Positions 1 through 64,000 of a DNA stretch of 64,000 nucleotides are shown here, one piece after another. Origin of the DNA: Bradyrhizobium sp. B124 (lineage in GTDB: Bacteria; Pseudomonadota; Alphaproteobacteria; Rhizobiales; Xanthobacteraceae); NCBI RefSeq assembly GCF_038967635.1, contig NZ_CP152413.1:5770001-5834000 (forward strand), written 5' to 3'. Position 1 is the stretch's first letter. Every line of letters begins with the position of its first letter. The translations under genes were made by a program, and so were the position numbers. The notes beneath the pieces are model-generated. The model did not search any database and was not told where the DNA came from. It worked only from the letters and a program-made list of their open reading frames with translations.

Positions 1-1
1 C

Positions 2-1045
2 GAACTCGACGACATCGTTCGCCGCGGCGACCCCAAGCGCCGCGCCGAGGCCGCGCGGCGGCTCGGCGAGCTGTTCCTGCAGGGCGCCGCGAGCTTTCGT
101 CCCGATCATATCGACCTGTTCGACGGGGTGCTGACCAGTCTGGTCCCGCATGCCGACCTTGCTGCGCGGATCGATCTCGCCGAACGGCTTGCGCCGCTCG
201 CCAACGCGCCGCGGCATCTGCTCGGGCAACTCGCCCGCGAGGACGAGGTCGCGATCGCGGGGCCGGTGCTGCGCCAGTCGCCGGTGATTGACGACAAGGT
301 GCTGGTCGAGATCGCCAATGCCAAGGGCCAGGGCCATCTGCTGGCGATGGCCGAGCGCTCCAGGCTCTCGACCGCGCTGACCGATGTCATCGTCCGTCGC
401 GGCGATCGTGATGTCATCCGATCCGCGGCCGGCAATGCGGGTGCCGCATTCTCGGACGCCTCCTTCACGACGCTGGTGCGGCGCGCCGGTCAGGATGGCG
501 TGCTGACGCTGCGGATCGGCCGCCGTGACGATCTTCCGCCCGTGCATCTGAAGAGCCTGCTGGCCGGCTCGATCGACGTGATCCGCCGCCGGTTGCAGGT
601 CGTCGCCAAGCCGGAGCGGCAGGCCGAGATCAAGCTGGCGCTGAACGAGATCGAAGGCGTCGTCGCGCAGGTCGAGGGCCGCGACTTCGCAGCTGCGCAG
701 CGCGCGATCCTGGCATTGCATCGCGCCGGCGAATTGAACGAGGCCGCGGTGGCAGGCTTCGCCAAGGCCTTCAAATATGAGGAATGCGTGGCGGCGCTCG
801 CGGCGCTGACCGGCGTGAAGATCGTCACGCTCGATCGCCTGATCTCCGGCGATCGCTACGATCCGATCCTGATCGCCAGCAAGACGATCGGTTTCGAATG
901 GCCGACCGTGCGCGCCCTGATCCTGATGCGGCTCGGGCCCAACCGCGTGCCGTCGCCGGCCGATATCGAAGGCGCGCGGGTGAACTTCGTCCGCCTGATG
1001 CCGTCCACCGCGCAGCGTGTCGTGGATTTCTGGAAGTCGCGCTAG
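2..1045 (+). CDS. DUF2336 domain-containing protein (5' end cut by window edge)
   Basis: The reading frame is open from the first bases of the window, so the start codon lies outside; 347 residues are visible. The protein is helical and charged, with a leading segment like RRGDPKRRAEAARRL and repeated helix pairs, which resembles the alphaproteobacterial DUF2336 family of roughly 350-380 residues. No catalytic motif is visible. DUF2336 proteins have no settled function. A hairpin repeat follows the stop. The family call rests on sequence resemblance and I am fairly sure of it; the role is unknown. Confidence 0.72.
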   Translation, partial: ELDDIVRRGDPKRRAEAARRLGELFLQGAASFRPDHIDLFDGVLTSLVPHADLAARIDLAERLAPLANAPRHLLGQLAREDEVAIAGPVLRQSPVIDDKVLVEIANAKGQGHLLAMAERSRLSTALTDVIVRRGDRDVIRSAAGNAGAAFSDASFTTLVRRAGQDGVLTLRIGRRDDLPPVHLKSLLAGSIDVIRRRLQVVAKPERQAEIKLALNEIEGVVAQVEGRDFAAAQRAILALHRAGELNEAAVAGFAKAFKYEECVAALAALTGVKIVTLDRLISGDRYDPILIASKTIGFEWPTVRALILMRLGPNRVPSPADIEGARVNFVRLMPSTAQRVVDFWKSR

Positions 1046-1069
1046 GGTCGAGCGCCAACGTTCAAACCC

Positions 1070-1174
1070 GCCATCCTGAGGAGCGCCGCAGGCGCGTCTC
1101 GAAGGGTGTACGGCCCGGCTGGTGGCCGTCGACCCTTCGAGACGCGCGCAAGAGCGCGCTCCTCAGGGTGACGG
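1070..1174. repeat. Hairpin repeat, family A copy 1
   Basis: An inverted repeat of about 105 bp. The left arm CATCCTGAGGAGCGCC... pairs with the right arm ...GCGCTCCTCAGGGTGACG, and inner arms GTCTCGAAGGGT and ACCCTTCGAGAC also pair. Two more copies of the same design lie at 17591-17700 and 40441-40543. It could form a long cruciform or RNA stem and could end transcription of the upstream gene. It codes for nothing visible. Confidence 0.8.
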
Positions 1175-1255
1175 GACCATCAAATGCCTCCCAATTTCAA
1201 AATGAGCCGCTATGCTTTCCGCAAGGCGCGACACAGCGCAAACGGGGAGATCGCC

Positions 1256-2098
1256 ATGCTGACGGACGCCGACATCCAATCGCACGCCGAGCGGATCCGC
1301 GACGACGGATATACCGTGATCGGGCGCGCCGCCTCGCCGGACCTGGTCGAGGGATTGAAGGACGCGGTGCAAAGAATCGAGAGCGAACACAATCTCGCAC
1401 CTGCCAGGACGTCGTTCGAGGGCTTCAAGACGCTGCGTATCAACAACCTCCTGACCTATGACGATCTGTTCTGGGAGGTGCCGCTGCATGAGAACGTGCT
1501 GCCGGTGGTCGAACGCGTGCTGGACAAAGAATGCCTGCTGTCGTCGTTCTGCTCGCTGGTGCTCGGTCCCGGCCAGGAGGCGCAGCCGATCCACGAGGAC
1601 ACCCAATTGATCCCGCTGCCGCGGCCGCATATCCCGATCACGATCAATGCGATCTGGGCGCTGTCCGATTTCCGCGACGACAACGGCGCGACGCGCATCA
1701 TTCCGCGCAGCCACACATTCGATTCGTCGCCGGAATACGGCAAGGATTACGACGCGGTCACCGCGACCATGCCGGCAGGCAGCGTGATGCTGTTCGACAG
1801 CGCGCTGTGGCATGGCGGCGGCGCCAACACCAGCGACGCCAGGCGCTTTGCCTTCTCCTGCGCCTATTGCTGGGGCTGGATGCGGCAACAGGAAAACCTG
1901 CAGCTCGGCATTCCGCGCGAGACCGCGGCCCGCTTTCCGCGCCGCCTGCAGGAATTGTGCGGCTACAGCGTCTACAAGGGCCAGTTCGGCCACATCGACA
2001 ATCACGATCCGATCGAGCTGCTCGGTCGCGAACGTGGCAAACGCATGGTCTGGGAAGCGACCGACGTCAGGAAGGCGCGGATGGCGGGGCAGGGGTAA
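1256..2098 (+). CDS. Phytanoyl-CoA dioxygenase family protein
   Basis: A predicted Fe(II)/2-oxoglutarate-dependent oxygenase of 280 residues. The facial triad of the family is visible: His113 and Asp115 in PIHEDTQ, and His186 in LWHGGGANTS, followed by Arg196/Arg197 suited to binding 2-oxoglutarate. The ATG at 1256 was chosen because GGGGAG lies just upstream; the frame is open further upstream, to about 1184, but without a better start. The substrate cannot be inferred, since relatives act on acyl-CoAs, small metabolites and antibiotics. It stands alone between repeats, with no obvious pathway partner. Confidence 0.82.
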   Translation: MLTDADIQSHAERIRDDGYTVIGRAASPDLVEGLKDAVQRIESEHNLAPARTSFEGFKTLRINNLLTYDDLFWEVPLHENVLPVVERVLDKECLLSSFCSLVLGPGQEAQPIHEDTQLIPLPRPHIPITINAIWALSDFRDDNGATRIIPRSHTFDSSPEYGKDYDAVTATMPAGSVMLFDSALWHGGGANTSDARRFAFSCAYCWGWMRQQENLQLGIPRETAARFPRRLQELCGYSVYKGQFGHIDNHDPIELLGRERGKRMVWEATDVRKARMAGQG

Positions 2099-2103
2099 CC
2101 GGT

Positions 2104-2147
2104 CGTCATTCCGGGGCTCGCGACTGCGTCGCGCCCCGGAATGACGA
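2104..2147. repeat. Hairpin repeat, family B copy 1
   Basis: A short, near-perfect palindrome, CGTCATTCCGGGGC facing GCCCCGGAATGACG, with a small loop. It sits between two convergent genes, where it could serve both as a bidirectional terminator. Copies with longer centres lie at 10838-10920, 29611-29697 and 46613-46654. Confidence 0.75.
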
Positions 2148-2888
2148 TTAGGGCAAGCGCTTGAATCGCAGATATGCCGCCTTGCGCCCTTCGCGCTCGG
2201 CCTTGGCGCCGTAGCGCGTCATGGTGTAGTCCGGCCACGGCTGCTGCCAGTCGATCGCACGCTCGGCGAGCCAGGCGAAGTCGGGCGAGCGCATCAGATG
2301 TGCGAGCGTCCAGGCGCAGTAATCGTCGATATCGCTGACGAAGCGGAATTCACCGCCCGGCGGCAGCAGCCGGGTCATCGCCGCGACCGTTGCATCCTGC
2401 ACGAAGCGCCGTTTCCAGTGCCGCCGCTTCGGCCAGGGATCGGGATGGATCAGGTCGATGCGCGCCAGCGAGCGCGCTGGCGCCCAGGCCAGCAGCTCGG
2501 CGGCGTCGCCGGCGAACAGGCGGATATTGCCGATATTGTGCGCCTCGATCTGGGTCAGGATCTTGGCCATTCCGTTGACATAGGGCTCGCAGCCGATGAA
2601 GCCGGCCGCCGGAAATGCCTGCGCTTCCGCGATCAGATGCTCGCCACCGCCGAAGCCGATCTCGAGCCTGACATCCGCAGTGCCGTCATCGAACAGTTCG
2701 GTCAGCGCCTCGGGCGCGGGCGCCGAGATGTCGAGCGAAAGATGCGGCAGCAGATTGTCGATCAGGTCGGCCTGATGCGCGCGCAGTTTGTGGCCCTTGC
2801 GCCGCCCGAAGAACGAGCCGCGCGAATGGGCCATCGCGCCATCGTCGGACGAATCGCGATCGCCGCCGTCGTTCGGAGCCGGGGTCAT
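2148..2888 (-). CDS. trmB: tRNA (guanosine(46)-N7)-methyltransferase
   Basis: Methylates N7 of G46 in the tRNA variable loop using S-adenosylmethionine. Its 246 residues include the SAM-binding segment LEIGFGGGEHL (near residues 76-86) and the family signature HPDPWPKRRH (near 150), followed by RFVQ. An extension of about 30 residues precedes the core, and an internal Met (MAHSRGSFFG) could be the real start. The start overlaps the stop of the upstream M20 peptidase gene by 4 nt (ATGA), so the two are probably co-transcribed and translationally coupled. Confidence 0.95.
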   Translation of the reverse strand: MTPAPNDGGDRDSSDDGAMAHSRGSFFGRRKGHKLRAHQADLIDNLLPHLSLDISAPAPEALTELFDDGTADVRLEIGFGGGEHLIAEAQAFPAAGFIGCEPYVNGMAKILTQIEAHNIGNIRLFAGDAAELLAWAPARSLARIDLIHPDPWPKRRHWKRRFVQDATVAAMTRLLPPGGEFRFVSDIDDYCAWTLAHLMRSPDFAWLAERAIDWQQPWPDYTMTRYGAKAEREGRKAAYLRFKRLP

Positions 2889-4009
2889 CGCAGCGTCTGG
2901 TAGAGACGGTAGAGCAGGCGCGCGCGGGGCTCGATCGACGAGATGTAGAGCTGCTCGTAGTGGGTATGCGCGCCCTTGCCGTCGACGCCGAGGCCGTCGA
3001 GCGTTGCAGTATGCGGTGCGGTGAAATTGCCGTCGGAGCCGCCGCCGGTGAACACATCGATCAGCTCAAAGCCGAGTTCGCCTGCAAGCTCCCTGGCGTG
3101 TTCGTAGAGCGCGGCGCCGGCATTGCTCTTCTCATAGGGCGGACGATTCAATTCCCCGGTCACCGTCACGCTGACGCCGTCGGTGCGCGAGGTGATGCCG
3201 AGGATCTTCGGCACCAGCTCGTCGGCATCGGCCATGGTCGGCACGCGCATGTCGACTTCGGCGTAGGCCTCTTCGGCGATCACGTTCGGCTTGGTGCCGC
3301 CGCGGACCACGCCGACATTGACGGTGACGCCGCGCTTGAGATCGTTCATCGCCTCCAGCGCCAGGATCACATGGCCGAGCTCCCGGATCGCGCTGCGGCC
3401 ATCCTCGGGGCGGGTGCCGGCATGTGCCGGCGCGCCCTTGATATGCACGTCGAAGCGCGCGACGCCCTTGCGCCCGGTGACGATCTTGCCGCCGTCGCGC
3501 GCCGGCTCGGTCACCAGCACGTATTTGGCCTTGCGGCCTTCGGCCTCGATCAGCGCCCGCGAGGTCGGGCTGCCGATCTCCTCGTCCGAGACGTAGAGCT
3601 GGGTGATGCCAAGCGGCGGGCGCGTGTCATCGGCGCAGATCTGCCGGAACGCGTGATAGGCGAGATAGGCGCCGCCCTTCATGTCGTAGATGCCCGGGCC
3701 GAACGCACTGTCGCCTTCGATCTTGAATGGTAACCGTTCGATGAATCCCATCGGATGAACTGTGTCGAGATGGCTCAACACCAGAATGCCCGGCGCGTCC
3801 TGCCCCCAGGACGAGCGCGTCACCAGGTGATCGCCGCAGCCGTCGCGTCCCGCAACGCGGTCGACGGTGGCCGGCAGGTCGCGATAGCCTGACGCGACGA
3901 GATCAGCCAGTCTGTTGACCTGATCCGGACGCTCCGTCGGAGATTCGATCTCGACCCAGCGGCGAATGCCGTCGAGGATATCAGCGGTTTCGAACGGGTT
4001 GCTGGCCAT
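2885..4009 (-). CDS. M20 family metallopeptidase (glutamate carboxypeptidase-like)
   Basis: A predicted zinc-dependent exo- or aminoacyl-peptidase of 374 residues, most like the carboxypeptidase G2 branch of M20. Metal-site motifs are in order: LSHLDTVHPMG (His and catalytic Asp), YDMKGG (bridging Asp) and SDEEIGSPTS (catalytic Glu). A central dimerisation domain contains GTKPNVI. There is no signal peptide, so it should be cytoplasmic. It overlaps trmB by 4 nt. In related genomes metK is often found next to trmB, and this gene occupies that place here. Its substrate is not determined. Confidence 0.88.
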   Translation of the reverse strand: MASNPFETADILDGIRRWVEIESPTERPDQVNRLADLVASGYRDLPATVDRVAGRDGCGDHLVTRSSWGQDAPGILVLSHLDTVHPMGFIERLPFKIEGDSAFGPGIYDMKGGAYLAYHAFRQICADDTRPPLGITQLYVSDEEIGSPTSRALIEAEGRKAKYVLVTEPARDGGKIVTGRKGVARFDVHIKGAPAHAGTRPEDGRSAIRELGHVILALEAMNDLKRGVTVNVGVVRGGTKPNVIAEEAYAEVDMRVPTMADADELVPKILGITSRTDGVSVTVTGELNRPPYEKSNAGAALYEHARELAGELGFELIDVFTGGGSDGNFTAPHTATLDGLGVDGKGAHTHYEQLYISSIEPRARLLYRLYQTLR

Positions 4010-4057
4010 GTTGTTGTCGTCGCCTGTGAATTCGCTTTGTCATTCAGCGCACGCTAG

Positions 4058-4211
4058 AGCCGTTTCCGTTCCGATGAATCGGAACGGGGCTCTAGATTCT
4101 TGTTTTGACGCGTTTTCTTCACGCGAACCGGTGTCCACTTCGCTCGAAAACGCTTTAGGGCATGATCCGGAAAAGTGTGACCCGGTTTTCCGAAAGATCA
4201 TGCTCGATCAA
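4058..4211. repeat. Composite intergenic repeat (RIME-like), family C copy 1
   Basis: Fills most of the roughly 305-bp gap between the M20 gene and the XRE regulator. It contains a palindrome GAGCCGTTTCCG...CGGAACGGGGCTC and then the pair GGCATGATCCGGAAAAGTG and CCGGTTTTCCGAAAGATCATGC. The second pair recurs at 14763-14812 and, degenerate, at 51762-51811. Design and wording match the rhizobial intergenic mosaic elements. No gene is visible in the gap. Confidence 0.7.
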
Positions 4212-4314
4212 GGAGCTAGAGCGCGACGAGATTCCATCGGAGCCCGTCACGCCTGAACGCGCGCCGGAATGACATATTCCAGATTTGACGATCTCTCAAA
4301 CGGATATGGCCGGA

Positions 4315-4731
4315 TCAGACCTGCTCGGCCGCCTCGCGCGCCGCGATCTGCTCGACCAGTTCGACGATGCTGCGGCGAAGCTTGGCGTCCGCGATCCGCG
4401 TGAACGCACGGGTCAGGGCCAGGCCTTCGGCGGTTGCCAGAAAATCGGACACATAGGCCGGCGAGGAGCCCTCGCTGAAGCCGTCGGCGGTCTTGACCCC
4501 GCTCGGGCCGCCGTCGAACAGGAAAGAGACCGGCACCTGCAGGATTTCGGAGATCTGCTGCAGCCGGCTGGCGCCGACACGGTTGGTGCCCTTCTCGTAT
4601 TTCTGCACCTGCTGGAACGTCAGGCCTAACGCCTCGCCCAGTTTTTCCTGGCTCATGCCGAGCATGATGCGTCGCATACGGACGCGGCTGCCGACATATT
4701 TGTCAACAGGATTGGGCGCTTTGGTGGACAT
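4315..4731 (-). CDS. XRE-family transcriptional regulator, PraR-like
   Basis: A DNA-binding regulator of 138 residues. Residues 12-66 form a Cro/CI-type helix-turn-helix with the wording GSRVRMRRIMLGMSQEKLG and KYEKGTNRVGASRL, which is characteristic of the rhizobial PraR/PhrR group. In Rhizobium, PraR represses quorum-sensing and surface-attachment genes. The C-terminal half is an alpha-helical segment without a ligand motif. ATG at 4731 was chosen over an upstream TTG because AGGAGAG sits at proper spacing. It lies downstream of lnt in the same direction but behind a gap of about 260 bp, so it probably has its own promoter. Confidence 0.85.
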   Translation of the reverse strand: MSTKAPNPVDKYVGSRVRMRRIMLGMSQEKLGEALGLTFQQVQKYEKGTNRVGASRLQQISEILQVPVSFLFDGGPSGVKTADGFSEGSSPAYVSDFLATAEGLALTRAFTRIADAKLRRSIVELVEQIAAREAAEQV

Positions 4732-4992
4732 TTCCAACTCTCCTAAGGGATTGCGCGCCCGGGGGGTGAGGCAAGTTGGACGTGGAGTATGCCTCAGGCG
4801 CCGGTGCCGTCAAATCCTGCAAGGAGGATCGGGACGAAATGCGGACAATTTGCGCAAAGGGGCTGACTTGGCTTGTGATTTCGCGTGGACCCGTACAATG
4901 CGAAGTGCACGGTCGATCTGTCAACAGGTGGAATCACGCTGAGGTAAATTTCGACACTTTTTCGGGTTCGTGTGACAACCGGCGATAAGGCC

Positions 4993-5011
4993 GTCAGGCC
5001 TTTCGCCTGAC
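4993..5011 (-). terminator. Hairpin over the lnt stop codon
   Basis: A perfect 7-bp stem, GTCAGGC / GCCTGAC, with loop CTTTC overlaps the stop codon of lnt. There is no clear U-run after it on the transcribed strand, so it may be an attenuating or RNA-stabilising stem rather than a full intrinsic terminator. Confidence 0.35.
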
Positions 5012-6607
5012 AAAACGCCTCCGCAATACGATTGCGAGGGCAACTAACACAATCACAGCGGCGGGGATGTTGCCGACACGCGCATAGATCGTCGGCGCGA
5101 TCGCCGCCGGCAGGCCGGCATCGAGCACGCCTTCGATGCCGAGCCCGAGTCGGGCGACAATCCGCCCGAGCGGGTCGATGATGGCCGAGATGCCCGTATT
5201 CGCGGCGCGCACCATCGGCAGGCCTTCCTCGATCGAGCGCAGCCGGGCCTGCTGCAGATGCTGATAGGGGCCGGTCGAGATTCCGAACCAGCCGTCATTG
5301 GTGACGTTGATGATCCAGCCGGGGCGGTCGTCGCGGCTCACGACGTTGCCGGGGAAGATCGCCTCGTAGCAGATCAAGGGCAGCGCGCGCGGCGCGTTCG
5401 GAATATCGAGCGTCCGGCGGATCGTGCCGGGAATGAAGCCGCCCTGCACCTTGGTGAGCTGCACGAAGCCGAGCTTCTCCATCCAGTCCTGGAACGGCAG
5501 ATATTCTCCGAACGGGACAAGGTGAAGCTTGTCGTAGACCGCAAGCACGCTGCCGTCATGGTCGATGACGTAGATCGAATTATACGCGCGCGTGACGCGG
5601 ACGCCGGGCGGCAGATCGGGCGCGCGCACCGAACCGGTGATCAGCACCGTTCCCTTCGGCAGCAAGTCGGCGATCTGCGCCATCGCGTCGGCTTCCTTGG
5701 TCAGGAAGAACGGAAACGCGGATTCCGGCCAGATCAGGATGGTGGAGTCGCTCACGCCGGTGGAGTGCGGTCCGGACGCACGATCCGACAGAGTGAGATA
5801 TTTCTGCATCACCGCCGCCTTGGCGGAGTAGTTGAACTTGGCGTCCTGCTGCAAATCGGGCTGCATGATGCGCAACTTGACGCCGTTGACCATGCTGGTC
5901 GGCTGCTGCGAGAGGCGCACCGCACCGAACGCCAGCATCGCGGCGAGAACCAGCACCGCGGCCACCGGCGCGCGCCACGGCTTGCGGCCGCGCGAGGCGC
6001 TGTCGATCAGCACGGCGGGACTTGCGAAGATCGCGACTGCCAGGAACGTCATGCCCCACAGCCCGATCAGCGATGCGGTCTGGGCCAGTGCCAGGGGTTC
6101 GGTCAGTGCGTAGCCGAACGCGTTCCACGGAAAGCCGCTGAGGAGATGGCCGCGCAGCCATTCCGAAATCGTCAGCCCGACAGCCAGCGCCAGCACGCGC
6201 GAAGCGTCGCGCGGCCAGATCAGCCGTGCCAGCGCGAAGCCGAAGGCGGTGAACAGCGCGAGATAGGCCGGCAGGCCGAGCACCGCGAACGGCGTCAGCC
6301 AGGCGAAAGTGTCTGCATCGACGAAGAAGGCGTAGCCGATCCAGTACAGTCCCGGCACGAAATAGCCGAGGCCGAACCAGAAGCCGGACAGCGCTGCGGC
6401 GGGTACGCCGCGCCAGCGTCCCGCAGCGCTGCCGTCGATCAGCCAGACCGCAATCGAAAACGTCAGAAACAGCACCGGCCAGGCGTTGAACGGCGCCATC
6501 GCCAGCGAGGACAAGGCGCCGGCTGTGAGCGCGAGCACGACGCGCTTCCATCCCCAGGTCAGGATGACGGCGAGACCGATCGATCGGAGCTTGTCGGAAA
6601 GCCTCAC
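4994..6607 (-). CDS. lnt: Apolipoprotein N-acyltransferase
   Basis: Transfers the third acyl chain onto the N-terminal cysteine of lipoproteins at the inner membrane. It has 537 residues: about seven hydrophobic segments in the first 240 residues, then a nitrilase-type domain. The catalytic triad can be placed at Glu (IWPESAFPFF, near 290), Lys (YDKLHLVPFGEY, near 358) and Cys (LICYEAIFPG, near 411). It starts at a GTG that overlaps the corC stop (GTGA), so the two are coupled. The corC-lnt pair is standard in proteobacteria. Confidence 0.95.
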   Translation of the reverse strand: MRLSDKLRSIGLAVILTWGWKRVVLALTAGALSSLAMAPFNAWPVLFLTFSIAVWLIDGSAAGRWRGVPAAALSGFWFGLGYFVPGLYWIGYAFFVDADTFAWLTPFAVLGLPAYLALFTAFGFALARLIWPRDASRVLALAVGLTISEWLRGHLLSGFPWNAFGYALTEPLALAQTASLIGLWGMTFLAVAIFASPAVLIDSASRGRKPWRAPVAAVLVLAAMLAFGAVRLSQQPTSMVNGVKLRIMQPDLQQDAKFNYSAKAAVMQKYLTLSDRASGPHSTGVSDSTILIWPESAFPFFLTKEADAMAQIADLLPKGTVLITGSVRAPDLPPGVRVTRAYNSIYVIDHDGSVLAVYDKLHLVPFGEYLPFQDWMEKLGFVQLTKVQGGFIPGTIRRTLDIPNAPRALPLICYEAIFPGNVVSRDDRPGWIINVTNDGWFGISTGPYQHLQQARLRSIEEGLPMVRAANTGISAIIDPLGRIVARLGLGIEGVLDAGLPAAIAPTIYARVGNIPAAVIVLVALAIVLRRRFVRRKA

Positions 6608-7716
6608 TGCGGACCGGCTCCCTCGCCGGGCGGCGGCATGTTGTCGTTCGCCTGCGGGTTGCCGGAGTCCGGTGCCTGCTCGCGGCGCCGCTCGCGCTCC
6701 TTGCGCGGCGCCGGCCGTTCCTTGCGCGTCGTGATCCGCACGCGCTTGACCCGCCGCGGATCGGCGTCGAGCACCTCGACCTCGTAATTGCCCGGACCGG
6801 AAATCACCTCGCCGCGCACCGGCAGGCGGCCGACGAACGACACGAGATAGCCGCCCAGCGTCTCGACCTCCTCGCCGGCCTCGCCGGTGACGAAGTCTTC
6901 GCCGATCACCGAACGGACATCGTCGAGGCTGGCGCGCGCGTCGGCGATAAAGGAGTTGTCCGGCTGGCGGACGATGGACGGCGGCTCGTCGGAATCATGC
7001 TCGTCGTCGATCTCGCCGACGATCTGCTCGACAATATCCTCGATCGACACCAGCCCATCGGTGCCGCCATATTCGTCGACCACCAGCGCGAGATGGATGC
7101 GCGAGGCCTGCATCTGCGCCAACAGGTCGATCGCGCGCATCGACGGCGGGATGTAGAGCAGCTTGCGGATGATGTGGGCGTCCGCCAGCGGGAGCGCGAG
7201 ATCGACGCTGCGCAGATCGAGCCCGGCCGGGAACGGCTTCTTGCGCTTCGTCTTGGTCGCGTCGGTGACGCGCGCCTTCGCGGTCATGAAGGCGAGCAGG
7301 TCGCGGATGTGCACCATGCCCTCGGGGTCGTCGAGGGTTTCGTTGTAGACGACGAGCCGCGAATGCGCCGCGCTCTCGAACAGGCTCATCAATTCGCCGA
7401 GCGGGATGTCGCGCTTGACCGCGACGATGTCGGCGCGATGGATCATGACGTCGGCGATCCGCCGCTCGTTCAGCGACAGGATGTTGCGCAGCATGGTGCG
7501 CTCGATCGCCGAGAAGCCGACGTCGTCGGGCGTCGAGGCGTCGAGCACCACCTGCAAATCGTCGCGCACCGAGCCGGCCTTCCAGCCGAACAGCGTGCGG
7601 ATCGCGCGGACCAGCCAGCCTTCGGCCGCCGGGCGCTGCACCTCGCCTTCATGCACGACGGCAGGCAGGTTGCTCACATTGCGCGGATTGTCATGGGTCG
7701 GGTCGGAATCCGGCAT
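6604..7716 (-). CDS. CorC/HlyC-type CBS-domain protein (hemolysin family)
   Basis: 370 residues with no membrane segments, matching the soluble CorC/YbeX type. A CBS pair spans roughly residues 70-210 (RIADVMIHRADI; HLALVVDEYGGTDGLVS), and a CorC_HlyC transporter-associated domain follows (GEEVETLGGYLVS). The tail is basic and low-complexity. ATG at 7716 follows the ybeY stop after one base; an ATG at 7737 inside ybeY is also possible. Relatives have been tied to magnesium/cobalt efflux and to ribosome biology; the neighbourhood of ybeY and phoH supports the second. The molecular role remains uncertain. Confidence 0.85.
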   Translation of the reverse strand: MPDSDPTHDNPRNVSNLPAVVHEGEVQRPAAEGWLVRAIRTLFGWKAGSVRDDLQVVLDASTPDDVGFSAIERTMLRNILSLNERRIADVMIHRADIVAVKRDIPLGELMSLFESAAHSRLVVYNETLDDPEGMVHIRDLLAFMTAKARVTDATKTKRKKPFPAGLDLRSVDLALPLADAHIIRKLLYIPPSMRAIDLLAQMQASRIHLALVVDEYGGTDGLVSIEDIVEQIVGEIDDEHDSDEPPSIVRQPDNSFIADARASLDDVRSVIGEDFVTGEAGEEVETLGGYLVSFVGRLPVRGEVISGPGNYEVEVLDADPRRVKRVRITTRKERPAPRKERERRREQAPDSGNPQANDNMPPPGEGAGPQ

Positions 7717-7717
7717 G

Positions 7718-8287
7718 TCAGGCGATCCGATCCGCATAGGGGTCGGGAATGCCGAGGGAGGAGAGGATTTCGCGCTCGAGCGCTTCCATGTCCTCGGCTT
7801 CGTCGTCGTTCTCGTGGTCGTAACCGATCAGATGCAGGAAGCCATGCACTGCGAGATGGCTCAAATGATGGTCGAACGGCTTCTGTTCCTCATCGGCTTC
7901 CCGGCGCGTCGTCTGATAGGCGATCGCGATATCGCCGAGCATGCGCGGGGCATCGTCGGCTCCGCCGGCGCCTTCCGGCTGCAGCGCCGGAAACGACAGC
8001 ACGTTGGTCGGCTTGTCGATGCTGCGCCAGTTGGCGTTGAGGGTGCGGATCCCGGCGTCGTCGGTCAGCATCACTGCAAGCTCGGCATCCGCGACATCGG
8101 CATCGGCGATTGCGGCGGCGGCCTCGATGGCGCGGTGAATCACCGCGTCGGCATCGGGCTCGGCCTGCCAGCATTCGGCGGTGACGAGAACCTCGGTTGC
8201 AGGAAAAGCAGACACGTTGGTTTCAAAATCTGCGTTAGGGCCGGAACCCGCATCGCGCGGGCTCGCGGCCGAAGCTATTGGTCTCAA
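7718..8287 (-). CDS. ybeY: Endoribonuclease YbeY
   Basis: A zinc-dependent RNase for 16S rRNA 3'-end maturation and ribosome quality control. The signature HGFLHLIGYDHE, preceded by HLAV, is near residues 143-157 and gives the three metal-binding histidines. The frame starts at a TTG that overlaps the phoH stop (TTGA). About 30 poorly conserved residues lie before the family core, so a later GTG (VSAFPATE) is an alternative start. The phoH-ybeY-corC-lnt order is conserved. Confidence 0.93.
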   Translation of the reverse strand: MRPIASAASPRDAGSGPNADFETNVSAFPATEVLVTAECWQAEPDADAVIHRAIEAAAAIADADVADAELAVMLTDDAGIRTLNANWRSIDKPTNVLSFPALQPEGAGGADDAPRMLGDIAIAYQTTRREADEEQKPFDHHLSHLAVHGFLHLIGYDHENDDEAEDMEALEREILSSLGIPDPYADRIA

Positions 8288-9354
8288 GATCTGGCGTTTG
8301 CCGGCTTTTGCGGCAATCCCTCATAGGCGGCCACAATGCGCGCCACCAATTCATGGCGGATGACGTCCTCGGCCTTGAAATGCACCTGCGCGATGCCTTC
8401 GACGCCGTCGAGCAGCTTCACGGCTTCGGTGAGCCCCGAAGCCTGGCCGTGCGGCAGGTCGACCTGCGACGGGTCGCCGGTGACGATCATCCGGCTGTTC
8501 TCGCCGAGACGCGTCAGGAACATCTTCATCTGCATCGTCGTGGTGTTCTGCGCCTCGTCGAGGATGATGGCGGCATTGGTCAGGGTGCGGCCGCGCATGA
8601 AGGCGAGCGGCGCGATCTCGATCTCGTTACCCTGCAGCGCGCGCTCGACGACGCGGGCATCCATCAGATCGTACAGCGCATCGTAGATCGGGCGCAGATA
8701 CGGATCGACCTTCTCCTTGAGGTCGCCGGGCAGGAAGCCGAGCCGCTCGCCGGCCTCGACCGCAGGCCGCGTCAGGATGATGCGATCGACTTCCTTGCGC
8801 TCGAACAACTGTGCCGCGTGGGCGACCGCGAGCCAGGTCTTGCCAGTGCCGGCCGGGCCGATGCCGAATACCAGCTCGTGCCGCTTCAGTGCGCGGATGT
8901 AGGAATCCTGTGCCGCGGTGCGGGCGCGCACCGGGCGCTTGCGCAGATTGATCGTTTCGAACGTCGGCTTGGCGGTCTTGTTGTCGAATTCGAACAGCGA
9001 GCCCTGCGCGATCACGGCGCGGATCGCGCCTTCGACTTCGCCCTGATCGAGGTCGTGGCCTTCGACAGCCTGCGCATACAGGGTTTCGAGCACGCGCCGC
9101 GCCGCATCGCAGCCGTCGCGGGAGCCCGCGATGGTGAGATGATTGCCGCGGGAATCGACCACGACGCCGAGCCGCCGCTCGATCAGCGCCAGATTCTGTC
9201 CGTAGGGGCCGACCAGCGCCGATGCGGCACGGTTGTCATCGAAATCGATGACGACCTGAGTTTCAGGGGGCCGGGTCTCAGGTGGCATTTGCATGTCGCG
9301 GTCAGGTTTGCGGCTGGGAGCGAGCGAAGATGAATCCGATGCGCTTTTGGGCAA
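8284..9354 (-). CDS. PhoH family protein (NTPase)
   Basis: An ATP-binding protein of 356 residues, conserved next to ybeY across bacteria and linked to RNA metabolism. It has an N-terminal KH-like region (VGPYGQNLALIERRLG), a Walker A (GIGPAGTGKTWLA, near 162-174), and later the Walker B-type segment ILDEAQN and the sensor segment VTGDPSQVDLP. The apparent start is TTG; an ATG further in (MQMPPE) would remove about 20 residues. It ends in a 4-nt overlap with ybeY. Confidence 0.92.
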   Translation of the reverse strand: MPKSASDSSSLAPSRKPDRDMQMPPETRPPETQVVIDFDDNRAASALVGPYGQNLALIERRLGVVVDSRGNHLTIAGSRDGCDAARRVLETLYAQAVEGHDLDQGEVEGAIRAVIAQGSLFEFDNKTAKPTFETINLRKRPVRARTAAQDSYIRALKRHELVFGIGPAGTGKTWLAVAHAAQLFERKEVDRIILTRPAVEAGERLGFLPGDLKEKVDPYLRPIYDALYDLMDARVVERALQGNEIEIAPLAFMRGRTLTNAAIILDEAQNTTTMQMKMFLTRLGENSRMIVTGDPSQVDLPHGQASGLTEAVKLLDGVEGIAQVHFKAEDVIRHELVARIVAAYEGLPQKPANARS

Positions 9355-9359
9355 GGATT

Positions 9360-10748
<1,389 letters not shown>

Positions 10749-10837
10749 GGAACCCTGAGTGCGGAAATGGAAACGGCGCCATCAGGGCGCCGTTGCTCAA
10801 ATATAGCTTAAACGGGGGAAAATCCAGCGTCCTACGA

Positions 10838-10920
10838 CGTCATTCCGGGGCGATGCGGCAGCATCGAACCCGGAATCTCGAGATTCCGGGTCTGTCCTTC
10901 GGACCATCCCGGAATGACAG
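10838..10920. repeat. Hairpin repeat, family B copy 2
   Basis: Outer arms GTCATTCCGGGG and CATCCCGGAATGAC enclose an inner palindrome (CCCGGAATCTCGAGATTCCGGG) and a GATGCGGCAGCATC stem. It lies between the HAD phosphatase gene and miaB. The longer centre distinguishes it from the short copies at 2104 and 46613. Confidence 0.75.
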
Positions 10921-10931
10921 CGTTTGTTTGC

Positions 10932-11612
10932 TCACGTCGCCGGGGCCACGGCACCCACCTGGGCGATCAAATCAGACAATTGGCGCATATCTGCAAAGGT
11001 TATGGCCGCGCCGGCCTGGCGCAGCAGGTCCTCATGTCCCGCCGTGCAGTGGCTGCCGCCGTAAAAGCCGAGCACCGTCATCCCGGCCGCGCGGGCGCCG
11101 GTGACGCCGGCCACGCTGTCCTCGATCACGATACACCGCGCAGGGCTGGCGCCCATTTGCCCGGCCGCGAACAGGAAGAGATCGGGCGCCGGCTTGCCGC
11201 GCTTGACCTGGGTGGCGGAGAAAATATGCGGCGTGAGCTGGTCGTAGAGCCCGGCACAGGTCAGGCCGTGATGGATCTTTTCCGGCGTGCCGCTCGACGC
11301 CACGCATTTCGGCAGATCGAGCGCGGCGATCGCCTCGCCGACATGCGCGATCGCATTGAGATCGTCGGCATAGAGACTGAGCGTCGCGTGCTTGATCTCG
11401 GCCTCGAAGCTCTCGGGCAGCGCGCGGCCGATCTCGCTCTCGACGATCCGCCGCGCCTCGCGGTCGGACACGCCGAGGAAACGCTTCAGCACGCCGTCGG
11501 GTGTGATCGGAAAGCCGTGCCGTGTCAGCGTGTCCGCATGCGCGCGACAGGAGATCACCTCGCTGTCAACAAGCACGCCGTCGCAATCGAAGATGACGAG
11601 TTCGAAGCTCAC
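10932..11612 (-). CDS. HAD-superfamily hydrolase (phosphatase-like)
   Basis: 226 residues. The motif I FDCDGVLVDSE gives nucleophile Asp9 and acid Asp11; motif II is VASSGTP, with a Lys at KRGKPAPD and motif IV acids in VIEDSVAG. This is subclass IA, like phosphoglycolate or sugar-phosphate phosphatases. GTG at 11612 was chosen because the conserved motif follows directly and the start lies 5 bp after the fur stop. The position is common in Rhizobiales but the substrate is not known. Confidence 0.88.
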   Translation of the reverse strand: MSFELVIFDCDGVLVDSEVISCRAHADTLTRHGFPITPDGVLKRFLGVSDREARRIVESEIGRALPESFEAEIKHATLSLYADDLNAIAHVGEAIAALDLPKCVASSGTPEKIHHGLTCAGLYDQLTPHIFSATQVKRGKPAPDLFLFAAGQMGASPARCIVIEDSVAGVTGARAAGMTVLGFYGGSHCTAGHEDLLRQAGAAITFADMRQLSDLIAQVGAVAPAT

Positions 11613-11617
11613 CCGGC

Positions 11618-12070
11618 TTACGACTTGCTGTCGTCGTCGAGCGGAACGCAATAGAGCTCGAGACGGTGATCGACCAGCTTGTAGCCGAGCTTGCGCGCGA
11701 TCTCGGCCTGCAGCTTCTCGATTTCCTCGGAGGTGAACTCGATCACCTTGCCGTCGCGCAGATTGATCAGATGGTCGTGATGGCTCTCGGGCATCTGCTC
11801 GTAGCGCGCGCGGCCCTCGCGGAAGTCGTGACGCTCGATGATGCCGGCATCCTCGAACAGCTTGACGGTGCGATAGACCGTCGAGATCGAGATCTTGTCG
11901 TCGACCGCCACGCAGCGGCGGTACAGTTCCTCGACATCGGGATGATCCATGGCTTCCGCCAGCACCCGCGCGATCACGCGGCGCTGTTCGGTCATGCGCA
12001 TGCCGGTCGCGGCGCAGCGCGCCTCGATGCCAGTATTTTTATGCGCAGGCGGGATTTTCACCGTGGTCAT
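11618..12070 (-). CDS. Fur/Mur-family metal-responsive regulator
   Basis: A metal-dependent repressor of 150 residues. It has a winged helix (ISISTVYRTVKLFEDAG) and the metal-sensing segment HHDHLINLRDGKVIEF. The usual CxxC of the structural zinc site after HHDHL is absent (NLRDG instead of CxxCG), as in alphaproteobacterial Fur/Mur proteins that respond to manganese or iron. ATG at 12070 was chosen because family homology begins there, although no strong ribosome site is visible and the frame is open to 12127. It sits between rimI and the HAD gene, in the common rhizobial order. Confidence 0.88.
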   Translation of the reverse strand: MTTVKIPPAHKNTGIEARCAATGMRMTEQRRVIARVLAEAMDHPDVEELYRRCVAVDDKISISTVYRTVKLFEDAGIIERHDFREGRARYEQMPESHHDHLINLRDGKVIEFTSEEIEKLQAEIARKLGYKLVDHRLELYCVPLDDDSKS

Positions 12071-12137
12071 GGGTTTCGGGCCGTATTCTTCAAACCTTGG
12101 GTGGCAGAGCGGGGGGTGTTCTGCCATCGCGCCGATG

Positions 12138-12623
12138 TTACGACAAGTCGCGCCGCATCAGAAGCGCGTTCAAATGTTCCCCACCGGGCTGCTTGTAATA
12201 GCGTTCGCGGCGGCCGATCACGCCGAATCCGGCCCTTTCATAGAGCCGTCGCGCCGGCTGATTGTTCTCTTCCACCTCGAGGAAGATGGTGCGGATGCCG
12301 CGGCCGGCAAGGTGGCCGAGATGGGTCAGCAGCAGGTCGCGCGACAGGCCGCGCCCGCGCTGACTGGAATCGATCGCGATCGACAGGATTTCCGCCTCAT
12401 CCGCCGCCATCCGCGAGACCGCAAAGCCGATCACCCTGCGTCCCTGGCGCAGCCGGTGCACCAGCGTGTTGCGCTCGGTCAGCATCGCCTCGAATTCGCC
12501 TTCGCCCCAGCCGCGATGAAACGAGGCGCCGTGCAATTGGGCGAGCCGCGCCGCATCGCGCAAGGATGCGGGCTCGACCGCGGGCGTGCCGCCGCCCCAC
12601 CATCGCGACAGCCAGCCGATCAT
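12138..12623 (-). CDS. rimI: Ribosomal protein S18 alanine N-acetyltransferase
   Basis: A GNAT acetyltransferase of 161 residues. The acetyl-CoA loop is SSQRGRGLSRDLL, and the C-terminal catalytic region contains LEVEENNQPARRLYERAGF. The start at 12623 overlaps the tsaB stop as ATGA, and tsaB-rimI pairing is near universal. A longer upstream frame inside tsaB is ignored for that reason. The substrate is inferred from family and context. Confidence 0.92.
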   Translation of the reverse strand: MIGWLSRWWGGGTPAVEPASLRDAARLAQLHGASFHRGWGEGEFEAMLTERNTLVHRLRQGRRVIGFAVSRMAADEAEILSIAIDSSQRGRGLSRDLLLTHLGHLAGRGIRTIFLEVEENNQPARRLYERAGFGVIGRRERYYKQPGGEHLNALLMRRDLS

Positions 12624-13315
12624 GTCGATGGCGGCGCGCTGATGACCAGGCGATCCTTCGGCGGCTTCGCGTCGGGTGCGCGAAGATAGAACGGACGCGG
12701 CGGTGCAGTGTCGGGATCCACCGCGGCGCCGACCCAGGCGACCCATATAATGTCGGGTGCGGGCTGCCTATCGACCTTGACCGGCGGAGCTGCATCCGCA
12801 GGCCAGCGCTCGGCGAGGATGTTGGCGGCGTTGCCGACCAGATGCAGCGCGCCGAACTGCGCGGCCTCGAGCGCTTCTGCGATCGGCGCAACCTTCGGCT
12901 TGAGCATCAAGCTGCCGTCGCCGCCGACGAGCTGGAAATAGACGTGATCATGCCGCGCATCGATCGCCGACAGGATCGGGTGCGCGCCATTCTCGGCAAC
13001 CACAGGCGCGGCGTAGGCGGCGAGCGTCGACAGTCCGACCACCGGCTTTTCCGCAGAGAGTGCGAGGCCGCGCGCTGCCGAGAGCCCGACGCGCAGGCCG
13101 GTGAAACTGCCGGGGCCGGTGGTGACGGCAATGCGGTCAAGCCCGGCAAAGCCGATGCCGCTCTCCTTCATCACGCGCGCGATCAGCGGCATCAGCGCCT
13201 CGGCATGGCCGCGCTGCATCGCCTGGGATTCGATGGCGATGGTGTTGCCGGAGTTGGTGTCGAGCACCGCTGCGGAGCAGGCGTCGAGCGCCGTATCGAT
13301 CGCGAGAATGATCAT
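12620..13315 (-). CDS. tsaB: tRNA threonylcarbamoyladenosine biosynthesis protein TsaB
   Basis: A partner of TsaD in t6A37 formation on ANN-decoding tRNAs. It has 231 residues with the ASKHA-type start ILAIDTALDACSAA and the motif TGPGSFTGLRVGLSAARGL (near 65-85). It overlaps rimI by 4 nt. The length suits the family. The upstream gap holds a small inverted repeat and then nfu. Confidence 0.95.
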   Translation of the reverse strand: MIILAIDTALDACSAAVLDTNSGNTIAIESQAMQRGHAEALMPLIARVMKESGIGFAGLDRIAVTTGPGSFTGLRVGLSAARGLALSAEKPVVGLSTLAAYAAPVVAENGAHPILSAIDARHDHVYFQLVGGDGSLMLKPKVAPIAEALEAAQFGALHLVGNAANILAERWPADAAPPVKVDRQPAPDIIWVAWVGAAVDPDTAPPRPFYLRAPDAKPPKDRLVISAPPST

Positions 13316-13319
13316 GGGA

Positions 13320-13402
13320 GGGCGAATGGCGAATACGAAATGGCGAACCGGGAATTCGAGGAGAACGCTGTTCGCGATCCGCCATGCGCCATTCGCCGCT
13401 CC
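13320..13402. repeat. Small inverted repeat between nfu and tsaB
   Basis: GGCGAATGGCGAAT near 13320 faces GCGCCATTCGCC near 13385, with a second ATGGCGAACCGG unit inside. Repeats built from 'cgaatggcgaat' wording are usual in rhizobial intergenic DNA. No gene is present. Confidence 0.5.
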
Positions 13403-13403
13403 A

Positions 13404-13973
13404 TCACATCGGCCGGACTTCCTGCACGTCGGGCACGAAGTGCCGCAGCAGGTTCTGGATGCCGTGTTGCAGGGTCGCGGTCGATGACGGGCAGCCGGCG
13501 CAGGAGCCCTTCATGTTGAGATAGACGATGCCGTCCTTGAAGCCGCGGAAGGTGATGTCGCCGCCGTCATTGGCGACCGCCGGACGAACCCGGGTCTCGA
13601 TCAGGTCCTTGATCTGCTCGACCGTCTCGGCGTCGGCCTCGTCGAAGAACTCGTCTTCCTCATCGCGGGCGTCGTCGCTGCCAGCGGTCCCATCGGCGAG
13701 CAGCGGCGCGCCGGACATGTAGTGCTCCATGATGGCGCCGAGGATCGCGGGCTTGAGGTGCTGCCAGTCGCCGTCCGCTTTGGTCACGGTGACGAAGTCG
13801 GCGCCGTAGAACACGCCGGTGACGCCTGACACGGCGAACAGCCGTTCGGCGAGCGGCGAGCGCGCGGCGGATTCGGGCGAGGAGAATTCCATCGTGCCGC
13901 TGTCGAGCACCGTGCGGCCCGGGATGAATTTCAGGGTGGCAGGATTGGGCGTGGCTTCGGTCTGAATGAACAT
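13404..13973 (-). CDS. Nfu-type iron-sulfur cluster scaffold/carrier (NifU family)
   Basis: 189 residues. The N-terminal Nfu_N domain opens with MFIQTEATPNPATLKF, and a C-terminal NifU-like domain has the cluster-binding CxxC in KGSCAGCPSS (near residues 160-163). An acidic linker separates them. ATG at 13973 is used because the Nfu_N homology begins exactly there. The family delivers 4Fe-4S clusters to client enzymes; MiaB, encoded nearby, is one possible client but this is inference. Confidence 0.93.
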   Translation of the reverse strand: MFIQTEATPNPATLKFIPGRTVLDSGTMEFSSPESAARSPLAERLFAVSGVTGVFYGADFVTVTKADGDWQHLKPAILGAIMEHYMSGAPLLADGTAGSDDARDEEDEFFDEADAETVEQIKDLIETRVRPAVANDGGDITFRGFKDGIVYLNMKGSCAGCPSSTATLQHGIQNLLRHFVPDVQEVRPM

Positions 13974-14138
13974 TTGCTGTCTCCGGCGTCGCCGGTTCAA
14001 GGCCGGCGCGTTGAGGTTCCCCTACCAGATGGCAATTAAAAAGCCTGCGATCAAGCTGCAAAACCGCGGTTCCAGGCCCGCAACGGCGGATTCTGAGTGA
14101 CAGGGCGGCGATGAAGCCGGGCCTTACGCCTCATACTC

Positions 14139-14225
14139 GTCATGCCCGGCCTTGTGCCGGGCATCCACGTCTTCGGTGCCACTTGCGAGAAAGACGTGGA
14201 TGGCCGGGACAAGCCCGGCCATGAC
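14139..14225. mobile_element. MITE-like hairpin-ended unit, family D (no gene)
   Basis: An 87-bp unit with 35-nt terminal inverted repeats at 14139-14173 and 14191-14225, matching at 31 of 35 positions. Each end is itself a hairpin of the form GTCATGCCCGGCCTTG... followed by ATCCACG. The same terminal design, GTCAT-hairpin-ATCCA, encloses the GIY-YIG gene at 57142-57507. This unit looks like an internally deleted, non-autonomous relative. The relation is inferred from alignment by eye. Confidence 0.65.
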
Positions 14226-14244
14226 GGAAGGTTGTGCATCTTCC

Positions 14245-14739
14245 CTAGGACAGGGCGTCGATCTCGGCGTCGGTCAGGCCGCCGGGCACGATCGTCACCG
14301 GGATCGGGAACGCCCCCATGGTCCTGGCCATGGTGGTGATGATCGGTCCGGGCCCCTCGGCGCCCGGATTGGCGGCCAGCACCAGCATGGCGATATCGAC
14401 GTCCTTGTCGATCACGTCGAGGATCTGCTCGGTCGGGTCGCCCTCCCGAATCACCCGCTCCGGGGTGATCGCGGCGATCCCGTTGGCGCGCCCGGCGGCG
14501 CGGTCGAGCGCCTCATTGGCGGCCTCCTCGGCCTCCGCGCGCATGATGTCGGCGACCCCCAGCCATTGCTGGTTCTGGTCCTCGGTTTCGATCACTCGCA
14601 GCATCAGAACGCCGCCGCCGACCCGGATCGCCCACCGGCTGGCGTAATAGACCGCGCGGTCCCATTCCGCGGTGTCGTCAACGATGACGAGGCATTTCGG
14701 CTTGTGACCTGTCTCGTAGCTTCGTCGCTGGGCGGTCAT
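14245..14739 (-). CDS. Universal stress protein (UspA family)
   Basis: 164 residues with the alpha/beta Usp fold. The core start KCLVIVDDTAEWDRAVYYA is followed by later strands (IAMLVLAA), a possible nucleotide-binding segment NPGAEGPGPIITT and the final strand PVTIVPGG. It may bind ATP, but the usual G-2x-G-9x-GS motif is only loosely present. It lies in the usual rhizobial order between trpS and nfu. The start is as annotated; the first 12 residues are not conserved. Confidence 0.88.
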   Translation of the reverse strand: MTAQRRSYETGHKPKCLVIVDDTAEWDRAVYYASRWAIRVGGGVLMLRVIETEDQNQQWLGVADIMRAEAEEAANEALDRAAGRANGIAAITPERVIREGDPTEQILDVIDKDVDIAMLVLAANPGAEGPGPIITTMARTMGAFPIPVTIVPGGLTDAEIDALS

Positions 14740-14762
14740 GCATGTCCCGGTGCTGAACCAAC

Positions 14763-14812
14763 GGCATGATCCGGAAAAGTGCGCAGCGGTTTTCCGAAAA
14801 GATCATGCTCAA
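14763..14812. repeat. RIME-like repeat, family C copy 2
   Basis: GGCATGATCCGGAAAAGTG pairs with CCGAAAAGATCATGCTC around a central GCGCAGCGGT. It lies between usp and trpS. A short purine-rich stretch with CCCTCCCTGTTGGGGAGAGGG follows near 14835. Confidence 0.75.
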
Positions 14813-14878
14813 ACCTGGCCCATGCTGCCACACTCCCTCCCTGTTGGGGAGAGGGCGCGCGCAGGTCTGCCGGTGATG

Positions 14879-15931
14879 TCAGCGCGGGCGGATGAAGCCG
14901 ACGATGTCCTTGGTCATGCGCATGGTCTCATCGGCGATGCCGCGGGCGCGGTTGGCGCCGTCGACCAGGATCGAATCGACATGGCCAGGATCGGCAACCA
15001 GCTTCTTCATCTCGGAGGCGATCGGCGCCAGTTTTGCGACGCAAACCTCGACCAGCGCGTTCTTGAAGCTGGAGAACTGCCCGCCGCCGAACTGCGTCAG
15101 CACCTCCTGCTTGGAGACGCCGGCGAGCGCCGCGTAGATGCCGACCAGATTGTCGGCCTCGGGGCGGGTCTCAAGGCCCTTTTCCTCCGACGGCAGCGGC
15201 TCCGGATCGGTCTTCGCCTTGCGGATCTTCTGCGCGATGGTGTCGGCGTCGTCGGTGAGGTTGATGCGCGAATTGTCCGAGGCGTCCGACTTCGACATCT
15301 TCTTGGTGCCGTCGCGCAGGCTCATCACCCGCGTCGCCGGCCCCGTGATCAGCGGTTCCGGCTGCGGGAAGAACAGGCCGTCCGCAAAGCCGTGGCCACG
15401 GATTGAATCGCCGAAGTCGTTGTTGAACTTCTGCGCGATGTCGCGGGACAGCTCCAGATGCTGCTTCTGGTCCTCGCCGACCGGCACATGGGTGGCGCGG
15501 TACAACAGAATGTCGGCGGCCATCAGCACCGGATAGTCGTAGAGACCGACGGAGGCGTTCTCGCGGTCCTTGCCGGCCTTCTCCTTGAACTGCGTCATGC
15601 GGTTCAGCCAGCCGATGCGCGCGACGCAGTTGAAGATCCAGGTCAGCTCGGCGTGGCCGGCGATCTGGCTCTGGTTGAACACGATGTGCTTCTTGGCGTC
15701 GATGCCGGAGGCGATGAAGGCCGCGGTCACCTCGCGGGTGTTGCGCGCGAGCTCGGCCGGGCCGCCCCAGACCTCGACGCCCTGCGTGATCGCGTGCATG
15801 TCGACGACGCAATAGATGCAGTTGTGGGTCTGCTGCATCTTCACGAAGTTGACGATGGCGCCGAGATAGTTGCCGAGGTGCAGATTGCCCGTCGGCTGGA
15901 CGCCTGAGAAAACCCGTTCAACGAACGCCAT
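14879..15931 (-). CDS. trpS: Tryptophan-tRNA ligase
   Basis: A class I aminoacyl-tRNA synthetase charging tRNA-Trp, 350 residues. The HIGH-type motif is in [10 protein letters not shown] (near 13-22) and the KMSKS loop is in KKMSKSDAS (near 203). ATG at 15931 was chosen because [10 protein letters not shown], the family start, follows at once; the longer frame to 15979 adds unconserved residues. murJ is upstream in the same direction, 68 bp away. Confidence 0.96.
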
Positions 15932-15999
15932 GGTCTCGATTCCCGGAAATAGGGCTGCTTTTGCCGGGTCGTTTGCCACTTAAGCCCTGCGCGCGCAAG

Positions 16000-17538
16000 T
16001 CAGGCGGGGCGCCTTTGCCTGACGGCGTTAACCGCCTGTCGCCAGCCGGTGACGCCGAAAGCCGACAAAAGCAGTCCGTAGCAAGCGATACCGGCGCAGA
16101 TCAGCACAAGCAGGCAGGCCGCCTGCACGAAACCGTGGCTGCGGGCCGCCGGCAGCGCGCCTGCCGCGAGCCAGAGCAGGGCGCCCATCGCGAGCGCTGC
16201 GGCCAGGATGCGCGGCAGCCGGCGGCGCGCCTCGGCGTCGATCGAAAAGCCGAAGGTCGCAGCGCCCTTGCGGATCAGCGCCAGCGCGTTGCTCCAGGCG
16301 CCGAGCGCAATACCGGCGGCGATTCCGCTCGCGCCGAACATACGGCCGAGCAGGAAGGCCGCCGCGATCGCCACCACGATGGCCTTCAGCGTCGCAAACA
16401 GCGGCGTCAGCGTGTCCTCGCGCGCGAAGAACGCCGGCGACAGTGCCTTCACCAGCACGTGTGCCGGTAGAGCCAGCGTCAGCCAGATCAGGGCTTGCGC
16501 GGTTGCCGCGGAATCCTCCGCAGTGAACGCGCCATGCTCGAACAGCATCCGTACGATCGGCTCGCTCAGCACCATCAGGCCGAGCGTTGCGGGCAGCGCC
16601 AGCCCGACCGCGAGTTCGAGCCCACGCGATTCCGCATGCGCGATCGCGGCATGCTCGCCGCTACGCACCGCGCGCGTCATCTCCGGGATCAGCACCGTGC
16701 CCATTGCGACGCCGACAATGCCGAGCGGCAGCTCGAGCAGGCGGTTGGCGAAATAGAGCCAGGACACCGCCGATGGCGAGGTCGACGCGATCACCGCGCC
16801 CGCCACCATGAGCCATTGCGGCGCGCTGCTCGCGACCATGCCGGGGACAGCCCGGCCGAGAAAGCCGCACATCTCGGGATCGAAGGCGATGCGGAGCGGC
16901 GCGGCGCGTTTTGCGCCGCGCAGCGCCAGCATCGAGAGTTGCAGGAAGCCGGCGATGCCGATCGTCGCCGCCATGACCAGCGCGGCCTGCACCGGCTCCT
17001 GCTGCCGCACCAGCAGCACGGCCATCACTGATATCAGCGCGATGTTGAACAGCAGCGGCGAGAACGCCGTCAGCGCAAAGCGTCCCTGCGCGTTGAGCAG
17101 CGCCATCATCACGGTGACGGGGCCGGCGAAGGCAAGATAGGGCAGCATCAGCCTTGCGTCGTCGACGGCGAATTGCAGCGTGTCGCGGCCGACGAAGCCC
17201 GGCGCGATCGCCGCGATCACCAGCGGCATCAGCACGCCGATCACGAGCGCGGCCACAATGACCGCGGCGCTGACGGTGCCGAGCACGCGGCCGGCAAAGG
17301 CTCGCGCCGCCGCTTCACCATCGCTATCGCGAACCTTCAGCCAGGCCGGCACCAGGGCGGCATTCAATCCACCCTCGGACAGCAGCCGTCGCACCACATT
17401 CACGAGCTGGAATGCCGCCAGGAACGCATCCGCCACCGGCCCCGCGCCGAGCAGCGCCGCGATCACGGAATCGCGCACGAAACCGAGCAGTCGCGAGGCC
17501 AGCGTTCCCGAGGAGACCGTGAGGAAGGAGCGGAACAT
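16000..17538 (-). CDS. murJ: Lipid II flippase MurJ
   Basis: An inner-membrane MOP-family transporter that flips the peptidoglycan precursor. It has 512 residues and about 14 hydrophobic segments. The N-terminus has the family wording SRLLGFVRDSVIAALLGAGPVADAF, and the EGGLNAALVPAW segment follows. It is collinear with trpS, as in most Rhizobiales. The two are probably in one operon. Confidence 0.95.
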   Translation of the reverse strand: MFRSFLTVSSGTLASRLLGFVRDSVIAALLGAGPVADAFLAAFQLVNVVRRLLSEGGLNAALVPAWLKVRDSDGEAAARAFAGRVLGTVSAAVIVAALVIGVLMPLVIAAIAPGFVGRDTLQFAVDDARLMLPYLAFAGPVTVMMALLNAQGRFALTAFSPLLFNIALISVMAVLLVRQQEPVQAALVMAATIGIAGFLQLSMLALRGAKRAAPLRIAFDPEMCGFLGRAVPGMVASSAPQWLMVAGAVIASTSPSAVSWLYFANRLLELPLGIVGVAMGTVLIPEMTRAVRSGEHAAIAHAESRGLELAVGLALPATLGLMVLSEPIVRMLFEHGAFTAEDSAATAQALIWLTLALPAHVLVKALSPAFFAREDTLTPLFATLKAIVVAIAAAFLLGRMFGASGIAAGIALGAWSNALALIRKGAATFGFSIDAEARRRLPRILAAALAMGALLWLAAGALPAARSHGFVQAACLLVLICAGIACYGLLLSAFGVTGWRQAVNAVRQRRPA

Positions 17539-17590
17539 GGAGCCTGTATAGCAGCCGCGCGCATTGCCGCCACCGCCACGGTACCAAACC

Positions 17591-17700
17591 CGTCATCCTG
17601 AGGTGCGAGCGGAGCGAGCCTCGAAGGATGAATCGGCCCGTACTGTGGCCGTCCATCCTTCGAGGCTCGCCGAAGAGGCTCGCACCTCAGGATGACGGGC
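17591..17700. repeat. Hairpin repeat, family A copy 2
   Basis: CGTCATCCTGAGGTGCGAGC on the left pairs with GCTCGCACCTCAGGATGACG on the right. Inner arms GCCTCGAAGGATG and CATCCTTCGAGGC also pair. It sits between the divergent murJ and adenosine-kinase genes. The outer arms match copy 3 at 40441 closely. Confidence 0.85.
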
Positions 17701-17804
17701 TAACAGGCGAGAGGATGACGGAACAACGAGCGCGGCTTGCTGCCCCGAGGCGTAACGTGATAGGTCGCGGCTCTTGTTGGGTGGCGTTAACACAGGGCAG
17801 GTCT

Positions 17805-18806
17805 ATGGCTGACGCAAAATACGACGTTCTCGGGATCGGCAATGCGATCTTCGACGTGCTGGTGCAGACCGACGAGGCATTCCTTGCCCGTCACGGCATG
17901 ACCAAGGGCTCGATGCAGCTGATCGACGAAGCGCGCGCCACCGCGATCTACAGCGACATGGGCGTGGCGACCGAGATGTCGGGCGGCTCGGCTGCCAACA
18001 CCATCGTCGGCGTCGGCAATCTCGGCGCCCGCGCGGCCTATGTCGGCAAGGTCAAGGACGACCAGATCGGCAAGCTCTACGTCCACGACATCCGCGCCGC
18101 CGGCGTGGCCTTCGACACCGCGCCGGCCAAGGTCGGCCCGGCCACCGGCTGCTCCTACATCCTGGTGACGCCGGATGGCGAGCGCACCATGAACACCTAT
18201 CTCGGCGCCGCGCAGGACCTGACGCCCGATGACATCGATCCGGCCCAGATCGCAGCCGCCGGCATCATCTATCTCGAGGGCTATCTCTGGGATCCGAAGA
18301 ACGCCAAGGACGCCTTCGTGAAAGCGGCCGATATCGCGCATGGCGCGGGCCGCCAGGTCGCGCTGACGCTGTCGGATTCGTTCTGCGTCGATCGCTACCG
18401 CGACGAATTCCTCGCTTTGATGCGGAAGGGCACGGTCGACCTCGTTTTCTCTAACGAGTCCGAGCTGCACTCATTGTACCAGACCTCGGATTTCGACACC
18501 GCGCTGAAGCAGTTCGGCAAGGATACCAAACTCGGCGTCGTCACCCGCAGCGAGAAGGGCTGCGTGGTGATCTCAGGCGATGGCGTCGTATCGGCGCCCG
18601 CCTCTCCGATCGACAAGCTCGTCGACACCACCGGCGCCGGCGATCTGTTCGCGGCCGGCTTCCTGGTCGGTCTCGTGCGCAATGTCGGCCATGAGAACGC
18701 CGGCCGCCTCGGCGCGCTCGCCGCCGCCGAAGTGATCCAGCACATCGGCGCCCGGCCGCTGGTGTCGCTGAAGGATCTGGCGAAGGCGAAGGGGCTGTTG
18801 GTGTAA
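17805..18806 (+). CDS. Adenosine kinase-like PfkB-family kinase
   Basis: A ribokinase-fold sugar/nucleoside kinase of 333 residues. PfkB signature 1 is in GGSAANTIVGVGNLGARAAY, and signature 2 is DTTGAGDLFAAGFL (near 274-287) with catalytic Asp280. ATG at 17805 has a GGGCAGG upstream and begins the homology (YDVLGIGNAIFDVLV); the frame is open further upstream through the repeat. Relatives in Rhizobiales are annotated as adenosine kinase; inosine or other nucleoside substrates are possible. Confidence 0.88.
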   Translation: MADAKYDVLGIGNAIFDVLVQTDEAFLARHGMTKGSMQLIDEARATAIYSDMGVATEMSGGSAANTIVGVGNLGARAAYVGKVKDDQIGKLYVHDIRAAGVAFDTAPAKVGPATGCSYILVTPDGERTMNTYLGAAQDLTPDDIDPAQIAAAGIIYLEGYLWDPKNAKDAFVKAADIAHGAGRQVALTLSDSFCVDRYRDEFLALMRKGTVDLVFSNESELHSLYQTSDFDTALKQFGKDTKLGVVTRSEKGCVVISGDGVVSAPASPIDKLVDTTGAGDLFAAGFLVGLVRNVGHENAGRLGALAAAEVIQHIGARPLVSLKDLAKAKGLLV

Positions 18807-18864
18807 GCGGCTGTCTGCCGGGCTTAACTCGGTCATCTCCGCTCGGACCGAATGCACCGGATCT

Positions 18865-20343
18865 TCATGCCGGGGCAGTGCCGGTCCGCCTGCCTTTGCG
18901 CTCGTGTGGGAAGGTTCTTTGGGCCCGAATTCGGTCCAGCAGAACGATCGCCGGCTCGTCTTGTGGGTCCTGAGGCACCAACTCGCCTTTGAACGCCTTG
19001 GTGAGGATGGAGGCTTCCATTCGATCGAGAAGCACGCGGGCGCGCGCACTTTCCGCTTCAAGGTGATCCGCGTGGGCGAACACGGTACTTAGGCGTTGCA
19101 ATATCTCGGCTTGTTCATCGAATGGCGGAAGTGGAATGCCCAGCGCCTTGAGCTTCGATCCATTAACGTTCGCCTGGCCAACCTGTTGGTTTGCCACACG
19201 TTCGATCCATGATCGCGCGAATGGCGAATTAAGATAAGCGGAGAGCAATTCAGGCAATACGCCGGAAGGTCGAATCCTGATCAGGTAGGAAGCAAACGAC
19301 GTCGGTTTGTCCAGTCTCTTGTAAACAGCTGTTTTGCCCACGAGCTCCAAGCTGTTCGTTCGATTGAACAGCACATCACCTTCATTGAGCAAAAGATCAG
19401 GAAACTCATCATGATCTCTGGGGAGATATTTCAGATCGGTGAGATCAAGTTTTCCCCGCTGAATATTCCCCATCCGTAGAACCGGAACACCGCTCGAGTC
19501 GGACGTTGTCTTGGCCGACGATCCGTACTGGACTTGAGCGACGACCTGATCAATTGAAACCCAGCGCCACGAGGACGGGATATCGAAGCTAGGGCGCCAA
19601 TCGATCTCGGCTGGAGGTTTTCTGCGAAGCGAGCCTGCCTCGATCCGGTAGGCCTGATCCAGTGCGTCGTCCGTAACGATTTTGGAATCGCCCCTCGCCA
19701 TACGCCAATCAGCTGTGAGGGATCCATCGAAAGCTCGGCTTACGGACCGCTTCCGGAGTTGCTTGGTGAGCGCTGGAATGCGATCCAGCTGGCCGCGCGC
19801 ATCGGCGAGGCGAGCTGTTAGTACGTCCAACTTCGCCACAATGCGACGTTGCTCCGCAAGCGGAGGCAACGGGAGAGGTATCTCAGCGAGCGTACGCGAA
19901 GAGAGGTGTTTAACCGTAACTGAACTCGTATTGTCGTTTATCAGCCTTAGATACGGCGGCAATATGTACTCTAAGAATTCCGATGAATAGGCGTCAGGGT
20001 CGGTAGTAATCTTGCAAACGCGCTGATTCAATAATCCGCGATCAGAGTTCCATCGGCGCAAGTTAAAGTCGCCGTCCATTCCCACGAGTAGGTCGCCCTG
20101 CTCGATCCAAAATCCGTCAACGGTCGGTCCGTTGTAGAACGTTTCAGTCATTCCGGTCGTTACGTCGCGAATTCGGATCAGTGCCACACCAGTGGTGTTG
20201 TCAAAATATTTCGATTTCCACGGGTAGCCATTTAAGATAGTCGCAACCTGCCCAAGAGGTATTCGCGCCCAAGAACCGGCCTTAGATAGCGCGGGATCAA
20301 GTGCCTCATTCACGAGCGAGCGTATATCTTCGCCAAAGCTCAT
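18865..20343 (-). CDS. hsdS: Type I restriction-modification specificity subunit
   Basis: 492 residues with two target-recognition domains, roughly residues 20-180 and 245-410. Each ends in the conserved helical spacer wording (IPLPLPPLAEQRRIVAKLDVL; IPLPPFDEQAEILQRL). It determines the DNA sequence recognised by the HsdM and HsdR complexes. The start overlaps the hsdM stop as ATGA. Base composition is visibly less GC-rich than the flanking housekeeping genes, mostly in the recognition domains, which suggests transfer. The recognition site cannot be predicted by eye. Confidence 0.94.
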   Translation of the reverse strand: MSFGEDIRSLVNEALDPALSKAGSWARIPLGQVATILNGYPWKSKYFDNTTGVALIRIRDVTTGMTETFYNGPTVDGFWIEQGDLLVGMDGDFNLRRWNSDRGLLNQRVCKITTDPDAYSSEFLEYILPPYLRLINDNTSSVTVKHLSSRTLAEIPLPLPPLAEQRRIVAKLDVLTARLADARGQLDRIPALTKQLRKRSVSRAFDGSLTADWRMARGDSKIVTDDALDQAYRIEAGSLRRKPPAEIDWRPSFDIPSSWRWVSIDQVVAQVQYGSSAKTTSDSSGVPVLRMGNIQRGKLDLTDLKYLPRDHDEFPDLLLNEGDVLFNRTNSLELVGKTAVYKRLDKPTSFASYLIRIRPSGVLPELLSAYLNSPFARSWIERVANQQVGQANVNGSKLKALGIPLPPFDEQAEILQRLSTVFAHADHLEAESARARVLLDRMEASILTKAFKGELVPQDPQDEPAIVLLDRIRAQRTFPHERKGRRTGTAPA

Positions 20344-21815
20344 GATGCAGTCTCTTCAAGTTGGACATCTTCTGCGCCTAGATCTTCAACAATCGCACGA
20401 ACTTCCACCAGCGCAGATAGGAGATGTCCTTCGATTGCGGCAGCGATCTCTTCTGGAGCTTCAAGGCTGTCCTCGACATCGTCGCCTAGGTCCTTCAACC
20501 AAGTGATGTCGAGATTATCGTCGCGAGCGGCGATTTCCTCTCGAGTGAATCGGCGAAAACGACCAGTTTCACCTTCGTCTTTTCGCCTCGCCCGGCCGAA
20601 CGGGTCACTGCCAAAAGCACGGATAAAACCCTCAAAGTCAGTCTGCTTCAGCGGATTAGTCTTGCCATACGCGGGCGCATTGGTGCGCATGTCGTAGATC
20701 CAGACCGCTTTTGTGGCATCCTTGGTCGGAGCTTCTTCATCGGCTCGGGCGAAGTACAGGACGTTGGTCTTCACCCCCTGGGCATAAAAAATACCCGTCG
20801 GCAGCCTCAAGATGGTGTGCAGGTCGCACCAGTTCATCAGCCGTTGGCGCAACTGCTTTCCGCGCCCGTCATCGAACAACACGTTGTCAGGCACGACGAC
20901 CGCGGCGCGGCCGCCCAGCTTGAGCGCGCGAATGCAGTGCTCGACGAATGGCAGTTGGTAGGACGACACTCGGTCGGTGATGGTCAGGTCGTCGCGGGTC
21001 GGCGGCCCGCCGGCCGGGCCGAATGGCGGATTGGTGAGGATCAGATCAGCATCCTTGAACTTGGACTGCGCGCCGCTCGGCGAAAGCGTGTCGGCAAGAT
21101 CAAGGTGATCCGGGTCGATCTTGTGCAGATGCAGGTTCATCAACAGCAGGCGGAACGTGTCCTGCACGTTCTCCAGGCCACGCAATGCCAATTGAAGTTG
21201 GAATGTTTGCTGCTTGGGTGAAAGCTCGAAATAGTCATCGGTCGCCGCACGCATGGCGCGGTCGGCCGCGATCAGGAATCCACCGGTGCCGGCGGCCGGA
21301 TCCTGGATCACTTCCCCTGGCTTCGGCTGCATCAGGCGAACCATGACCTCGATCAGCACGCGGGGAGTAAAATACTGGCCGGCGCCGCGCTTGGTCTCCT
21401 CGGCCATCTTCTGCAACAGGCCTTCGTAGGTGTCGCCGAAGGCATCGCGTTCCTCACTGAACCAGTGCAGGCCGTCGATGGCGTCGATCAGCTTGCGCAG
21501 GTTGGCTGGCTCGCGGACGATCGTGGCGGCGTTCTGGAAGATGGCGACCACCGAGCGATCGGCGATCTTGGTGCCGTCGCCGAGGTCGATCAGCGCCTGG
21601 CGATAGCGTTGCAGCACCTCGGTCTCGCTGGCCGACTTGAGCGCGCCCCAGCGATACTGTTCCGGAATGCGGCTCTCATCCTTCTGCTCCGAGGCCATTT
21701 TCAGGAACAGCAGGTACGTCAGTTCGGTGACGTATTGCTGGTAGGTGACGCCATCCTTGCGCAGTAATGCGCAGAGCCGCCACAGGCGATTGACGAGATC
21801 GATTGATGGATTCAT
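20340..21815 (-). CDS. hsdM: Type I restriction-modification N6-adenine methyltransferase subunit
   Basis: 491 residues. An N-terminal HsdM_N helical region is followed by the N6-methyltransferase domain. SAM motif I is IQDPAAGTGGFLIAA (near 169-183), and the catalytic motif IV is NPPFGPAGG (near 260). It methylates adenine in the target set by HsdS and protects host DNA. It lies 12 bp downstream of hsdR and overlaps hsdS by 4 nt, giving the order hsdR-hsdM-hsdS in one operon. Confidence 0.95.
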   Translation of the reverse strand: MNPSIDLVNRLWRLCALLRKDGVTYQQYVTELTYLLFLKMASEQKDESRIPEQYRWGALKSASETEVLQRYRQALIDLGDGTKIADRSVVAIFQNAATIVREPANLRKLIDAIDGLHWFSEERDAFGDTYEGLLQKMAEETKRGAGQYFTPRVLIEVMVRLMQPKPGEVIQDPAAGTGGFLIAADRAMRAATDDYFELSPKQQTFQLQLALRGLENVQDTFRLLLMNLHLHKIDPDHLDLADTLSPSGAQSKFKDADLILTNPPFGPAGGPPTRDDLTITDRVSSYQLPFVEHCIRALKLGGRAAVVVPDNVLFDDGRGKQLRQRLMNWCDLHTILRLPTGIFYAQGVKTNVLYFARADEEAPTKDATKAVWIYDMRTNAPAYGKTNPLKQTDFEGFIRAFGSDPFGRARRKDEGETGRFRRFTREEIAARDDNLDITWLKDLGDDVEDSLEAPEEIAAAIEGHLLSALVEVRAIVEDLGAEDVQLEETAS

Positions 21816-21827
21816 TGATTCTCTGGC

Positions 21828-24800
21828 CTATGCAGCGGGATGATCCCAGATCGCGGAATTGAGGTCCTTCAGCACGTCACCTAATCCATGATCGAACTCG
21901 CGGTCCACCATTTCGAAGCCGCCAGCCTGTGCAAACAGGGGGTCGGCAAGGATTTCAGGATCGCCCACGGGCTGTTCCCTCAGGGCGCGACCGATACGAT
22001 TGAGCCATTGCCGTTGCTTGGCAGTCCAGTTTCTGCTGGCAATAATCTGTTGCACGCCGTTCTCGACCCGCGTCGCATATGGCACCAGCGGATCGCCGAT
22101 CGCCGCCTGGCGCACGAAACCAATGATATGGGCCGCGATGTCGGCATTGCGGGCACGGCCGTACGCCTGCCGCAAGTTGGCCTCCGAGAATCCGTTCTCG
22201 TCGAGCAGGACGGCAAGCGCCTTCAGTTCCTTGCGGGTCAGTTCGCGTGGCCGCTGGGTCGCTGCGATCAGTGCCGGCGCCGCGTTCATGTTGGCGCGCA
22301 CGAAGGTCTCAAAGCTCTCGATGTAGTCGCCCGGGCTGGCATTGCCGCCGTAGTCGTCCTCGACGCCGACCAGCTCGTCTTCATGTTCCGAAATATAAAC
22401 GCCATCGCCCTTTCGGGCCGGATTGGCGGCATCAAGGATCGACGCCAGCAACGGATGTTGTTCAAACAGGGCGAGCGTCTCCGCAGGTGGCGCAGCCTTG
22501 AGCTTGTCCGCAAGGTCTGCCAGCGGGCCGAGTACAGTCTCCAGCGCCTCGCGCCGGGTGCTGTCGATATGCTTGATGCGCTGGCGCAGCTTGACGACGA
22601 TCTGGTCGCGGACCAAGGCGCGATCTTCATCCGTTGACGCGCGTTGGAGGTCGCCCACGAGCGTGGCGAACGACAGGGCCGGGTCGACCACCACGGGCCG
22701 CATGTCGGTGACGTCCTGAAGATTGGCGTAGATGTCGACCGCGTCGAAGATGCGGAAAAATTCCTTCCCGATCTCATCGCAGCGGCGCGTGGCGCGGCCG
22801 ATCATCTGGTCATAGAGGATGCGGCTGTTGACCCGGCGGACGAAGACGAGGTTGGCGATCGCCGGCACGTCAATACCGGTGGTGAGCAGGTCGACCGTCA
22901 CAATATATTTCGGGCGTGGATCGTTCTTGAAGGCTTTGATCCGATCGAGCGGCTTGTCGACCGACCCGGTGATCTTCTCGACCAGGTCATGCGGCTGCGG
23001 GCCATATTCCTCGATCAGTGCCGCGCGCAGTTCCTCCACCAGAATGTCGGCATGGTCGTCGCGCGCGGCGAACAGCAGCGTCTTGCCGCGCTCCGTCGGG
23101 GGGCATTCCCGTGCGACGGCGTCAGCTACGGCGCGATTGAAGGCGCGGGTGTAGACTTTCTTGTTGAACTCGGCGACTTCGAAATCGACCTGATCTTCCA
23201 GGTTGAACAGGTCGACCTGGCCGGTGCGCGGGTCAATGATATTGACCTCTTCTCCCTGCTCGAAACTGATGCCGGTCTGGCTCAGCGCCGTTGTGATGCG
23301 ACGCGGCGGCCGGTGATCAATCAGATAGCCATCGATGACCGCCTGCCTGTAGCCGTAGCGGAACACGGGGGCGCCAAAGATTTCTCGGGTGTGCAACGCC
23401 GGGGTTGCGGTCAATGCGATCTGCGTTGCGTCGAAATAGTCGAGCACCCGCCGGTAGGCCGACAGGTAGTCGTCGAGGTTGCGAAAGCCGAGATCATCCT
23501 CACGCAATTCGGCATCCAGCGTGTAGCCGCGGTGTGCCTCGTCAACGATGATGAGATCATAGGTTCCGGGCGTCGGCCGGCTTGTGTCCGGATCATCGAA
23601 GATGCGCCGGATCATGGCCTGGACGGTAGCCACCTGGACCCGATCGGTCGCCTCCGGAAACTTGCGCGCGAGGTCGGCGACAGGGAATACCTGATCGAAC
23701 TTCAGGAAGCCTGCGGTATCCGTTGTGCTCATCGCATCGAGGGTTTGGCGGCCGAGCGCGTTGCGGTCAACGAGAAACAGGATTCTACGGAACCGCTTGC
23801 GACGAAGTAGCTCGTACATCAGCGCGATGGCCAAGCGGGTCTTGCCGGTGCCTGTCGCCATCGCGAGGAGGATATGCCTCTGGCCAGCCGAGATCGCCGT
23901 TTCCACGGCGGAGATGGCTTCATCCTGATATGGCCGCAAGCCAGTGACGCCCAGTTCGCGGTCGGCAATCTCGCGCAGCTCGCCGGTCTCCTGATCGAGC
24001 CGCTCCGACAGGTCGCGTGGCGAAAACCACTCGGAAAGCGCGCGAGGCTCTCCGCCAGCAGGTCGCGCATCCCAAAACCAGATACCGGACTTGGTCGCGA
24101 GTTGCTTCACGTAGGGGCGACCGTTGGTCACAAACATGAACGGCACGCGGAATTGGTCGAGACCCTGAATCCATGGGCCACCAACGCTGGTTTCGTCGGG
24201 CGTGAGCTTGATGTCTCGCGCGTAGCGTTTTGCCTGCCCGAGCCGGCCGGGGACGTCCTTGACGCCGCGCTTGGCCTCGATCACACCGACACAGCGCTCC
24301 TCGATGAAGAGAGCATAGTCCACGGGACCGCTCTCGGTTGGCCATTCCGAGATTGCGATCGATTGTCCGGGCTGCGGCCTTGTCCCGGCCGAATAGCGGA
24401 GTTTGGCGCTATCGACATCCCATCCGGCCGCGCGAAGCTGATCGTCGATCAGGATGCGGGTTGTCGCTTCATCCAGTTCGACCTTCTCTGCCTGCTTGTT
24501 GGCAAGCTGGGTCAGCAGATCAAGTTGCAGCGGCGGGGTGGCTTCGGCGGTGGCTTGGGCCTTCTTGAGAGCCGCTTCGGTCTTCCGAAGACCGGCGTCC
24601 GTCTCGGCCGCGTATTTCTCCCAGAATTCGCGTTCTTTCTGATGAGCTTCAGCGGTTGATAACGCCTCAAGACGAGCGGTCTCGGACTCCTGATAAGCCA
24701 AAAGTGCCTTGGCCTCATTGTCCGAGCTGACGCGCGCCTGCTTGCGAAGCTCCTCGATGTCCGCTTTCAGCGCTTTGGTTGCGTCGACGGGTGCGGCCGG

Positions 24801-25211
24801 CGGCACGAAGGGCCCCGGCTTGAAGCCAGGAGATCCGCCATAGCTTTGGTGGAACCAAATCGCGGCTGCGCGTGCAATCTTGAGCGCGGAGAATGCCTCG
24901 GCCGTTGTACCAGCGTTCTCGTGGACCGCTGCATTGCCCAAACGCTTGATATGAAAGAAAAGGTCTGCGATCTCGCGTGGGAGGATCGACCTGACTTTCA
25001 AGCTGCGCAACACTTCATCGAATGTCGCGGAGCTTGTCGGCAAAAGCCCATGACGAGCTGCCACGTCCTTTGCGATGAACTCGGCAAGTTGTCGCAGCTT
25101 GATCAGGGTCGACGGCGCATCGTCGAAAAAATACCGTTCGGCAAGGGCACCCAAGCGCGCAAGACGCTCATCCTGCGCGGCAAGAAAGGTAAAATTGCTA
25201 GAGACCCCCAT
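21828..25211 (-). CDS. hsdR: Type I restriction enzyme motor/nuclease subunit (EcoEI-like)
   Basis: 1127 residues. An N-terminal DUF4145-like helical domain and a coiled coil (residues about 145-225) come first. A PD-(D/E)xK nuclease follows (VDYALFIEERCVG, then IEAKRG near 309). The SF2 translocase has Walker A MATGTGKTRLA (near 450), DEAH (near 555) and motif VI QMIGRATR (near 802). The C-terminal region matches the EcoEI R-type tail. It translocates and cuts unmethylated foreign DNA together with HsdM and HsdS. All key residues seem present, so the system looks intact. Confidence 0.94.
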   Translation of the reverse strand: MGVSSNFTFLAAQDERLARLGALAERYFFDDAPSTLIKLRQLAEFIAKDVAARHGLLPTSSATFDEVLRSLKVRSILPREIADLFFHIKRLGNAAVHENAGTTAEAFSALKIARAAAIWFHQSYGGSPGFKPGPFVPPAAPVDATKALKADIEELRKQARVSSDNEAKALLAYQESETARLEALSTAEAHQKEREFWEKYAAETDAGLRKTEAALKKAQATAEATPPLQLDLLTQLANKQAEKVELDEATTRILIDDQLRAAGWDVDSAKLRYSAGTRPQPGQSIAISEWPTESGPVDYALFIEERCVGVIEAKRGVKDVPGRLGQAKRYARDIKLTPDETSVGGPWIQGLDQFRVPFMFVTNGRPYVKQLATKSGIWFWDARPAGGEPRALSEWFSPRDLSERLDQETGELREIADRELGVTGLRPYQDEAISAVETAISAGQRHILLAMATGTGKTRLAIALMYELLRRKRFRRILFLVDRNALGRQTLDAMSTTDTAGFLKFDQVFPVADLARKFPEATDRVQVATVQAMIRRIFDDPDTSRPTPGTYDLIIVDEAHRGYTLDAELREDDLGFRNLDDYLSAYRRVLDYFDATQIALTATPALHTREIFGAPVFRYGYRQAVIDGYLIDHRPPRRITTALSQTGISFEQGEEVNIIDPRTGQVDLFNLEDQVDFEVAEFNKKVYTRAFNRAVADAVARECPPTERGKTLLFAARDDHADILVEELRAALIEEYGPQPHDLVEKITGSVDKPLDRIKAFKNDPRPKYIVTVDLLTTGIDVPAIANLVFVRRVNSRILYDQMIGRATRRCDEIGKEFFRIFDAVDIYANLQDVTDMRPVVVDPALSFATLVGDLQRASTDEDRALVRDQIVVKLRQRIKHIDSTRREALETVLGPLADLADKLKAAPPAETLALFEQHPLLASILDAANPARKGDGVYISEHEDELVGVEDDYGGNASPGDYIESFETFVRANMNAAPALIAATQRPRELTRKELKALAVLLDENGFSEANLRQAYGRARNADIAAHIIGFVRQAAIGDPLVPYATRVENGVQQIIASRNWTAKQRQWLNRIGRALREQPVGDPEILADPLFAQAGGFEMVDREFDHGLGDVLKDLNSAIWDHPAA

Positions 25212-25666
25212 GTCCGCAAAACTATACGGTCTGCCAGCAAGCTCAAGCGGTGGTTGCGTCGCAGTGGGTTGGCACTTCTGCTAATCTTACTCCATTCTGG
25301 CGAATTTTTCTCAGAAGAATCCTATGATATTTCAAGGCGTTACCTTCCGATCGTGCGTCTCGGCGCCCGTGGCGGCGATTCTGCCAGACGAGCCCGATCG
25401 TGACAACGCGGAAACGTCGGTTGTAAGAGTCCGCGCGTGCCATACGCGGCGGCCTGGGGCGAAGAAGCGATTTCGGGATAATCGAATAATGCCGCTGAGT
25501 TGCCCGACATGTCAAGTCGTCGTGTCGAACGCCGGCAGCCGCCGGCTACTGCGCATGGGGTTGTTTTCGATATTTTGACCGTGTGCCCCTGCGGAGGCGG
25601 CCCCTCACCCCGCCTTCGCCCGAAGGCGGGCTTCGGCGGACAAGAGGGCGGGGCGAGGGAGGAGAG
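25212..25666. other. Intergenic region upstream of hsdR; no gene seen
   Basis: About 455 bp separate hsdR from the acyl-CoA synthetase gene. The half next to hsdR is less GC-rich and should hold its promoter, with a TATAGT-like hexamer near 25225 on the minus strand, but no convincing -35 was found. At 25595-25660 a GC-rich inverted repeat (CCTCACCCCGCC and GGCGGGGCGAGG) follows the acyl-CoA synthetase stop and may act as its terminator. Short frames here lack homology or ribosome sites. Confidence 0.5.
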
Positions 25667-27367
25667 TTACGCCGTCTTTGCCGCCTTCAGCCCGAGTCGC
25701 TGCTCGACCGCGTCGCGCATCACGAATTTCTGGATCTTCCCGGTCACCGTCATCGGGAATTCGTCGACGAATTCGATATAGCGCGGGATCTTGTTGTGGG
25801 CGATCTGGCCCTGGCAGAAGGCGCGGACTTCGTCGGCGGTCAGCGTCTCGCCTTGGCGGACCCTGACCCAGGCGCACAGCTCCTCGCCATAGCGCGCGTC
25901 GGCGACGCCGAAGATCTGCACGTCCTGGATCTTGGGATGGCGATAGAGGAATTCCTCGATTTCCCGCGGATAGAGATTTTCGCCGCCGCGGATCACCAGG
26001 TCCTTGATGCGGCCGACGATGTTGCAATAGCCCTCGTCGTCGATCACGGCGAGATCGCCGGTGTGCATCCAGCCATTGGCGTCGAGCACCTCGCCTGTCT
26101 TTTCCTTCTCGTCCCAATAGCCTGACATCACGCTGTAGCCGCGGGTGCAGAGCTCGCCGCGTTCGCCGCGCGGCACCACCTTGCCGTCGAGGTCGACGAC
26201 CTTGACCTCGACATGCGGATGGATGCGGCCGACAGTCGAGACGCGGCGCTCCAGCGGATCGTCGGTCGCGCTCTGAAAACTCACCGGGCTGGTTTCGGTC
26301 ATGCCGTAGGCGATCGTCACCTCGCGCATGTTCATCTCGGTGTTGACGCGCTTCATCACCTCGATCGGGCAGGGCGCGCCGGCCATGATGCCGGTGCGCA
26401 GCGACGACAGATCGAAGCGCTTGAACTCGGGATGGTCGAGCTCGGCGATGAACATGGTCGGCACGCCGTACAGCGTCGTGCACTTCTCCTGCGCGACGGT
26501 CGCAAGCGTCGCCAGCGGATCAAAACCTTCGCCGGGATACACCATGGTGGTGCCGAGCGTGACCGATGCGAGGTTGCCCATCACCATGCCGAAGCAGTGA
26601 TAGAGCGGCACCGGAATGCAGATGCGGTCCTGTTCGGTCAGGCGCATGGCGCGGCCGGTGAAGTAGCCGTTGTTGAGGATGTTGTGATGCGTCAGCGTCA
26701 CGCCCTTCGGGGAGCCGGTGGTGCCGCTGGTGAACTGGATGTTGACGGGATCGTCGAACTGCAGGCTTGCGCCGAGCGCCGCAAGCTGCTCGCGATGGCG
26801 CTCTCCGCCCATCCGCGCGACCGCATCGAACGGAATTGTGCCCGGCGCCGCCGGTCCGCCGATCTGGATCACGGCGCGCAGTTGCGGCAGCCGCGCCGCG
26901 CGCAGATGGCCGGGCTCCGAGCTCGCAAGCTCGGGCAGCAGCGTGTTCAGCATCTCCATATAGGCCGAGGTCTTGAACGCGGTCGCGGTCACGATCGCGG
27001 CGCAGCCAACCTTGCCGAGCGCGAATTCGAGCTCGCTCAGCCGGTAGGCCGGATTGATGGTGACGAGGATCAGGCCGGCCTTCGCGGCGGCGAATTGCGT
27101 CAGCGTCCATTCCGGCCGGTTCAGCGACCAGATGCCGATCCGCTCGCCGCGCTGCAGCCCGAGTGCGAGGAAGCCGGCCGCCAGGGCCTCGACGTGACAG
27201 GCGAATTCGTTCCAGGTCCAGCGCACGTTGTGGCTGGGCGAGACCAGCGCCTCGCGATCGCCCCAGCGCGCGCGTGCGCGGTCGAGGCTGCGGCCGATGG
27301 TTTCACCGAGCAGCGGCGTATCGGAAATGCCGCAGACATAGCTGTCTGCCTTGGGTGTGGGTGCCAA
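25667..27367 (-). CDS. AMP-binding acyl-CoA synthetase (ACSF2-like)
   Basis: An ANL-superfamily ligase that activates a carboxylic acid to an acyl-adenylate and then to the CoA thioester. In 566 residues the P-loop [18 protein letters not shown] (near 215), [35 protein letters not shown] and the C-terminal lysine segment [10 protein letters not shown] are all present. It starts at a TTG directly behind a strong AGGAGGAGG, so the start is credible. Wording fits medium-chain fatty-acyl-CoA synthetases of the ACSF2 type; chain length is unproven. No beta-oxidation gene is adjacent. Confidence 0.9.
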
Positions 27368-27449
27368 GATCGTCCTCCTCCTGGTCGTGTTTGTGTCGTC
27401 ACGCTTTTTTGCGCGATCTTAGTCGTTTGGCGCCGACAGGACAGGCCCG

Positions 27450-27720
27450 ACCTATGGCGGGTATGAAAAATCCCTCCCCGTGAGGGGGAGGGATGAAGCG
27501 CCGAAATGGAACAGCAGTCTCCGCTTCACCTCGCCCCGCTTGCGGGGAGAGGCATAGGCCGCCTTCGGCGGCCGTCATTAAGAACGCCGGAGCTAAGCTC
27601 CGGCTATGCCGCATCGTTAGATGCGTTCCGGGTGAGGGGGTACAGGCCTTACAGCGATCACAACTCGCGGAAGCAGCCCCTCACCGCAACCCTCTCCCCG
27701 TAAGAACGGGGAGAGGGAGT
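27450..27720. repeat. Cluster of short GC-rich hairpins between acyl-CoA synthetase and hydrolase genes
   Basis: The 371-bp gap 27368-27738 has no gene. It holds several palindromes: TCCCTCCCCGTGAGGGGGAGGGA near 27470 (shown here only as a site), CGCCCCGCTTGCGGGGAGAGG near 27534, GCCGCCTTCGGCGGCC near 27560, a GGAGCTAAGCTCC pair near 27590, and CTCTCCCCGTAAGAACGGGGAGAG near 27691. Similar C/T-rich hairpins recur at 44460-44596. They may end transcription on either side. Confidence 0.55.
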
Positions 27721-27738
27721 CGATCGTGCTGGCGTCCC

Positions 27739-28932
27739 TCAGGCCGCTCGCTGTCCGCTGCCGGCATCGAGGCCGGCATAGATGCCCTTCTCGAAGCCTG
27801 CGAAGGCCTCCAGGCTGTGCTTGTCGGCGAACGGCAACAGCTGGGTCAGGATCACGCCGCAGACGTCGCGCGACGGATCGATCCAGTAATAGGTGTTGGC
27901 GAGGCCCGCCCAGGCGAGGCTGCCGGCGCTGCGGCCTTCCGGCGTCTTGGCGGTGTTGATCAGGAAGCTCAGGCCCCACTTCTTGACGATGTCGGGCCAG
28001 AGATCGACGTCATTGGTATACATCGGTGCCGCCGTCGTCATCTTGCCGACGGTGAGATCGCCGATGTGGTTCTGCCCCATCGTTGCGACGGTCTCGGCCT
28101 TCAGCACCTGATTGCCGTTGCCTTTGCCCTTGTTGAGGATCATCTGACAGAACTTGATGTAGTCGGCGGCGGTCGAATAGAGGCCGCCGCCACCCATGTG
28201 GAATTCAGGGTTCTGCTCGAGCTCGAACGGGATCGCCGCAAGCGCTCCGTCCTCGCCGCGCGCGTGCATGGCGACCAGCCGCTTGCGCATGTTGTCCGTG
28301 ATCTTGAAGCCGGTATCGCTCATGCCGAGCGGCGCGAACATGTTGTCGCGCAAGTACGCATCGAGCTTCTTGCCGGATGCTGCCTCCACGGCCTTGCCGA
28401 CGAAGTCGATATTGATACCGTATTCCCAGCGCGTGCCGGGATCGCTCGCCAGCGGCGTCTTCAGTGCGGCATTCGAGCAGGAGATGATCCCGGGCGTACC
28501 GGTCTTCTCCATATATTTCCCCATGTCGGCATTCCACAGGTCGTAGCAGAAGCCGGCAGTATGGGTCATGAGCTTGCGCAGTGTGATCGGCCCCTTGGCA
28601 GGCCGCAGCTTCGGCTCGCCTTTGGCATCGAAGCCGTCGAGCACCTGCACGGCGGCGAGATCGGGCAGCAGCTTGCCGATCGGCTCATCGAGCGAGAGCT
28701 TGCCCTGCTCGACGAGCTGCATCGCGCCCGCGGAGGTCACTGCCTTGGTCATCGAGGCGATCCAGAACACGCTGTCCGCCGTCATGGGATCGCTCTTGGA
28801 AAGGTCGCGCTTGCCGAACGCGCCCTCGTAGATCACGTCCTTGCCGGTGGCCGCGATGGCGACCACGCCGGGAATCTCCTTTGCCTCGCTCTTCTGCCGC
28901 AATACCTGATCGATCTGAGCCTTGCTCTGCAT
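27739..28932 (-). CDS. Serine hydrolase, beta-lactamase class C fold
   Basis: 397 residues of the AmpC/EstB-like superfamily. The SxxK nucleophile motif is SMTK (near residue 58) and a tyrosine motif is in WEYGINIDFVG. A late GG-rich segment is also present. No signal peptide is visible, so it is probably cytoplasmic and more likely an esterase or peptidase than a beta-lactamase. ATG at 28932 has GGAGG upstream. The substrate is unknown. Confidence 0.83.
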   Translation of the reverse strand: MQSKAQIDQVLRQKSEAKEIPGVVAIAATGKDVIYEGAFGKRDLSKSDPMTADSVFWIASMTKAVTSAGAMQLVEQGKLSLDEPIGKLLPDLAAVQVLDGFDAKGEPKLRPAKGPITLRKLMTHTAGFCYDLWNADMGKYMEKTGTPGIISCSNAALKTPLASDPGTRWEYGINIDFVGKAVEAASGKKLDAYLRDNMFAPLGMSDTGFKITDNMRKRLVAMHARGEDGALAAIPFELEQNPEFHMGGGGLYSTAADYIKFCQMILNKGKGNGNQVLKAETVATMGQNHIGDLTVGKMTTAAPMYTNDVDLWPDIVKKWGLSFLINTAKTPEGRSAGSLAWAGLANTYYWIDPSRDVCGVILTQLLPFADKHSLEAFAGFEKGIYAGLDAGSGQRAA

Positions 28933-29277
28933 TGGGGGCGTCCTCCGGTGGGTTTATTGTTTTGAAGTGGGCGGATCATCCTCCCGCTTTTCCGCTCCCG
29001 CAAGGCGGGTGCGATGCGATGGTGTCGCGATGTCGTGACAGCCGGGCCATTAGGAACGGCCGTGCTCAACAGATGTTCACCACGCGCGCAGATTTTGCGG
29101 TGGACTCCGCGCAAGTCCCGGTGACCTCCGACGACGGCCACGGTAACGTGATCAAGGAATGATTTTCGTACCTGATTATTTGCATTAACGCATTCAGATC
29201 GCTGCATAAACGGTGCGGCGAATTGGGATGGATTTGACGAAAAGATTCGTCATTTCGCGCCTCGCGGGGACGCAGCA
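28933..29277. other. Intergenic region, no gene seen
   Basis: About 345 bp between the divergent hydrolase gene and the small hypothetical gene. It should carry both promoters. A short pair of CCTCCCGCTTTTCCGC and GCAAGGCGGG wording occurs near 28980-29010. No RNA gene or longer repeat was recognised. Confidence 0.4.
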
Positions 29278-29601
29278 ATGATTTCGACATGGAGTGAATG
29301 GAAGCGCTATCCGCGGCCAGGCCGCGGCGAGAATATCGAGGCGCCGATCAGCCCTGGTCTCTATGAAGTTCGCTACGCGGGTACCGGTGCGCTGCACTCG
29401 TTTGAGGCAGTCGAGAATGTCGCCCAGGCGCTGGCGCTGCTGCAGACCGGCGCCAAGTCCTGGTTCGGCCGCCGCGATGCGCGGGCGCAGGCCGACCTCG
29501 AATACCGGACCTGCGCGACCTCGACCAAGGCGGATGCCAAGGCCGCGGCCGAACGCATGATCGGCCGCCGCGAAGCCTACATGTCGGGCGGCGCGATCTG
29601 A
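29278..29601 (+). CDS. Hypothetical protein, 107 aa
   Basis: A small soluble protein that I do not recognise. It has a Pro/Arg-rich start (WKRYPRPGRG), a GLYEVRYAGTG beta-type segment, a helix (VENVAQALALL) and a basic, Ala-rich helical end. Codon choice matches the neighbouring genes, and GGGGACG lies at proper spacing before the ATG, so it is probably real. GLYEVRYAGTG faintly recalls the start of GIY-YIG folds, but the catalytic Arg and Glu pattern is missing, so no function is assigned. A family B hairpin follows. Confidence 0.6.
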   Translation: MISTWSEWKRYPRPGRGENIEAPISPGLYEVRYAGTGALHSFEAVENVAQALALLQTGAKSWFGRRDARAQADLEYRTCATSTKADAKAAAERMIGRREAYMSGGAI

Positions 29602-29610
29602 CACGCTGCT

Positions 29611-29697
29611 GTCATTCCGGGGCGATGCGCAGCATCGAACCTCGGATGCACAAGGGCGCACCTGAGGTCTGGTCCTCCGGGCCATCCTGGAATGACG
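29611..29697. repeat. Hairpin repeat, family B copy 3
   Basis: GTCATTCCGGGGCGATGCGC on the left and CATCCTGGAATGAC on the right, with an inner GATGCGCAGCATC stem. It is the closest relative of copy 2 at 10838, sharing the inner 'cagcatcgaac' wording and the GGTC/GGACC-type centre. Confidence 0.75.
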
Positions 29698-29820
29698 GTC
29701 TTCCGCAACGGCGCCGCGTTTGCGTCCAAGCAGGGTCGCGCTGGCCGCCAGTGCATCGCCGCGGCTTTCCGCCTATATAGGCGGCGAATACCCCTCCAAA
29801 GAAATTCCAGGAGTAACGCC

Positions 29821-31317
29821 ATGACCCCGCCCGTTGCCGCACGCGCCACGCAATCCGCAGCCACCTCCCTGCAAAGCCGCCTGAAGGACCCGTCGCTGCT
29901 GCGCGATCGCTGCTACATCGACGGCGCCTGGGTCGGCACGCCGGAATTCGCCGTCAACAATCCGGCGACCGGCGTCGAACTGATCAGGATTCCGCAACTG
30001 GGCGCTGACGACACCACCGGGGCCGTCGAAGCCGCCCAGCGGGCGTTTCCGGCCTGGGCCAAGCTGACCGCCAAGCAGCGCTCCAATATCCTACGCAAAT
30101 GGTTCGACCTGATCATTGCCAATCGCGAGGATCTCGCGCTGATCCTGACCTCCGAGCAGGGCAAGCCGCTGGCGGAAGCGCTCGGCGAAGTCGATATCGG
30201 CGCGGCCTATGTCGAGTTCTTCGCGGAAGAAGCGCGCCGCGTCTATGGCGAGACGATTCCGACCCAGCGTCCGGATGCCCGCCTGCTCGCGATCCGGCAG
30301 CCGATCGGCGTCTGCGGCGCCATCACGCCGTGGAATTTCCCGAACTCGATGATCACGCGAAAAGTGTCGCCGGCGCTGGCCGCCGGCTGCACGGTGGTGC
30401 TGAAGCCCGCCAACGAGACGCCGCTGTCCGCGCTCGCGCTCGCGGTACTGGCTGAGAAGGCTGGCGTGCCGAAGGGCGTGCTCAACATCGTCACCGGTGA
30501 TGCGCCGCCGATCGGCAAGGTGCTGTGCGAGCATCCGGCGGTGCGGTTCGTCGGCTTCACGGGTTCGACCAATGTCGGCAAGATCCTGTACCGGCAAGCA
30601 TCGGTCGGCGTGAAAAAGCTCGGCCTCGAGCTCGGCGGCAACGCGCCCTTCGTGGTGTTCGACGATGCCGACATCGACGCCGCGGTCGAAGGCGCCATCG
30701 TCTCCAAGTATCGCAACATGGGCCAGACCTGCGTGTGCGCCAATCGTCTCTACGCGCAGGACAAGATCTACGACCAGTTCGTCGAGAAGCTGTCGAAGAA
30801 GGTCGCCGAGATGAAGATCGGCGACGGCACCGAGCAAGGCGTGACCCAGGGACCGCTGATCAACATGAAGGCGATCGAGAAGGTCGAGCGGCACATTGCC
30901 GACGCCGTAAAGGGCGGCGCCAAGGTCGTGACCGGCGGCAAGCGCTCGGCGCTGGGCCGCAGCTTCTTCGAGCCGACCGTGCTGTCGGACGTGAGACCCG
31001 ACGCGCTCGTCGCGCAGGAGGAGACCTTCGGCCCGCTCGCGCCGGTGATCCGCTTCAAGGACGAGGCCGATGTGATCGCGATGTGCAACGCCTCGCCGTT
31101 CGGTCTCGCCTCCTACTTCTATTCGCGTGACATCGGCCGCGTCTGGCGCGTCGCCGAAGCGCTGGAGTCGGGCATGGTCGGCGTCAACTCCGGCCTGATC
31201 ACGACCGAGGTCGCACCGTTCGGCGGCGTCAAGGAATCGGGTCTGGGCCGCGAAGGCTCGCGCCACGGCATGGATGAGTATGTCGAGATCAAATACGTCA
31301 TGATGGCCGGCGTCTGA
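29821..31317 (+). CDS. gabD: NAD(P)-dependent succinate-semialdehyde dehydrogenase
   Basis: Oxidises succinate semialdehyde to succinate, the last step of GABA degradation. The 498 residues have the aldehyde dehydrogenase motifs: PWNFPNSMITRK, GFTGSTNVGK, general base Glu in LELGGNAPF (near 268) and the nucleophile Cys in GQTCVCANR (near 303, with the second Cys usual for SSADH). ATG at 29821 is preceded by AGGAG at good spacing, so the longer upstream frame through the repeat is rejected. No GABA transaminase lies nearby. Confidence 0.92.
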   Translation: MTPPVAARATQSAATSLQSRLKDPSLLRDRCYIDGAWVGTPEFAVNNPATGVELIRIPQLGADDTTGAVEAAQRAFPAWAKLTAKQRSNILRKWFDLIIANREDLALILTSEQGKPLAEALGEVDIGAAYVEFFAEEARRVYGETIPTQRPDARLLAIRQPIGVCGAITPWNFPNSMITRKVSPALAAGCTVVLKPANETPLSALALAVLAEKAGVPKGVLNIVTGDAPPIGKVLCEHPAVRFVGFTGSTNVGKILYRQASVGVKKLGLELGGNAPFVVFDDADIDAAVEGAIVSKYRNMGQTCVCANRLYAQDKIYDQFVEKLSKKVAEMKIGDGTEQGVTQGPLINMKAIEKVERHIADAVKGGAKVVTGGKRSALGRSFFEPTVLSDVRPDALVAQEETFGPLAPVIRFKDEADVIAMCNASPFGLASYFYSRDIGRVWRVAEALESGMVGVNSGLITTEVAPFGGVKESGLGREGSRHGMDEYVEIKYVMMAGV

Positions 31318-31714
31318 TCGCGGAGTACCGTGTCCCTTCGCCCTTGCGGCGAGGGGACGCATGCCGGCGAACCCATCGATCGTCCTTGTCGATCGCTCCA
31401 TCTGCCGGCGTGCGACAATTCACCGCGTCCGCCGAACGATGGCGGTCCGATCGCGACGGCGATCGCATCAAGAATCTTTCTAATCTCGAAGCGAGCTTTC
31501 AGAATCTAGCTGCGTACGCGCGGTGCCACGCAACGGAAGCATATTCGAATCTTGGAATCTGCCGCGTCGATATCGCCTCGCGCAGCAGGCTTCATCCCCG
31601 TTTCCTAGATACGTTCTAGTTGGCGTCGCAGCGCATGCTGCTTATGCCCCGGTGGTCGCGCTCGAACTCTGACGATGTTCGAGCCGAAACCAAGAACAAG
31701 AATCCGGGGACCTT
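31318..31714. other. Intergenic region upstream of TonB receptor; no gene seen
   Basis: About 397 bp, less GC-rich towards its middle. It should contain the promoter of the receptor gene. One candidate iron-control site is listed separately. No repeat of the window's families and no plausible gene were found. Confidence 0.5.
31468..31484. promoter_or_regulatory. Candidate iron control element (Irr-type) upstream of the receptor
   Basis: TCAAGAATCTTTCTAAT contains the dyad AGAA-TCT-TTCT, which matches the core and spacing of the rhizobial Irr box (TTTAGAA-N3-TTCTAAA) at about 11 of 14 fixed positions. It lies about 230 bp before the receptor start. The match is by eye and the outer bases are poor, so this is a candidate only. 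Confidence 0.3.
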
Positions 31715-33997
31715 ATGCTCGTCACTTCAAACGTTCCGTGCGCATTCCGACTCGTGTGCGCGTCTCTCCTCCTGACCACGGTCCCTTCGCTCGCGCAGTC
31801 GCCGGAGCAACCACCCGCAAGCGGTGCTGCGCCGCTTCCGCCGGTCGTCGTGGCCGCGCCACAGCATCGCGCCACGCCGGTCCGGAGGCCGTCATCGTCA
31901 CGAGCGGCGCGCTCGTCGGCATCGCATCAGGCGAGCCGGCGTGAGCACGCGCCAGCACCCGCGGCCACGCCCACCGCCGGTGCGCAGCAGGCGGCGTTGC
32001 CCGTGCCCTATATCGGCGGCCAGGTCGCGCGCGGCGGGCAACTCGGCCTGCTCGGCAACAAGGACTATATGGATACGCCATATAGCCTGACGAGTTATAC
32101 TGAGAAGACGATCCGCGATCAGCAGGCAACCAGCGTCGCGGAAGTGCTGACGAATTCCGATCCGTCGGTGCGTGCTGCGATCGGCAGCAGCAACCGTTAC
32201 GACGCGCTGACCATCCGCGGCTTCCGGGTCGAGAACAGCGAAATCGCGTTGAATGGGCTTTACGGCCTCGTTCCGGCCTATCGCGTCAACCCGGCTCCCA
32301 TCGAGCGCATTGAGCTGCTCAAGGGGCCGGGTGCCTTCCTCAATGGTATGGCCCCGCAAGGCAGCATCGGCGGTACGGTCAATGTCGTGACCAAGCGGGC
32401 GGCGGAGGACCTCACGCGCCTGACCGCGGGCTACATTTCCGACGGACGTTTCGGAACGGAGCTCGACCTCGCACGCCGCTACGGCGAACAGAAGGAGTGG
32501 GGCGTTCGCTTCAACGGCGGGATCGATGGCGGCAACACCTCGATCGATCGGCAGTCCACGCGCAACGGCGTGGGTTCGCTCGGCGTCGACTATCATGGCG
32601 AACGCTTTCGCTGGTCCGCGGACATCATCTCCCAGGACGACTGGATGAAGGCGGCCCAGCGTGGCTACACGCCGGTGCCCGGCATCGCCATGCCGAAGGC
32701 CCCCGATCCGCGCATCAATCTCGCGCAGCCGTTTGACCGTGCGCGGTCGCAGAGCCTGACCGGCTTGACCAGGGCCGAATACGATCTCAGCAACAGCGTC
32801 ACCGTGTTCGGCGCGATCGGCGCCAACCAGTTCCGCTACGACAAGCAGGAAGATCCGGGCGCGACGATTCTCAACACCGCGGGCGATGCCCGGGGCACGT
32901 CCCGATTCCAGACCGGCAAGTCGGAGGGCGTCTCCGGCGAGGCGGGCGTCCGTGCGCGTTTCGACACGGGACCCGTCGGCCATGAGGTCGTGGTCAGCGG
33001 CAGCGCGCTCGACCGGACCGATTGGCTCGGGCAGACCAACTACGCGACTTACCTCACCAACATCTACCGGCCGACCTTGTTGGCGAGTCCGGGAACTCCG
33101 GTATCGACGTTCCCGGAGGGCAAGTCGGGATTCCTCGGGCTGCGCAGTGTCGGCGTTGCCGATACCATCACGACCATGGGCGGCATGCTGCAAGTGATCG
33201 TGGGCGCGCGCCAACAGCAGGTGATCGCGAGCAGCTTCGATCCCGTCAGCGGCCTGGAGACCACGCACTACGACGCAAGCGCAACGTCGCCTTCGATCGC
33301 GCTGGTGGTGCGGCCGATCAAGGAGTTTTCGCTCTATGCCAACTACATTGAAGGCCTGACGCCAGGGCCGACGCCGCCTTCCGGCGCGGTGAATACCAAT
33401 GCGGTGTTCGCACCCTTCAAGACCCGGCAGGTCGAAGTCGGCACAAAGCTCGATCTCGGAGGCTTCGGCGCGAGCCTCTCGGCGTTCCAGATCAGCCTGC
33501 CGAGCGGTGTGATCGATCCCATCACCAAGATCTACAGCCTCGATGGCGAACAGAGAAACCGCGGCGTCGAGCTCAATACATTTGGCGAGGTCGCGCCCGG
33601 CGTCCGCGTGCTCGGCGGCGTGACCTGGCTCGATGCCCGGCTCACCCAGACGCAGGGCCACCTCTACGACGGCAATCGCGCGATCGGCGCGCCCGACCTG
33701 CAGGGCAATCTCGGCGTCGAATGGGATACGCCCTTCGTGCCCGGCCTCACCGCGACGGCACGAGCCATCTACACCAGCCGGGCCTATGTCAGCGCCGACA
33801 ACATCCAGAGCGTCCCCGCTTGGGCGACCTTTGACATCGGTGCGCGTTACGCGACGAGCCTCGCGGGGCGCCCGACCACGTTCAGGGCGTCACTGACCAA
33901 TCTGTTCGACAAGCACTACTGGATCGGCAATCCAACCGGCTATGTGATCAGCGGCATGCCGCGGACGCTGTGGCTTTCGATGACGGTCGACTTCTAG
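31715..33997 (+). CDS. TonB-dependent siderophore receptor
   Basis: An outer-membrane, energy-coupled ferric-siderophore importer of 760 residues. A hydrophobic signal segment ends near SLAQS, and a Pro/Ala-rich linker follows. The plug domain includes DALTIRGFRVENSEIALNG, IERIELLKGPGAFLNG and GSIGGTVNVVTKRA (about residues 110-230). A beta-barrel of some 22 strands ends in the outer-membrane signature phenylalanine (LSMTVDF). The layout is that of FhuA/FpvA-type receptors. No siderophore synthesis, periplasmic or permease gene is near, so it is probably a xenosiderophore receptor. Confidence 0.93.
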   Translation: MLVTSNVPCAFRLVCASLLLTTVPSLAQSPEQPPASGAAPLPPVVVAAPQHRATPVRRPSSSRAARSSASHQASRREHAPAPAATPTAGAQQAALPVPYIGGQVARGGQLGLLGNKDYMDTPYSLTSYTEKTIRDQQATSVAEVLTNSDPSVRAAIGSSNRYDALTIRGFRVENSEIALNGLYGLVPAYRVNPAPIERIELLKGPGAFLNGMAPQGSIGGTVNVVTKRAAEDLTRLTAGYISDGRFGTELDLARRYGEQKEWGVRFNGGIDGGNTSIDRQSTRNGVGSLGVDYHGERFRWSADIISQDDWMKAAQRGYTPVPGIAMPKAPDPRINLAQPFDRARSQSLTGLTRAEYDLSNSVTVFGAIGANQFRYDKQEDPGATILNTAGDARGTSRFQTGKSEGVSGEAGVRARFDTGPVGHEVVVSGSALDRTDWLGQTNYATYLTNIYRPTLLASPGTPVSTFPEGKSGFLGLRSVGVADTITTMGGMLQVIVGARQQQVIASSFDPVSGLETTHYDASATSPSIALVVRPIKEFSLYANYIEGLTPGPTPPSGAVNTNAVFAPFKTRQVEVGTKLDLGGFGASLSAFQISLPSGVIDPITKIYSLDGEQRNRGVELNTFGEVAPGVRVLGGVTWLDARLTQTQGHLYDGNRAIGAPDLQGNLGVEWDTPFVPGLTATARAIYTSRAYVSADNIQSVPAWATFDIGARYATSLAGRPTTFRASLTNLFDKHYWIGNPTGYVISGMPRTLWLSMTVDF

Positions 33998-34101
33998 GGG
34001 AGCGTCGAAAGGCCCTCGCGCGCCGCAAGCTGATGCGCGGTGGCCATTCAACCGTCGCGGTTAAGTCTGCGAAACATCCGTCGCGATCCGGTGATTACCG
34101 G

Positions 34102-35001
34102 TCACACGCCCTTGTCGTTCGGATTGGCCACCGCGTCCTTCAGCGGCGCCGTCATCGGGAAATTCAGGTTCACGTTCTTCGGCGGGATCGGCCGCGTGAA
34201 CCATTTTGCGTAGAGCTCCTGGAATTCATTGCTCTTCATCATGGCGACCAGCGTCCGGTCGACCAGCGCCTTGAATTCCGGATCGCCCTTGCGGATGATC
34301 AGCCCGTAAGGCTCGGTACGCAGGCTATCGTCGATGATGCGCCAGTCCGCGGGATTGGTGCTGCCCGCGATCAGGCTGGCGAGCAGAATGTCGTCCATCA
34401 CGAAGGCGTCGCTGCGCCCGGTGGTCAGCGCCAGGAACGACGCGGCATGGTCCGGGGTCAGGATGTTCTTGGTCTGAAAGTTCTTCGCCTGGGCGCGCGC
34501 GCTCAACAGTCCGATCGAGGTCGAGCCCGAGGTCAGCGAGACCGGCCTTCCGCCGAGATCTTCGAAGGTCTTGATCGGGGCGTCCTTCTGCACCACCGCG
34601 CGGATGCTTGACACGAAGATCGTGGTGCTGAAGGCGACGACTTTCTGCCGCTCCAGCGTGTTGGTCGCGGGACCGCAGACGATGTCGATGGTGCCGTTCT
34701 CGATCAGCGGTATCTGGGTGGAGAGCTGGATCGGCTGCAGTTTGGTCTGCAGCGCCGGCAGCTTGAGCTCGGTCTTCACCGCGTCGACGATCCGCGCGCA
34801 GAGGTCCATCGCGAAGCCGACCGGCGTCTGGTTGTCGTCGAGATAGGAGAACGGGACCGAGACGTCGCGGTGCCCGAGCCGGATTTCGCCGGCGTCGCGG
34901 ATCTTGGCAAGCGTGCCGCCGGGCGATTGGGCCTGCGCCGGTGTCGCTATCGCCGTCGCGAGAAAGGCTAGGTAAGTCAATTGCTTGAGTGCTTTATTCA
35001 T
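34102..35001 (-). CDS. Amino-acid-type ABC transporter substrate-binding protein
   Basis: A periplasmic solute-binding protein of 299 residues, SBP family 3 (GltI/glutamate-aspartate type). It has a clear signal peptide ending at TPAQAQ. Family wording follows: GHRDVSVPFSYLDDNQTPVGFAMDLC, a hinge CGPATNTLERQKVVAFS, and LTSGSTSIGLL. No permease or ATPase gene accompanies it in the window, so it must work with a transporter encoded elsewhere or have a sensing role. It is divergent from a GntR regulator over a short control region with repeat operators. Confidence 0.9.
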   Translation of the reverse strand: MNKALKQLTYLAFLATAIATPAQAQSPGGTLAKIRDAGEIRLGHRDVSVPFSYLDDNQTPVGFAMDLCARIVDAVKTELKLPALQTKLQPIQLSTQIPLIENGTIDIVCGPATNTLERQKVVAFSTTIFVSSIRAVVQKDAPIKTFEDLGGRPVSLTSGSTSIGLLSARAQAKNFQTKNILTPDHAASFLALTTGRSDAFVMDDILLASLIAGSTNPADWRIIDDSLRTEPYGLIIRKGDPEFKALVDRTLVAMMKSNEFQELYAKWFTRPIPPKNVNLNFPMTAPLKDAVANPNDKGV

Positions 35002-35044
35002 CAGGTGCTCGCGAACGCAGGCTGAATTGGATACGATAGATCAA

Positions 35045-35089
35045 GATTTTATACACAGGATTGCATAATCTGCAATCCGATTTTATACA
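35045..35089. promoter_or_regulatory. Operator-like array between divergent SBP and GntR genes
   Basis: Two identical copies of GATTTTATACA (35045-35055 and 35079-35089) flank a perfect dyad, GGATTGCA-TAATC-TGCAATCC (35058-35078). The array fills the short AT-rich control region between the binding-protein gene and the regulator gene. FCD-type GntR proteins usually bind short dyads next to their own gene, so this is the likely operator. Binding by this particular regulator is inference. Confidence 0.6.
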
Positions 35090-35140
35090 ATCGTGGCCAA
35101 GTCGGATACCATGGCATGGCACCAGCGAGAGAGAAGCCGG

Positions 35141-35842
35141 ATGGAACCAGCGACCGCCGCCAACCATCGAGGGGCCGGACCTCACGGTTCCGCGCCGGAC
35201 GCCGTGCGCGAGGCGCTGCGGGCCGCGATCAGTTCCGGCGAGCTCGCGCCCGGGCTGCAACTCCGTCAGGACGAGCTTGCTGCCCGGTTCGGCACCAGCC
35301 GCATCCCGGTGCGCGAGGCGCTGCGCCAGCTCGAGGCCGAGGGTTTTGTCACGTTCTTGCCCAACCGCGGAGCGGTGGTTTCGGATCTCTCGATCGACGA
35401 GGTGATCGAGCTGCTCGAGATCCGCATCGCACTCGAATGCCACGCGTTGCGATTGGCGATCCCCGCAATGGGTGAGATCGATCTCGAGGCGGCGACGAAA
35501 ATCCTCCGCGCCTACGACGCCGAACCTGATCCGGCGCAATGGGGCGCCTTCAATTGGAAATTCCACGCCACGCTCTACGCGCCGTGCAATCGCCCGCGTC
35601 TGCTCAGCATGATCGAGGCGAATTACGGCCACGTTGGCCGCTTCACACGGGCGCTGGTGTCGCAGGCGACCGGCAAGGAGCGTCCGCAGCGCGAGCACTA
35701 CCGGCTGCTCGAATTCTGCCGCGACGGCGAGGTCAAGAAGGCCGTCCGCCTGTTGCGCGATCACATCGAGGAGACGCAGAAGACGCTGCGCTCGGCGCAG
35801 CGCCAGGCGTTGCGCGATGCGGGCCTGGAACGTCCGATCTGA
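35141..35842 (+). CDS. GntR-family regulator (FCD/FadR subfamily)
   Basis: A ligand-responsive repressor of 233 residues. The winged helix includes DAVREALRAAISSGELAPG and RFGTSRIPVREALRQLEAEG (residues about 20-75). A C-terminal all-helical FCD domain has metal-site acids and histidines (EIRIALECHALRLA; FHATLYAPCNRPRL; HYRLLEFCRDG). ATG at 35141 was preferred because GAGAGAG precedes it and the longer starts at 35093 and 35111 run into the operator array. It should control the divergent binding protein and perhaps the downstream FAD oxidase. Confidence 0.9.
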   Translation: MEPATAANHRGAGPHGSAPDAVREALRAAISSGELAPGLQLRQDELAARFGTSRIPVREALRQLEAEGFVTFLPNRGAVVSDLSIDEVIELLEIRIALECHALRLAIPAMGEIDLEAATKILRAYDAEPDPAQWGAFNWKFHATLYAPCNRPRLLSMIEANYGHVGRFTRALVSQATGKERPQREHYRLLEFCRDGEVKKAVRLLRDHIEETQKTLRSAQRQALRDAGLERPI

Positions 35843-35867
35843 TCGCTGAGACAATTCAAATCATCGC

Positions 35868-35885
35868 AGGCCCCGCTGCGGGCCT
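35868..35885 (+). terminator. Possible terminator after the GntR gene
   Basis: AGGCCC and GGGCCT form a stem around CGCTGC, and CTG/CAG bases extend it slightly. Only a TT follows, so termination would be weak. It lies in the 57-bp gap between the regulator and the FAD oxidase gene and could reduce read-through. Confidence 0.35.
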
Positions 35886-35899
35886 TTGGGAGACCACGC

Positions 35900-37267
35900 G
35901 TGAAGACCAATGACGTCGAAATCCTGGTGATCGGTGCGGGCATCGTCGGCATCGCCACGGCCTACTACCTCGCCGTCCAGCACAAGCGTGCGCGTCTGTT
36001 GATCGTCGACGAAGGCCAGCCGATGGCGCTGACCTCGGCGCAGTCCGGCGAGAACTACCGCAACTGGTGGCCGCATCCGACGATGACCGATTTCACCGAT
36101 CATTCCACCGACCTGATGGAGGAGATCGCGCGCCGCAGCGACAACCGCATCCACATGACGCGGCGCGGATATCTTCTGGTCACCCGCGAGGAGAAGCCTG
36201 AGGAATTGCTGCAGCAGCTCTACGCCGGCTATGGCGAGCACGCTGCGAAGCTGATCCGCCTGCATGAAGGATCGGGCCGCGGCTACGTGCCGCCGCATTC
36301 GGCGGACTGGCAGAGCGCACCTGACGGCGTCGACGTTCTGCTCGGCCGCGATCTGATTGCGGCGCATTACCCGACCTTCGACAAGGAGGTCGCAACCGCG
36401 CTGCACATCCGCCGGGCGGGCGACATCAGCGGTCAGCAGCTCGGCCAGTACATGCTGGAGACCATGCGGCCGCTGGGTGTGCAGTTTCAGCGGGCGAAGG
36501 TGGCCGGCATCGCAAAGACCGATCGCTTTACCGTCGACGTGCTGGCCGATGGCGCACGGCAGACCATCAAGGCAGATATCATCGTCAATGCCGCGGGGCC
36601 GTTCGCCGCGCATGTCGCGGCGATGCACGGCGAAGCGCTTCCGATCGTCAATGTGCTGCAGCAGAAGATTGCGTTCGCCGATCGCAACCGCGCGGTCGAT
36701 CGCAAGATGCCGTTTGCGATCGATCTCGACGGCCAGACGCTGGCCTGGTCCGATGACGAGCGCGAGGCGCTGTCAGCGGCGCCGGAATTCGCGCGCCTGC
36801 TGGCGCCGATGCCGGGCAGCATCCATTGCCGGCCTGATGGCGGCGATCACGGCGAGTGGATCAAGCTCGGCTGGGCCTTCAATACCGAGCAGACCACGGC
36901 GCCGGTGCGCGAGCCGGAGCTGAATCCGTATTTTCCCGAAGTCGTGCTGCGCGCGGCGAGCCGGCTGCAGCCGCGACTCGCGCAGTATCTCGGCGCGCTG
37001 CCGCGTGGCCGCGTGCATTACGGTGGCTACTATCCGATGACGAAGGAGAATTGGCCGTTGATCGGGTCTGCGAAAACGCCGGGCGTCTTCCTCGCCACGG
37101 CGCTGTCGGGTTACGGCACGATGGGCGCCTGCGCTACCGGCGATCTCTGCGCGCGCGCCGTGGTCGGCGCGCCCGTCCCCGCATTCGCCCGCAGCCTCTC
37201 GCTCGCGCGCTATCAGGACAAGGCGCTGATGGAGCAACTTGAGGCGACCGCCAGCGGCTTGCTCTAG
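35900..37267 (+). CDS. FAD-dependent amine oxidoreductase (DAO family)
   Basis: 455 residues with the dinucleotide-binding motif VIGAGIVGIATAYYLA at residues 9-24. DAO-type segments follow, including SAQSGENYRNWW and a late LSGYGTMGACATGDLCA near the C-terminus. It resembles D-amino-acid dehydrogenases, sarcosine oxidases and glycine oxidases. It starts at GTG. Its stop codon TAG shares a CTAG with the stop of the opposing hydrolase gene. The nearby amino-acid-type binding protein suggests an imported amine or amino acid as substrate; this is inference. Confidence 0.87.
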   Translation: MKTNDVEILVIGAGIVGIATAYYLAVQHKRARLLIVDEGQPMALTSAQSGENYRNWWPHPTMTDFTDHSTDLMEEIARRSDNRIHMTRRGYLLVTREEKPEELLQQLYAGYGEHAAKLIRLHEGSGRGYVPPHSADWQSAPDGVDVLLGRDLIAAHYPTFDKEVATALHIRRAGDISGQQLGQYMLETMRPLGVQFQRAKVAGIAKTDRFTVDVLADGARQTIKADIIVNAAGPFAAHVAAMHGEALPIVNVLQQKIAFADRNRAVDRKMPFAIDLDGQTLAWSDDEREALSAAPEFARLLAPMPGSIHCRPDGGDHGEWIKLGWAFNTEQTTAPVREPELNPYFPEVVLRAASRLQPRLAQYLGALPRGRVHYGGYYPMTKENWPLIGSAKTPGVFLATALSGYGTMGACATGDLCARAVVGAPVPAFARSLSLARYQDKALMEQLEATASGLL

Positions 37268-38301
37268 CCGAGGCTCTCCATGAAGGCGCGCAGCCGCGGC
37301 GCCCATTTATGCGCGTCGCGGCCCGATGCGGAGTGGCCGTAGTCGCTGTCGAGCAGAAAATAATCGGCGTCGACGCCGGCGGCCTTCAGCGCCGGCATCA
37401 CCTGGGGCGCAAGCTCAGGCGGGAACAGCTTGTCGGTCCGCGACAGGACATAGAGCACCTTGGCCTTGATCTGCCCGAACTGCGCCGTGACGTCGAAGCC
37501 GCGCAGCGCCCTGGCCAGAGTCAGCAGCGAATTGGCGTCGAACCCCCTGGCCCATTCCGCCGCCTCGGCGCGGATCGCGGCCTCGATGTCAGCGGGATCG
37601 GTCAGCGTATCGCGCAGCCGCGTCTCGATGCCGTAGCTCTTCAGCGTCGCGGTGCGGATCTGGATCATGCTTTCGAGCACGCCGCCGTGATCGTAATAGT
37701 CGCCGCCGTTCCAGTTCGGATCCTGCGACAGCGCCGCCATCAGGCGCGCGACATTGCCCTCGGCACGCTCGCGCGGCACCAGCGGCGCGGTGACGACAGC
37801 GGCGATGCCGCGCATGGCGTCGGGATAGTTCACTGCCCATTGCAGTGCCTGGAAGCCGCCATAGGACGGACCGACGATCGCCACGAACTTGTCGATGCCG
37901 AGCTCATCCAGCATCGCGCGCTGGGTGGCGACGATGTCGCTGACGGTGATGTCAGGGAAGCGCGGCCCGTAGCGGCGGCCGGTCCGCGGGTCGATGCTTG
38001 CCGCGTTGGTCGAGCCGTAGGACGAGCCCAGCATGTTCGGGCAGATTGCGAAGTAGCGGTTGGTGTCGACCGCCTTGCCCGGGCCGACGATCTCGTTCCA
38101 GCTGCCTTCGCCGGTCGATCCGCTCGGATCGATCATCTGCGGCCCGCTGGTGTTGCCGTGGGTGATCAGCACGACATTGTCGCGGTTGGGCGCCAGCATG
38201 CCGACGGTGCGGTAGGCGATGGTGACTTCGCCCAGCACGCTGCCGTTCTCCAGGCGGAAATCGGACGTGGTGAATGTCTTCAGCTCGGTTGCGGGCATCA
38301 T
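37264..38301 (-). CDS. Alpha/beta hydrolase of the homoserine O-acetyltransferase (MetX) family
   Basis: 345 residues. The nucleophile elbow is GPSYGGFQALQWA (Ser near 146); the acid is likely Asp in SRTDKLFPP (near 289) and the base His in YGHSASG (near 322). HGNTSGP forms the oxyanion region. The fold wording is MetX-like, but GPSYGG replaces the usual GGSMGG of true homoserine acetyltransferases, so hydrolase activity is as likely. It is convergent with the FAD oxidase gene and overlaps it by 4 nt. Confidence 0.85.
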   Translation of the reverse strand: MMPATELKTFTTSDFRLENGSVLGEVTIAYRTVGMLAPNRDNVVLITHGNTSGPQMIDPSGSTGEGSWNEIVGPGKAVDTNRYFAICPNMLGSSYGSTNAASIDPRTGRRYGPRFPDITVSDIVATQRAMLDELGIDKFVAIVGPSYGGFQALQWAVNYPDAMRGIAAVVTAPLVPRERAEGNVARLMAALSQDPNWNGGDYYDHGGVLESMIQIRTATLKSYGIETRLRDTLTDPADIEAAIRAEAAEWARGFDANSLLTLARALRGFDVTAQFGQIKAKVLYVLSRTDKLFPPELAPQVMPALKAAGVDADYFLLDSDYGHSASGRDAHKWAPRLRAFMESLG

Positions 38302-38405
38302 GGGTTTCCGGATGGCTGGGCCAGCTCAGCACGTTCGCGGCAGGAACGCAAAGCCCTGCGCTTAGGCCTTGAGCTTAAGCACAGCGATGGTGCAATTCGC
38401 AGACG

Positions 38406-39212
38406 TCAACCATTCCCGACCTCATTGCCGAATGCGCCGTGGCGACCGATGCCCGAGGCGAAGCGCGTCGCACCCGACAGCGTTTCGCCCGACGCGATCA
38501 CGTCGAGGCCGCCGCGCATTTCGTTCCTGATCGCCTCTTCCTCGTCGAGGTCCCATTGCCGCAACGCCGACAGGCGGTCGGCGCGCATGCAGTTCTGCGG
38601 GAATTTCGCGATGTCCTTGGCGAGTGCGATGGCATGCGCGCGCGTCTCGCCCTTCGGCACCAAGCGGTTCGCGAGCCCCATGCGAAGCGCCTCGGGCCCT
38701 GCGACCGGGCGTCCGGTGAGGATCAAATCGATCGCCTGCGAGTGACCGATCAGCCGCGGCAGGCGGATGGTGCCGAGATCGATCAGCGGCACGCCGAAGC
38801 GACGGCAGAACACGCCGAAGGTGGCGTCCTCGGCGACGACGCGCATGTCGGCCCATAGCGCAAGTTCCATGCCGCCGGCGACCGCAAAGCCCTCGATCGC
38901 GGCGATCACCGGCTTCGACAGCCGCAGCCGGCTCGGTCCCATCGGCGCGATGGTGTTGTGGCCGCCGACCTCGCGCTTTTTCTCGGGATCGCCTGATGCC
39001 ACTGCCTTCAGGTCGGCGCCGGCGCAGAAATATCCGCCGGTCCCGGTGAACACCGCAACCGATGCGCTCGCGTCGGCGTCGAAGGCCAGAAACGCGTCAT
39101 ACAGCTTTCGCGCGGTGGCGCCATCGACGGCGTTGCGGTTATGCGGACGGTTGATGGAGATGATGGTGATGGGACCATCGCGCTCGACGAGCACGGTATC
39201 GGCATCGGACAT
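38406..39212 (-). CDS. Enoyl-CoA hydratase/isomerase family protein
   Basis: A crotonase-fold enzyme of 268 residues. RPHNRNAVDGAT, the oxyanion-hole segment GGYFCAGADLKAVASG, and KPVIAAIEGFAVAGGMELALWADMRV are present. A catalytic acidic residue lies in FCRRFGVPLIDLGTIRLPRLIG. ATG at 39212 (MSDADTVLVERDG) is preferred to the upstream start at 39245. It is followed by the MetX-like gene in the same direction after about 100 bp. The exact CoA substrate is unknown. Confidence 0.9.
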   Translation of the reverse strand: MSDADTVLVERDGPITIISINRPHNRNAVDGATARKLYDAFLAFDADASASVAVFTGTGGYFCAGADLKAVASGDPEKKREVGGHNTIAPMGPSRLRLSKPVIAAIEGFAVAGGMELALWADMRVVAEDATFGVFCRRFGVPLIDLGTIRLPRLIGHSQAIDLILTGRPVAGPEALRMGLANRLVPKGETRAHAIALAKDIAKFPQNCMRADRLSALRQWDLDEEEAIRNEMRGGLDVIASGETLSGATRFASGIGRHGAFGNEVGNG

Positions 39213-39259
39213 GGGTCGCTCCCTGAGGTTGTTGGTTGGAGCCAACCTAACGGTCCCCG

Positions 39260-40300
39260 TCAGTCAATGCCATCACGAACGAAGGCGACTCGGATGGTCG
39301 GATCCCCAATCGCCTCGTGCGCATCCTCGAAACGAACGCGGCGGGTGATCACTTCCTCCGGATGGAAATGTCCTGCCGTCACATGCGCGACGCAGTCGGG
39401 CACTTCGGCGCGAACGTTGACGCGGCTGACCTTCAACGTGATGCCGACTCCATACATATGCCGCAGCGGCACCGGCGTGGTCTCGGCAAAGTCGCCATAC
39501 ATGCGCTGGCAGATGCCGTTGGGTTCCGTCGCGCGGAATGCCAGCAGGATGCTGGCGTCGGTCGCAGCTGCATCGATCACAATCGGGAAGAGGCCGGGCG
39601 GCTCCATCGACAGGCCGCTTGGGGCTTCGATGATGTCGGCACCGAGCGACTTCGCCTTGGCGAGGCGCGGCGCGTGGTCGTCGAGATAGACGACACGTCG
39701 CGCGCCACACGCTACCGCCGCCTGCACCGCGAACAGCGCGAGCGACTGCGCGAAGCCGCCGATCACGAGCACCTCGGCGCTGGGCCGTTGCGCGAGCCAG
39801 CGCGCCACTGCGCTGAACCCGTCGGTCGCGCCGTCGGCAAATCCTGCCGTCTGCGACAGGGCATGGCCGTTCGGCTGACGGACCAGCATGTGATCGGCAA
39901 ACGGCACGCGGATCAGGTCGGACAGGCCGCCGCCATATTCCACGCCGCAGACAGGCTTCAACCCGTAGGACGAGCGAAACGGCACCGCCGTGCAGGCATT
40001 GGTATGGCCACGCCGGCAGCGGTCGCAAGTGCCGCAACTGATCTGGAACGGAACGATGACGAGATCGCCGGGCGCGAAATTCTTCACCGCACCGCCGACG
40101 TCGACGATGCGGCCGGCGGTCTCATGTCCGAGCGCAAACGGACCTGCGAGGCCCGATCGGCCGTGCACGATCGCAAGATCGAGATCGCAGCGCGTCACCG
40201 CGAGCGGCTGCACCAGCGCGTCGCGGTCATCCTGAAGCCTCGGCGGGGGAACGTCCCACCATTCAACCTTGTTGCCGCCGATATAAGTCAATTGCCGCAT
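39260..40300 (-). CDS. Zinc-dependent alcohol dehydrogenase
   Basis: A medium-chain dehydrogenase of 346 residues. The catalytic-zinc segment GHETAGRIVDVG (near 58) and the structural-zinc cysteines CGTCDRCRRGHTNAC (near 87-101) are visible, followed by a Rossmann domain (VLVIGGFAQSLALFAVQAA). The loop has IGGFAQS where many relatives have GxGxxG, so cofactor binding may be unusual. GGAGGG precedes the ATG. It lies just upstream of the enoyl-CoA hydratase gene on the same strand. Confidence 0.88.
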   Translation of the reverse strand: MRQLTYIGGNKVEWWDVPPPRLQDDRDALVQPLAVTRCDLDLAIVHGRSGLAGPFALGHETAGRIVDVGGAVKNFAPGDLVIVPFQISCGTCDRCRRGHTNACTAVPFRSSYGLKPVCGVEYGGGLSDLIRVPFADHMLVRQPNGHALSQTAGFADGATDGFSAVARWLAQRPSAEVLVIGGFAQSLALFAVQAAVACGARRVVYLDDHAPRLAKAKSLGADIIEAPSGLSMEPPGLFPIVIDAAATDASILLAFRATEPNGICQRMYGDFAETTPVPLRHMYGVGITLKVSRVNVRAEVPDCVAHVTAGHFHPEEVITRRVRFEDAHEAIGDPTIRVAFVRDGID

Positions 40301-40440
40301 CGTGCACCCTCCGCTTTGCGCCGAGAGTGCAGGGAGGCTGACGCGACGACAAAAGGTTTGTCTTCAACAGGGGTGAATTGGATTCACCTGGCCTAACGGG
40401 ATCGCACGATCAGTCGATGCAGCCGCAACGCCCCTCTCCC

Positions 40441-40543
40441 CGTCATCCTGAGGTGCGAGCGGAGCGAGCCTCGAAGGATGCACGGCCACCAGCCGGGCCG
40501 TCGACCCTTCGAGGCTCGCTTCCGCGAGCACCTCAGGTGACGG
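40441..40543. repeat. Hairpin repeat, family A copy 3
   Basis: CGTCATCCTGAGGTGCGAGC on the left pairs with GCGAGCACCTCAGGTGACG on the right, with one base lost in the right arm. Inner arms GCCTCGAAGGAT and ACCCTTCGAGGC pair imperfectly. It is nearly identical to copy 2 at 17591 in its left arm over more than 30 bases. It lies 3' of purC. Confidence 0.85.
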
Positions 40544-40570
40544 TGATAGGTCGGGGTGTAAAGACAGCAG

Positions 40571-41485
40571 CTAGACCTTCAGCTCGCTGCCCGTCACGCG
40601 GCGATACGCTTCGAGGTAGCGCTTGCTGGTCGCATCCACCACGCTCGCCGGCAGCGGCGGGGGCGGGGCGTCGCCGTTCCAGCGGCCGGCGTGGCGTTCG
40701 ACGTCGAGATAGTCGCGCAGCGGCTGCTTGTCGAAGCTCGGCTGCGGCTGGCCGGGCTTGTAGGCATCGACCGCCCAGAAGCGCGACGAATCCGGCGTCA
40801 TCACCTCGTCGATCAGGATGATGCGGCCGTCGCTGTCGCGGCCGAATTCGAACTTGGTGTCGGCGATGATGATGCCGTGGGCGCGGCTGGTCTGTTCGCC
40901 GTAAGCGTAGACATCGCGCGCCAACTTCTCCAGCGTCGCGGCAACGTCGTCGCCCAGGATCTCGCGTACCCGCTTGACCGTGATGTTCTCGTCATGGCCG
41001 GCCTCGGCCTTGGTCGCCGGGCTGAAGATTGCGGGCTCGAGCTTTTGGCTTTCGACCAGGCCCGCCGCCAGCTTCTCGCCGGCGAGCGTGCCCTCGGCGG
41101 CGTATTCCTTCCAGGCCGAGCCGGAAATGTAACCGCGGATCACGCATTCGATCGGAAACACGGTGGTGCGCTTGCACAGCATCGCGCGGCCGAGAATGTC
41201 GGCGCGATGGTTCTTCAGCTCAGGCACCGCGCGGATGATCTCGTCGGCGTCGGCGCTGATCATGTGATGCGGCACGGTGCCTTCGAGCTGCCGGAACCAC
41301 CAGGCGCTGATCTGGGTCAGCACCGCGCCCTTCATCGGAATGGTCTCCGCCATCACCACGTCGAATGCCGAGATGCGGTCGGTGGTGAGCAGCAGCACGC
41401 GATCGTCGCCGACGGCGTAGATATCGCGCACCTTGCCGCGGCCGATCCGGGGCAGGGGCAAATCGCTGGAGAGCATCGCGGTCAT
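40571..41485 (-). CDS. purC: Phosphoribosylaminoimidazole-succinocarboxamide synthase
   Basis: Condenses CAIR with aspartate in purine synthesis. It has 304 residues, the longer PurC type, with [20 protein letters not shown], the [10 protein letters not shown] signature and a late [17 protein letters not shown] at 41485 was chosen since homology begins there. Rhizobiales normally also carry a short PurC beside purS-purQ, so this may be a second copy; that cannot be tested here. It is not in a purine operon. Confidence 0.93.
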
Positions 41486-41585
41486 GGCATGGTCTTTCCG
41501 GGCTCGTTTTCTCAAAGACGCGGGTGTTCAAAGACGTGCGCCCGCACGAGGCGTGCGGGCGCCGCAGATTAACACAGGAAATAGC

Positions 41586-42503
41586 TCACTCCGGCAGCGG
41601 AATGAACTCGTGTTCGTGCGGAACCTGCGCGAAACGCCCGGTTTTCCAGTCCTGTTTGGCCTGCTCGATCCGCTCCTTCGACGACGAGACGAAATTCCAC
41701 CAGATGTGGCGCGGCCCTTCCAGGGCATCGCCGCCGAGGAACATCATGCGGGTCGGCCGCAGCGTCTTCACGGTGATGCGGTCGCCGGGCCGGAAGATCA
41801 GGAGCCGCGGTCCCTCGTGGCGATCGCCCGCGATCTCGACCTCGCCGTCGACGAGATAGATCGCGCGCTCCTCGTGATCGGGGTCGAGCGGCACCGAGGC
41901 GCCGGCCTGCGCGGTCACCTCGGTGTAGAACCACGGCGAGACCATGCTGACCGGCGAGCTGATGCCGAATGCCGAGCCGGCGATGACGCGCGCGGTGAAG
42001 TCGCGCTCCGAGATCATCGGCAGGTCGCCCGCGCCATAATGCTGGAACGACGGCGCGATCTCCTCCTTGCCGGCCGGCAGCGCGATCCAGCTCTGTAACC
42101 CAAGCATCTTCTGGCCGTCGCGGCGCTGCACGTCGGGGGTACGCTCGGAATGCGCGATGCCGCGTCCGGCGGTCATCAGGTTCATCGCGCCGGGCTGGAT
42201 TTCCTGGATGTTGCCCTCGCTGTCGCGGTGCATGATGCTGCCGTCGAACAGATAGGTGACGGTGGCAAGCCCGATATGCGGATGCGGCCGTACATCCATG
42301 CCCTTGCCGGCGAGGTATTGCACCGGGCCGAAATGGTCGAAGAAGATGAAGGGCCCGACCATCTGCCGCTTGCCATGCGGCAGCGCGCGGCGCACCGCGA
42401 AGCCGTCACCGAGATCGCGGGTGCGCGGCACGATGATCAGATCCAGCGCGTCGCAGGTCTTGGGATCGCCGAGTTCGGGATCGGTCGAGGGCTGCCAGCT
42501 CAT
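41586..42503 (-). CDS. Pirin family protein
   Basis: A bicupin protein of 305 residues. The N-terminal cupin has the metal-site segments HPHIGLATVTYLFDG and MHRDSEGN, followed by the pirin signature GAMNLMTAGRGIAHSER; a second cupin follows. Some bacterial pirins are quercetinases and others modulate enzymes. The start at MSWQPSTDP (42503) is preferred to an upstream one at 42533. No clear functional partner is adjacent. Confidence 0.9.
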   Translation of the reverse strand: MSWQPSTDPELGDPKTCDALDLIIVPRTRDLGDGFAVRRALPHGKRQMVGPFIFFDHFGPVQYLAGKGMDVRPHPHIGLATVTYLFDGSIMHRDSEGNIQEIQPGAMNLMTAGRGIAHSERTPDVQRRDGQKMLGLQSWIALPAGKEEIAPSFQHYGAGDLPMISERDFTARVIAGSAFGISSPVSMVSPWFYTEVTAQAGASVPLDPDHEERAIYLVDGEVEIAGDRHEGPRLLIFRPGDRITVKTLRPTRMMFLGGDALEGPRHIWWNFVSSSKERIEQAKQDWKTGRFAQVPHEHEFIPLPE

Positions 42504-42560
42504 GTCGGACTCCTTGCAGTTTTGCCGGATCATACTCTTTTGCCGCGATCATACTCTATC

Positions 42561-42693
42561 CGTCGTCCCGGCCAAGCGAAGCGCGAGCCGGGATCCATAA
42601 CCACAAATGTCAATTGTTGCGCTCGCTGGGGCCACGGCTTGCTTCAACAACGCAACCCTGTGGTTACGGGTCCCTGCTTTCGCAGGGACGACG
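42561..42693. repeat. Hairpin-ended MITE-like unit, family F copy 1
   Basis: The left end is a hairpin, GTCCCGGCC...GAGCCGGGAT, followed by CCATAACCACA. The right end, read in reverse, is a hairpin GTCCCTGCGAAAGCAGGGAC followed by CCGTAACCACAGGGT. The ends are thus imperfect terminal inverted repeats. The interior (CTGGGGCCACGGCT) recurs in copy 2 at 46728-46850. Confidence 0.65.
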
Positions 42694-42754
42694 AAAGTGC
42701 GGCTCTGGCGTGCGTCTCATGACAACGGCATAATTCCGGAAACTGGAGCATGTG

Positions 42755-43330
42755 ATGGTTTCTCTGATCAAGCCGGGCGCAAAGCTGCTGCAGGTCGATG
42801 GGCCCGTGATCGAGACGTCGCGTCTCATCCTGCGGCCGTGGCGCGCGTCCGACATCGCGGACAACACGAAAATGCTGTCCGATCCCGAGACGGCGCGCTT
42901 CATCACGCCGGATCATCAGCCGGTCACCTCGGAGCTGAAGGGCTGGCGCAACGCCGCGGTCATCTCGGGCCATTGGGCGCTGCACGGCTTCGGCATGTTC
43001 GCGGTCGAGGAGAAGTCTTCCGCCCGCTACATCGGCCGCGTCGGGCCGTATTATCCGCCGGAATGGCCGGGCTTCGAGGTCGGCTGGGGCATCGCCAGGG
43101 AGTGTCGCGGCAAGGGCTATGCGGTGGAGGCGGCGCGTGCCGCGATCGACTTTGTGTTCGCGAACTTCACCGTCGACCGCATCATCCATTGCATCGATCC
43201 CGCCAATTTCGCCTCGCAGGCCGTGGCGCGGCGGCTGGGTGCTGTCAATGAGGGCCCGGGCAAGCTCGAAGGCGAAGTCGTCGATATCTGGGTCACGCAG
43301 CGCAGCCGCTGGCCGCGCGATGGTTCTTGA
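42755..43330 (+). CDS. GNAT-family N-acetyltransferase (RimJ-like)
   Basis: 191 residues of the Acetyltransf_3 type. The start ETSRLILRPWRASD is typical, VGWGIARECRGKGYAVEAARA is the acetyl-CoA loop, and HCIDPANFASQAVARRLG is the C-terminal signature. ATG at 42755 is preceded by GGAG. The GTG one codon earlier is less likely. The acceptor is unknown; relatives acetylate protein N-termini or small amines. Confidence 0.88.
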   Translation: MVSLIKPGAKLLQVDGPVIETSRLILRPWRASDIADNTKMLSDPETARFITPDHQPVTSELKGWRNAAVISGHWALHGFGMFAVEEKSSARYIGRVGPYYPPEWPGFEVGWGIARECRGKGYAVEAARAAIDFVFANFTVDRIIHCIDPANFASQAVARRLGAVNEGPGKLEGEVVDIWVTQRSRWPRDGS

Positions 43331-43383
43331 AAAAGCCGGCGTGACGGACGATTCTCTGCTCACCTTGGAGATCGCATCGACCG

Positions 43384-44442
43384 ATGACCTTTGCCGCAAC
43401 CGAACTGTGCCTGCGCGCCGCCACCGTGACGCTGCTGCTGGTGCTTGCGGCCTTGATGTTCGCAGATTTCCGCACGGTGCTGGCCGGGCGGCTCGCGATC
43501 GCCTTCGCGCTCGGCTCGGCCGCGCATGCGGTGACCGCGTCGATGGGTGCCGGGCCGCCGGTCTCGGACTGGCATGCGCCACTGATCGCGCTCTCGACCG
43601 GCGATATCGTGGTGTTCTGGCTGTTCACGCGTGCGCTGTTCGATGACGCGTTTCAGCTGCGCTGGTGGCACGGCCTGATCTGGGCTGCGGTCGTCGTCTA
43701 CAGCTTCGTCAATTGCATGTGGATCGCACCGGACGGTCACGCGCGGATCGCGATCATCATGGTCAATTCGCTCACGCTCGTCTTCGTTGCGCTCGCCGTG
43801 GCGCAAACCATCGGATCGTGGTCGGCAGATCTGGTCGAGCGCCGCCGCCGTGTCCGCGTCTTCATCGTCGCCGCGTCTGCGCTGTACGGCGGCATGAACG
43901 CGCTGCTTCAGATCGCCTATGCCGGCAGCCGCGTGACCGTGGAATGGGCCAATTTGCTGAACGCGGCCGTGCTCACCGCCGTCGTGGCCGCGATCACCTG
44001 GGCGATGATGCGCGTCGACGGCGCCGACCTGTTCACGGTGCCGGCGGAGGCCGTCGTGCTGACGAAGCCGGCCGCGGTCGAGGAGGCGGCGGACCAGAGA
44101 CTGGTCGATGCCCTGATGCGGCTGATGGCGGACGAGCGCATCTATCGCCACGACAACGTCACGATCGGCACGCTGGCAACCCGGCTGAAGATCCCCGAAT
44201 ATCGTCTCCGGCGGCTGATCAACCAGCGGCTCGGCTACCGCAACTTCAACGTCTTCCTCAACAACCACCGGATCGAGGAGGCCAAGGCCGCGCTCGCCGA
44301 TCCCTCGCAGGCTGAAGTCCCCGTTATCACCATCGCAATGGACGCCGGCTTCCAGTCGCTAGGCCCCTTCAACCGCGCCTTCAAGGCGACGACAGGCGTG
44401 ACGCCGACGGAGTATCGGAAGCTGAAAGCGAGCGCCGTGTAG
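43384..44442 (+). CDS. AraC-family regulator with N-terminal membrane domain
   Basis: 352 residues. The first 220 contain about seven hydrophobic segments and few charges, so this half is probably membrane-embedded. The last 100 residues are an AraC-type double helix-turn-helix (IGTLATRLKIPEYRLRRLIN; ITIAMDAGFQSLGPFNRAFK; GVTPTEYRK). Such regulators may sense a membrane or envelope signal directly. It lies 53 bp after the GNAT gene on the same strand. Confidence 0.88.
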   Translation: MTFAATELCLRAATVTLLLVLAALMFADFRTVLAGRLAIAFALGSAAHAVTASMGAGPPVSDWHAPLIALSTGDIVVFWLFTRALFDDAFQLRWWHGLIWAAVVVYSFVNCMWIAPDGHARIAIIMVNSLTLVFVALAVAQTIGSWSADLVERRRRVRVFIVAASALYGGMNALLQIAYAGSRVTVEWANLLNAAVLTAVVAAITWAMMRVDGADLFTVPAEAVVLTKPAAVEEAADQRLVDALMRLMADERIYRHDNVTIGTLATRLKIPEYRLRRLINQRLGYRNFNVFLNNHRIEEAKAALADPSQAEVPVITIAMDAGFQSLGPFNRAFKATTGVTPTEYRKLKASAV

Positions 44443-44459
44443 GCGTCGGCCCCCACTGC

Positions 44460-44596
44460 ACCCTCCCCCCTTGTGGGAGAGGGTGGCTTCGATGCGGTAG
44501 CATCGAAGCCCGGGTGAGGGGTCGGTTTCCGCGGATAGAGACCCCTCATCCGTCGCGGACTGCGTCCGCGCCACCCTCTCCCACAAGGGGAGAAGG
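44460..44596. repeat. C/T-rich inverted repeat (family E)
   Basis: CCCCCTTGTGGGAGAGGGTGG on the left faces CCACCCTCTCCCACAAGGGG on the right, with inner GGGTGAGGGGTC and GACCCCTCATCC arms also pairing. This long, almost perfect dyad follows the AraC gene and could terminate it. C/T-rich relatives lie at 27464-27716. Confidence 0.7.
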
Positions 44597-44761
44597 GAAG
44601 CGCTGCCTCGGTCGTAGGCCTGTGTAATCGCAGCACATTTTCAGATTCGGCGAGCGGCCCCGAGTTCTCGACTAGCCTCATTTCCAAATCCGGCGAGCGC
44701 TTGCGCGCCCGCTCCGGCCTGATCTCCGCCACGCGCCCCATGCGCCATGCCGGAGGATCCC

Positions 44762-46189
44762 GTGACCCGTCGAAAGCTCGCCTTCATTCTCATTGCCACC
44801 ACCGCCTGCGGTGCGCTGGCGCTGTCCGCCGCCCGGGCCCGCGATGTGCCCAAGGTCGCGACTGGCTTTGTCGCCAACGTCGTCTGCTCGGAGACCTTCG
44901 TCAGCGGGCTCGACCCCCGGCGAAACCTGGCCGAGACCACGGACGCGATGCCGGGGGCCGGCCTGATCACCTGGGCGATGGACACCGAGGTCGACCTCGA
45001 TCGCAAGGACGTCACCGTAACGCTGTTCGGGCTTGGCCGCAGCCATGCGGTCTATCGCGAGGGCATGGGCTGCACGCTCGATCATGGCGAGACGCTGGCC
45101 GATACCGCGCCTCCGCCCTCGAAACCGCAAGCCGCATCGCTGCCCGAGATCGCAGGTCCTGCGCTCGTCGCGCCGCAAAGCCCGCAGCTTGGGGCCGCGC
45201 TCGACCGCGCCTTTGCCGAGCCGGCGGAGCCGCCGTTCCGCCACACCCGCGCTGTTGTCGTGATGAAGGACGGTCGCATCGTCGCCGAGCGCTACGCCGA
45301 CGGCATCCGCATCGAGACGCCGCTGCTCGGCTTCTCCATGAGCAAGTCGGCGATCTCGGCCCTGATCGGAATCCTCGTCCGCGAGGGCAGGCTGACGCGC
45401 GACCAGCCGGTCCCGATCGCTGCCTGGCGGAATCCCGACGATCCGCGCCACGCGATCACGGTCGACGAGCTGCTGCGCCACACCGCAGGGCTTGCGCTCG
45501 GCAGCTCGCTGCAGGCGTCGCTGGCGTCCGTGCTCGAGCCGGTCAACCGCATGAAGTTCATGGAATCGGATATGGCCGCCTTCGCCGAGAGTGCTCCGCT
45601 GGAGAGCGCGCCTGGCCAGGTCTGGAATTATCATGACGGCAACTACCTCATCCTCTCGCATCTGATCCGCAACGCCGCCGGCGGGCACGCGGCGGACGTC
45701 ATCCGCTTCGCGCGTGAAAAGCTCTTCGGTCCGCTCGGCATGCGCAATGTCGTGATGCAGTTCGATGCTGCGGGCACGCCGGAAGGATCGGGCGCGATGA
45801 TGGCGAGTGCACGCGACTGGGCGCGTCTCGGCCAGCTCTACCTCAACGACGGGATGGCCGGCGACAAGCGCATCCTGCCGGAGGGCTGGGCGGCCTATTC
45901 GGCTTCGGCCACGCCGAATGCCTGGGTCGGCTACGGCGCGGGCTTCTGGACCAATCTCGGCAACAGTTTCGGCGCCAACCATCGCATCGCGCATGGCTGG
46001 CCGCGCGATGCGTATTTCGCCAAGGGCACGATCGGGCAGTATGTGATCATCGTGCCGTCACAGCGGCTCGTCATCGTCCGCCTCGGCCGCTCGCCGAACA
46101 TGCCGCCCGAGGTGGACGGCGTGTTCGATCTGGTTCGCGATGTGGTGACGGCGACCTCCACAAGCGCGCGGCTCGCGGGCGGCAATTGA
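44762..46189 (+). CDS. Secreted serine hydrolase, beta-lactamase family
   Basis: 475 residues. A signal peptide (TRRKLAFILIATTACGALALSA) ends near ARA. The nucleophile motif SMSK is near residue 192 and a Tyr/Asn motif is in WNYHDGNYLI. The N-terminal 110 residues before the catalytic domain are of unknown role. GTG at 44762 lies behind a GGAGG, whereas the ATG at 44747 overlaps that site. Probably a periplasmic esterase or amide hydrolase related to 6-aminohexanoate-dimer hydrolase. Confidence 0.83.
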   Translation: MTRRKLAFILIATTACGALALSAARARDVPKVATGFVANVVCSETFVSGLDPRRNLAETTDAMPGAGLITWAMDTEVDLDRKDVTVTLFGLGRSHAVYREGMGCTLDHGETLADTAPPPSKPQAASLPEIAGPALVAPQSPQLGAALDRAFAEPAEPPFRHTRAVVVMKDGRIVAERYADGIRIETPLLGFSMSKSAISALIGILVREGRLTRDQPVPIAAWRNPDDPRHAITVDELLRHTAGLALGSSLQASLASVLEPVNRMKFMESDMAAFAESAPLESAPGQVWNYHDGNYLILSHLIRNAAGGHAADVIRFAREKLFGPLGMRNVVMQFDAAGTPEGSGAMMASARDWARLGQLYLNDGMAGDKRILPEGWAAYSASATPNAWVGYGAGFWTNLGNSFGANHRIAHGWPRDAYFAKGTIGQYVIIVPSQRLVIVRLGRSPNMPPEVDGVFDLVRDVVTATSTSARLAGGN

Positions 46190-46316
46190 TGGAGACGTCA
46201 CACACCACCCGCGCGATCGTGAATTGAATCTCGGCCTCCGGAATTTTCTGATGCTGTGGCGCATCTCGCAGGAGGTGCGCCACAGTTCCTTAAGATTACC
46301 TCAGCCGGAGACCATC

Positions 46317-46607
46317 ATGCCGAAAGCCTACTGGATCGTGCACGTCACGGTGCACGATGAAGCTCGCTATCCCGAGTATCTCGCCGCCGCGATGCCGGTA
46401 TTTGCCCGATACGGCGCCCATTTCATCGTGCGCAATGGCTCGTATGAGGTGATGGAAGGTGCGACGCGCCAGCGCAACTTCGTCATCGAGTTCAAGGATC
46501 GCGCCACCGCGATGGAGTGCTACACCTGCCCCGACTATCAGGCCGCGAAAGCAATCCGGCAGAAATACTCGGACGGGGATTTTGTGATCATTGATGGAGC
46601 GGAGTAG
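46317..46607 (+). CDS. DUF1330 domain-containing protein
   Basis: A small ferredoxin-like-fold protein of 96 residues. The family pattern is clear: KAYWIVHVTVHDEARYPEY, FARYGAHFIVRNG and FVIEFKDRATAMECY, followed by a C-terminal strand. DUF1330 proteins are dimeric alpha/beta-barrel-type proteins of unknown function. The ATG at 46317 is chosen because homology starts there. A family B hairpin follows the stop. Confidence 0.88.
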   Translation: MPKAYWIVHVTVHDEARYPEYLAAAMPVFARYGAHFIVRNGSYEVMEGATRQRNFVIEFKDRATAMECYTCPDYQAAKAIRQKYSDGDFVIIDGAE

Positions 46608-46612
46608 GTCTC

Positions 46613-46654
46613 CGTCATTCCGGGCTCAGCCCTTCGGGCTGCCCCGGAATGACG
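46613..46654. repeat. Hairpin repeat, family B copy 4
   Basis: CGTCATTCCGGGCTCAGCCC faces GGGCTGCCCCGGAATGACG. It is the short form, as at 2104, and starts within 6 bp of the DUF1330 stop. Confidence 0.75.
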
Positions 46655-46727
46655 AGGGGTCGGAACGCGCCTGCCACCGATTTGCCCGACGACGCAAGCC
46701 CCCGCAGCAATTGCGCCTCATCCCCAT

Positions 46728-46850
46728 CGTCGTCCTGGCGAAAGCCAGGACCCATTACCCCAAATGAGAATTGGTGCGCGACGCTGGGGCCGCAGCTCAC
46801 TCTCACAACGCAACCCTGTGGTTATGGGTCCCCGCTTTCGCAGGGACGAC
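46728..46850. repeat. Hairpin-ended MITE-like unit, family F copy 2
   Basis: The left end GTCCTGGCGAAAGCCAGGAC is a perfect hairpin followed by CCATTACC. The right end, reversed, is GTCCCTGCGAAAGCGGGGAC followed by CCATAACCACAGGGT. The interior CTGGGGCCGCAGCT matches copy 1 at 42561, and the segment CAACGCAACCCTGTGGTTA is identical in both. Confidence 0.65.
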
Positions 46851-46895
46851 AGCTGTGGGCGCGGCGTGCAGCCTTTGCAGTAACGATAGATCCGC

Positions 46896-48266
46896 CTACT
46901 GCCGCCCCAGCTGCGTCGCCTTCTCCACGCGGTCGAACCGCTCCAGCGTCAGGATCGCGTCCGCGAGCTGGTCGGCGCGCTTGTCGAGCACCGGGCGGGC
47001 CAGCGTCAGGAACTTCTGCTGCATCGCCTTTGCATCCGGGAACGAGGTCGGTTCGCCGGATGGATCGGCATAGAGGCGCTCATGGGTGCCGTCATCGGTG
47101 GTGATCGAGACGCGGGCGCCGAACGGATGGGTACGGCCGACCTCGAGGCGGTCGTCCTGCACCACGTCGAACTTGTCGGCGAGCGCGTCGATCGCCGCAT
47201 CACCGAGCCGGTCGTAATCATCCCAGCCGAAATGGCCCTGGTCGAGCGCGATCGCGCCGGTGAAGAACATCGAGAACTGGCCGCCGACCACCGAGGTCGG
47301 GTGACGCTTGGTGGCGGCGTCGCCGGTCAGCGTGATGCCGTTGCGGTGCAAGCCGATCTCGACCTTCCTGATCTGGTCCGGCGTCAGATTGTGCTCGCGC
47401 CGCATCGCGATCAGCGCGTCGATCGCGGCATGGGTATAGCGGCAGCTCGGATACGGCTTCACGCCGATCTTCAGCGTCTCGTAGGTGTGGCCCAAGCCCG
47501 CCACCGCCTTGTCCGGATGGGCGTCATCGGTATAGCCGACCAAAAGGCCGTGCTTGCCCTCGACCGACTCGCTCGAGCCGATGAAGTCGTTGCGCGCAAG
47601 CGTCGCTGCGATCACGCCGTTCATCGCGGCGGCGCCGACCTGGTAGCGCTTGTTCCAGGCGCCGTTGACCAGGAATTGCAGCGAGCCCGCGGCCTGGCTG
47701 CCGGAGACGCCGAACGCGGAGATGATCTGTTCCTTCGACAGTCCGAACAGTTTTGCCGCCGCCGCGGCGGCGCCATAGGTGCCGGCCGTCGCGGTCGGGT
47801 GGAAGCCGCGGGCGTAATGCGAGGTCGGGTCGAGCGCGTTGCCGAGCCGGCAGCACACTTCATAACCGGCAACGATTGCGGTCAGCACGTCGCGGCCGGA
47901 CGCGCCGACCATCTCGCCGATCGCGAACGCGGCAGGCACCACGGGTGCGCTCGGATGCAGCGAGGAATCGGCGTGGGTGTCGTCGAAGTCGAGCGAATGG
48001 CCGAGCGCGCCGTTGAGCAGCGCCGCCACCGCGGGCGTCCAGGTCTTGGTGTCGCCGAACACCGTGGCCTCGCCCTTGCCGTCCAGCGCCAGCGCTTCCA
48101 GCATCTTCATCAGCGAGGGCGTCGATTCCGCATCGCGGCGGGCGCGGATGGTGCTGCCCAGGAAATCCAGCGTCAAAACCTTGGCACGCTCCAGCACCTC
48201 CGGCGGAATGTCGGAATATTTCAGGTCGGCGACGTAGGCGGCGAGCGTTGCGGTTTCGTGGGCCAT
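46896..48266 (-). CDS. MmgE/PrpD family protein
   Basis: 456 residues of the 2-methylcitrate dehydratase/cis-aconitate decarboxylase fold. Wording includes LDFLGSTIRARRD, GHSLDFDDTHADSSLHPSAP, ATAGTYGAAAAAAKLFGL and YPSCRYTHAAIDAL. True PrpD acts in the methylcitrate cycle, but this protein is not next to prpB or prpC, so the substrate is open. The stop lies just beyond a family F repeat. Confidence 0.9.
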   Translation of the reverse strand: MAHETATLAAYVADLKYSDIPPEVLERAKVLTLDFLGSTIRARRDAESTPSLMKMLEALALDGKGEATVFGDTKTWTPAVAALLNGALGHSLDFDDTHADSSLHPSAPVVPAAFAIGEMVGASGRDVLTAIVAGYEVCCRLGNALDPTSHYARGFHPTATAGTYGAAAAAAKLFGLSKEQIISAFGVSGSQAAGSLQFLVNGAWNKRYQVGAAAMNGVIAATLARNDFIGSSESVEGKHGLLVGYTDDAHPDKAVAGLGHTYETLKIGVKPYPSCRYTHAAIDALIAMRREHNLTPDQIRKVEIGLHRNGITLTGDAATKRHPTSVVGGQFSMFFTGAIALDQGHFGWDDYDRLGDAAIDALADKFDVVQDDRLEVGRTHPFGARVSITTDDGTHERLYADPSGEPTSFPDAKAMQQKFLTLARPVLDKRADQLADAILTLERFDRVEKATQLGRQ

Positions 48267-48413
48267 CGTGTTTCCTCAATTTTGCGGCGCAGGGTAGGCG
48301 GGCGGGTTTGGCCTTTCAAGCCACCTTGCCGCCGCGGGCAGCAGCCATGCTTACGGTCGCTGGACGTCAAGTCATGTAACACGGGCCTTTCCATTGATTG
48401 CGGATCAGGGTGC

Positions 48414-49553
48414 ATGAGGACCTTCGCAAAACGCATGTTCGACCAGCTCTGGACCCGCAGGACGCAGTTGGCGCTGGCGGTCCGGATCGCATCCGCCGGC
48501 GTGGCCGCCTATACCATCGCGCTCGCGTTGCACCTCATGCTGCCGCTATGGGCGGTGCTGACCTCGCTGATCGTGACCCAGATGAGCGTCGGCCGCTCGC
48601 TGAAGGCGACCCGCGACTACATGCTCGGCACCATCGGCGGCGCCATCTATGGCGGCGCGATCGCGGTGCTGATCCCGCATTCCGGCGAGGGCAGCCTGCT
48701 GGCGCTGCTGGTGCTGGCGATCGTGCCGCTGGCGTTCATCGCCGCGCTCAATCCCAGCCTGAACTCGGCGACGGTGACGGCGGTGATCGTGCTGCTGCTG
48801 CCGACGATGCATCATTCCAATCCGCTGGACTCAGCGATCGACCGCGTCCTCGAGGTCACGGTCGGTGCGCTGACTGGCCTTGTGATCTCGTTCCTGGTGC
48901 TGCCGTCGCGCGCGGTCAGCCAGATCAGGGTCAATGCATCGAAGCTGCTGGAACTGCTCTCAGCAGCGTTCGCCGAATTGCTCGCCGGCCTGACCCGCGG
49001 GCTCGACAACGACGCACTGCACCGGATCCAGGATGGCATCGGCACCGCGGTGACCAATCTGCACGCGACCGGCCTCGAGGCCGAGCGTGAACGCACCATG
49101 CATCTGTCATCCGGGCCGGACACCGGTCCGCTGCTGCGGACCATCCAGCGGCTACGGCACGACGTTGTGATGATCGGGCGCGCCTGCGTGGTGCCGCTGC
49201 CGGCCGATATCCAGGCCAGGCTGGCGCGGCCATTGGCCGACGTCAGCCATGCCATCGTGACTTACATGGTGGCGGTCGCGACCGCCCTGCGCGCCGGCAG
49301 CGGCCCGGCCGACATGGCGCCGGTCGATGCCGCGCTGCATGCCTACAGCGAGGAGGTTGCCGCGGTGCGCAGCGAGGGCCTGACCCGGGGCCTTCCGGTC
49401 GATGCCATGGAGCGGTTCTTCGCGCTCGGCTTTTCGCTCGACCAGATGCGGCAGAACCTGAACGACCTCAAGCGCTGCCACGGCAATTGGTGCACGAACG
49501 AGGATTCTTCCGAGAAGATCGTTGCGGAAACTTCGGAGAAGAGCGCGGCATGA
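48414..49553 (+). CDS. FUSC family membrane protein (aromatic acid exporter-like)
   Basis: 379 residues. A block of about six hydrophobic segments fills residues 25-165 (VAAYTIALALHLMLPLWAVLT; GGAIYGGAIAVL; GALTGLVISFLVLPS), followed by a helical cytoplasmic domain. It fits the fusaric-acid-resistance/aromatic-acid-exporter family. ATG at 48414 has a CAGGG upstream; the open frame extends far upstream, antisense to the MmgE gene, and that part is not coding. No membrane-fusion partner gene is adjacent. Confidence 0.86.
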   Translation: MRTFAKRMFDQLWTRRTQLALAVRIASAGVAAYTIALALHLMLPLWAVLTSLIVTQMSVGRSLKATRDYMLGTIGGAIYGGAIAVLIPHSGEGSLLALLVLAIVPLAFIAALNPSLNSATVTAVIVLLLPTMHHSNPLDSAIDRVLEVTVGALTGLVISFLVLPSRAVSQIRVNASKLLELLSAAFAELLAGLTRGLDNDALHRIQDGIGTAVTNLHATGLEAERERTMHLSSGPDTGPLLRTIQRLRHDVVMIGRACVVPLPADIQARLARPLADVSHAIVTYMVAVATALRAGSGPADMAPVDAALHAYSEEVAAVRSEGLTRGLPVDAMERFFALGFSLDQMRQNLNDLKRCHGNWCTNEDSSEKIVAETSEKSAA

Positions 49554-49560
49554 CCCGTGG

Positions 49561-50217
49561 CTATGCCGTGCGGCGCGTCAGGCCCTTGCTCTCCATGCGC
49601 CAGATCAGGAGATCGATACGGTCCTGACCGAAGAACGGTTCGTTGGCGAATACAAAGGTCGGCACACCCCAATGGCCGGAGGCCGCATGCGCGTCCTCGT
49701 TGCCCTTGATGACCGCTTCATGGCGATCGGGATCGGCCGCGATCGCCGCATCCATCGCGGCGAGATCGAAGCCTGCGGCATCGGCCGCTTTCGCCAGATG
49801 ATCGCCCTCGTTCCAGCCCTTCACCGAGCCGTCCCACAGCACGCGGCTGATGGCGGAGGTGAAGGCAAGCGACCGCCCCTCGAGCTGCGCGGCGGCGCCG
49901 AGCCGGGTCAGGCGGTGGATGTAGGGCTGATGCGTGGCGACGTCGAGCGTCGTCATGTCTTGCACGATCGGGTCCGGGCGCGGAAAGCGGAACGGGATGT
50001 TCTCGTGCTTGGCGACGCGGCTGGAATCCAGCACGACATAGCGGGCGAATTGCGGATTGGTCTTCTTGAAGAAGCCGGGCACGCGCACCGCGAGCGGATA
50101 GACCGGCCGCAAATTCACCGCGACATCGTAGTCGGCGACCATCTTCAGCGTCTTCGGCAACGCCAGATAGCTGTACGGACTGCGGAACGAGAAGAACAGG
50201 TCGACCGACAAGGTCAT
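49561..50217 (-). CDS. 2-hydroxychromene-2-carboxylate isomerase-like (DsbA/kappa-GST fold)
   Basis: 218 residues of the HCCA-isomerase/kappa-class GST group. The start VDLFFSFRSPYSYLALPK carries the conserved Ser that binds glutathione in this family. A helical insert and the C-terminal WGVPTFVFANEPFFGQDRID follow, the latter containing the cis-Pro. GGAGG precedes the ATG. Family members act in naphthalene-type aromatic breakdown, but no ring-cleavage genes are present here, so the true substrate is unknown. It is convergent with the FUSC gene. Confidence 0.88.
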   Translation of the reverse strand: MTLSVDLFFSFRSPYSYLALPKTLKMVADYDVAVNLRPVYPLAVRVPGFFKKTNPQFARYVVLDSSRVAKHENIPFRFPRPDPIVQDMTTLDVATHQPYIHRLTRLGAAAQLEGRSLAFTSAISRVLWDGSVKGWNEGDHLAKAADAAGFDLAAMDAAIAADPDRHEAVIKGNEDAHAASGHWGVPTFVFANEPFFGQDRIDLLIWRMESKGLTRRTA

Positions 50218-50266
50218 GCGCTAGCCTCCGTTCGGTGTGACCTCGTCGACCTTCATCCGGCAACCT

Positions 50267-51664
50267 TCATCCTACCAGTCTGCGTGCCAGCAGGCGGAAA
50301 CGCAAGATCAGGAGGGTCGCGTAGACCGCAGTTCCGAGCGACAATCCGATCCAGACGCCGGGGGCGTTGAGGTTGGCCCAGAAGGCCAGCGCAGAGGCCG
50401 ACGCAAAGCCGATCAGCCAATAGCTGATGACGGCGAACAGCAGCGGCACCTGGGTGTCGTTCATGCCGCGCAGCGCGCCGGCGGTGGTGGTCTGCACGCC
50501 ATCGGCGATGAAGAACGTCGCGCCGATCAGGAGCAGCATTGCGGTGAGCTGCGCGGTGGCGTCGGAGGCTTCGCCGAGGAACAGGGCCGCGATCTCGAAG
50601 CGCGCCAGAATCACCGCGAGCGTCATGATGCTCATGAAGACGCCGGAGAGCGCGACCGCGACGAAGCCGGCACGCTGCACCGCGTCGGGGTCACGGCGGC
50701 CGACGGCGTGGCCGACCCGCACGGTGGCGGCCATGCTGACGCCGAACGGCACCATGAACAGGATCGCCGCGATCTGCAGCGCGATCTGGTGCGCCGCCAG
50801 CGCCGTGGTGCTGATCAGCCCCATCAGCAGGCCGGCCGCGCCGAACAAGCCGTACTCCAGCAGAAAGGCGATCGAGATCGGCGCGCCGACGGCGACAAGC
50901 TTGCCCATCAACGGCCAGTCGATGCGCCAGACGCGGCTGAACACATGGTACTTGCGGAACGGGCGGCGCCGCGCCGCGAACCACGCGCCGGCGAGGAAGG
51001 TGCCGAGATTGACGATCGTGGTCGCAAGTCCGGCGCCGAACATGCCGAGTTCGGGCATGCCCCCTTTGCCGTAGAGCAGAAGATAGACCATCAGTGCATT
51101 GGCCGGGATCGCCGCGAGCGTGATCCACAGCACCGGCTCCGGCCGGTTCACCGCGCTCATGAAGCCGCGGATCGCAATGAACCACAGCGCCGGCAGGATG
51201 CCCCAGGCGAGCCCGAACAGATATTGCTGCGCCAGATGCGCGGTGGCCTGGGTCTGGCCGAGCGCGAGCAGGATGCGCTCGCCATGGAACGGCAGCGCCA
51301 TCAGCGGCAGCACCATGAAGAACCCGGTCCACAGGCCGACGCGGAGCGCGCGCCGCATCACGCGCGGGTTGCGGGCGCCGAATGCCTGCGCGGCCAGCGG
51401 CGAGACCGCCGACATCATGCCCATGCCGATCGTGAAGCTGACGAAATACACGGTGTGCGCCAGCGCCGCCGCGGCGACGTTCTCGCTGCCGAGCCGGCCG
51501 ATGAAGGCGAGATCGGTCGTCATCATCGCGATCTGCCCGAGCTGTGTCAGCGCAAGCGGCACGGCGAGCTTCAGCGTTTCGGCGAGCTCGGCCGTGAGCA
51601 GCTTGCGAGAGGGGACGACGGCCGCGCGCGCCGCGGCCGGGTCGATCTTGTCGATGCAGGTCAT
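50267..51664 (-). CDS. MATE family efflux transporter
   Basis: 465 residues with about 12 hydrophobic segments in two homologous halves. The first half has LALTQLGQIAMMTTDLAFIGRLGS and the second has similar wording near GAPISIAFLLEYGLFGAAGLLMG. Such transporters expel cationic drugs or organic compounds in exchange for H+ or Na+. It is downstream of murA but separated by about 150 bp containing a degenerate repeat. The transported substrate is not predictable. Confidence 0.92.
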   Translation of the reverse strand: MTCIDKIDPAAARAAVVPSRKLLTAELAETLKLAVPLALTQLGQIAMMTTDLAFIGRLGSENVAAAALAHTVYFVSFTIGMGMMSAVSPLAAQAFGARNPRVMRRALRVGLWTGFFMVLPLMALPFHGERILLALGQTQATAHLAQQYLFGLAWGILPALWFIAIRGFMSAVNRPEPVLWITLAAIPANALMVYLLLYGKGGMPELGMFGAGLATTIVNLGTFLAGAWFAARRRPFRKYHVFSRVWRIDWPLMGKLVAVGAPISIAFLLEYGLFGAAGLLMGLISTTALAAHQIALQIAAILFMVPFGVSMAATVRVGHAVGRRDPDAVQRAGFVAVALSGVFMSIMTLAVILARFEIAALFLGEASDATAQLTAMLLLIGATFFIADGVQTTTAGALRGMNDTQVPLLFAVISYWLIGFASASALAFWANLNAPGVWIGLSLGTAVYATLLILRFRLLARRLVG

Positions 51665-51761
51665 GACGGCACGCTTAGCACGGCAAACCGGCCGGAAGGA
51701 TGGCCAAACTGCCCAAACGCGACGATCTCACGCAGAGATCATCGCCTCCCAAATTGTCGTT

Positions 51762-51811
51762 TGAGCATGGTCCGACCGGAAGAACGCTTCACGTTTTTCC
51801 GGATCATGCCC
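51762..51811. repeat. Degenerate RIME-like repeat, family C copy 3
   Basis: TGAGCATGGTCCGACCGGAA on the left and TTTTTCCGGATCATGCCCG on the right make an imperfect dyad of the 4058/14763 type. It lies in the murA-MATE gap. Confidence 0.55.
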
Positions 51812-51814
51812 GGA

Positions 51815-53107
51815 TCACGATCGCGCTGGTATCCGCTTGATCTTGGCGCCGAGCGCGTTGAGTCGTTCGTCGATCCGCTCATAGCCGCGCTCGATCTGGT
51901 CGGCATTGTTGATGGTGGAGGTGCCGTTGGCGCACACCGCGGCCAGCAGCATCGCCATACCGGCGCGGATGTCGGGCGAGTTCATCGGCGCGCCGCGCAG
52001 CCGGCTCGGACCGGCCACGATCGCGCGGTGCGGATCGCACAGCACGATCCGGCCACCCATCGCGATCAGGTTGTCGACGAAGAACATCCGCGACTCGAAC
52101 ATCTTCTCGTGCATCAGGATGACGCCGTCGCACTGCGTCGCGGTGACGATCGCGATCGACATAAGGTCCGCCGGGAAGGCGGGCCAGGGCTGGTCCTCGA
52201 GCTTCGGCACGTGGCCGCCGAAATCGTCCTGGATCTTCATGGTCTGGTTCGACGGCACGACGAGGTCGTCGCCCTCGACGCCGCAGACGATGCCGAGCCG
52301 TTCAAAGCCCATCCGGATCGAGCGCAAATGCTCGACGCCGGCGCGCGCGATGCGCAGCGGCGAGCGGGTCACCGCGGCAAGCCCGATCAGCGATCCGACT
52401 TCGATATGGTCGGGCTGGATCGCGTAGCTCGTGCCGCCGAGCGTCGCCTGGCCGTGCACTGTGATGGTGTTGGTGCCGATACCTTCGATCTTCGCGCCGA
52501 GCGCGACCAGGAAATTGGCGAGGTCCTGCACATGCGGCTCGGAGGCCGCGTTGCGCAGATAGGTGGTGCCGCGGGCGGCGACGGCGGCGACCAGCGCGTT
52601 CTCCGTCGCGGTGACGCTGGGCTCGTCGAGGAACACATCGGCGCCCTTCAGGCGCGCGGCGCGGAATTCCAGCCGGTGCGTCGCGGTGACCGTGGCGCCG
52701 AGCTGCTCGAAGGCCAGAAAATGCGTGTCGAGCCGGCGGCGGCCGATCACGTCGCCGCCGGGCGGCGGCAACGCGACCTCGCCGCAGCGGGCGAGCAGCG
52801 GACCTGCCAGCAGGATCGAGGCGCGGATCCGCGCGCACAGAGCCGGATCGAGATCGGCGGCGCGGATCTCCTTGGCATGGATCTGCAGCGTGTTGCGCTC
52901 GGTCCATTCGGCGCTGGCGCCGACCGAGCGGCACAGCTCGACCAGCGTTTCGGTGTCGCGAATGCGCGGCACGTTGGTCAGCGTGACCGGATGCTCGGTG
53001 AGCAGGGCAGCTGCGATGATCGGCAGCGCGGAGTTCTTGTTGCCCGACGGCTCGATGGTGCCCGAAAGGCGGCGGCCGCCTTCGACGATGTATTGGATCG
53101 GCGGCAC
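51815..53107 (-). CDS. murA: UDP-N-acetylglucosamine 1-carboxyvinyltransferase, Asp-type active site
   Basis: The first committed enzyme of peptidoglycan synthesis, 430 residues of EPSP-synthase-like fold. SGNKNSALP (Lys24/Asn25 region) opens it; FPADLMSIAI supplies the general-base Asp region, and SPDIRAGMAML the late substrate Arg. The catalytic loop reads PPPGGDVIGRR: residue 119 is Asp (codon at 52751-52753) where Escherichia coli has Cys115. Asp at this position is known to give fosfomycin-insensitive MurA in mycobacteria. A second, Cys-type murA may exist elsewhere. It lies 3' of gyrB, about 225 bp away. Confidence 0.88.
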   Translation of the reverse strand: MPPIQYIVEGGRRLSGTIEPSGNKNSALPIIAAALLTEHPVTLTNVPRIRDTETLVELCRSVGASAEWTERNTLQIHAKEIRAADLDPALCARIRASILLAGPLLARCGEVALPPPGGDVIGRRRLDTHFLAFEQLGATVTATHRLEFRAARLKGADVFLDEPSVTATENALVAAVAARGTTYLRNAASEPHVQDLANFLVALGAKIEGIGTNTITVHGQATLGGTSYAIQPDHIEVGSLIGLAAVTRSPLRIARAGVEHLRSIRMGFERLGIVCGVEGDDLVVPSNQTMKIQDDFGGHVPKLEDQPWPAFPADLMSIAIVTATQCDGVILMHEKMFESRMFFVDNLIAMGGRIVLCDPHRAIVAGPSRLRGAPMNSPDIRAGMAMLLAAVCANGTSTINNADQIERGYERIDERLNALGAKIKRIPARS

Positions 53108-53331
53108 GCGGAATGTCCCCTAACGCATCATCCAGACTTGGATTCGAATGTGGCCACGCGAAATTCCGCAACGGAATCAATGGCTGTCCGGCACCGTAAC
53201 ACAACTCCCGGCGCAGCTTCCACACGAAAGGTAGCCGCGCGACGGTGCGAAGCGCGCGGTCACGGACACGTCATCTCGGCCGAGCCGTCGCGTCGGCAGC
53301 GCATGTCGGCCTGGCCGCCGGGAGCAGGTCC

Positions 53332-55989
<2,658 letters not shown>

Positions 55990-55996
55990 CCCGCCC

Positions 55997-57133
55997 TTAG
56001 GCGCGCCGTGTGGCGCGGCCGGATTCGACGTCGAAAATCTCTCCCGTCGGGCCGATATCGACGAAGGCGGCAGGGTCGGCGCCGGTCATCCAGACCTGTG
56101 CGCCGAGCTTGGCGAGCTCGTCGAAGAGCGCCTTGCGCCTATTGGGATCGAGATGGGCGACGACCTCGTCGAGCAGCAGCAGCGGCACGATGCCGGTCAT
56201 CTCCGCGACCATCGTGGCATGCGCCAGCACCAGCCCGATCAACAGCGCCTTCTGCTCGCCGGTCGAGGCGTCGCGCGCCGGCATGCTCTTCGGCGCGTAG
56301 ATCACCTGCAGATCGGTCAGATGCGGTCCGTCGAGCGTGCGCCCGGCGGCGGCGTCGCGCGGACGGCTGGCGCGCAGGATCTCGCGGTAGCGGTCCTCCA
56401 CCGCGGTCGCGGGCTCCTGCAGCAGCGCGTTCTCCATCCAGCCGTCGAGCATGATCTCGGCGGAGGGGAAGGCCGAGGCGGCGCCGCGCTCGTGCAGCAT
56501 CGCGGCGAGCTTGGCGGCGGTCTGGCCGCGCGATGCGGCGACCGCGACCGCAAGCTCGGCGGTCTCGCGCTCGATCGCGTCACACCAATGGTCGTCGTAG
56601 TTGCGCACTTCGAGCAGCCGGTTGCGCGAGCGCAGCGAGCGCTCCAGCGCCGAGACCCGGCTGGAGTGCTCGGAATCGATCGCCAGCACCAGGCGGTCGA
56701 AGAAGCGCCGCCGCTCGGAGGCGGCGCCCATGAACAGGCCGTCCATCGCCGGCGTCAGCCACACCATGCGCAGGTGGTCGCCGAACGCGGTCGCGGACCC
56801 CACCGGTTCGCGATCGATGCGGCAGCGTCGGCTGTTGCTCGCCTCGCCGGTCGGGGGATCGATGCCGGTGCCGAGCGTGGCGAGGCCGAGCGCACCCTCG
56901 ACTTCGGCCGAGACCGCCCAGGAGCCGTCGCCCTGATTGTCGGCGATGTCCTCCAAGGTCGCGCGGCGTAGCCCGCGGCCCGGCGACAGGAACGAGACCG
57001 CCTCCATGCAATTGGTCTTGCCGGCGCCGTTCGGCCCGACCAGCACCACCATGTCGCCCGCGACCTGCAGCGTCGCCGTCCGGTAATTCCGAAAATGCGT
57101 CAGCGACAGGCGATGAATGCGGGATGGGGTCAT
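55997..57133 (-). CDS. recF: DNA replication and repair protein RecF
   Basis: An SMC-like ATPase of 378 residues that helps RecR/RecO load RecA at gaps. Walker A is in VGPNGAGKTNCMEA (near 33-45), the ABC signature region is STGEQKALLIGLVLAH, and Walker B is PLLLLDEVVAHLD. Its ribosome-site region (AAGGTAAC) lies right at the edge of the GIY-YIG unit inserted between it and dnaN, so transcription from dnaN must cross that unit. Confidence 0.96.
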   Translation of the reverse strand: MTPSRIHRLSLTHFRNYRTATLQVAGDMVVLVGPNGAGKTNCMEAVSFLSPGRGLRRATLEDIADNQGDGSWAVSAEVEGALGLATLGTGIDPPTGEASNSRRCRIDREPVGSATAFGDHLRMVWLTPAMDGLFMGAASERRRFFDRLVLAIDSEHSSRVSALERSLRSRNRLLEVRNYDDHWCDAIERETAELAVAVAASRGQTAAKLAAMLHERGAASAFPSAEIMLDGWMENALLQEPATAVEDRYREILRASRPRDAAAGRTLDGPHLTDLQVIYAPKSMPARDASTGEQKALLIGLVLAHATMVAEMTGIVPLLLLDEVVAHLDPNRRKALFDELAKLGAQVWMTGADPAAFVDIGPTGEIFDVESGRATRRA

Positions 57134-57141
57134 GTTACCTT

Positions 57142-57507
57142 GTCATTGCCGGGCTTGACCCGGCAATCCATCGTCCGCGCTAGCGGACAATTTCACCATA
57201 TAAGTCTCGCCAGTCGGGATTGCCGGCAACGATCAGATCAATCTTCCACTCACGCGACCAGTGCTTGATGTTTTTCTCGCGCTGAAGCGCCGCGGCGATT
57301 GTCTCATGGGCCTCAAAGTCGACGAGGGTCTTGATGCCGTACCGCTTGGCAAAGCCTTCGGCGAGACCCTCGCGATGCTCGTAAACTCGCCGGACCAGAT
57401 TATTGGTCACGCCAACGTAGAGAGTTCCACCGGGCTTGCTCGCGAGGATGTACACCCAATAGGTCATCTCTTGTTCGATGGATGGCCGGGTCAAGTCCGG
57501 CCATGAC
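57142..57507. mobile_element. GIY-YIG unit with hairpin terminal inverted repeats, family D
   Basis: The 366-bp unit has ends at 57142-57173 and 57476-57507. In inverted orientation they match at 29 of 32 positions. Each end is also a hairpin: ATTGCCGGG-CTTGA-CCCGGCAAT on the left and ATGGCCGG-GTCAAGT-CCGGCCAT on the right, then CCATCG inward. The only gene inside is the GIY-YIG nuclease. No target-site duplication is obvious. It interrupts the dnaN-recF junction. The mobile nature is inferred from structure and from the gene-less relative at 14139-14225. Confidence 0.65.
57180..57467 (-). CDS. GIY-YIG nuclease superfamily protein (UPF0213-like)
   Basis: A single-domain GIY-YIG protein of 95 residues. 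The motif is present as YWVYILAS...TLYVGVTN, with catalytic Arg in NLVRRVYEHREG and Glu/Lys in ALQREKNIKHWSREWK, and NPDWRDLY at the end. ATG at 57467 is used since the motif starts at once; the longer frame enters the right terminal repeat. Small GIY-YIG proteins occur in many copies in rhizobial genomes. Here it fills a hairpin-ended unit between dnaN and recF, which suggests it serves movement of that unit; this is inference. Confidence 0.9.
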   Translation of the reverse strand: MTYWVYILASKPGGTLYVGVTNNLVRRVYEHREGLAEGFAKRYGIKTLVDFEAHETIAAALQREKNIKHWSREWKIDLIVAGNPDWRDLYGEIVR

Positions 57508-57518
57508 GAGAGGAGAAA

Positions 57519-58637
57519 TCACACCCGCATCGGCATCAGCACGTAGAGCGCGCCCTTGCTGTCGCGGTCCTGCACCAGGGTCGGGGAGCCGGGATCGGCG
57601 AGCTTCAGCACCGCGACCTCGCCCTCGATCTGGGCGGCGATGTCGAGCAGATAGCGCGAGTTGAAACCGATATCGAGCGCGTCCGAGGCGTACTCGACCT
57701 CGAGCTCTTCGGTGGCGCTGCCGGAATCCGGGTTGGTGACCGAGAGCACCAGCTTGCCGGCGGACAAGGCCAGCTTCACGGCGCGGCCGCGTTCGCTGGA
57801 AATGGTCGAGACGCGATCGACGGCGGCCTCGAAATCCTTCTTGTCGACCACCAGTTCCTTGTCGTTGTTCTGCGGAATGACGCGGCCATAGTCCGGGAAG
57901 GTGCCGTCGATCAGCTTCGAGGTCAGCACCACATTGCCGAGCGTGAAGCGGATCTTGCCATCCGACAGCTCGATCGAGATCTCGGCGTCGTCGCCCTCGA
58001 TCAGCCGCTGCACCTCGCCGACCGTCTTGCGCGGGACGATCACGCCGGGCATGCCGGTCGCGCCCTTGGGCAGCGGGAGGTCGATCTGCGCCAGACGATG
58101 GCCGTCGGTCGCAACCCCGCGCAGGGTCGCAGCCTTGGCGCTGCCGGCGGCGTGCAGATAGATGCCGTTGAGGTAATAGCGGGTCTCTTCGGTCGAGATC
58201 GCAAACTGGGTGCGGTCGATCAGCCGCTTGATGTCGGATGCCGGCAGCGAGAACGAATGCGTCATGTCGCCGGCGGCAAGGCCCGGGAAATCGCTCTCGG
58301 GCAGGGTTTGCAGCGTGAAGCGCGAGCGGCCGGCGCGCACCGCGAGCACCGAGCGGTCGCCGTCGGCCTCGAGCACGATCTGCGAGCCGTCGGGCAGCTT
58401 GCGGACGATGTCATAGAACATGTGCGCGGGCACCGTGGTCGAGCCGGCGGTTCCGGTCTCGGCGGCCAAGGTCTCCGTCACCTCGAGATCGAGGTCGGTT
58501 GCCTTCAGCGACAATTTGGCGCCCTCGGCGCGGATCAACACGTTGCCGAGGATCGGGATGGTGTTGCGGCGCTCGACCACGCGGTGAACGTGACCCAGCG
58601 ATTTCAGGAGTTGCGCGCGCTCGACGGTGACCTTCAT
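57519..58637 (-). CDS. dnaN: DNA polymerase III sliding clamp (beta subunit)
   Basis: A ring-forming processivity factor of 372 residues with three repeated clamp domains. The start MKVTVERAQLLKSLGHVHRV is typical, and the C-terminus LMPMRV is the usual family ending. It follows dnaA after about 280 bp containing a GC-rich hairpin (near 58850-58876) and precedes the GIY-YIG unit and recF. Its length and composition are ordinary. Confidence 0.97.
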   Translation of the reverse strand: MKVTVERAQLLKSLGHVHRVVERRNTIPILGNVLIRAEGAKLSLKATDLDLEVTETLAAETGTAGSTTVPAHMFYDIVRKLPDGSQIVLEADGDRSVLAVRAGRSRFTLQTLPESDFPGLAAGDMTHSFSLPASDIKRLIDRTQFAISTEETRYYLNGIYLHAAGSAKAATLRGVATDGHRLAQIDLPLPKGATGMPGVIVPRKTVGEVQRLIEGDDAEISIELSDGKIRFTLGNVVLTSKLIDGTFPDYGRVIPQNNDKELVVDKKDFEAAVDRVSTISSERGRAVKLALSAGKLVLSVTNPDSGSATEELEVEYASDALDIGFNSRYLLDIAAQIEGEVAVLKLADPGSPTLVQDRDSKGALYVLMPMRV

Positions 58638-58917
58638 TGCAATACCCGCCAGATCCCTCAGATGAAAAAGCCGGGCGGCCGTTCAGGGCAGCACCGCAGC
58701 ATTGGAAACCCGATAAGCCGGATCAATACCGGATTTGATCAAACCCACGGGGGGACCGCAAGGTGGCGCGGATGGGCGGCCGGTGCAAGGGATACGGGCG
58801 CGAAACGGGCCCCGTTCCCCACGTTTTGGGTCGGAAAAAAGTTTAGCCCTCCCCTCTTGATAAAGGGGAGGGCCATGGAACGAGCCGGCCAAATGAGGCG
58901 GCCTTATTCCTGCAGTC

Positions 58918-60348
58918 TTATTCCTGCAATTGACGCTTCAGCGATTCGACTTCCTCTGACAGCGCCGTGTCCTTGGCGACCAGTGCCTCAATCTTGCGCA
59001 CCGCGTGCAAAACCGTGGTGTGGTCGCGGCCGCCGAAGCGCCGGCCGATCTCCGGCAGCGAACGCAGGGTCAGCGTCTTGGCCAGATACATCGCAACCTG
59101 GCGCGGACGCACCACGTTGGCGGTGCGGCGGGACGACAAGAGGTCGGAGCGGCTGACATTGTATTGCCGGGCGACCACGCGCTGGATGTCCTCGATCTTG
59201 ATCCGCTTCGGCTCCTGCGGGCGGATCAGGTCGCGCACCTCGCGCTCGGCCATCTCCAGCGTCACCGGCTGGTTGTTGAGCTTGGAGTGCGCCAAGAGGC
59301 GGTTGATCGCGCCTTCGAGGTCGCGGCCGTTATGGGTGATGGTGCGCGCCAGATAGTCGAGCACTTCCTCCGGCACATCGAATGTCGCATGGTGGGCGCG
59401 GGCCGCGGCGACGCGCGACTTGAGGATGCCAAGCCGCAGTTCCTCGCCGAGCGAACCCATCTCGACCACCAAGCCACCGGCGAGCCGCGAGCGCACGCGG
59501 TCGTCGAGGCTTTCGAGGTCGGACGGCGGACGGTCGGCGGCGATCACGACCTGGCGGCCGGCGTCGATCAGCGCGTTCAGCGTGTGGCAGAACTCGGCCT
59601 GCGTCGACTTGCCTTGCAGGAACTGCAGATCGTCGATGACCAGCACGTCGATGCCGCGCAGGGCCTCCTTGAACGCCAGCGCCGTCTGCGTCTTCAGCGC
59701 CGCGACGAAGCCGTACATGAACTTCTCGGCAGTGAGATACAGCACCTTGCGCTCGCCGCCGGAATTGCCGGCCCAGGTCACGGCCTGCAGCAGGTGCGTC
59801 TTGCCGAGGCCGACGCCGGCATGGATGTAGAGCGGGTTGAACATCACGGGATCGCCGCGGCGACCTTCCGCGACCTGGCGCGCAGCCGCATGGGCCAGCG
59901 TGTTGGAGCGGCCGACGACGAAGCTTGCAAAGGTCAGGCGCGGATCGAGCGGCGAGCCGCCAAGCGCGTCATGGCTGGCGGACACCGGCGCCGTCGCGAA
60001 CGAGCGCAGTTCAGGCGCGGGACGGCCGTCATTGCGTTCGACACGGCGCACTTCGGCCGGCGCAGCCGCTTCCTTCACAGGGGCCATCGCGCGGATCGCC
60101 GAGCGCACGGTGAGGTCGATGCGATGCACTTCGGGCATCTCGGCCTGCCAGCAGGAGAGCACGCGTTCGGCGTAATGCGCCTGGATCCAGCTCTTGAGGA
60201 ACCGGGTCGGAACCGACAGATGCACGCTCTCATCGTGCACGCTCTCGAGATCCATCCGCGCGAACCAGCTCGTGTAGACGTCCTCACCAACGCTCGTCCG
60301 CAAACGTCCCTTTACCCGCGACCAGCGATCCTGTTCCGTGTTCGTCAT
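58918..60348 (-). CDS. dnaA: Chromosomal replication initiator DnaA
   Basis: An AAA+ initiator of 476 residues that binds DnaA boxes and opens the origin. Domain I begins [22 protein letters not shown]. Walker A is [12 protein letters not shown] (near 177), Walker [13 protein letters not shown], and the arginine-containing segment is GLVVEMGS. The C-terminal helix-turn-helix carries the DnaA signature [19 protein letters not shown] at 60348 starts the conserved domain; the open frame to 60480 is not supported. A long AT-rich control region lies upstream. Confidence 0.97.
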
Positions 60349-61057
60349 TGCCTTCGTACTTTTCCAAAACTGAGAGATGATGATTGCGAAAGCGCCGCGC
60401 AGGGGTCCTGCCACGACGCGACCTCTAGCGGGCGCGGTCTGCTCCGGACAAAGCTCTCCCGTGTGGCGGCCATGCGCCACGCGACAGGTCAGCTGTTTGG
60501 AGAAGATGCGTCCCGCGAGGTCAGCGCGTACTCGACGGCCTCTGCGGGTAAGAGCCAGCGTCCGAGGGGTTGATTACGGCACCACAGGAAATCTGCACTT
60601 GGGCTGTCGTTGGTTCGACTGCAGTGATGATACCGTAAGACATAAGTCCTCCCCCTCCCACCGCGACGTATCGCGGCAAGTTGTCAGCTTGCTGGTGTCT
60701 TCAAAATCGAACTGCCGCTACCGAACACCGAAATGCCCGGCGCTTCGCCGCCGCGTGTCGTCGTCAATCCGTTCGCTTGCGCCGCGTTCCCGCTGCCAGA
60801 TTCCGACTGACGTCCTGGTCTCTCTTGTTCGATCCCCCAAATTGCCGGGGACATCGCGGGAGATATTTTGACACAGGTCGACCGTCCTCATATCGCTATG
60901 AGCCGTCAATCTAGCTTCGCTTGGAAAGCGTCGCTAACGCGCACACCGCCGCCGATTTGCACGTCCGCCCTTGGGTCTCAAACCGCGCTGATCTGGAGAG
61001 CCGTGGGCGTCGCGAACAAGAAATAAATACACCAAGCGCATTTTCTGACAATCCGTG

Positions 61058-61147
61058 GATTCGACGGGGGTCGAGACTCTTGGCGACTGTTGCGGTGTTG
61101 TCGACGCTGAGTTGCGAAAGCAAGGTTTTGAATCAGCGCACAGATTC
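61058..61147. promoter_or_regulatory. GANTC (CcrM-site) cluster upstream of dnaA
   Basis: GANTC occurs at 61058-61062, 61075-61079, 61130-61134 and 61143-61147, four sites in 90 bp. Further single sites are at 60799-60803 and near 61461. In Caulobacter, dnaA expression depends on the methylation state of such sites, but they are about 700 bp from this dnaA start, so a role in origin control is possible too. Confidence 0.45.
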
Positions 61148-61245
61148 ACGCGTGTCACAAACGACGGTGCAATACCAAAAATTTTTCATAGAAAATTTAC
61201 ATTTGGTCTCGCGCCGGTCATTTTTCCAATCGCTGTTCGGCGCTA

Positions 61246-61254
61246 TGTGCATAA
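61246..61254 (-). promoter_or_regulatory. DnaA box
   Basis: TGTGCATAA on the plus strand reads TTATGCACA on the minus strand, a perfect match to the TTWTNCACA consensus. It sits at the edge of the AT-rich stretch upstream of dnaA. It could serve autoregulation or origin function. Confidence 0.5.
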
Positions 61255-61503
61255 GTAATTCGCGAGACGTCATTTTTCGCGATTACTTTTGCAGGGTAAC
61301 CCCGCTGCGCAATTTTCAACGCGAGATATTCGCGCGCTATTCCATCTATCTAGCTTAGCGCAGAACAATCTGTACGCGAGTGCGGCACGTTAAGCATGTT
61401 GAGCCGGTAGAACTACGGACGCGACGAAACATGACACGCAGTTCGTTGCGCGGCAACGCCGAGTCTTCTCGCGCTACGAAACTTCCACGACAAAATGCGA
61501 GAC

Positions 61504-61534
61504 CAAAACAAAAAGCCCGGCGCGAGCCGGGCTT
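61504..61534 (-). terminator. Rho-independent terminator of rpsT
   Basis: The stem AAGCCCGGC / GCCGGGCTT (61513-61521 and 61526-61534) is followed on the minus strand by a T-rich run, TTTTTGTTTTG. It lies about 55 bp after the rpsT stop. This is the clearest intrinsic terminator in the window. Confidence 0.85.
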
Positions 61535-61587
61535 GGTGACAAATGTGTTCTTCGGTCAGCTCACGCGGCGAGCTGTACTCCGCAGGC

Positions 61588-61854
61588 TTACTTGGCGAGC
61601 TTGGCGATGCTCTGCGCGAGGCGAGACACCTTCCGGCTCGCGAGGTTCTTGTGAATGATGTTGCGCTGCGCTGCCTTCATCAGTTCGGGCTCGGCCTTGC
61701 TCATCGCCTTGAGTGCCGCCTCGCGGTCGCCGCTCTTGATTGCTTCCTCGACGGTGCGCACCGCGCCACGCATCTGCGTGCGGCGCGACTTGTTGACGAT
61801 GGTGCGGCGGGCAATCTTGCGGGTCGCCTTCTTGGCGGAAGTGGTGTTGGCCAT
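61588..61854 (-). CDS. rpsT: 30S ribosomal protein S20
   Basis: A primary 16S rRNA-binding protein of 88 residues, very basic and helical. The start [17 protein letters not shown] and the late [19 protein letters not shown] are typical. rpsT upstream of dnaA is common in Rhizobiales. It has its own terminator, so it is a separate transcript from dnaA. Confidence 0.96.
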
Positions 61855-62213
61855 GATTCTCTAACTGTCCTTCGGCGGTGATCGCTCGGTGGTCGGGCTT
61901 GCGCGCACCGGCCGGTTCAAATCTCAACTCTGATGTATTTGTCCAAGGTGTCCTTGAGGCGGCCATGCCAAGGCGCATAATGCTGCCCCCGCATGCGGCA
62001 CTGTCCAAAGAACAGCGGCGGCAGGATTGCGCCCGCCGCCATCGGCCGGTCTTATAGATGGCGCAGGCTTAACCGTCAACGCTTTCGGGACCGAAAATGG
62101 GCCTGAAATCGGCCTCGCGAGAGCCAGATAAGCCGCTGAAGAGGTTGAATTTCCGGGGGGCGCCCGGTAAGGCCTGTCGACGCGTGGGGCGTGACAGGGA
62201 GTTAGGGTGACGC
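61855..62213. other. Intergenic region between rpsT and the small membrane protein gene
   Basis: About 359 bp between divergent genes. It should hold the rpsT promoter: TTGGAC and TGAGAT-like hexamers occur on the minus strand near 61925-61955, but the match is weak. A GCGGCGGCAGGAT-type stretch at 62010-62045 is GC-rich. No RNA gene or repeat of the listed families was recognised. Confidence 0.4.
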
Positions 62214-62531
62214 ATGATCCGCGGCTTTTTCCGCCTGATCGGCCTTTTGCTGCTGGCCGGCAGTTTCATCTTCATGGTCTATGACGGGGCCCGCTACGTC
62301 GCCGACCAGAGCCTGCGGTTCACCCAATTCGGCCAGTTCTGGAACGATATCCATCAGTCGAGCCAGCAGGCGTTCCATGCCTGGGTGGATCGCTTCGCGC
62401 CCTGGCTCTGGAACGGCGTGATCCGCGTGCTTCTGGAGCAGCCGGTGTTCGCGGTGCTCGGCATTGCCGGCATCCTGCTGATGATCCTGTTCCGGCCGCG
62501 CAAGCCGCTGATCGGCTACGCACGCGACTGA
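62214..62531 (+). CDS. Small conserved membrane protein, 105 aa
   Basis: Two hydrophobic segments, residues about 6-25 (FFRLIGLLLLAGSFIFMVYD) and 75-93 (PVFAVLGIAGILLMILF), enclose a roughly 50-residue polar, Trp-rich stretch. The tail RPRKPLIGYARD is basic. The topology suggests a helical hairpin in the inner membrane. I do not recognise a function. GGGAGTTAGGG precedes the ATG at moderate spacing. It may be co-transcribed with msrA 140 bp downstream. Confidence 0.75.
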   Translation: MIRGFFRLIGLLLLAGSFIFMVYDGARYVADQSLRFTQFGQFWNDIHQSSQQAFHAWVDRFAPWLWNGVIRVLLEQPVFAVLGIAGILLMILFRPRKPLIGYARD

Positions 62532-62671
62532 GCTGGCTGCAGCCCTCTTGAGCTTCTCTTGGCCGCTGCCGTCAGTAACGGGGCTGCCATCATCCGCGTA
62601 AGGACATATATAGGTGACAGCCGGCCCGCAGGCCGTTGCCGCGTCGGCCGATGTCCCGCCCGGAGGTATCC

Positions 62672-63328
62672 ATGTTGTTCATGCGCAAGACCACCGCGTT
62701 GCCGAGCGCCGCCGAGGCGCTGCCTGGCCGCGCGACGCCGATCCCGACCGCGACCACGCACTTCGTCAGTGGCAGCAAATTGACGCCGCCTTATCCGCAA
62801 GGCCTCGAGCAGGCCGTGTTCGGCCTCGGCTGCTTCTGGGGCGCGGAGCGGAAGTTCTGGGAACTCGGCGACGGAATCTACACCACCGCGGTCGGCTATG
62901 CCGGCGGCCACACGCCGAACCCGACCTATGAAGAGGTGTGCTCGGGACGCACCGGCCACACCGAAGTCGTGCTGGTCGTGTTCGACCCGAAGAAGATCTC
63001 CTACGAGAAGCTGCTGAAGACGTTCTGGGAGAACCACAACCCGACGCAGGGCATGCGTCAGGGCAACGACATCGGCACGCAGTATCGTTCTGCGATCTAC
63101 ACGTTCAGCGACGCGCAGCACAAAGCCGCCGATGCGTCGCAGGCGATGTATCAGAAGGCGCTCGCTGCCAAGGGCCTCGGCGCGATCACGACGGAAGTGG
63201 CACCGGCCGGCGAGTTCTACTTCGCGGAGGACTACCATCAGCAATACCTCGCCAAGAATCCGGCGGGCTATTGCGGGCTTGGCGGCACCGGCGTGTCCTG
63301 CCCGATCGGCGTCGGCGTCACCGCCTGA
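62672..63328 (+). CDS. msrA: Peptide-methionine (S)-S-oxide reductase
   Basis: Reduces methionine-S-sulfoxide in proteins. It has 218 residues with the active-site motif [14 protein letters not shown] (Cys near 53), [19 protein letters not shown], and [22 protein letters not shown] Cys in [13 protein letters not shown] serves as a resolving site. An N-terminal extension of about 45 residues precedes the core, as in long MsrA forms. ATG at 62672 has CGGAGG at ideal spacing. Confidence 0.95.
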
Positions 63329-63456
63329 TCGCTCTGTCATGCGCTAAATCGAGGGGGAGGCGGGCTTTCCGGCTCCCCACTCGGTTCTCGAAAACCCTTT
63401 ATTAACCATAAGTGGTGCAAGACTGGGCTTGTCTCGCCGTTGAGGGATAGGTCCGG

Positions 63457-64000
63457 TGCCGGTTGCACGCGCGTTACGATTGCCGATCACTGCCGTTGTG
63501 GCTGCGCTCGCGTTGTCTGGCTGCATGAGCACGTCGGGTCCGGTTGCCATGGGCCCGCAAGGTTTGGGCCCGCAAGGTGTCGATGCCGTCACCTATGGAC
63601 CGGCTTACGCATCCGCTCCGGTTGCTGATGCCGGCGGTGGCGGTGCGATCAGCGCTCTGCGTTCCGCCTTTGCCAGTGCTTCTCCTGGTTATGGCTATGC
63701 CGCCCCGGGCGCCGCTCCGGTGGTTTATGCCGCCGCACCGGGTGGGCCCGCCGGTTACGACAACTCCTATCATCTCGGCCCGGGCGACAAGCTCCGGGTC
63801 GTGGTCTACGGCCAGGAAGGCCTGACCAACTCCTACGCGATCGACGCCGCCGGCTCGATCACCATGCCGCTGATCGGCTCGGTGCCGGCGCGCGGCCGCA
63901 CGCCGGCCGGGCTCGCCGGTGAAATCTCGGCACGGCTGCGCAACGGCTTCATCCGCGATCCTTCGGTGGCGGTCGAGATCGAGTCCTACCGGCCGTTCTT
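63457..64000 (+). CDS. Polysaccharide biosynthesis/export lipoprotein (3' end cut by window edge)
   Basis: A Wza/BexD-type outer-membrane auxiliary protein; 181 residues are visible and the rest lies beyond the window. A signal peptide ends in the lipobox LSGC (Cys23). A Gly/Ala/Pro-rich linker with a GPQGLGPQG repeat follows, then the poly-export domain (YHLGPGDKLRVVVYGQEGLTNSY; GSITMPLIGSVPARG; FIRDPSVAVEI). It starts at GTG behind GAGGGATAGG. It probably takes part in exopolysaccharide or capsule export, with partner genes downstream. Confidence 0.88.

Follow-up and report, generated by a model that had tools for sequence, protein, structure and literature searches.

A GIY-YIG nuclease gene between inverted CGTC-tagged REPs in Bradyrhizobium as a probable minimal mobile element

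Introduction

The closest described systems in which short bacterial palindromes are tied to one enzyme are those of REPs and RAYTs. RAYTs are HUH tyrosine (Y1) transposases that go with GTAG-tagged REPs (PMC8266576; PMC3733652), and the tag serves as both contact and guide, with CT cleavage beside the REP (PMC8266576). A CGTC-tagged family of REPs was described by Di Nocera et al. in 2013 (PMC3733652). Its members consist of a CGTC or TGTC tag, an 8-9 bp stem starting with AT, a loop of 4-5 nt and a CCA-like tail; they predominate in Alphaproteobacteria, and Bradyrhizobium is listed among their hosts. In that paper, CGTC REPs 'apparently lack a dedicated transposase' and have no transposase gene associated with them, broad-spectrum transposases are considered, and the identity of the mover is left open by its describers. 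The word GIY-YIG does not occur in PMC3733652.

Here we describe a unit found in a window of 64,000 nucleotides of Bradyrhizobium sp. B124, whose genome (G000) is a 9.17-Mb single contig. The ends of this unit are CGTC-tagged REPs, members of the published family, and between them lies a gene for a small GIY-YIG nuclease.

Results

A sequence-only reading of this DNA had reported hairpin-ended inverted repeats enclosing a GIY-YIG gene between dnaN and recF, an arrangement that our analysis confirms. The whole unit (REP, GIY-YIG gene, REP; 57141..57508, no strand assigned) measures 368 bp when the 4-nt tags are included, and its CGTC-type tags face outward. The left REP (57141..57170, plus strand) has the variant tag TGTC, a 9-bp stem, a 5-nt loop and a CCA tail, and the right REP (57479..57508, minus strand) has the tag CGTC and is inverted with respect to the left one; tag, AT-starting stem, loop and CCA-like tail are those of the CGTC family. 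The inverted arms (57139-57173 and 57476-57510) are 35 nt long and 89% complementary. Over the 32-nt span given before, 29 of 32 positions agree and each end is a hairpin, both as reported. The 9-bp hairpins of the two arms had z values of -5.2 and -3.3, with none of 200 shuffles equally good; the stretch scored at -5.2 also includes a second small hairpin (57173..57188, no strand assigned, 6-bp stem), which overlaps the 3' end of the GIY-YIG gene and has similar sequence in other copies at dnaN-recF. The upstream neighbour is dnaN (57519..58637, minus strand; over the TIGR00663 cut-off) and the downstream neighbour is recF (55997..57133, minus strand; over the TIGR00611 cut-off). The nuclease gene (57180..57494, minus strand) encodes 104 aa from a TTG or 95 aa from the ATG at 57467, and the ATG is probably the start. 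It is likely the only gene in the unit; an 81-aa frame overlapping it lies on the other strand. A search of Rfam with 56500-58500 gave no match.

The window protein matches PF01541 with 52.7 bits over a cut-off of 22.6 (5e-14), its sole Pfam match. Residues Y15, Y26, R36 and E73 are invariant in an alignment of 11 sequences of the subfamily (A1), and we take these conserved residues (Tyr15, Tyr26, Arg36 and Glu73) to be catalytic. With the domain over the curated cut-off and the Tyr, Tyr, Arg and Glu in place, the protein belongs to the GIY-YIG nucleases. NCBIfam gave only sub-threshold matches to group I intron endonucleases, in two of six proteins, and the single relative among solved structures is a weak one, the UPF0213 protein 1zg2. 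Among the copies at dnaN-recF the median dN/dS was 0.074 (134 pairs with dS 0.05-1.5, from 19 sequences, L132 being left out for a gap), which indicates purifying selection; one of the 19 sequences has an internal stop. Because of this low ratio, we conclude that the gene is maintained as a protein.

CGTC REPs are dispersed and multi-copy in G000. Over 464 kb of this genome (the window and 20 further stretches, two of which were shifted from their randomly drawn positions) there are 24 REPs of six types, about 52 per Mb, and the REP pairs comprise four of the same type facing outward, one direct and none inward. A single REP pattern has 34 matches in G000. When 125 units were compiled, 97 had the YGTC tag at both ends. 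On the strand leading into the tag, the nine bases just outside it are G-poor, with 6-18% G, against 22-35% from -11 outward (68 units, 136 ends; the close relatives L029-L057, L079 and L093 were dropped, and a few syntenic pairs are still in the set). The strip may reflect a preference for certain targets or belong to the end that is recognised. In 29 REPs located away from GIY-YIG genes it could not be made out clearly, and we therefore give it no weight as evidence.

In G000, PF01541 finds eight loci, which are one 733-aa frame (uvrC by its size) and seven small genes. Inverted CGTC-type palindromes flank six of the seven, each gene having its own type on both sides: L002, L003, L004 and L006 were flagged by the detector, and inspection by eye added L005, which has REP pairs on either side, and L007. 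The seventh, L001, belongs to a different GIY-YIG subfamily and has no palindromes. For wider sampling we scored each gene by the best ungapped match, in inverted orientation, between its two 300-bp flanks, with a threshold of at least 20 and also of at least 14. Among the best 80 matches of the window protein (79 loci, one being too short), 59 reached 20 and 65 reached 14, against 0 and 1 of 288 shifted intervals. In the phylum survey, 89 of 299 Pseudomonadota genomes had a match at 1e-10; 56 of 95 loci from among the strong matches listed reached 20, compared with 0 of 364 shifted intervals and 5 of 298 cases in which flanks were swapped between genomes. A Massilia and a Dehalococcoidia MAG are among the positives, with palindromes of other kinds (L101, L098). 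Genes of the L001 type gave 0 of 30 even at 14, and dnaN, as a further control, 0 of 30. Thus the linkage is specific to one GIY-YIG subfamily among those tested. In 1.5 Mb of loci, 199 strict CGTC REPs lay within 700 bp of GIY-YIG genes and 29 elsewhere.

We rejected chance pairing of gene and palindromes, local repeat density as its cause (by the shifted intervals) and an artefact of the shared fold (by the L001-type subfamily, 0/30). The sequence-only reading had asked whether GIY-YIG genes are always bounded by such ends: other copies often are, and this disposes of the idea, held there to count against a mobile element, that they lack them; but "always" goes too far, as 20 of the 79 loci and 39 of the 95 fall below the threshold and the L001 subfamily has none. 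Weak GIY-YIG matches were discarded as a negative control because they carry palindromes of another type, with 6 of 14 reaching a flank score of 20. These weaker matches pair with CCCTGAGCTTGTCGAAGGGC-like or CATCCTGAGG-type palindromes; at L361, L363, L369 and L374, and at L367 and L007, the palindromes are GCCCTGAGCTTGTCGAAGGGC or CATCCTGAGG..CCTCGAAGGATG.

Nuclease and palindrome types match each other. Over the 125 units (those with matched arms of at least 18, together with five G000 units whose arms were set manually), protein similarity is correlated with REP similarity (Mantel rho 0.54, 0 of 500 permutations). Shared host background as the source of this co-variation was rejected by swapping REPs within the same genome, which gave 0.698 observed against a null of 0.585 (sd 0.024; 0 of 1000; 34 units in 13 genomes). 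Gene and REPs also tend to occur in the same genomes: at least five copies of either of two REP patterns were present in 24 of the 75 genomes that have the strong subfamily and 11 of 224 others (p 7e-9), and in one family the first pattern occurred at least once in 12 of 17 genomes with the nuclease and 15 of 57 without (p 0.0015), both comparisons being without full phylogenetic correction. Nine genomes with at least 10 REPs have no strong subfamily gene; PF01541 finds frames of uvrC length in eight of them, and also two 90-aa frames that are unflanked (flank scores 9 and 8). Such genomes are the expected remains of an extinct mobiliser, yet they are evidence against strict dependence.

The spacer between dnaN and recF was examined in 80 Bradyrhizobium genomes and was readable in 78. 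A GIY-YIG gene is present in 21 of these (20 full-length and one, L186, with an internal deletion, in 149 bp), and the other 57 spacers, of 74-698 bp, lack it. This junction, taken before as among the most conserved in bacteria, is therefore variable within Bradyrhizobium, and the unit is not at this position in all relatives, which would have counted against mobility. The spacers without a GIY-YIG gene that were read contain DUF559 genes flanked by palindromes of other kinds, REP pairs with no gene, or remnants. None of them is an untouched empty site; therefore, loss is as likely as absence there. The expectation of relatives without the unit was borne out, but that of a clean empty site only at murC-murB and not at dnaN-recF. 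A further kind of insert at dnaN-recF has GTAGGGTGGGCAAAG-type inverted repeats (L181 and L206, read whole; L196, L205 and L215, read by their ends). In L176 (G053) the spacer has 1672 bp, and the REP on the side of dnaN is truncated; after it comes a 401-aa frame that we take to resemble a transposase.

At murC-murB, the site of L006, the 12 genomes compared include four with a filled site (404-411 bp), three with an empty one (0, 3 and 7 bp) and five with another repeat-rich insert (191-270 bp). A search of plasmids for a clean insertion pair gave none readable at L441 and L443, and pairs were obtained in Sphingobium and Shinella. On Sphingobium megaplasmids, the spacer between fnrL and a response-regulator gene (fixJ in S. 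herbicidovorans) occurs filled and empty: seven records, three of which were read, align over the whole query, and five other spacers hold a double-tagged palindrome (two), other palindromes (two) or, in S. herbicidovorans, 56 bp without a REP. On the Sphingobium plasmids L447 and L448, a single palindrome with a CGTC tag at both ends stands where relatives carry the whole unit. This double-tagged palindrome looks like a deletion scar, and its sequence is the one that we would expect to remain after a deletion between the two CCCCGGG repeats. In Shinella, a spacer of about 1.2 kb with REPs and the unit is found in two; in H4-D48 the spacer has 637 bp with no REP detected, and in S. zoogloeoides XJ20 the convergent neighbours overlap by 10 bp.

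Homology between copies follows the unit. The unit at the L002 site is in the opposite orientation in G004, and L326 (G248) and L341 (G133) have 514 bp in common at 87%, ending at the REPs, with unrelated flanks. Among locus pairs with aligning genes, 484 are syntenic. Flank homology is lacking in two other groups, one of 258 pairs whose alignment spans the unit between its REP ends to within 20 nt and one of 854 pairs whose alignment stops elsewhere. Two of the 258 reach 87% and the others lie at 64-77%; they come from 58 loci, and only 39 are free of members of the close-relative cluster of the window unit, so the 258 pairs are far from independent. Exact repeats of at least 3 nt, looked for as target-site duplications, flank 4 of 97 units, with 2.1 expected, and none was above chance; the units thus lack this mark of insertion sequences and transposons. 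Some transposon groups, too, make no target-site duplication. L219 (G016:C710) has a tandem repeat, without differences between the copies, of 518 bp that include the GIY-YIG gene and REPs; this could be an assembly effect. On a plasmid of Rhizobium sp. CIAT894 (L441) the unit is followed by two further outward REP pairs of the same type at a distance of 271 bp from each other, which looks like the duplication of a gene-less derivative.

DUF559 genes (PF04480) are present in 79 of the 80 Bradyrhizobium genomes. Matched inverted palindromes of another kind flank 24 of 29 such loci, against 0 of 54 shifted intervals (L381-L410, high-scoring and one per genome, one of the 30 being too short). DUF559 is thus a second nuclease-plus-palindrome design in Bradyrhizobium. 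Its genes lie between CTCCCTC...GAGGG-type inverted palindromes, also in dnaN-recF spacers such as L130, L208 and L183.

Discussion

We consider that the unit is probably a minimal mobile element, selfish and of the REP type, made of a single-domain GIY-YIG gene between two inverted cognate CGTC REPs. Linkage, restriction to one of the GIY-YIG subfamilies tested, type matching, unit-wise homology, presence/absence polymorphism and purifying selection are all observed. The sequence-only reading had proposed a very small autonomous element with a logic like that of REPs and RAYTs. Linkage and type matching support this design, while movement of the unit on its own would be a further step that the nuclease may bring about.

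It must be taken into account that another enzyme recognising CGTC REPs, whether a RAYT, an IS enzyme or host recombination, might move the unit, with the nuclease as cargo or as a beneficial gene. The broad-spectrum transposases considered by Di Nocera et al. (PMC3733652) would be enzymes of this sort, and both REP-rich genomes and REP pairs without the nuclease gene exist. A cargo gene, however, need not co-vary with the ends, yet this nuclease does; moreover, no transposase gene is associated with CGTC REPs according to that paper, and a second gene in the unit seems unlikely. We thus regard a passenger nuclease as unlikely.

A repair function for the host, the chief alternative in the literature, is still less probable. 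Small COG2827 GIY-YIG proteins would then back up UvrC/Cho in excision repair, with the palindromes incidental or serving to remove damage-prone structure. Such a role was proposed for Caulobacter, which has three copies, one of them with an SOS box (PMC1839093), and the strong purifying selection on the gene fits it; but it predicts neither matched inverted palindromes nor co-variation of types inside one genome, and the patchy occupancy of dnaN-recF and the REP-to-REP homology at unrelated loci are equally unexpected. Self-regulation, in which the nuclease would bind or cut the REPs, as operators or as mRNA hairpins, to adjust its own expression and the unit would spread only by ordinary horizontal transfer, seems to us very improbable. 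REPs do abut both ends of the gene, and the contact of TnpA-REP with its REP indicates that such binding is possible (PMC8266576), but the same REP types are dispersed without a nuclease gene, an inverted copy of the unit is found at one site and homologous units end at the REPs.

If the unit is indeed a mobile element, its REPs would extrude as hairpins, on single strands at the replication fork or as cruciforms. The nuclease would recognise its own REP type by tag, stem and loop and would cut at the CGTC tag or just outside; we infer here the cleavage and its place, as well as the causal role of the nuclease in movement and the dependence of joining on the host. To our knowledge, GIY-YIG enzymes hydrolyse DNA without strand transfer, and therefore extra host steps would be needed for movement. 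At a break in another place, the freed segment might then be copied in or joined by host polymerase and ligase or by end-joining. Copying is the part of the proposal of which we are least sure, and we consider it rather doubtful. The gene-less REP pairs would depend on the nuclease in trans as non-autonomous derivatives, in the way that RAYTs are thought to move REPINs.

More tentatively, with a belief that falls a little short of even, we suggest that two or more families of small single-domain nucleases, GIY-YIG and DUF559, each gave rise to a class of autonomous bacterial replicators consisting solely of a nuclease gene and two palindromes, and that the GIY-YIG class is the missing mobiliser of the CGTC REPs of Pseudomonadota, acting by hairpin cutting and host repair without transposase chemistry. 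With a cognate nuclease, the question of what moves CGTC REPs can be put to a direct test that needs one small protein and a single oligonucleotide. If spreading is driven by the nuclease alone, this would be a route of transposition by plain phosphodiester hydrolysis and host repair, and we found no comparable route described. With the similar design around DUF559 genes, 'nuclease plus palindromes' would become a general principle, one that would account for numerous short 'GIY-YIG nuclease family' and DUF559 genes found here and there in bacterial genomes.

As far as could be seen, the parts were already known and the pairing of GIY-YIG genes with REPs is new. The earlier statement that no element of this kind was described must be corrected for the palindromes, which are the CGTC REPs of PMC3733652, and stands for the nuclease-REP pairing within open-access papers. 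No paper joining GIY-YIG or DUF559 genes with REPs was found by title or abstract in the open-access full text, and the word GIY is absent from the cited portions of a survey of REPs from 2025 and a review of MITEs from 2024.

Free-standing GIY-YIG homing endonucleases are selfish intergenic genes that rely on host repair, and homing needs flanking homology: such a gene spreads into a cognate homologous site, and its presence disrupts the cut site. Our units resemble them as selfish intergenic GIY-YIG genes, but they can occupy unrelated sites and bring their own hairpin ends. The occupancy of unrelated sites, as judged from alignments, would speak against classical homing. The structure-specific nucleases of the SLX1 type have the fold in common with the window protein; SLX1-SLX4 acts on branched DNA (PMC8287910). 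With the REPs of Di Nocera et al. (PMC3733652) the unit shares the tag, the 9-bp AT stem, the 5-nt loop and the CCA tail, whereas no transposase gene is reported there as associated; the GIY-YIG nuclease is a candidate for the missing partner of this family. The likeness to REP/RAYT systems (REPtrons, REPINs; TnpA-REP) lies in short tagged hairpins inverted around one nuclease gene, in dispersed gene-less REP pairs and in the correspondence between enzyme and REP type. In contrast to a REPtron, the unit has neither an HUH tyrosine transposase nor a GTAG tag, and carries instead a GIY-YIG protein and a CGTC/TGTC tag. By this analogy, the unit would be close to the RAYT systems in logic, and the chemistry of its enzyme must differ.
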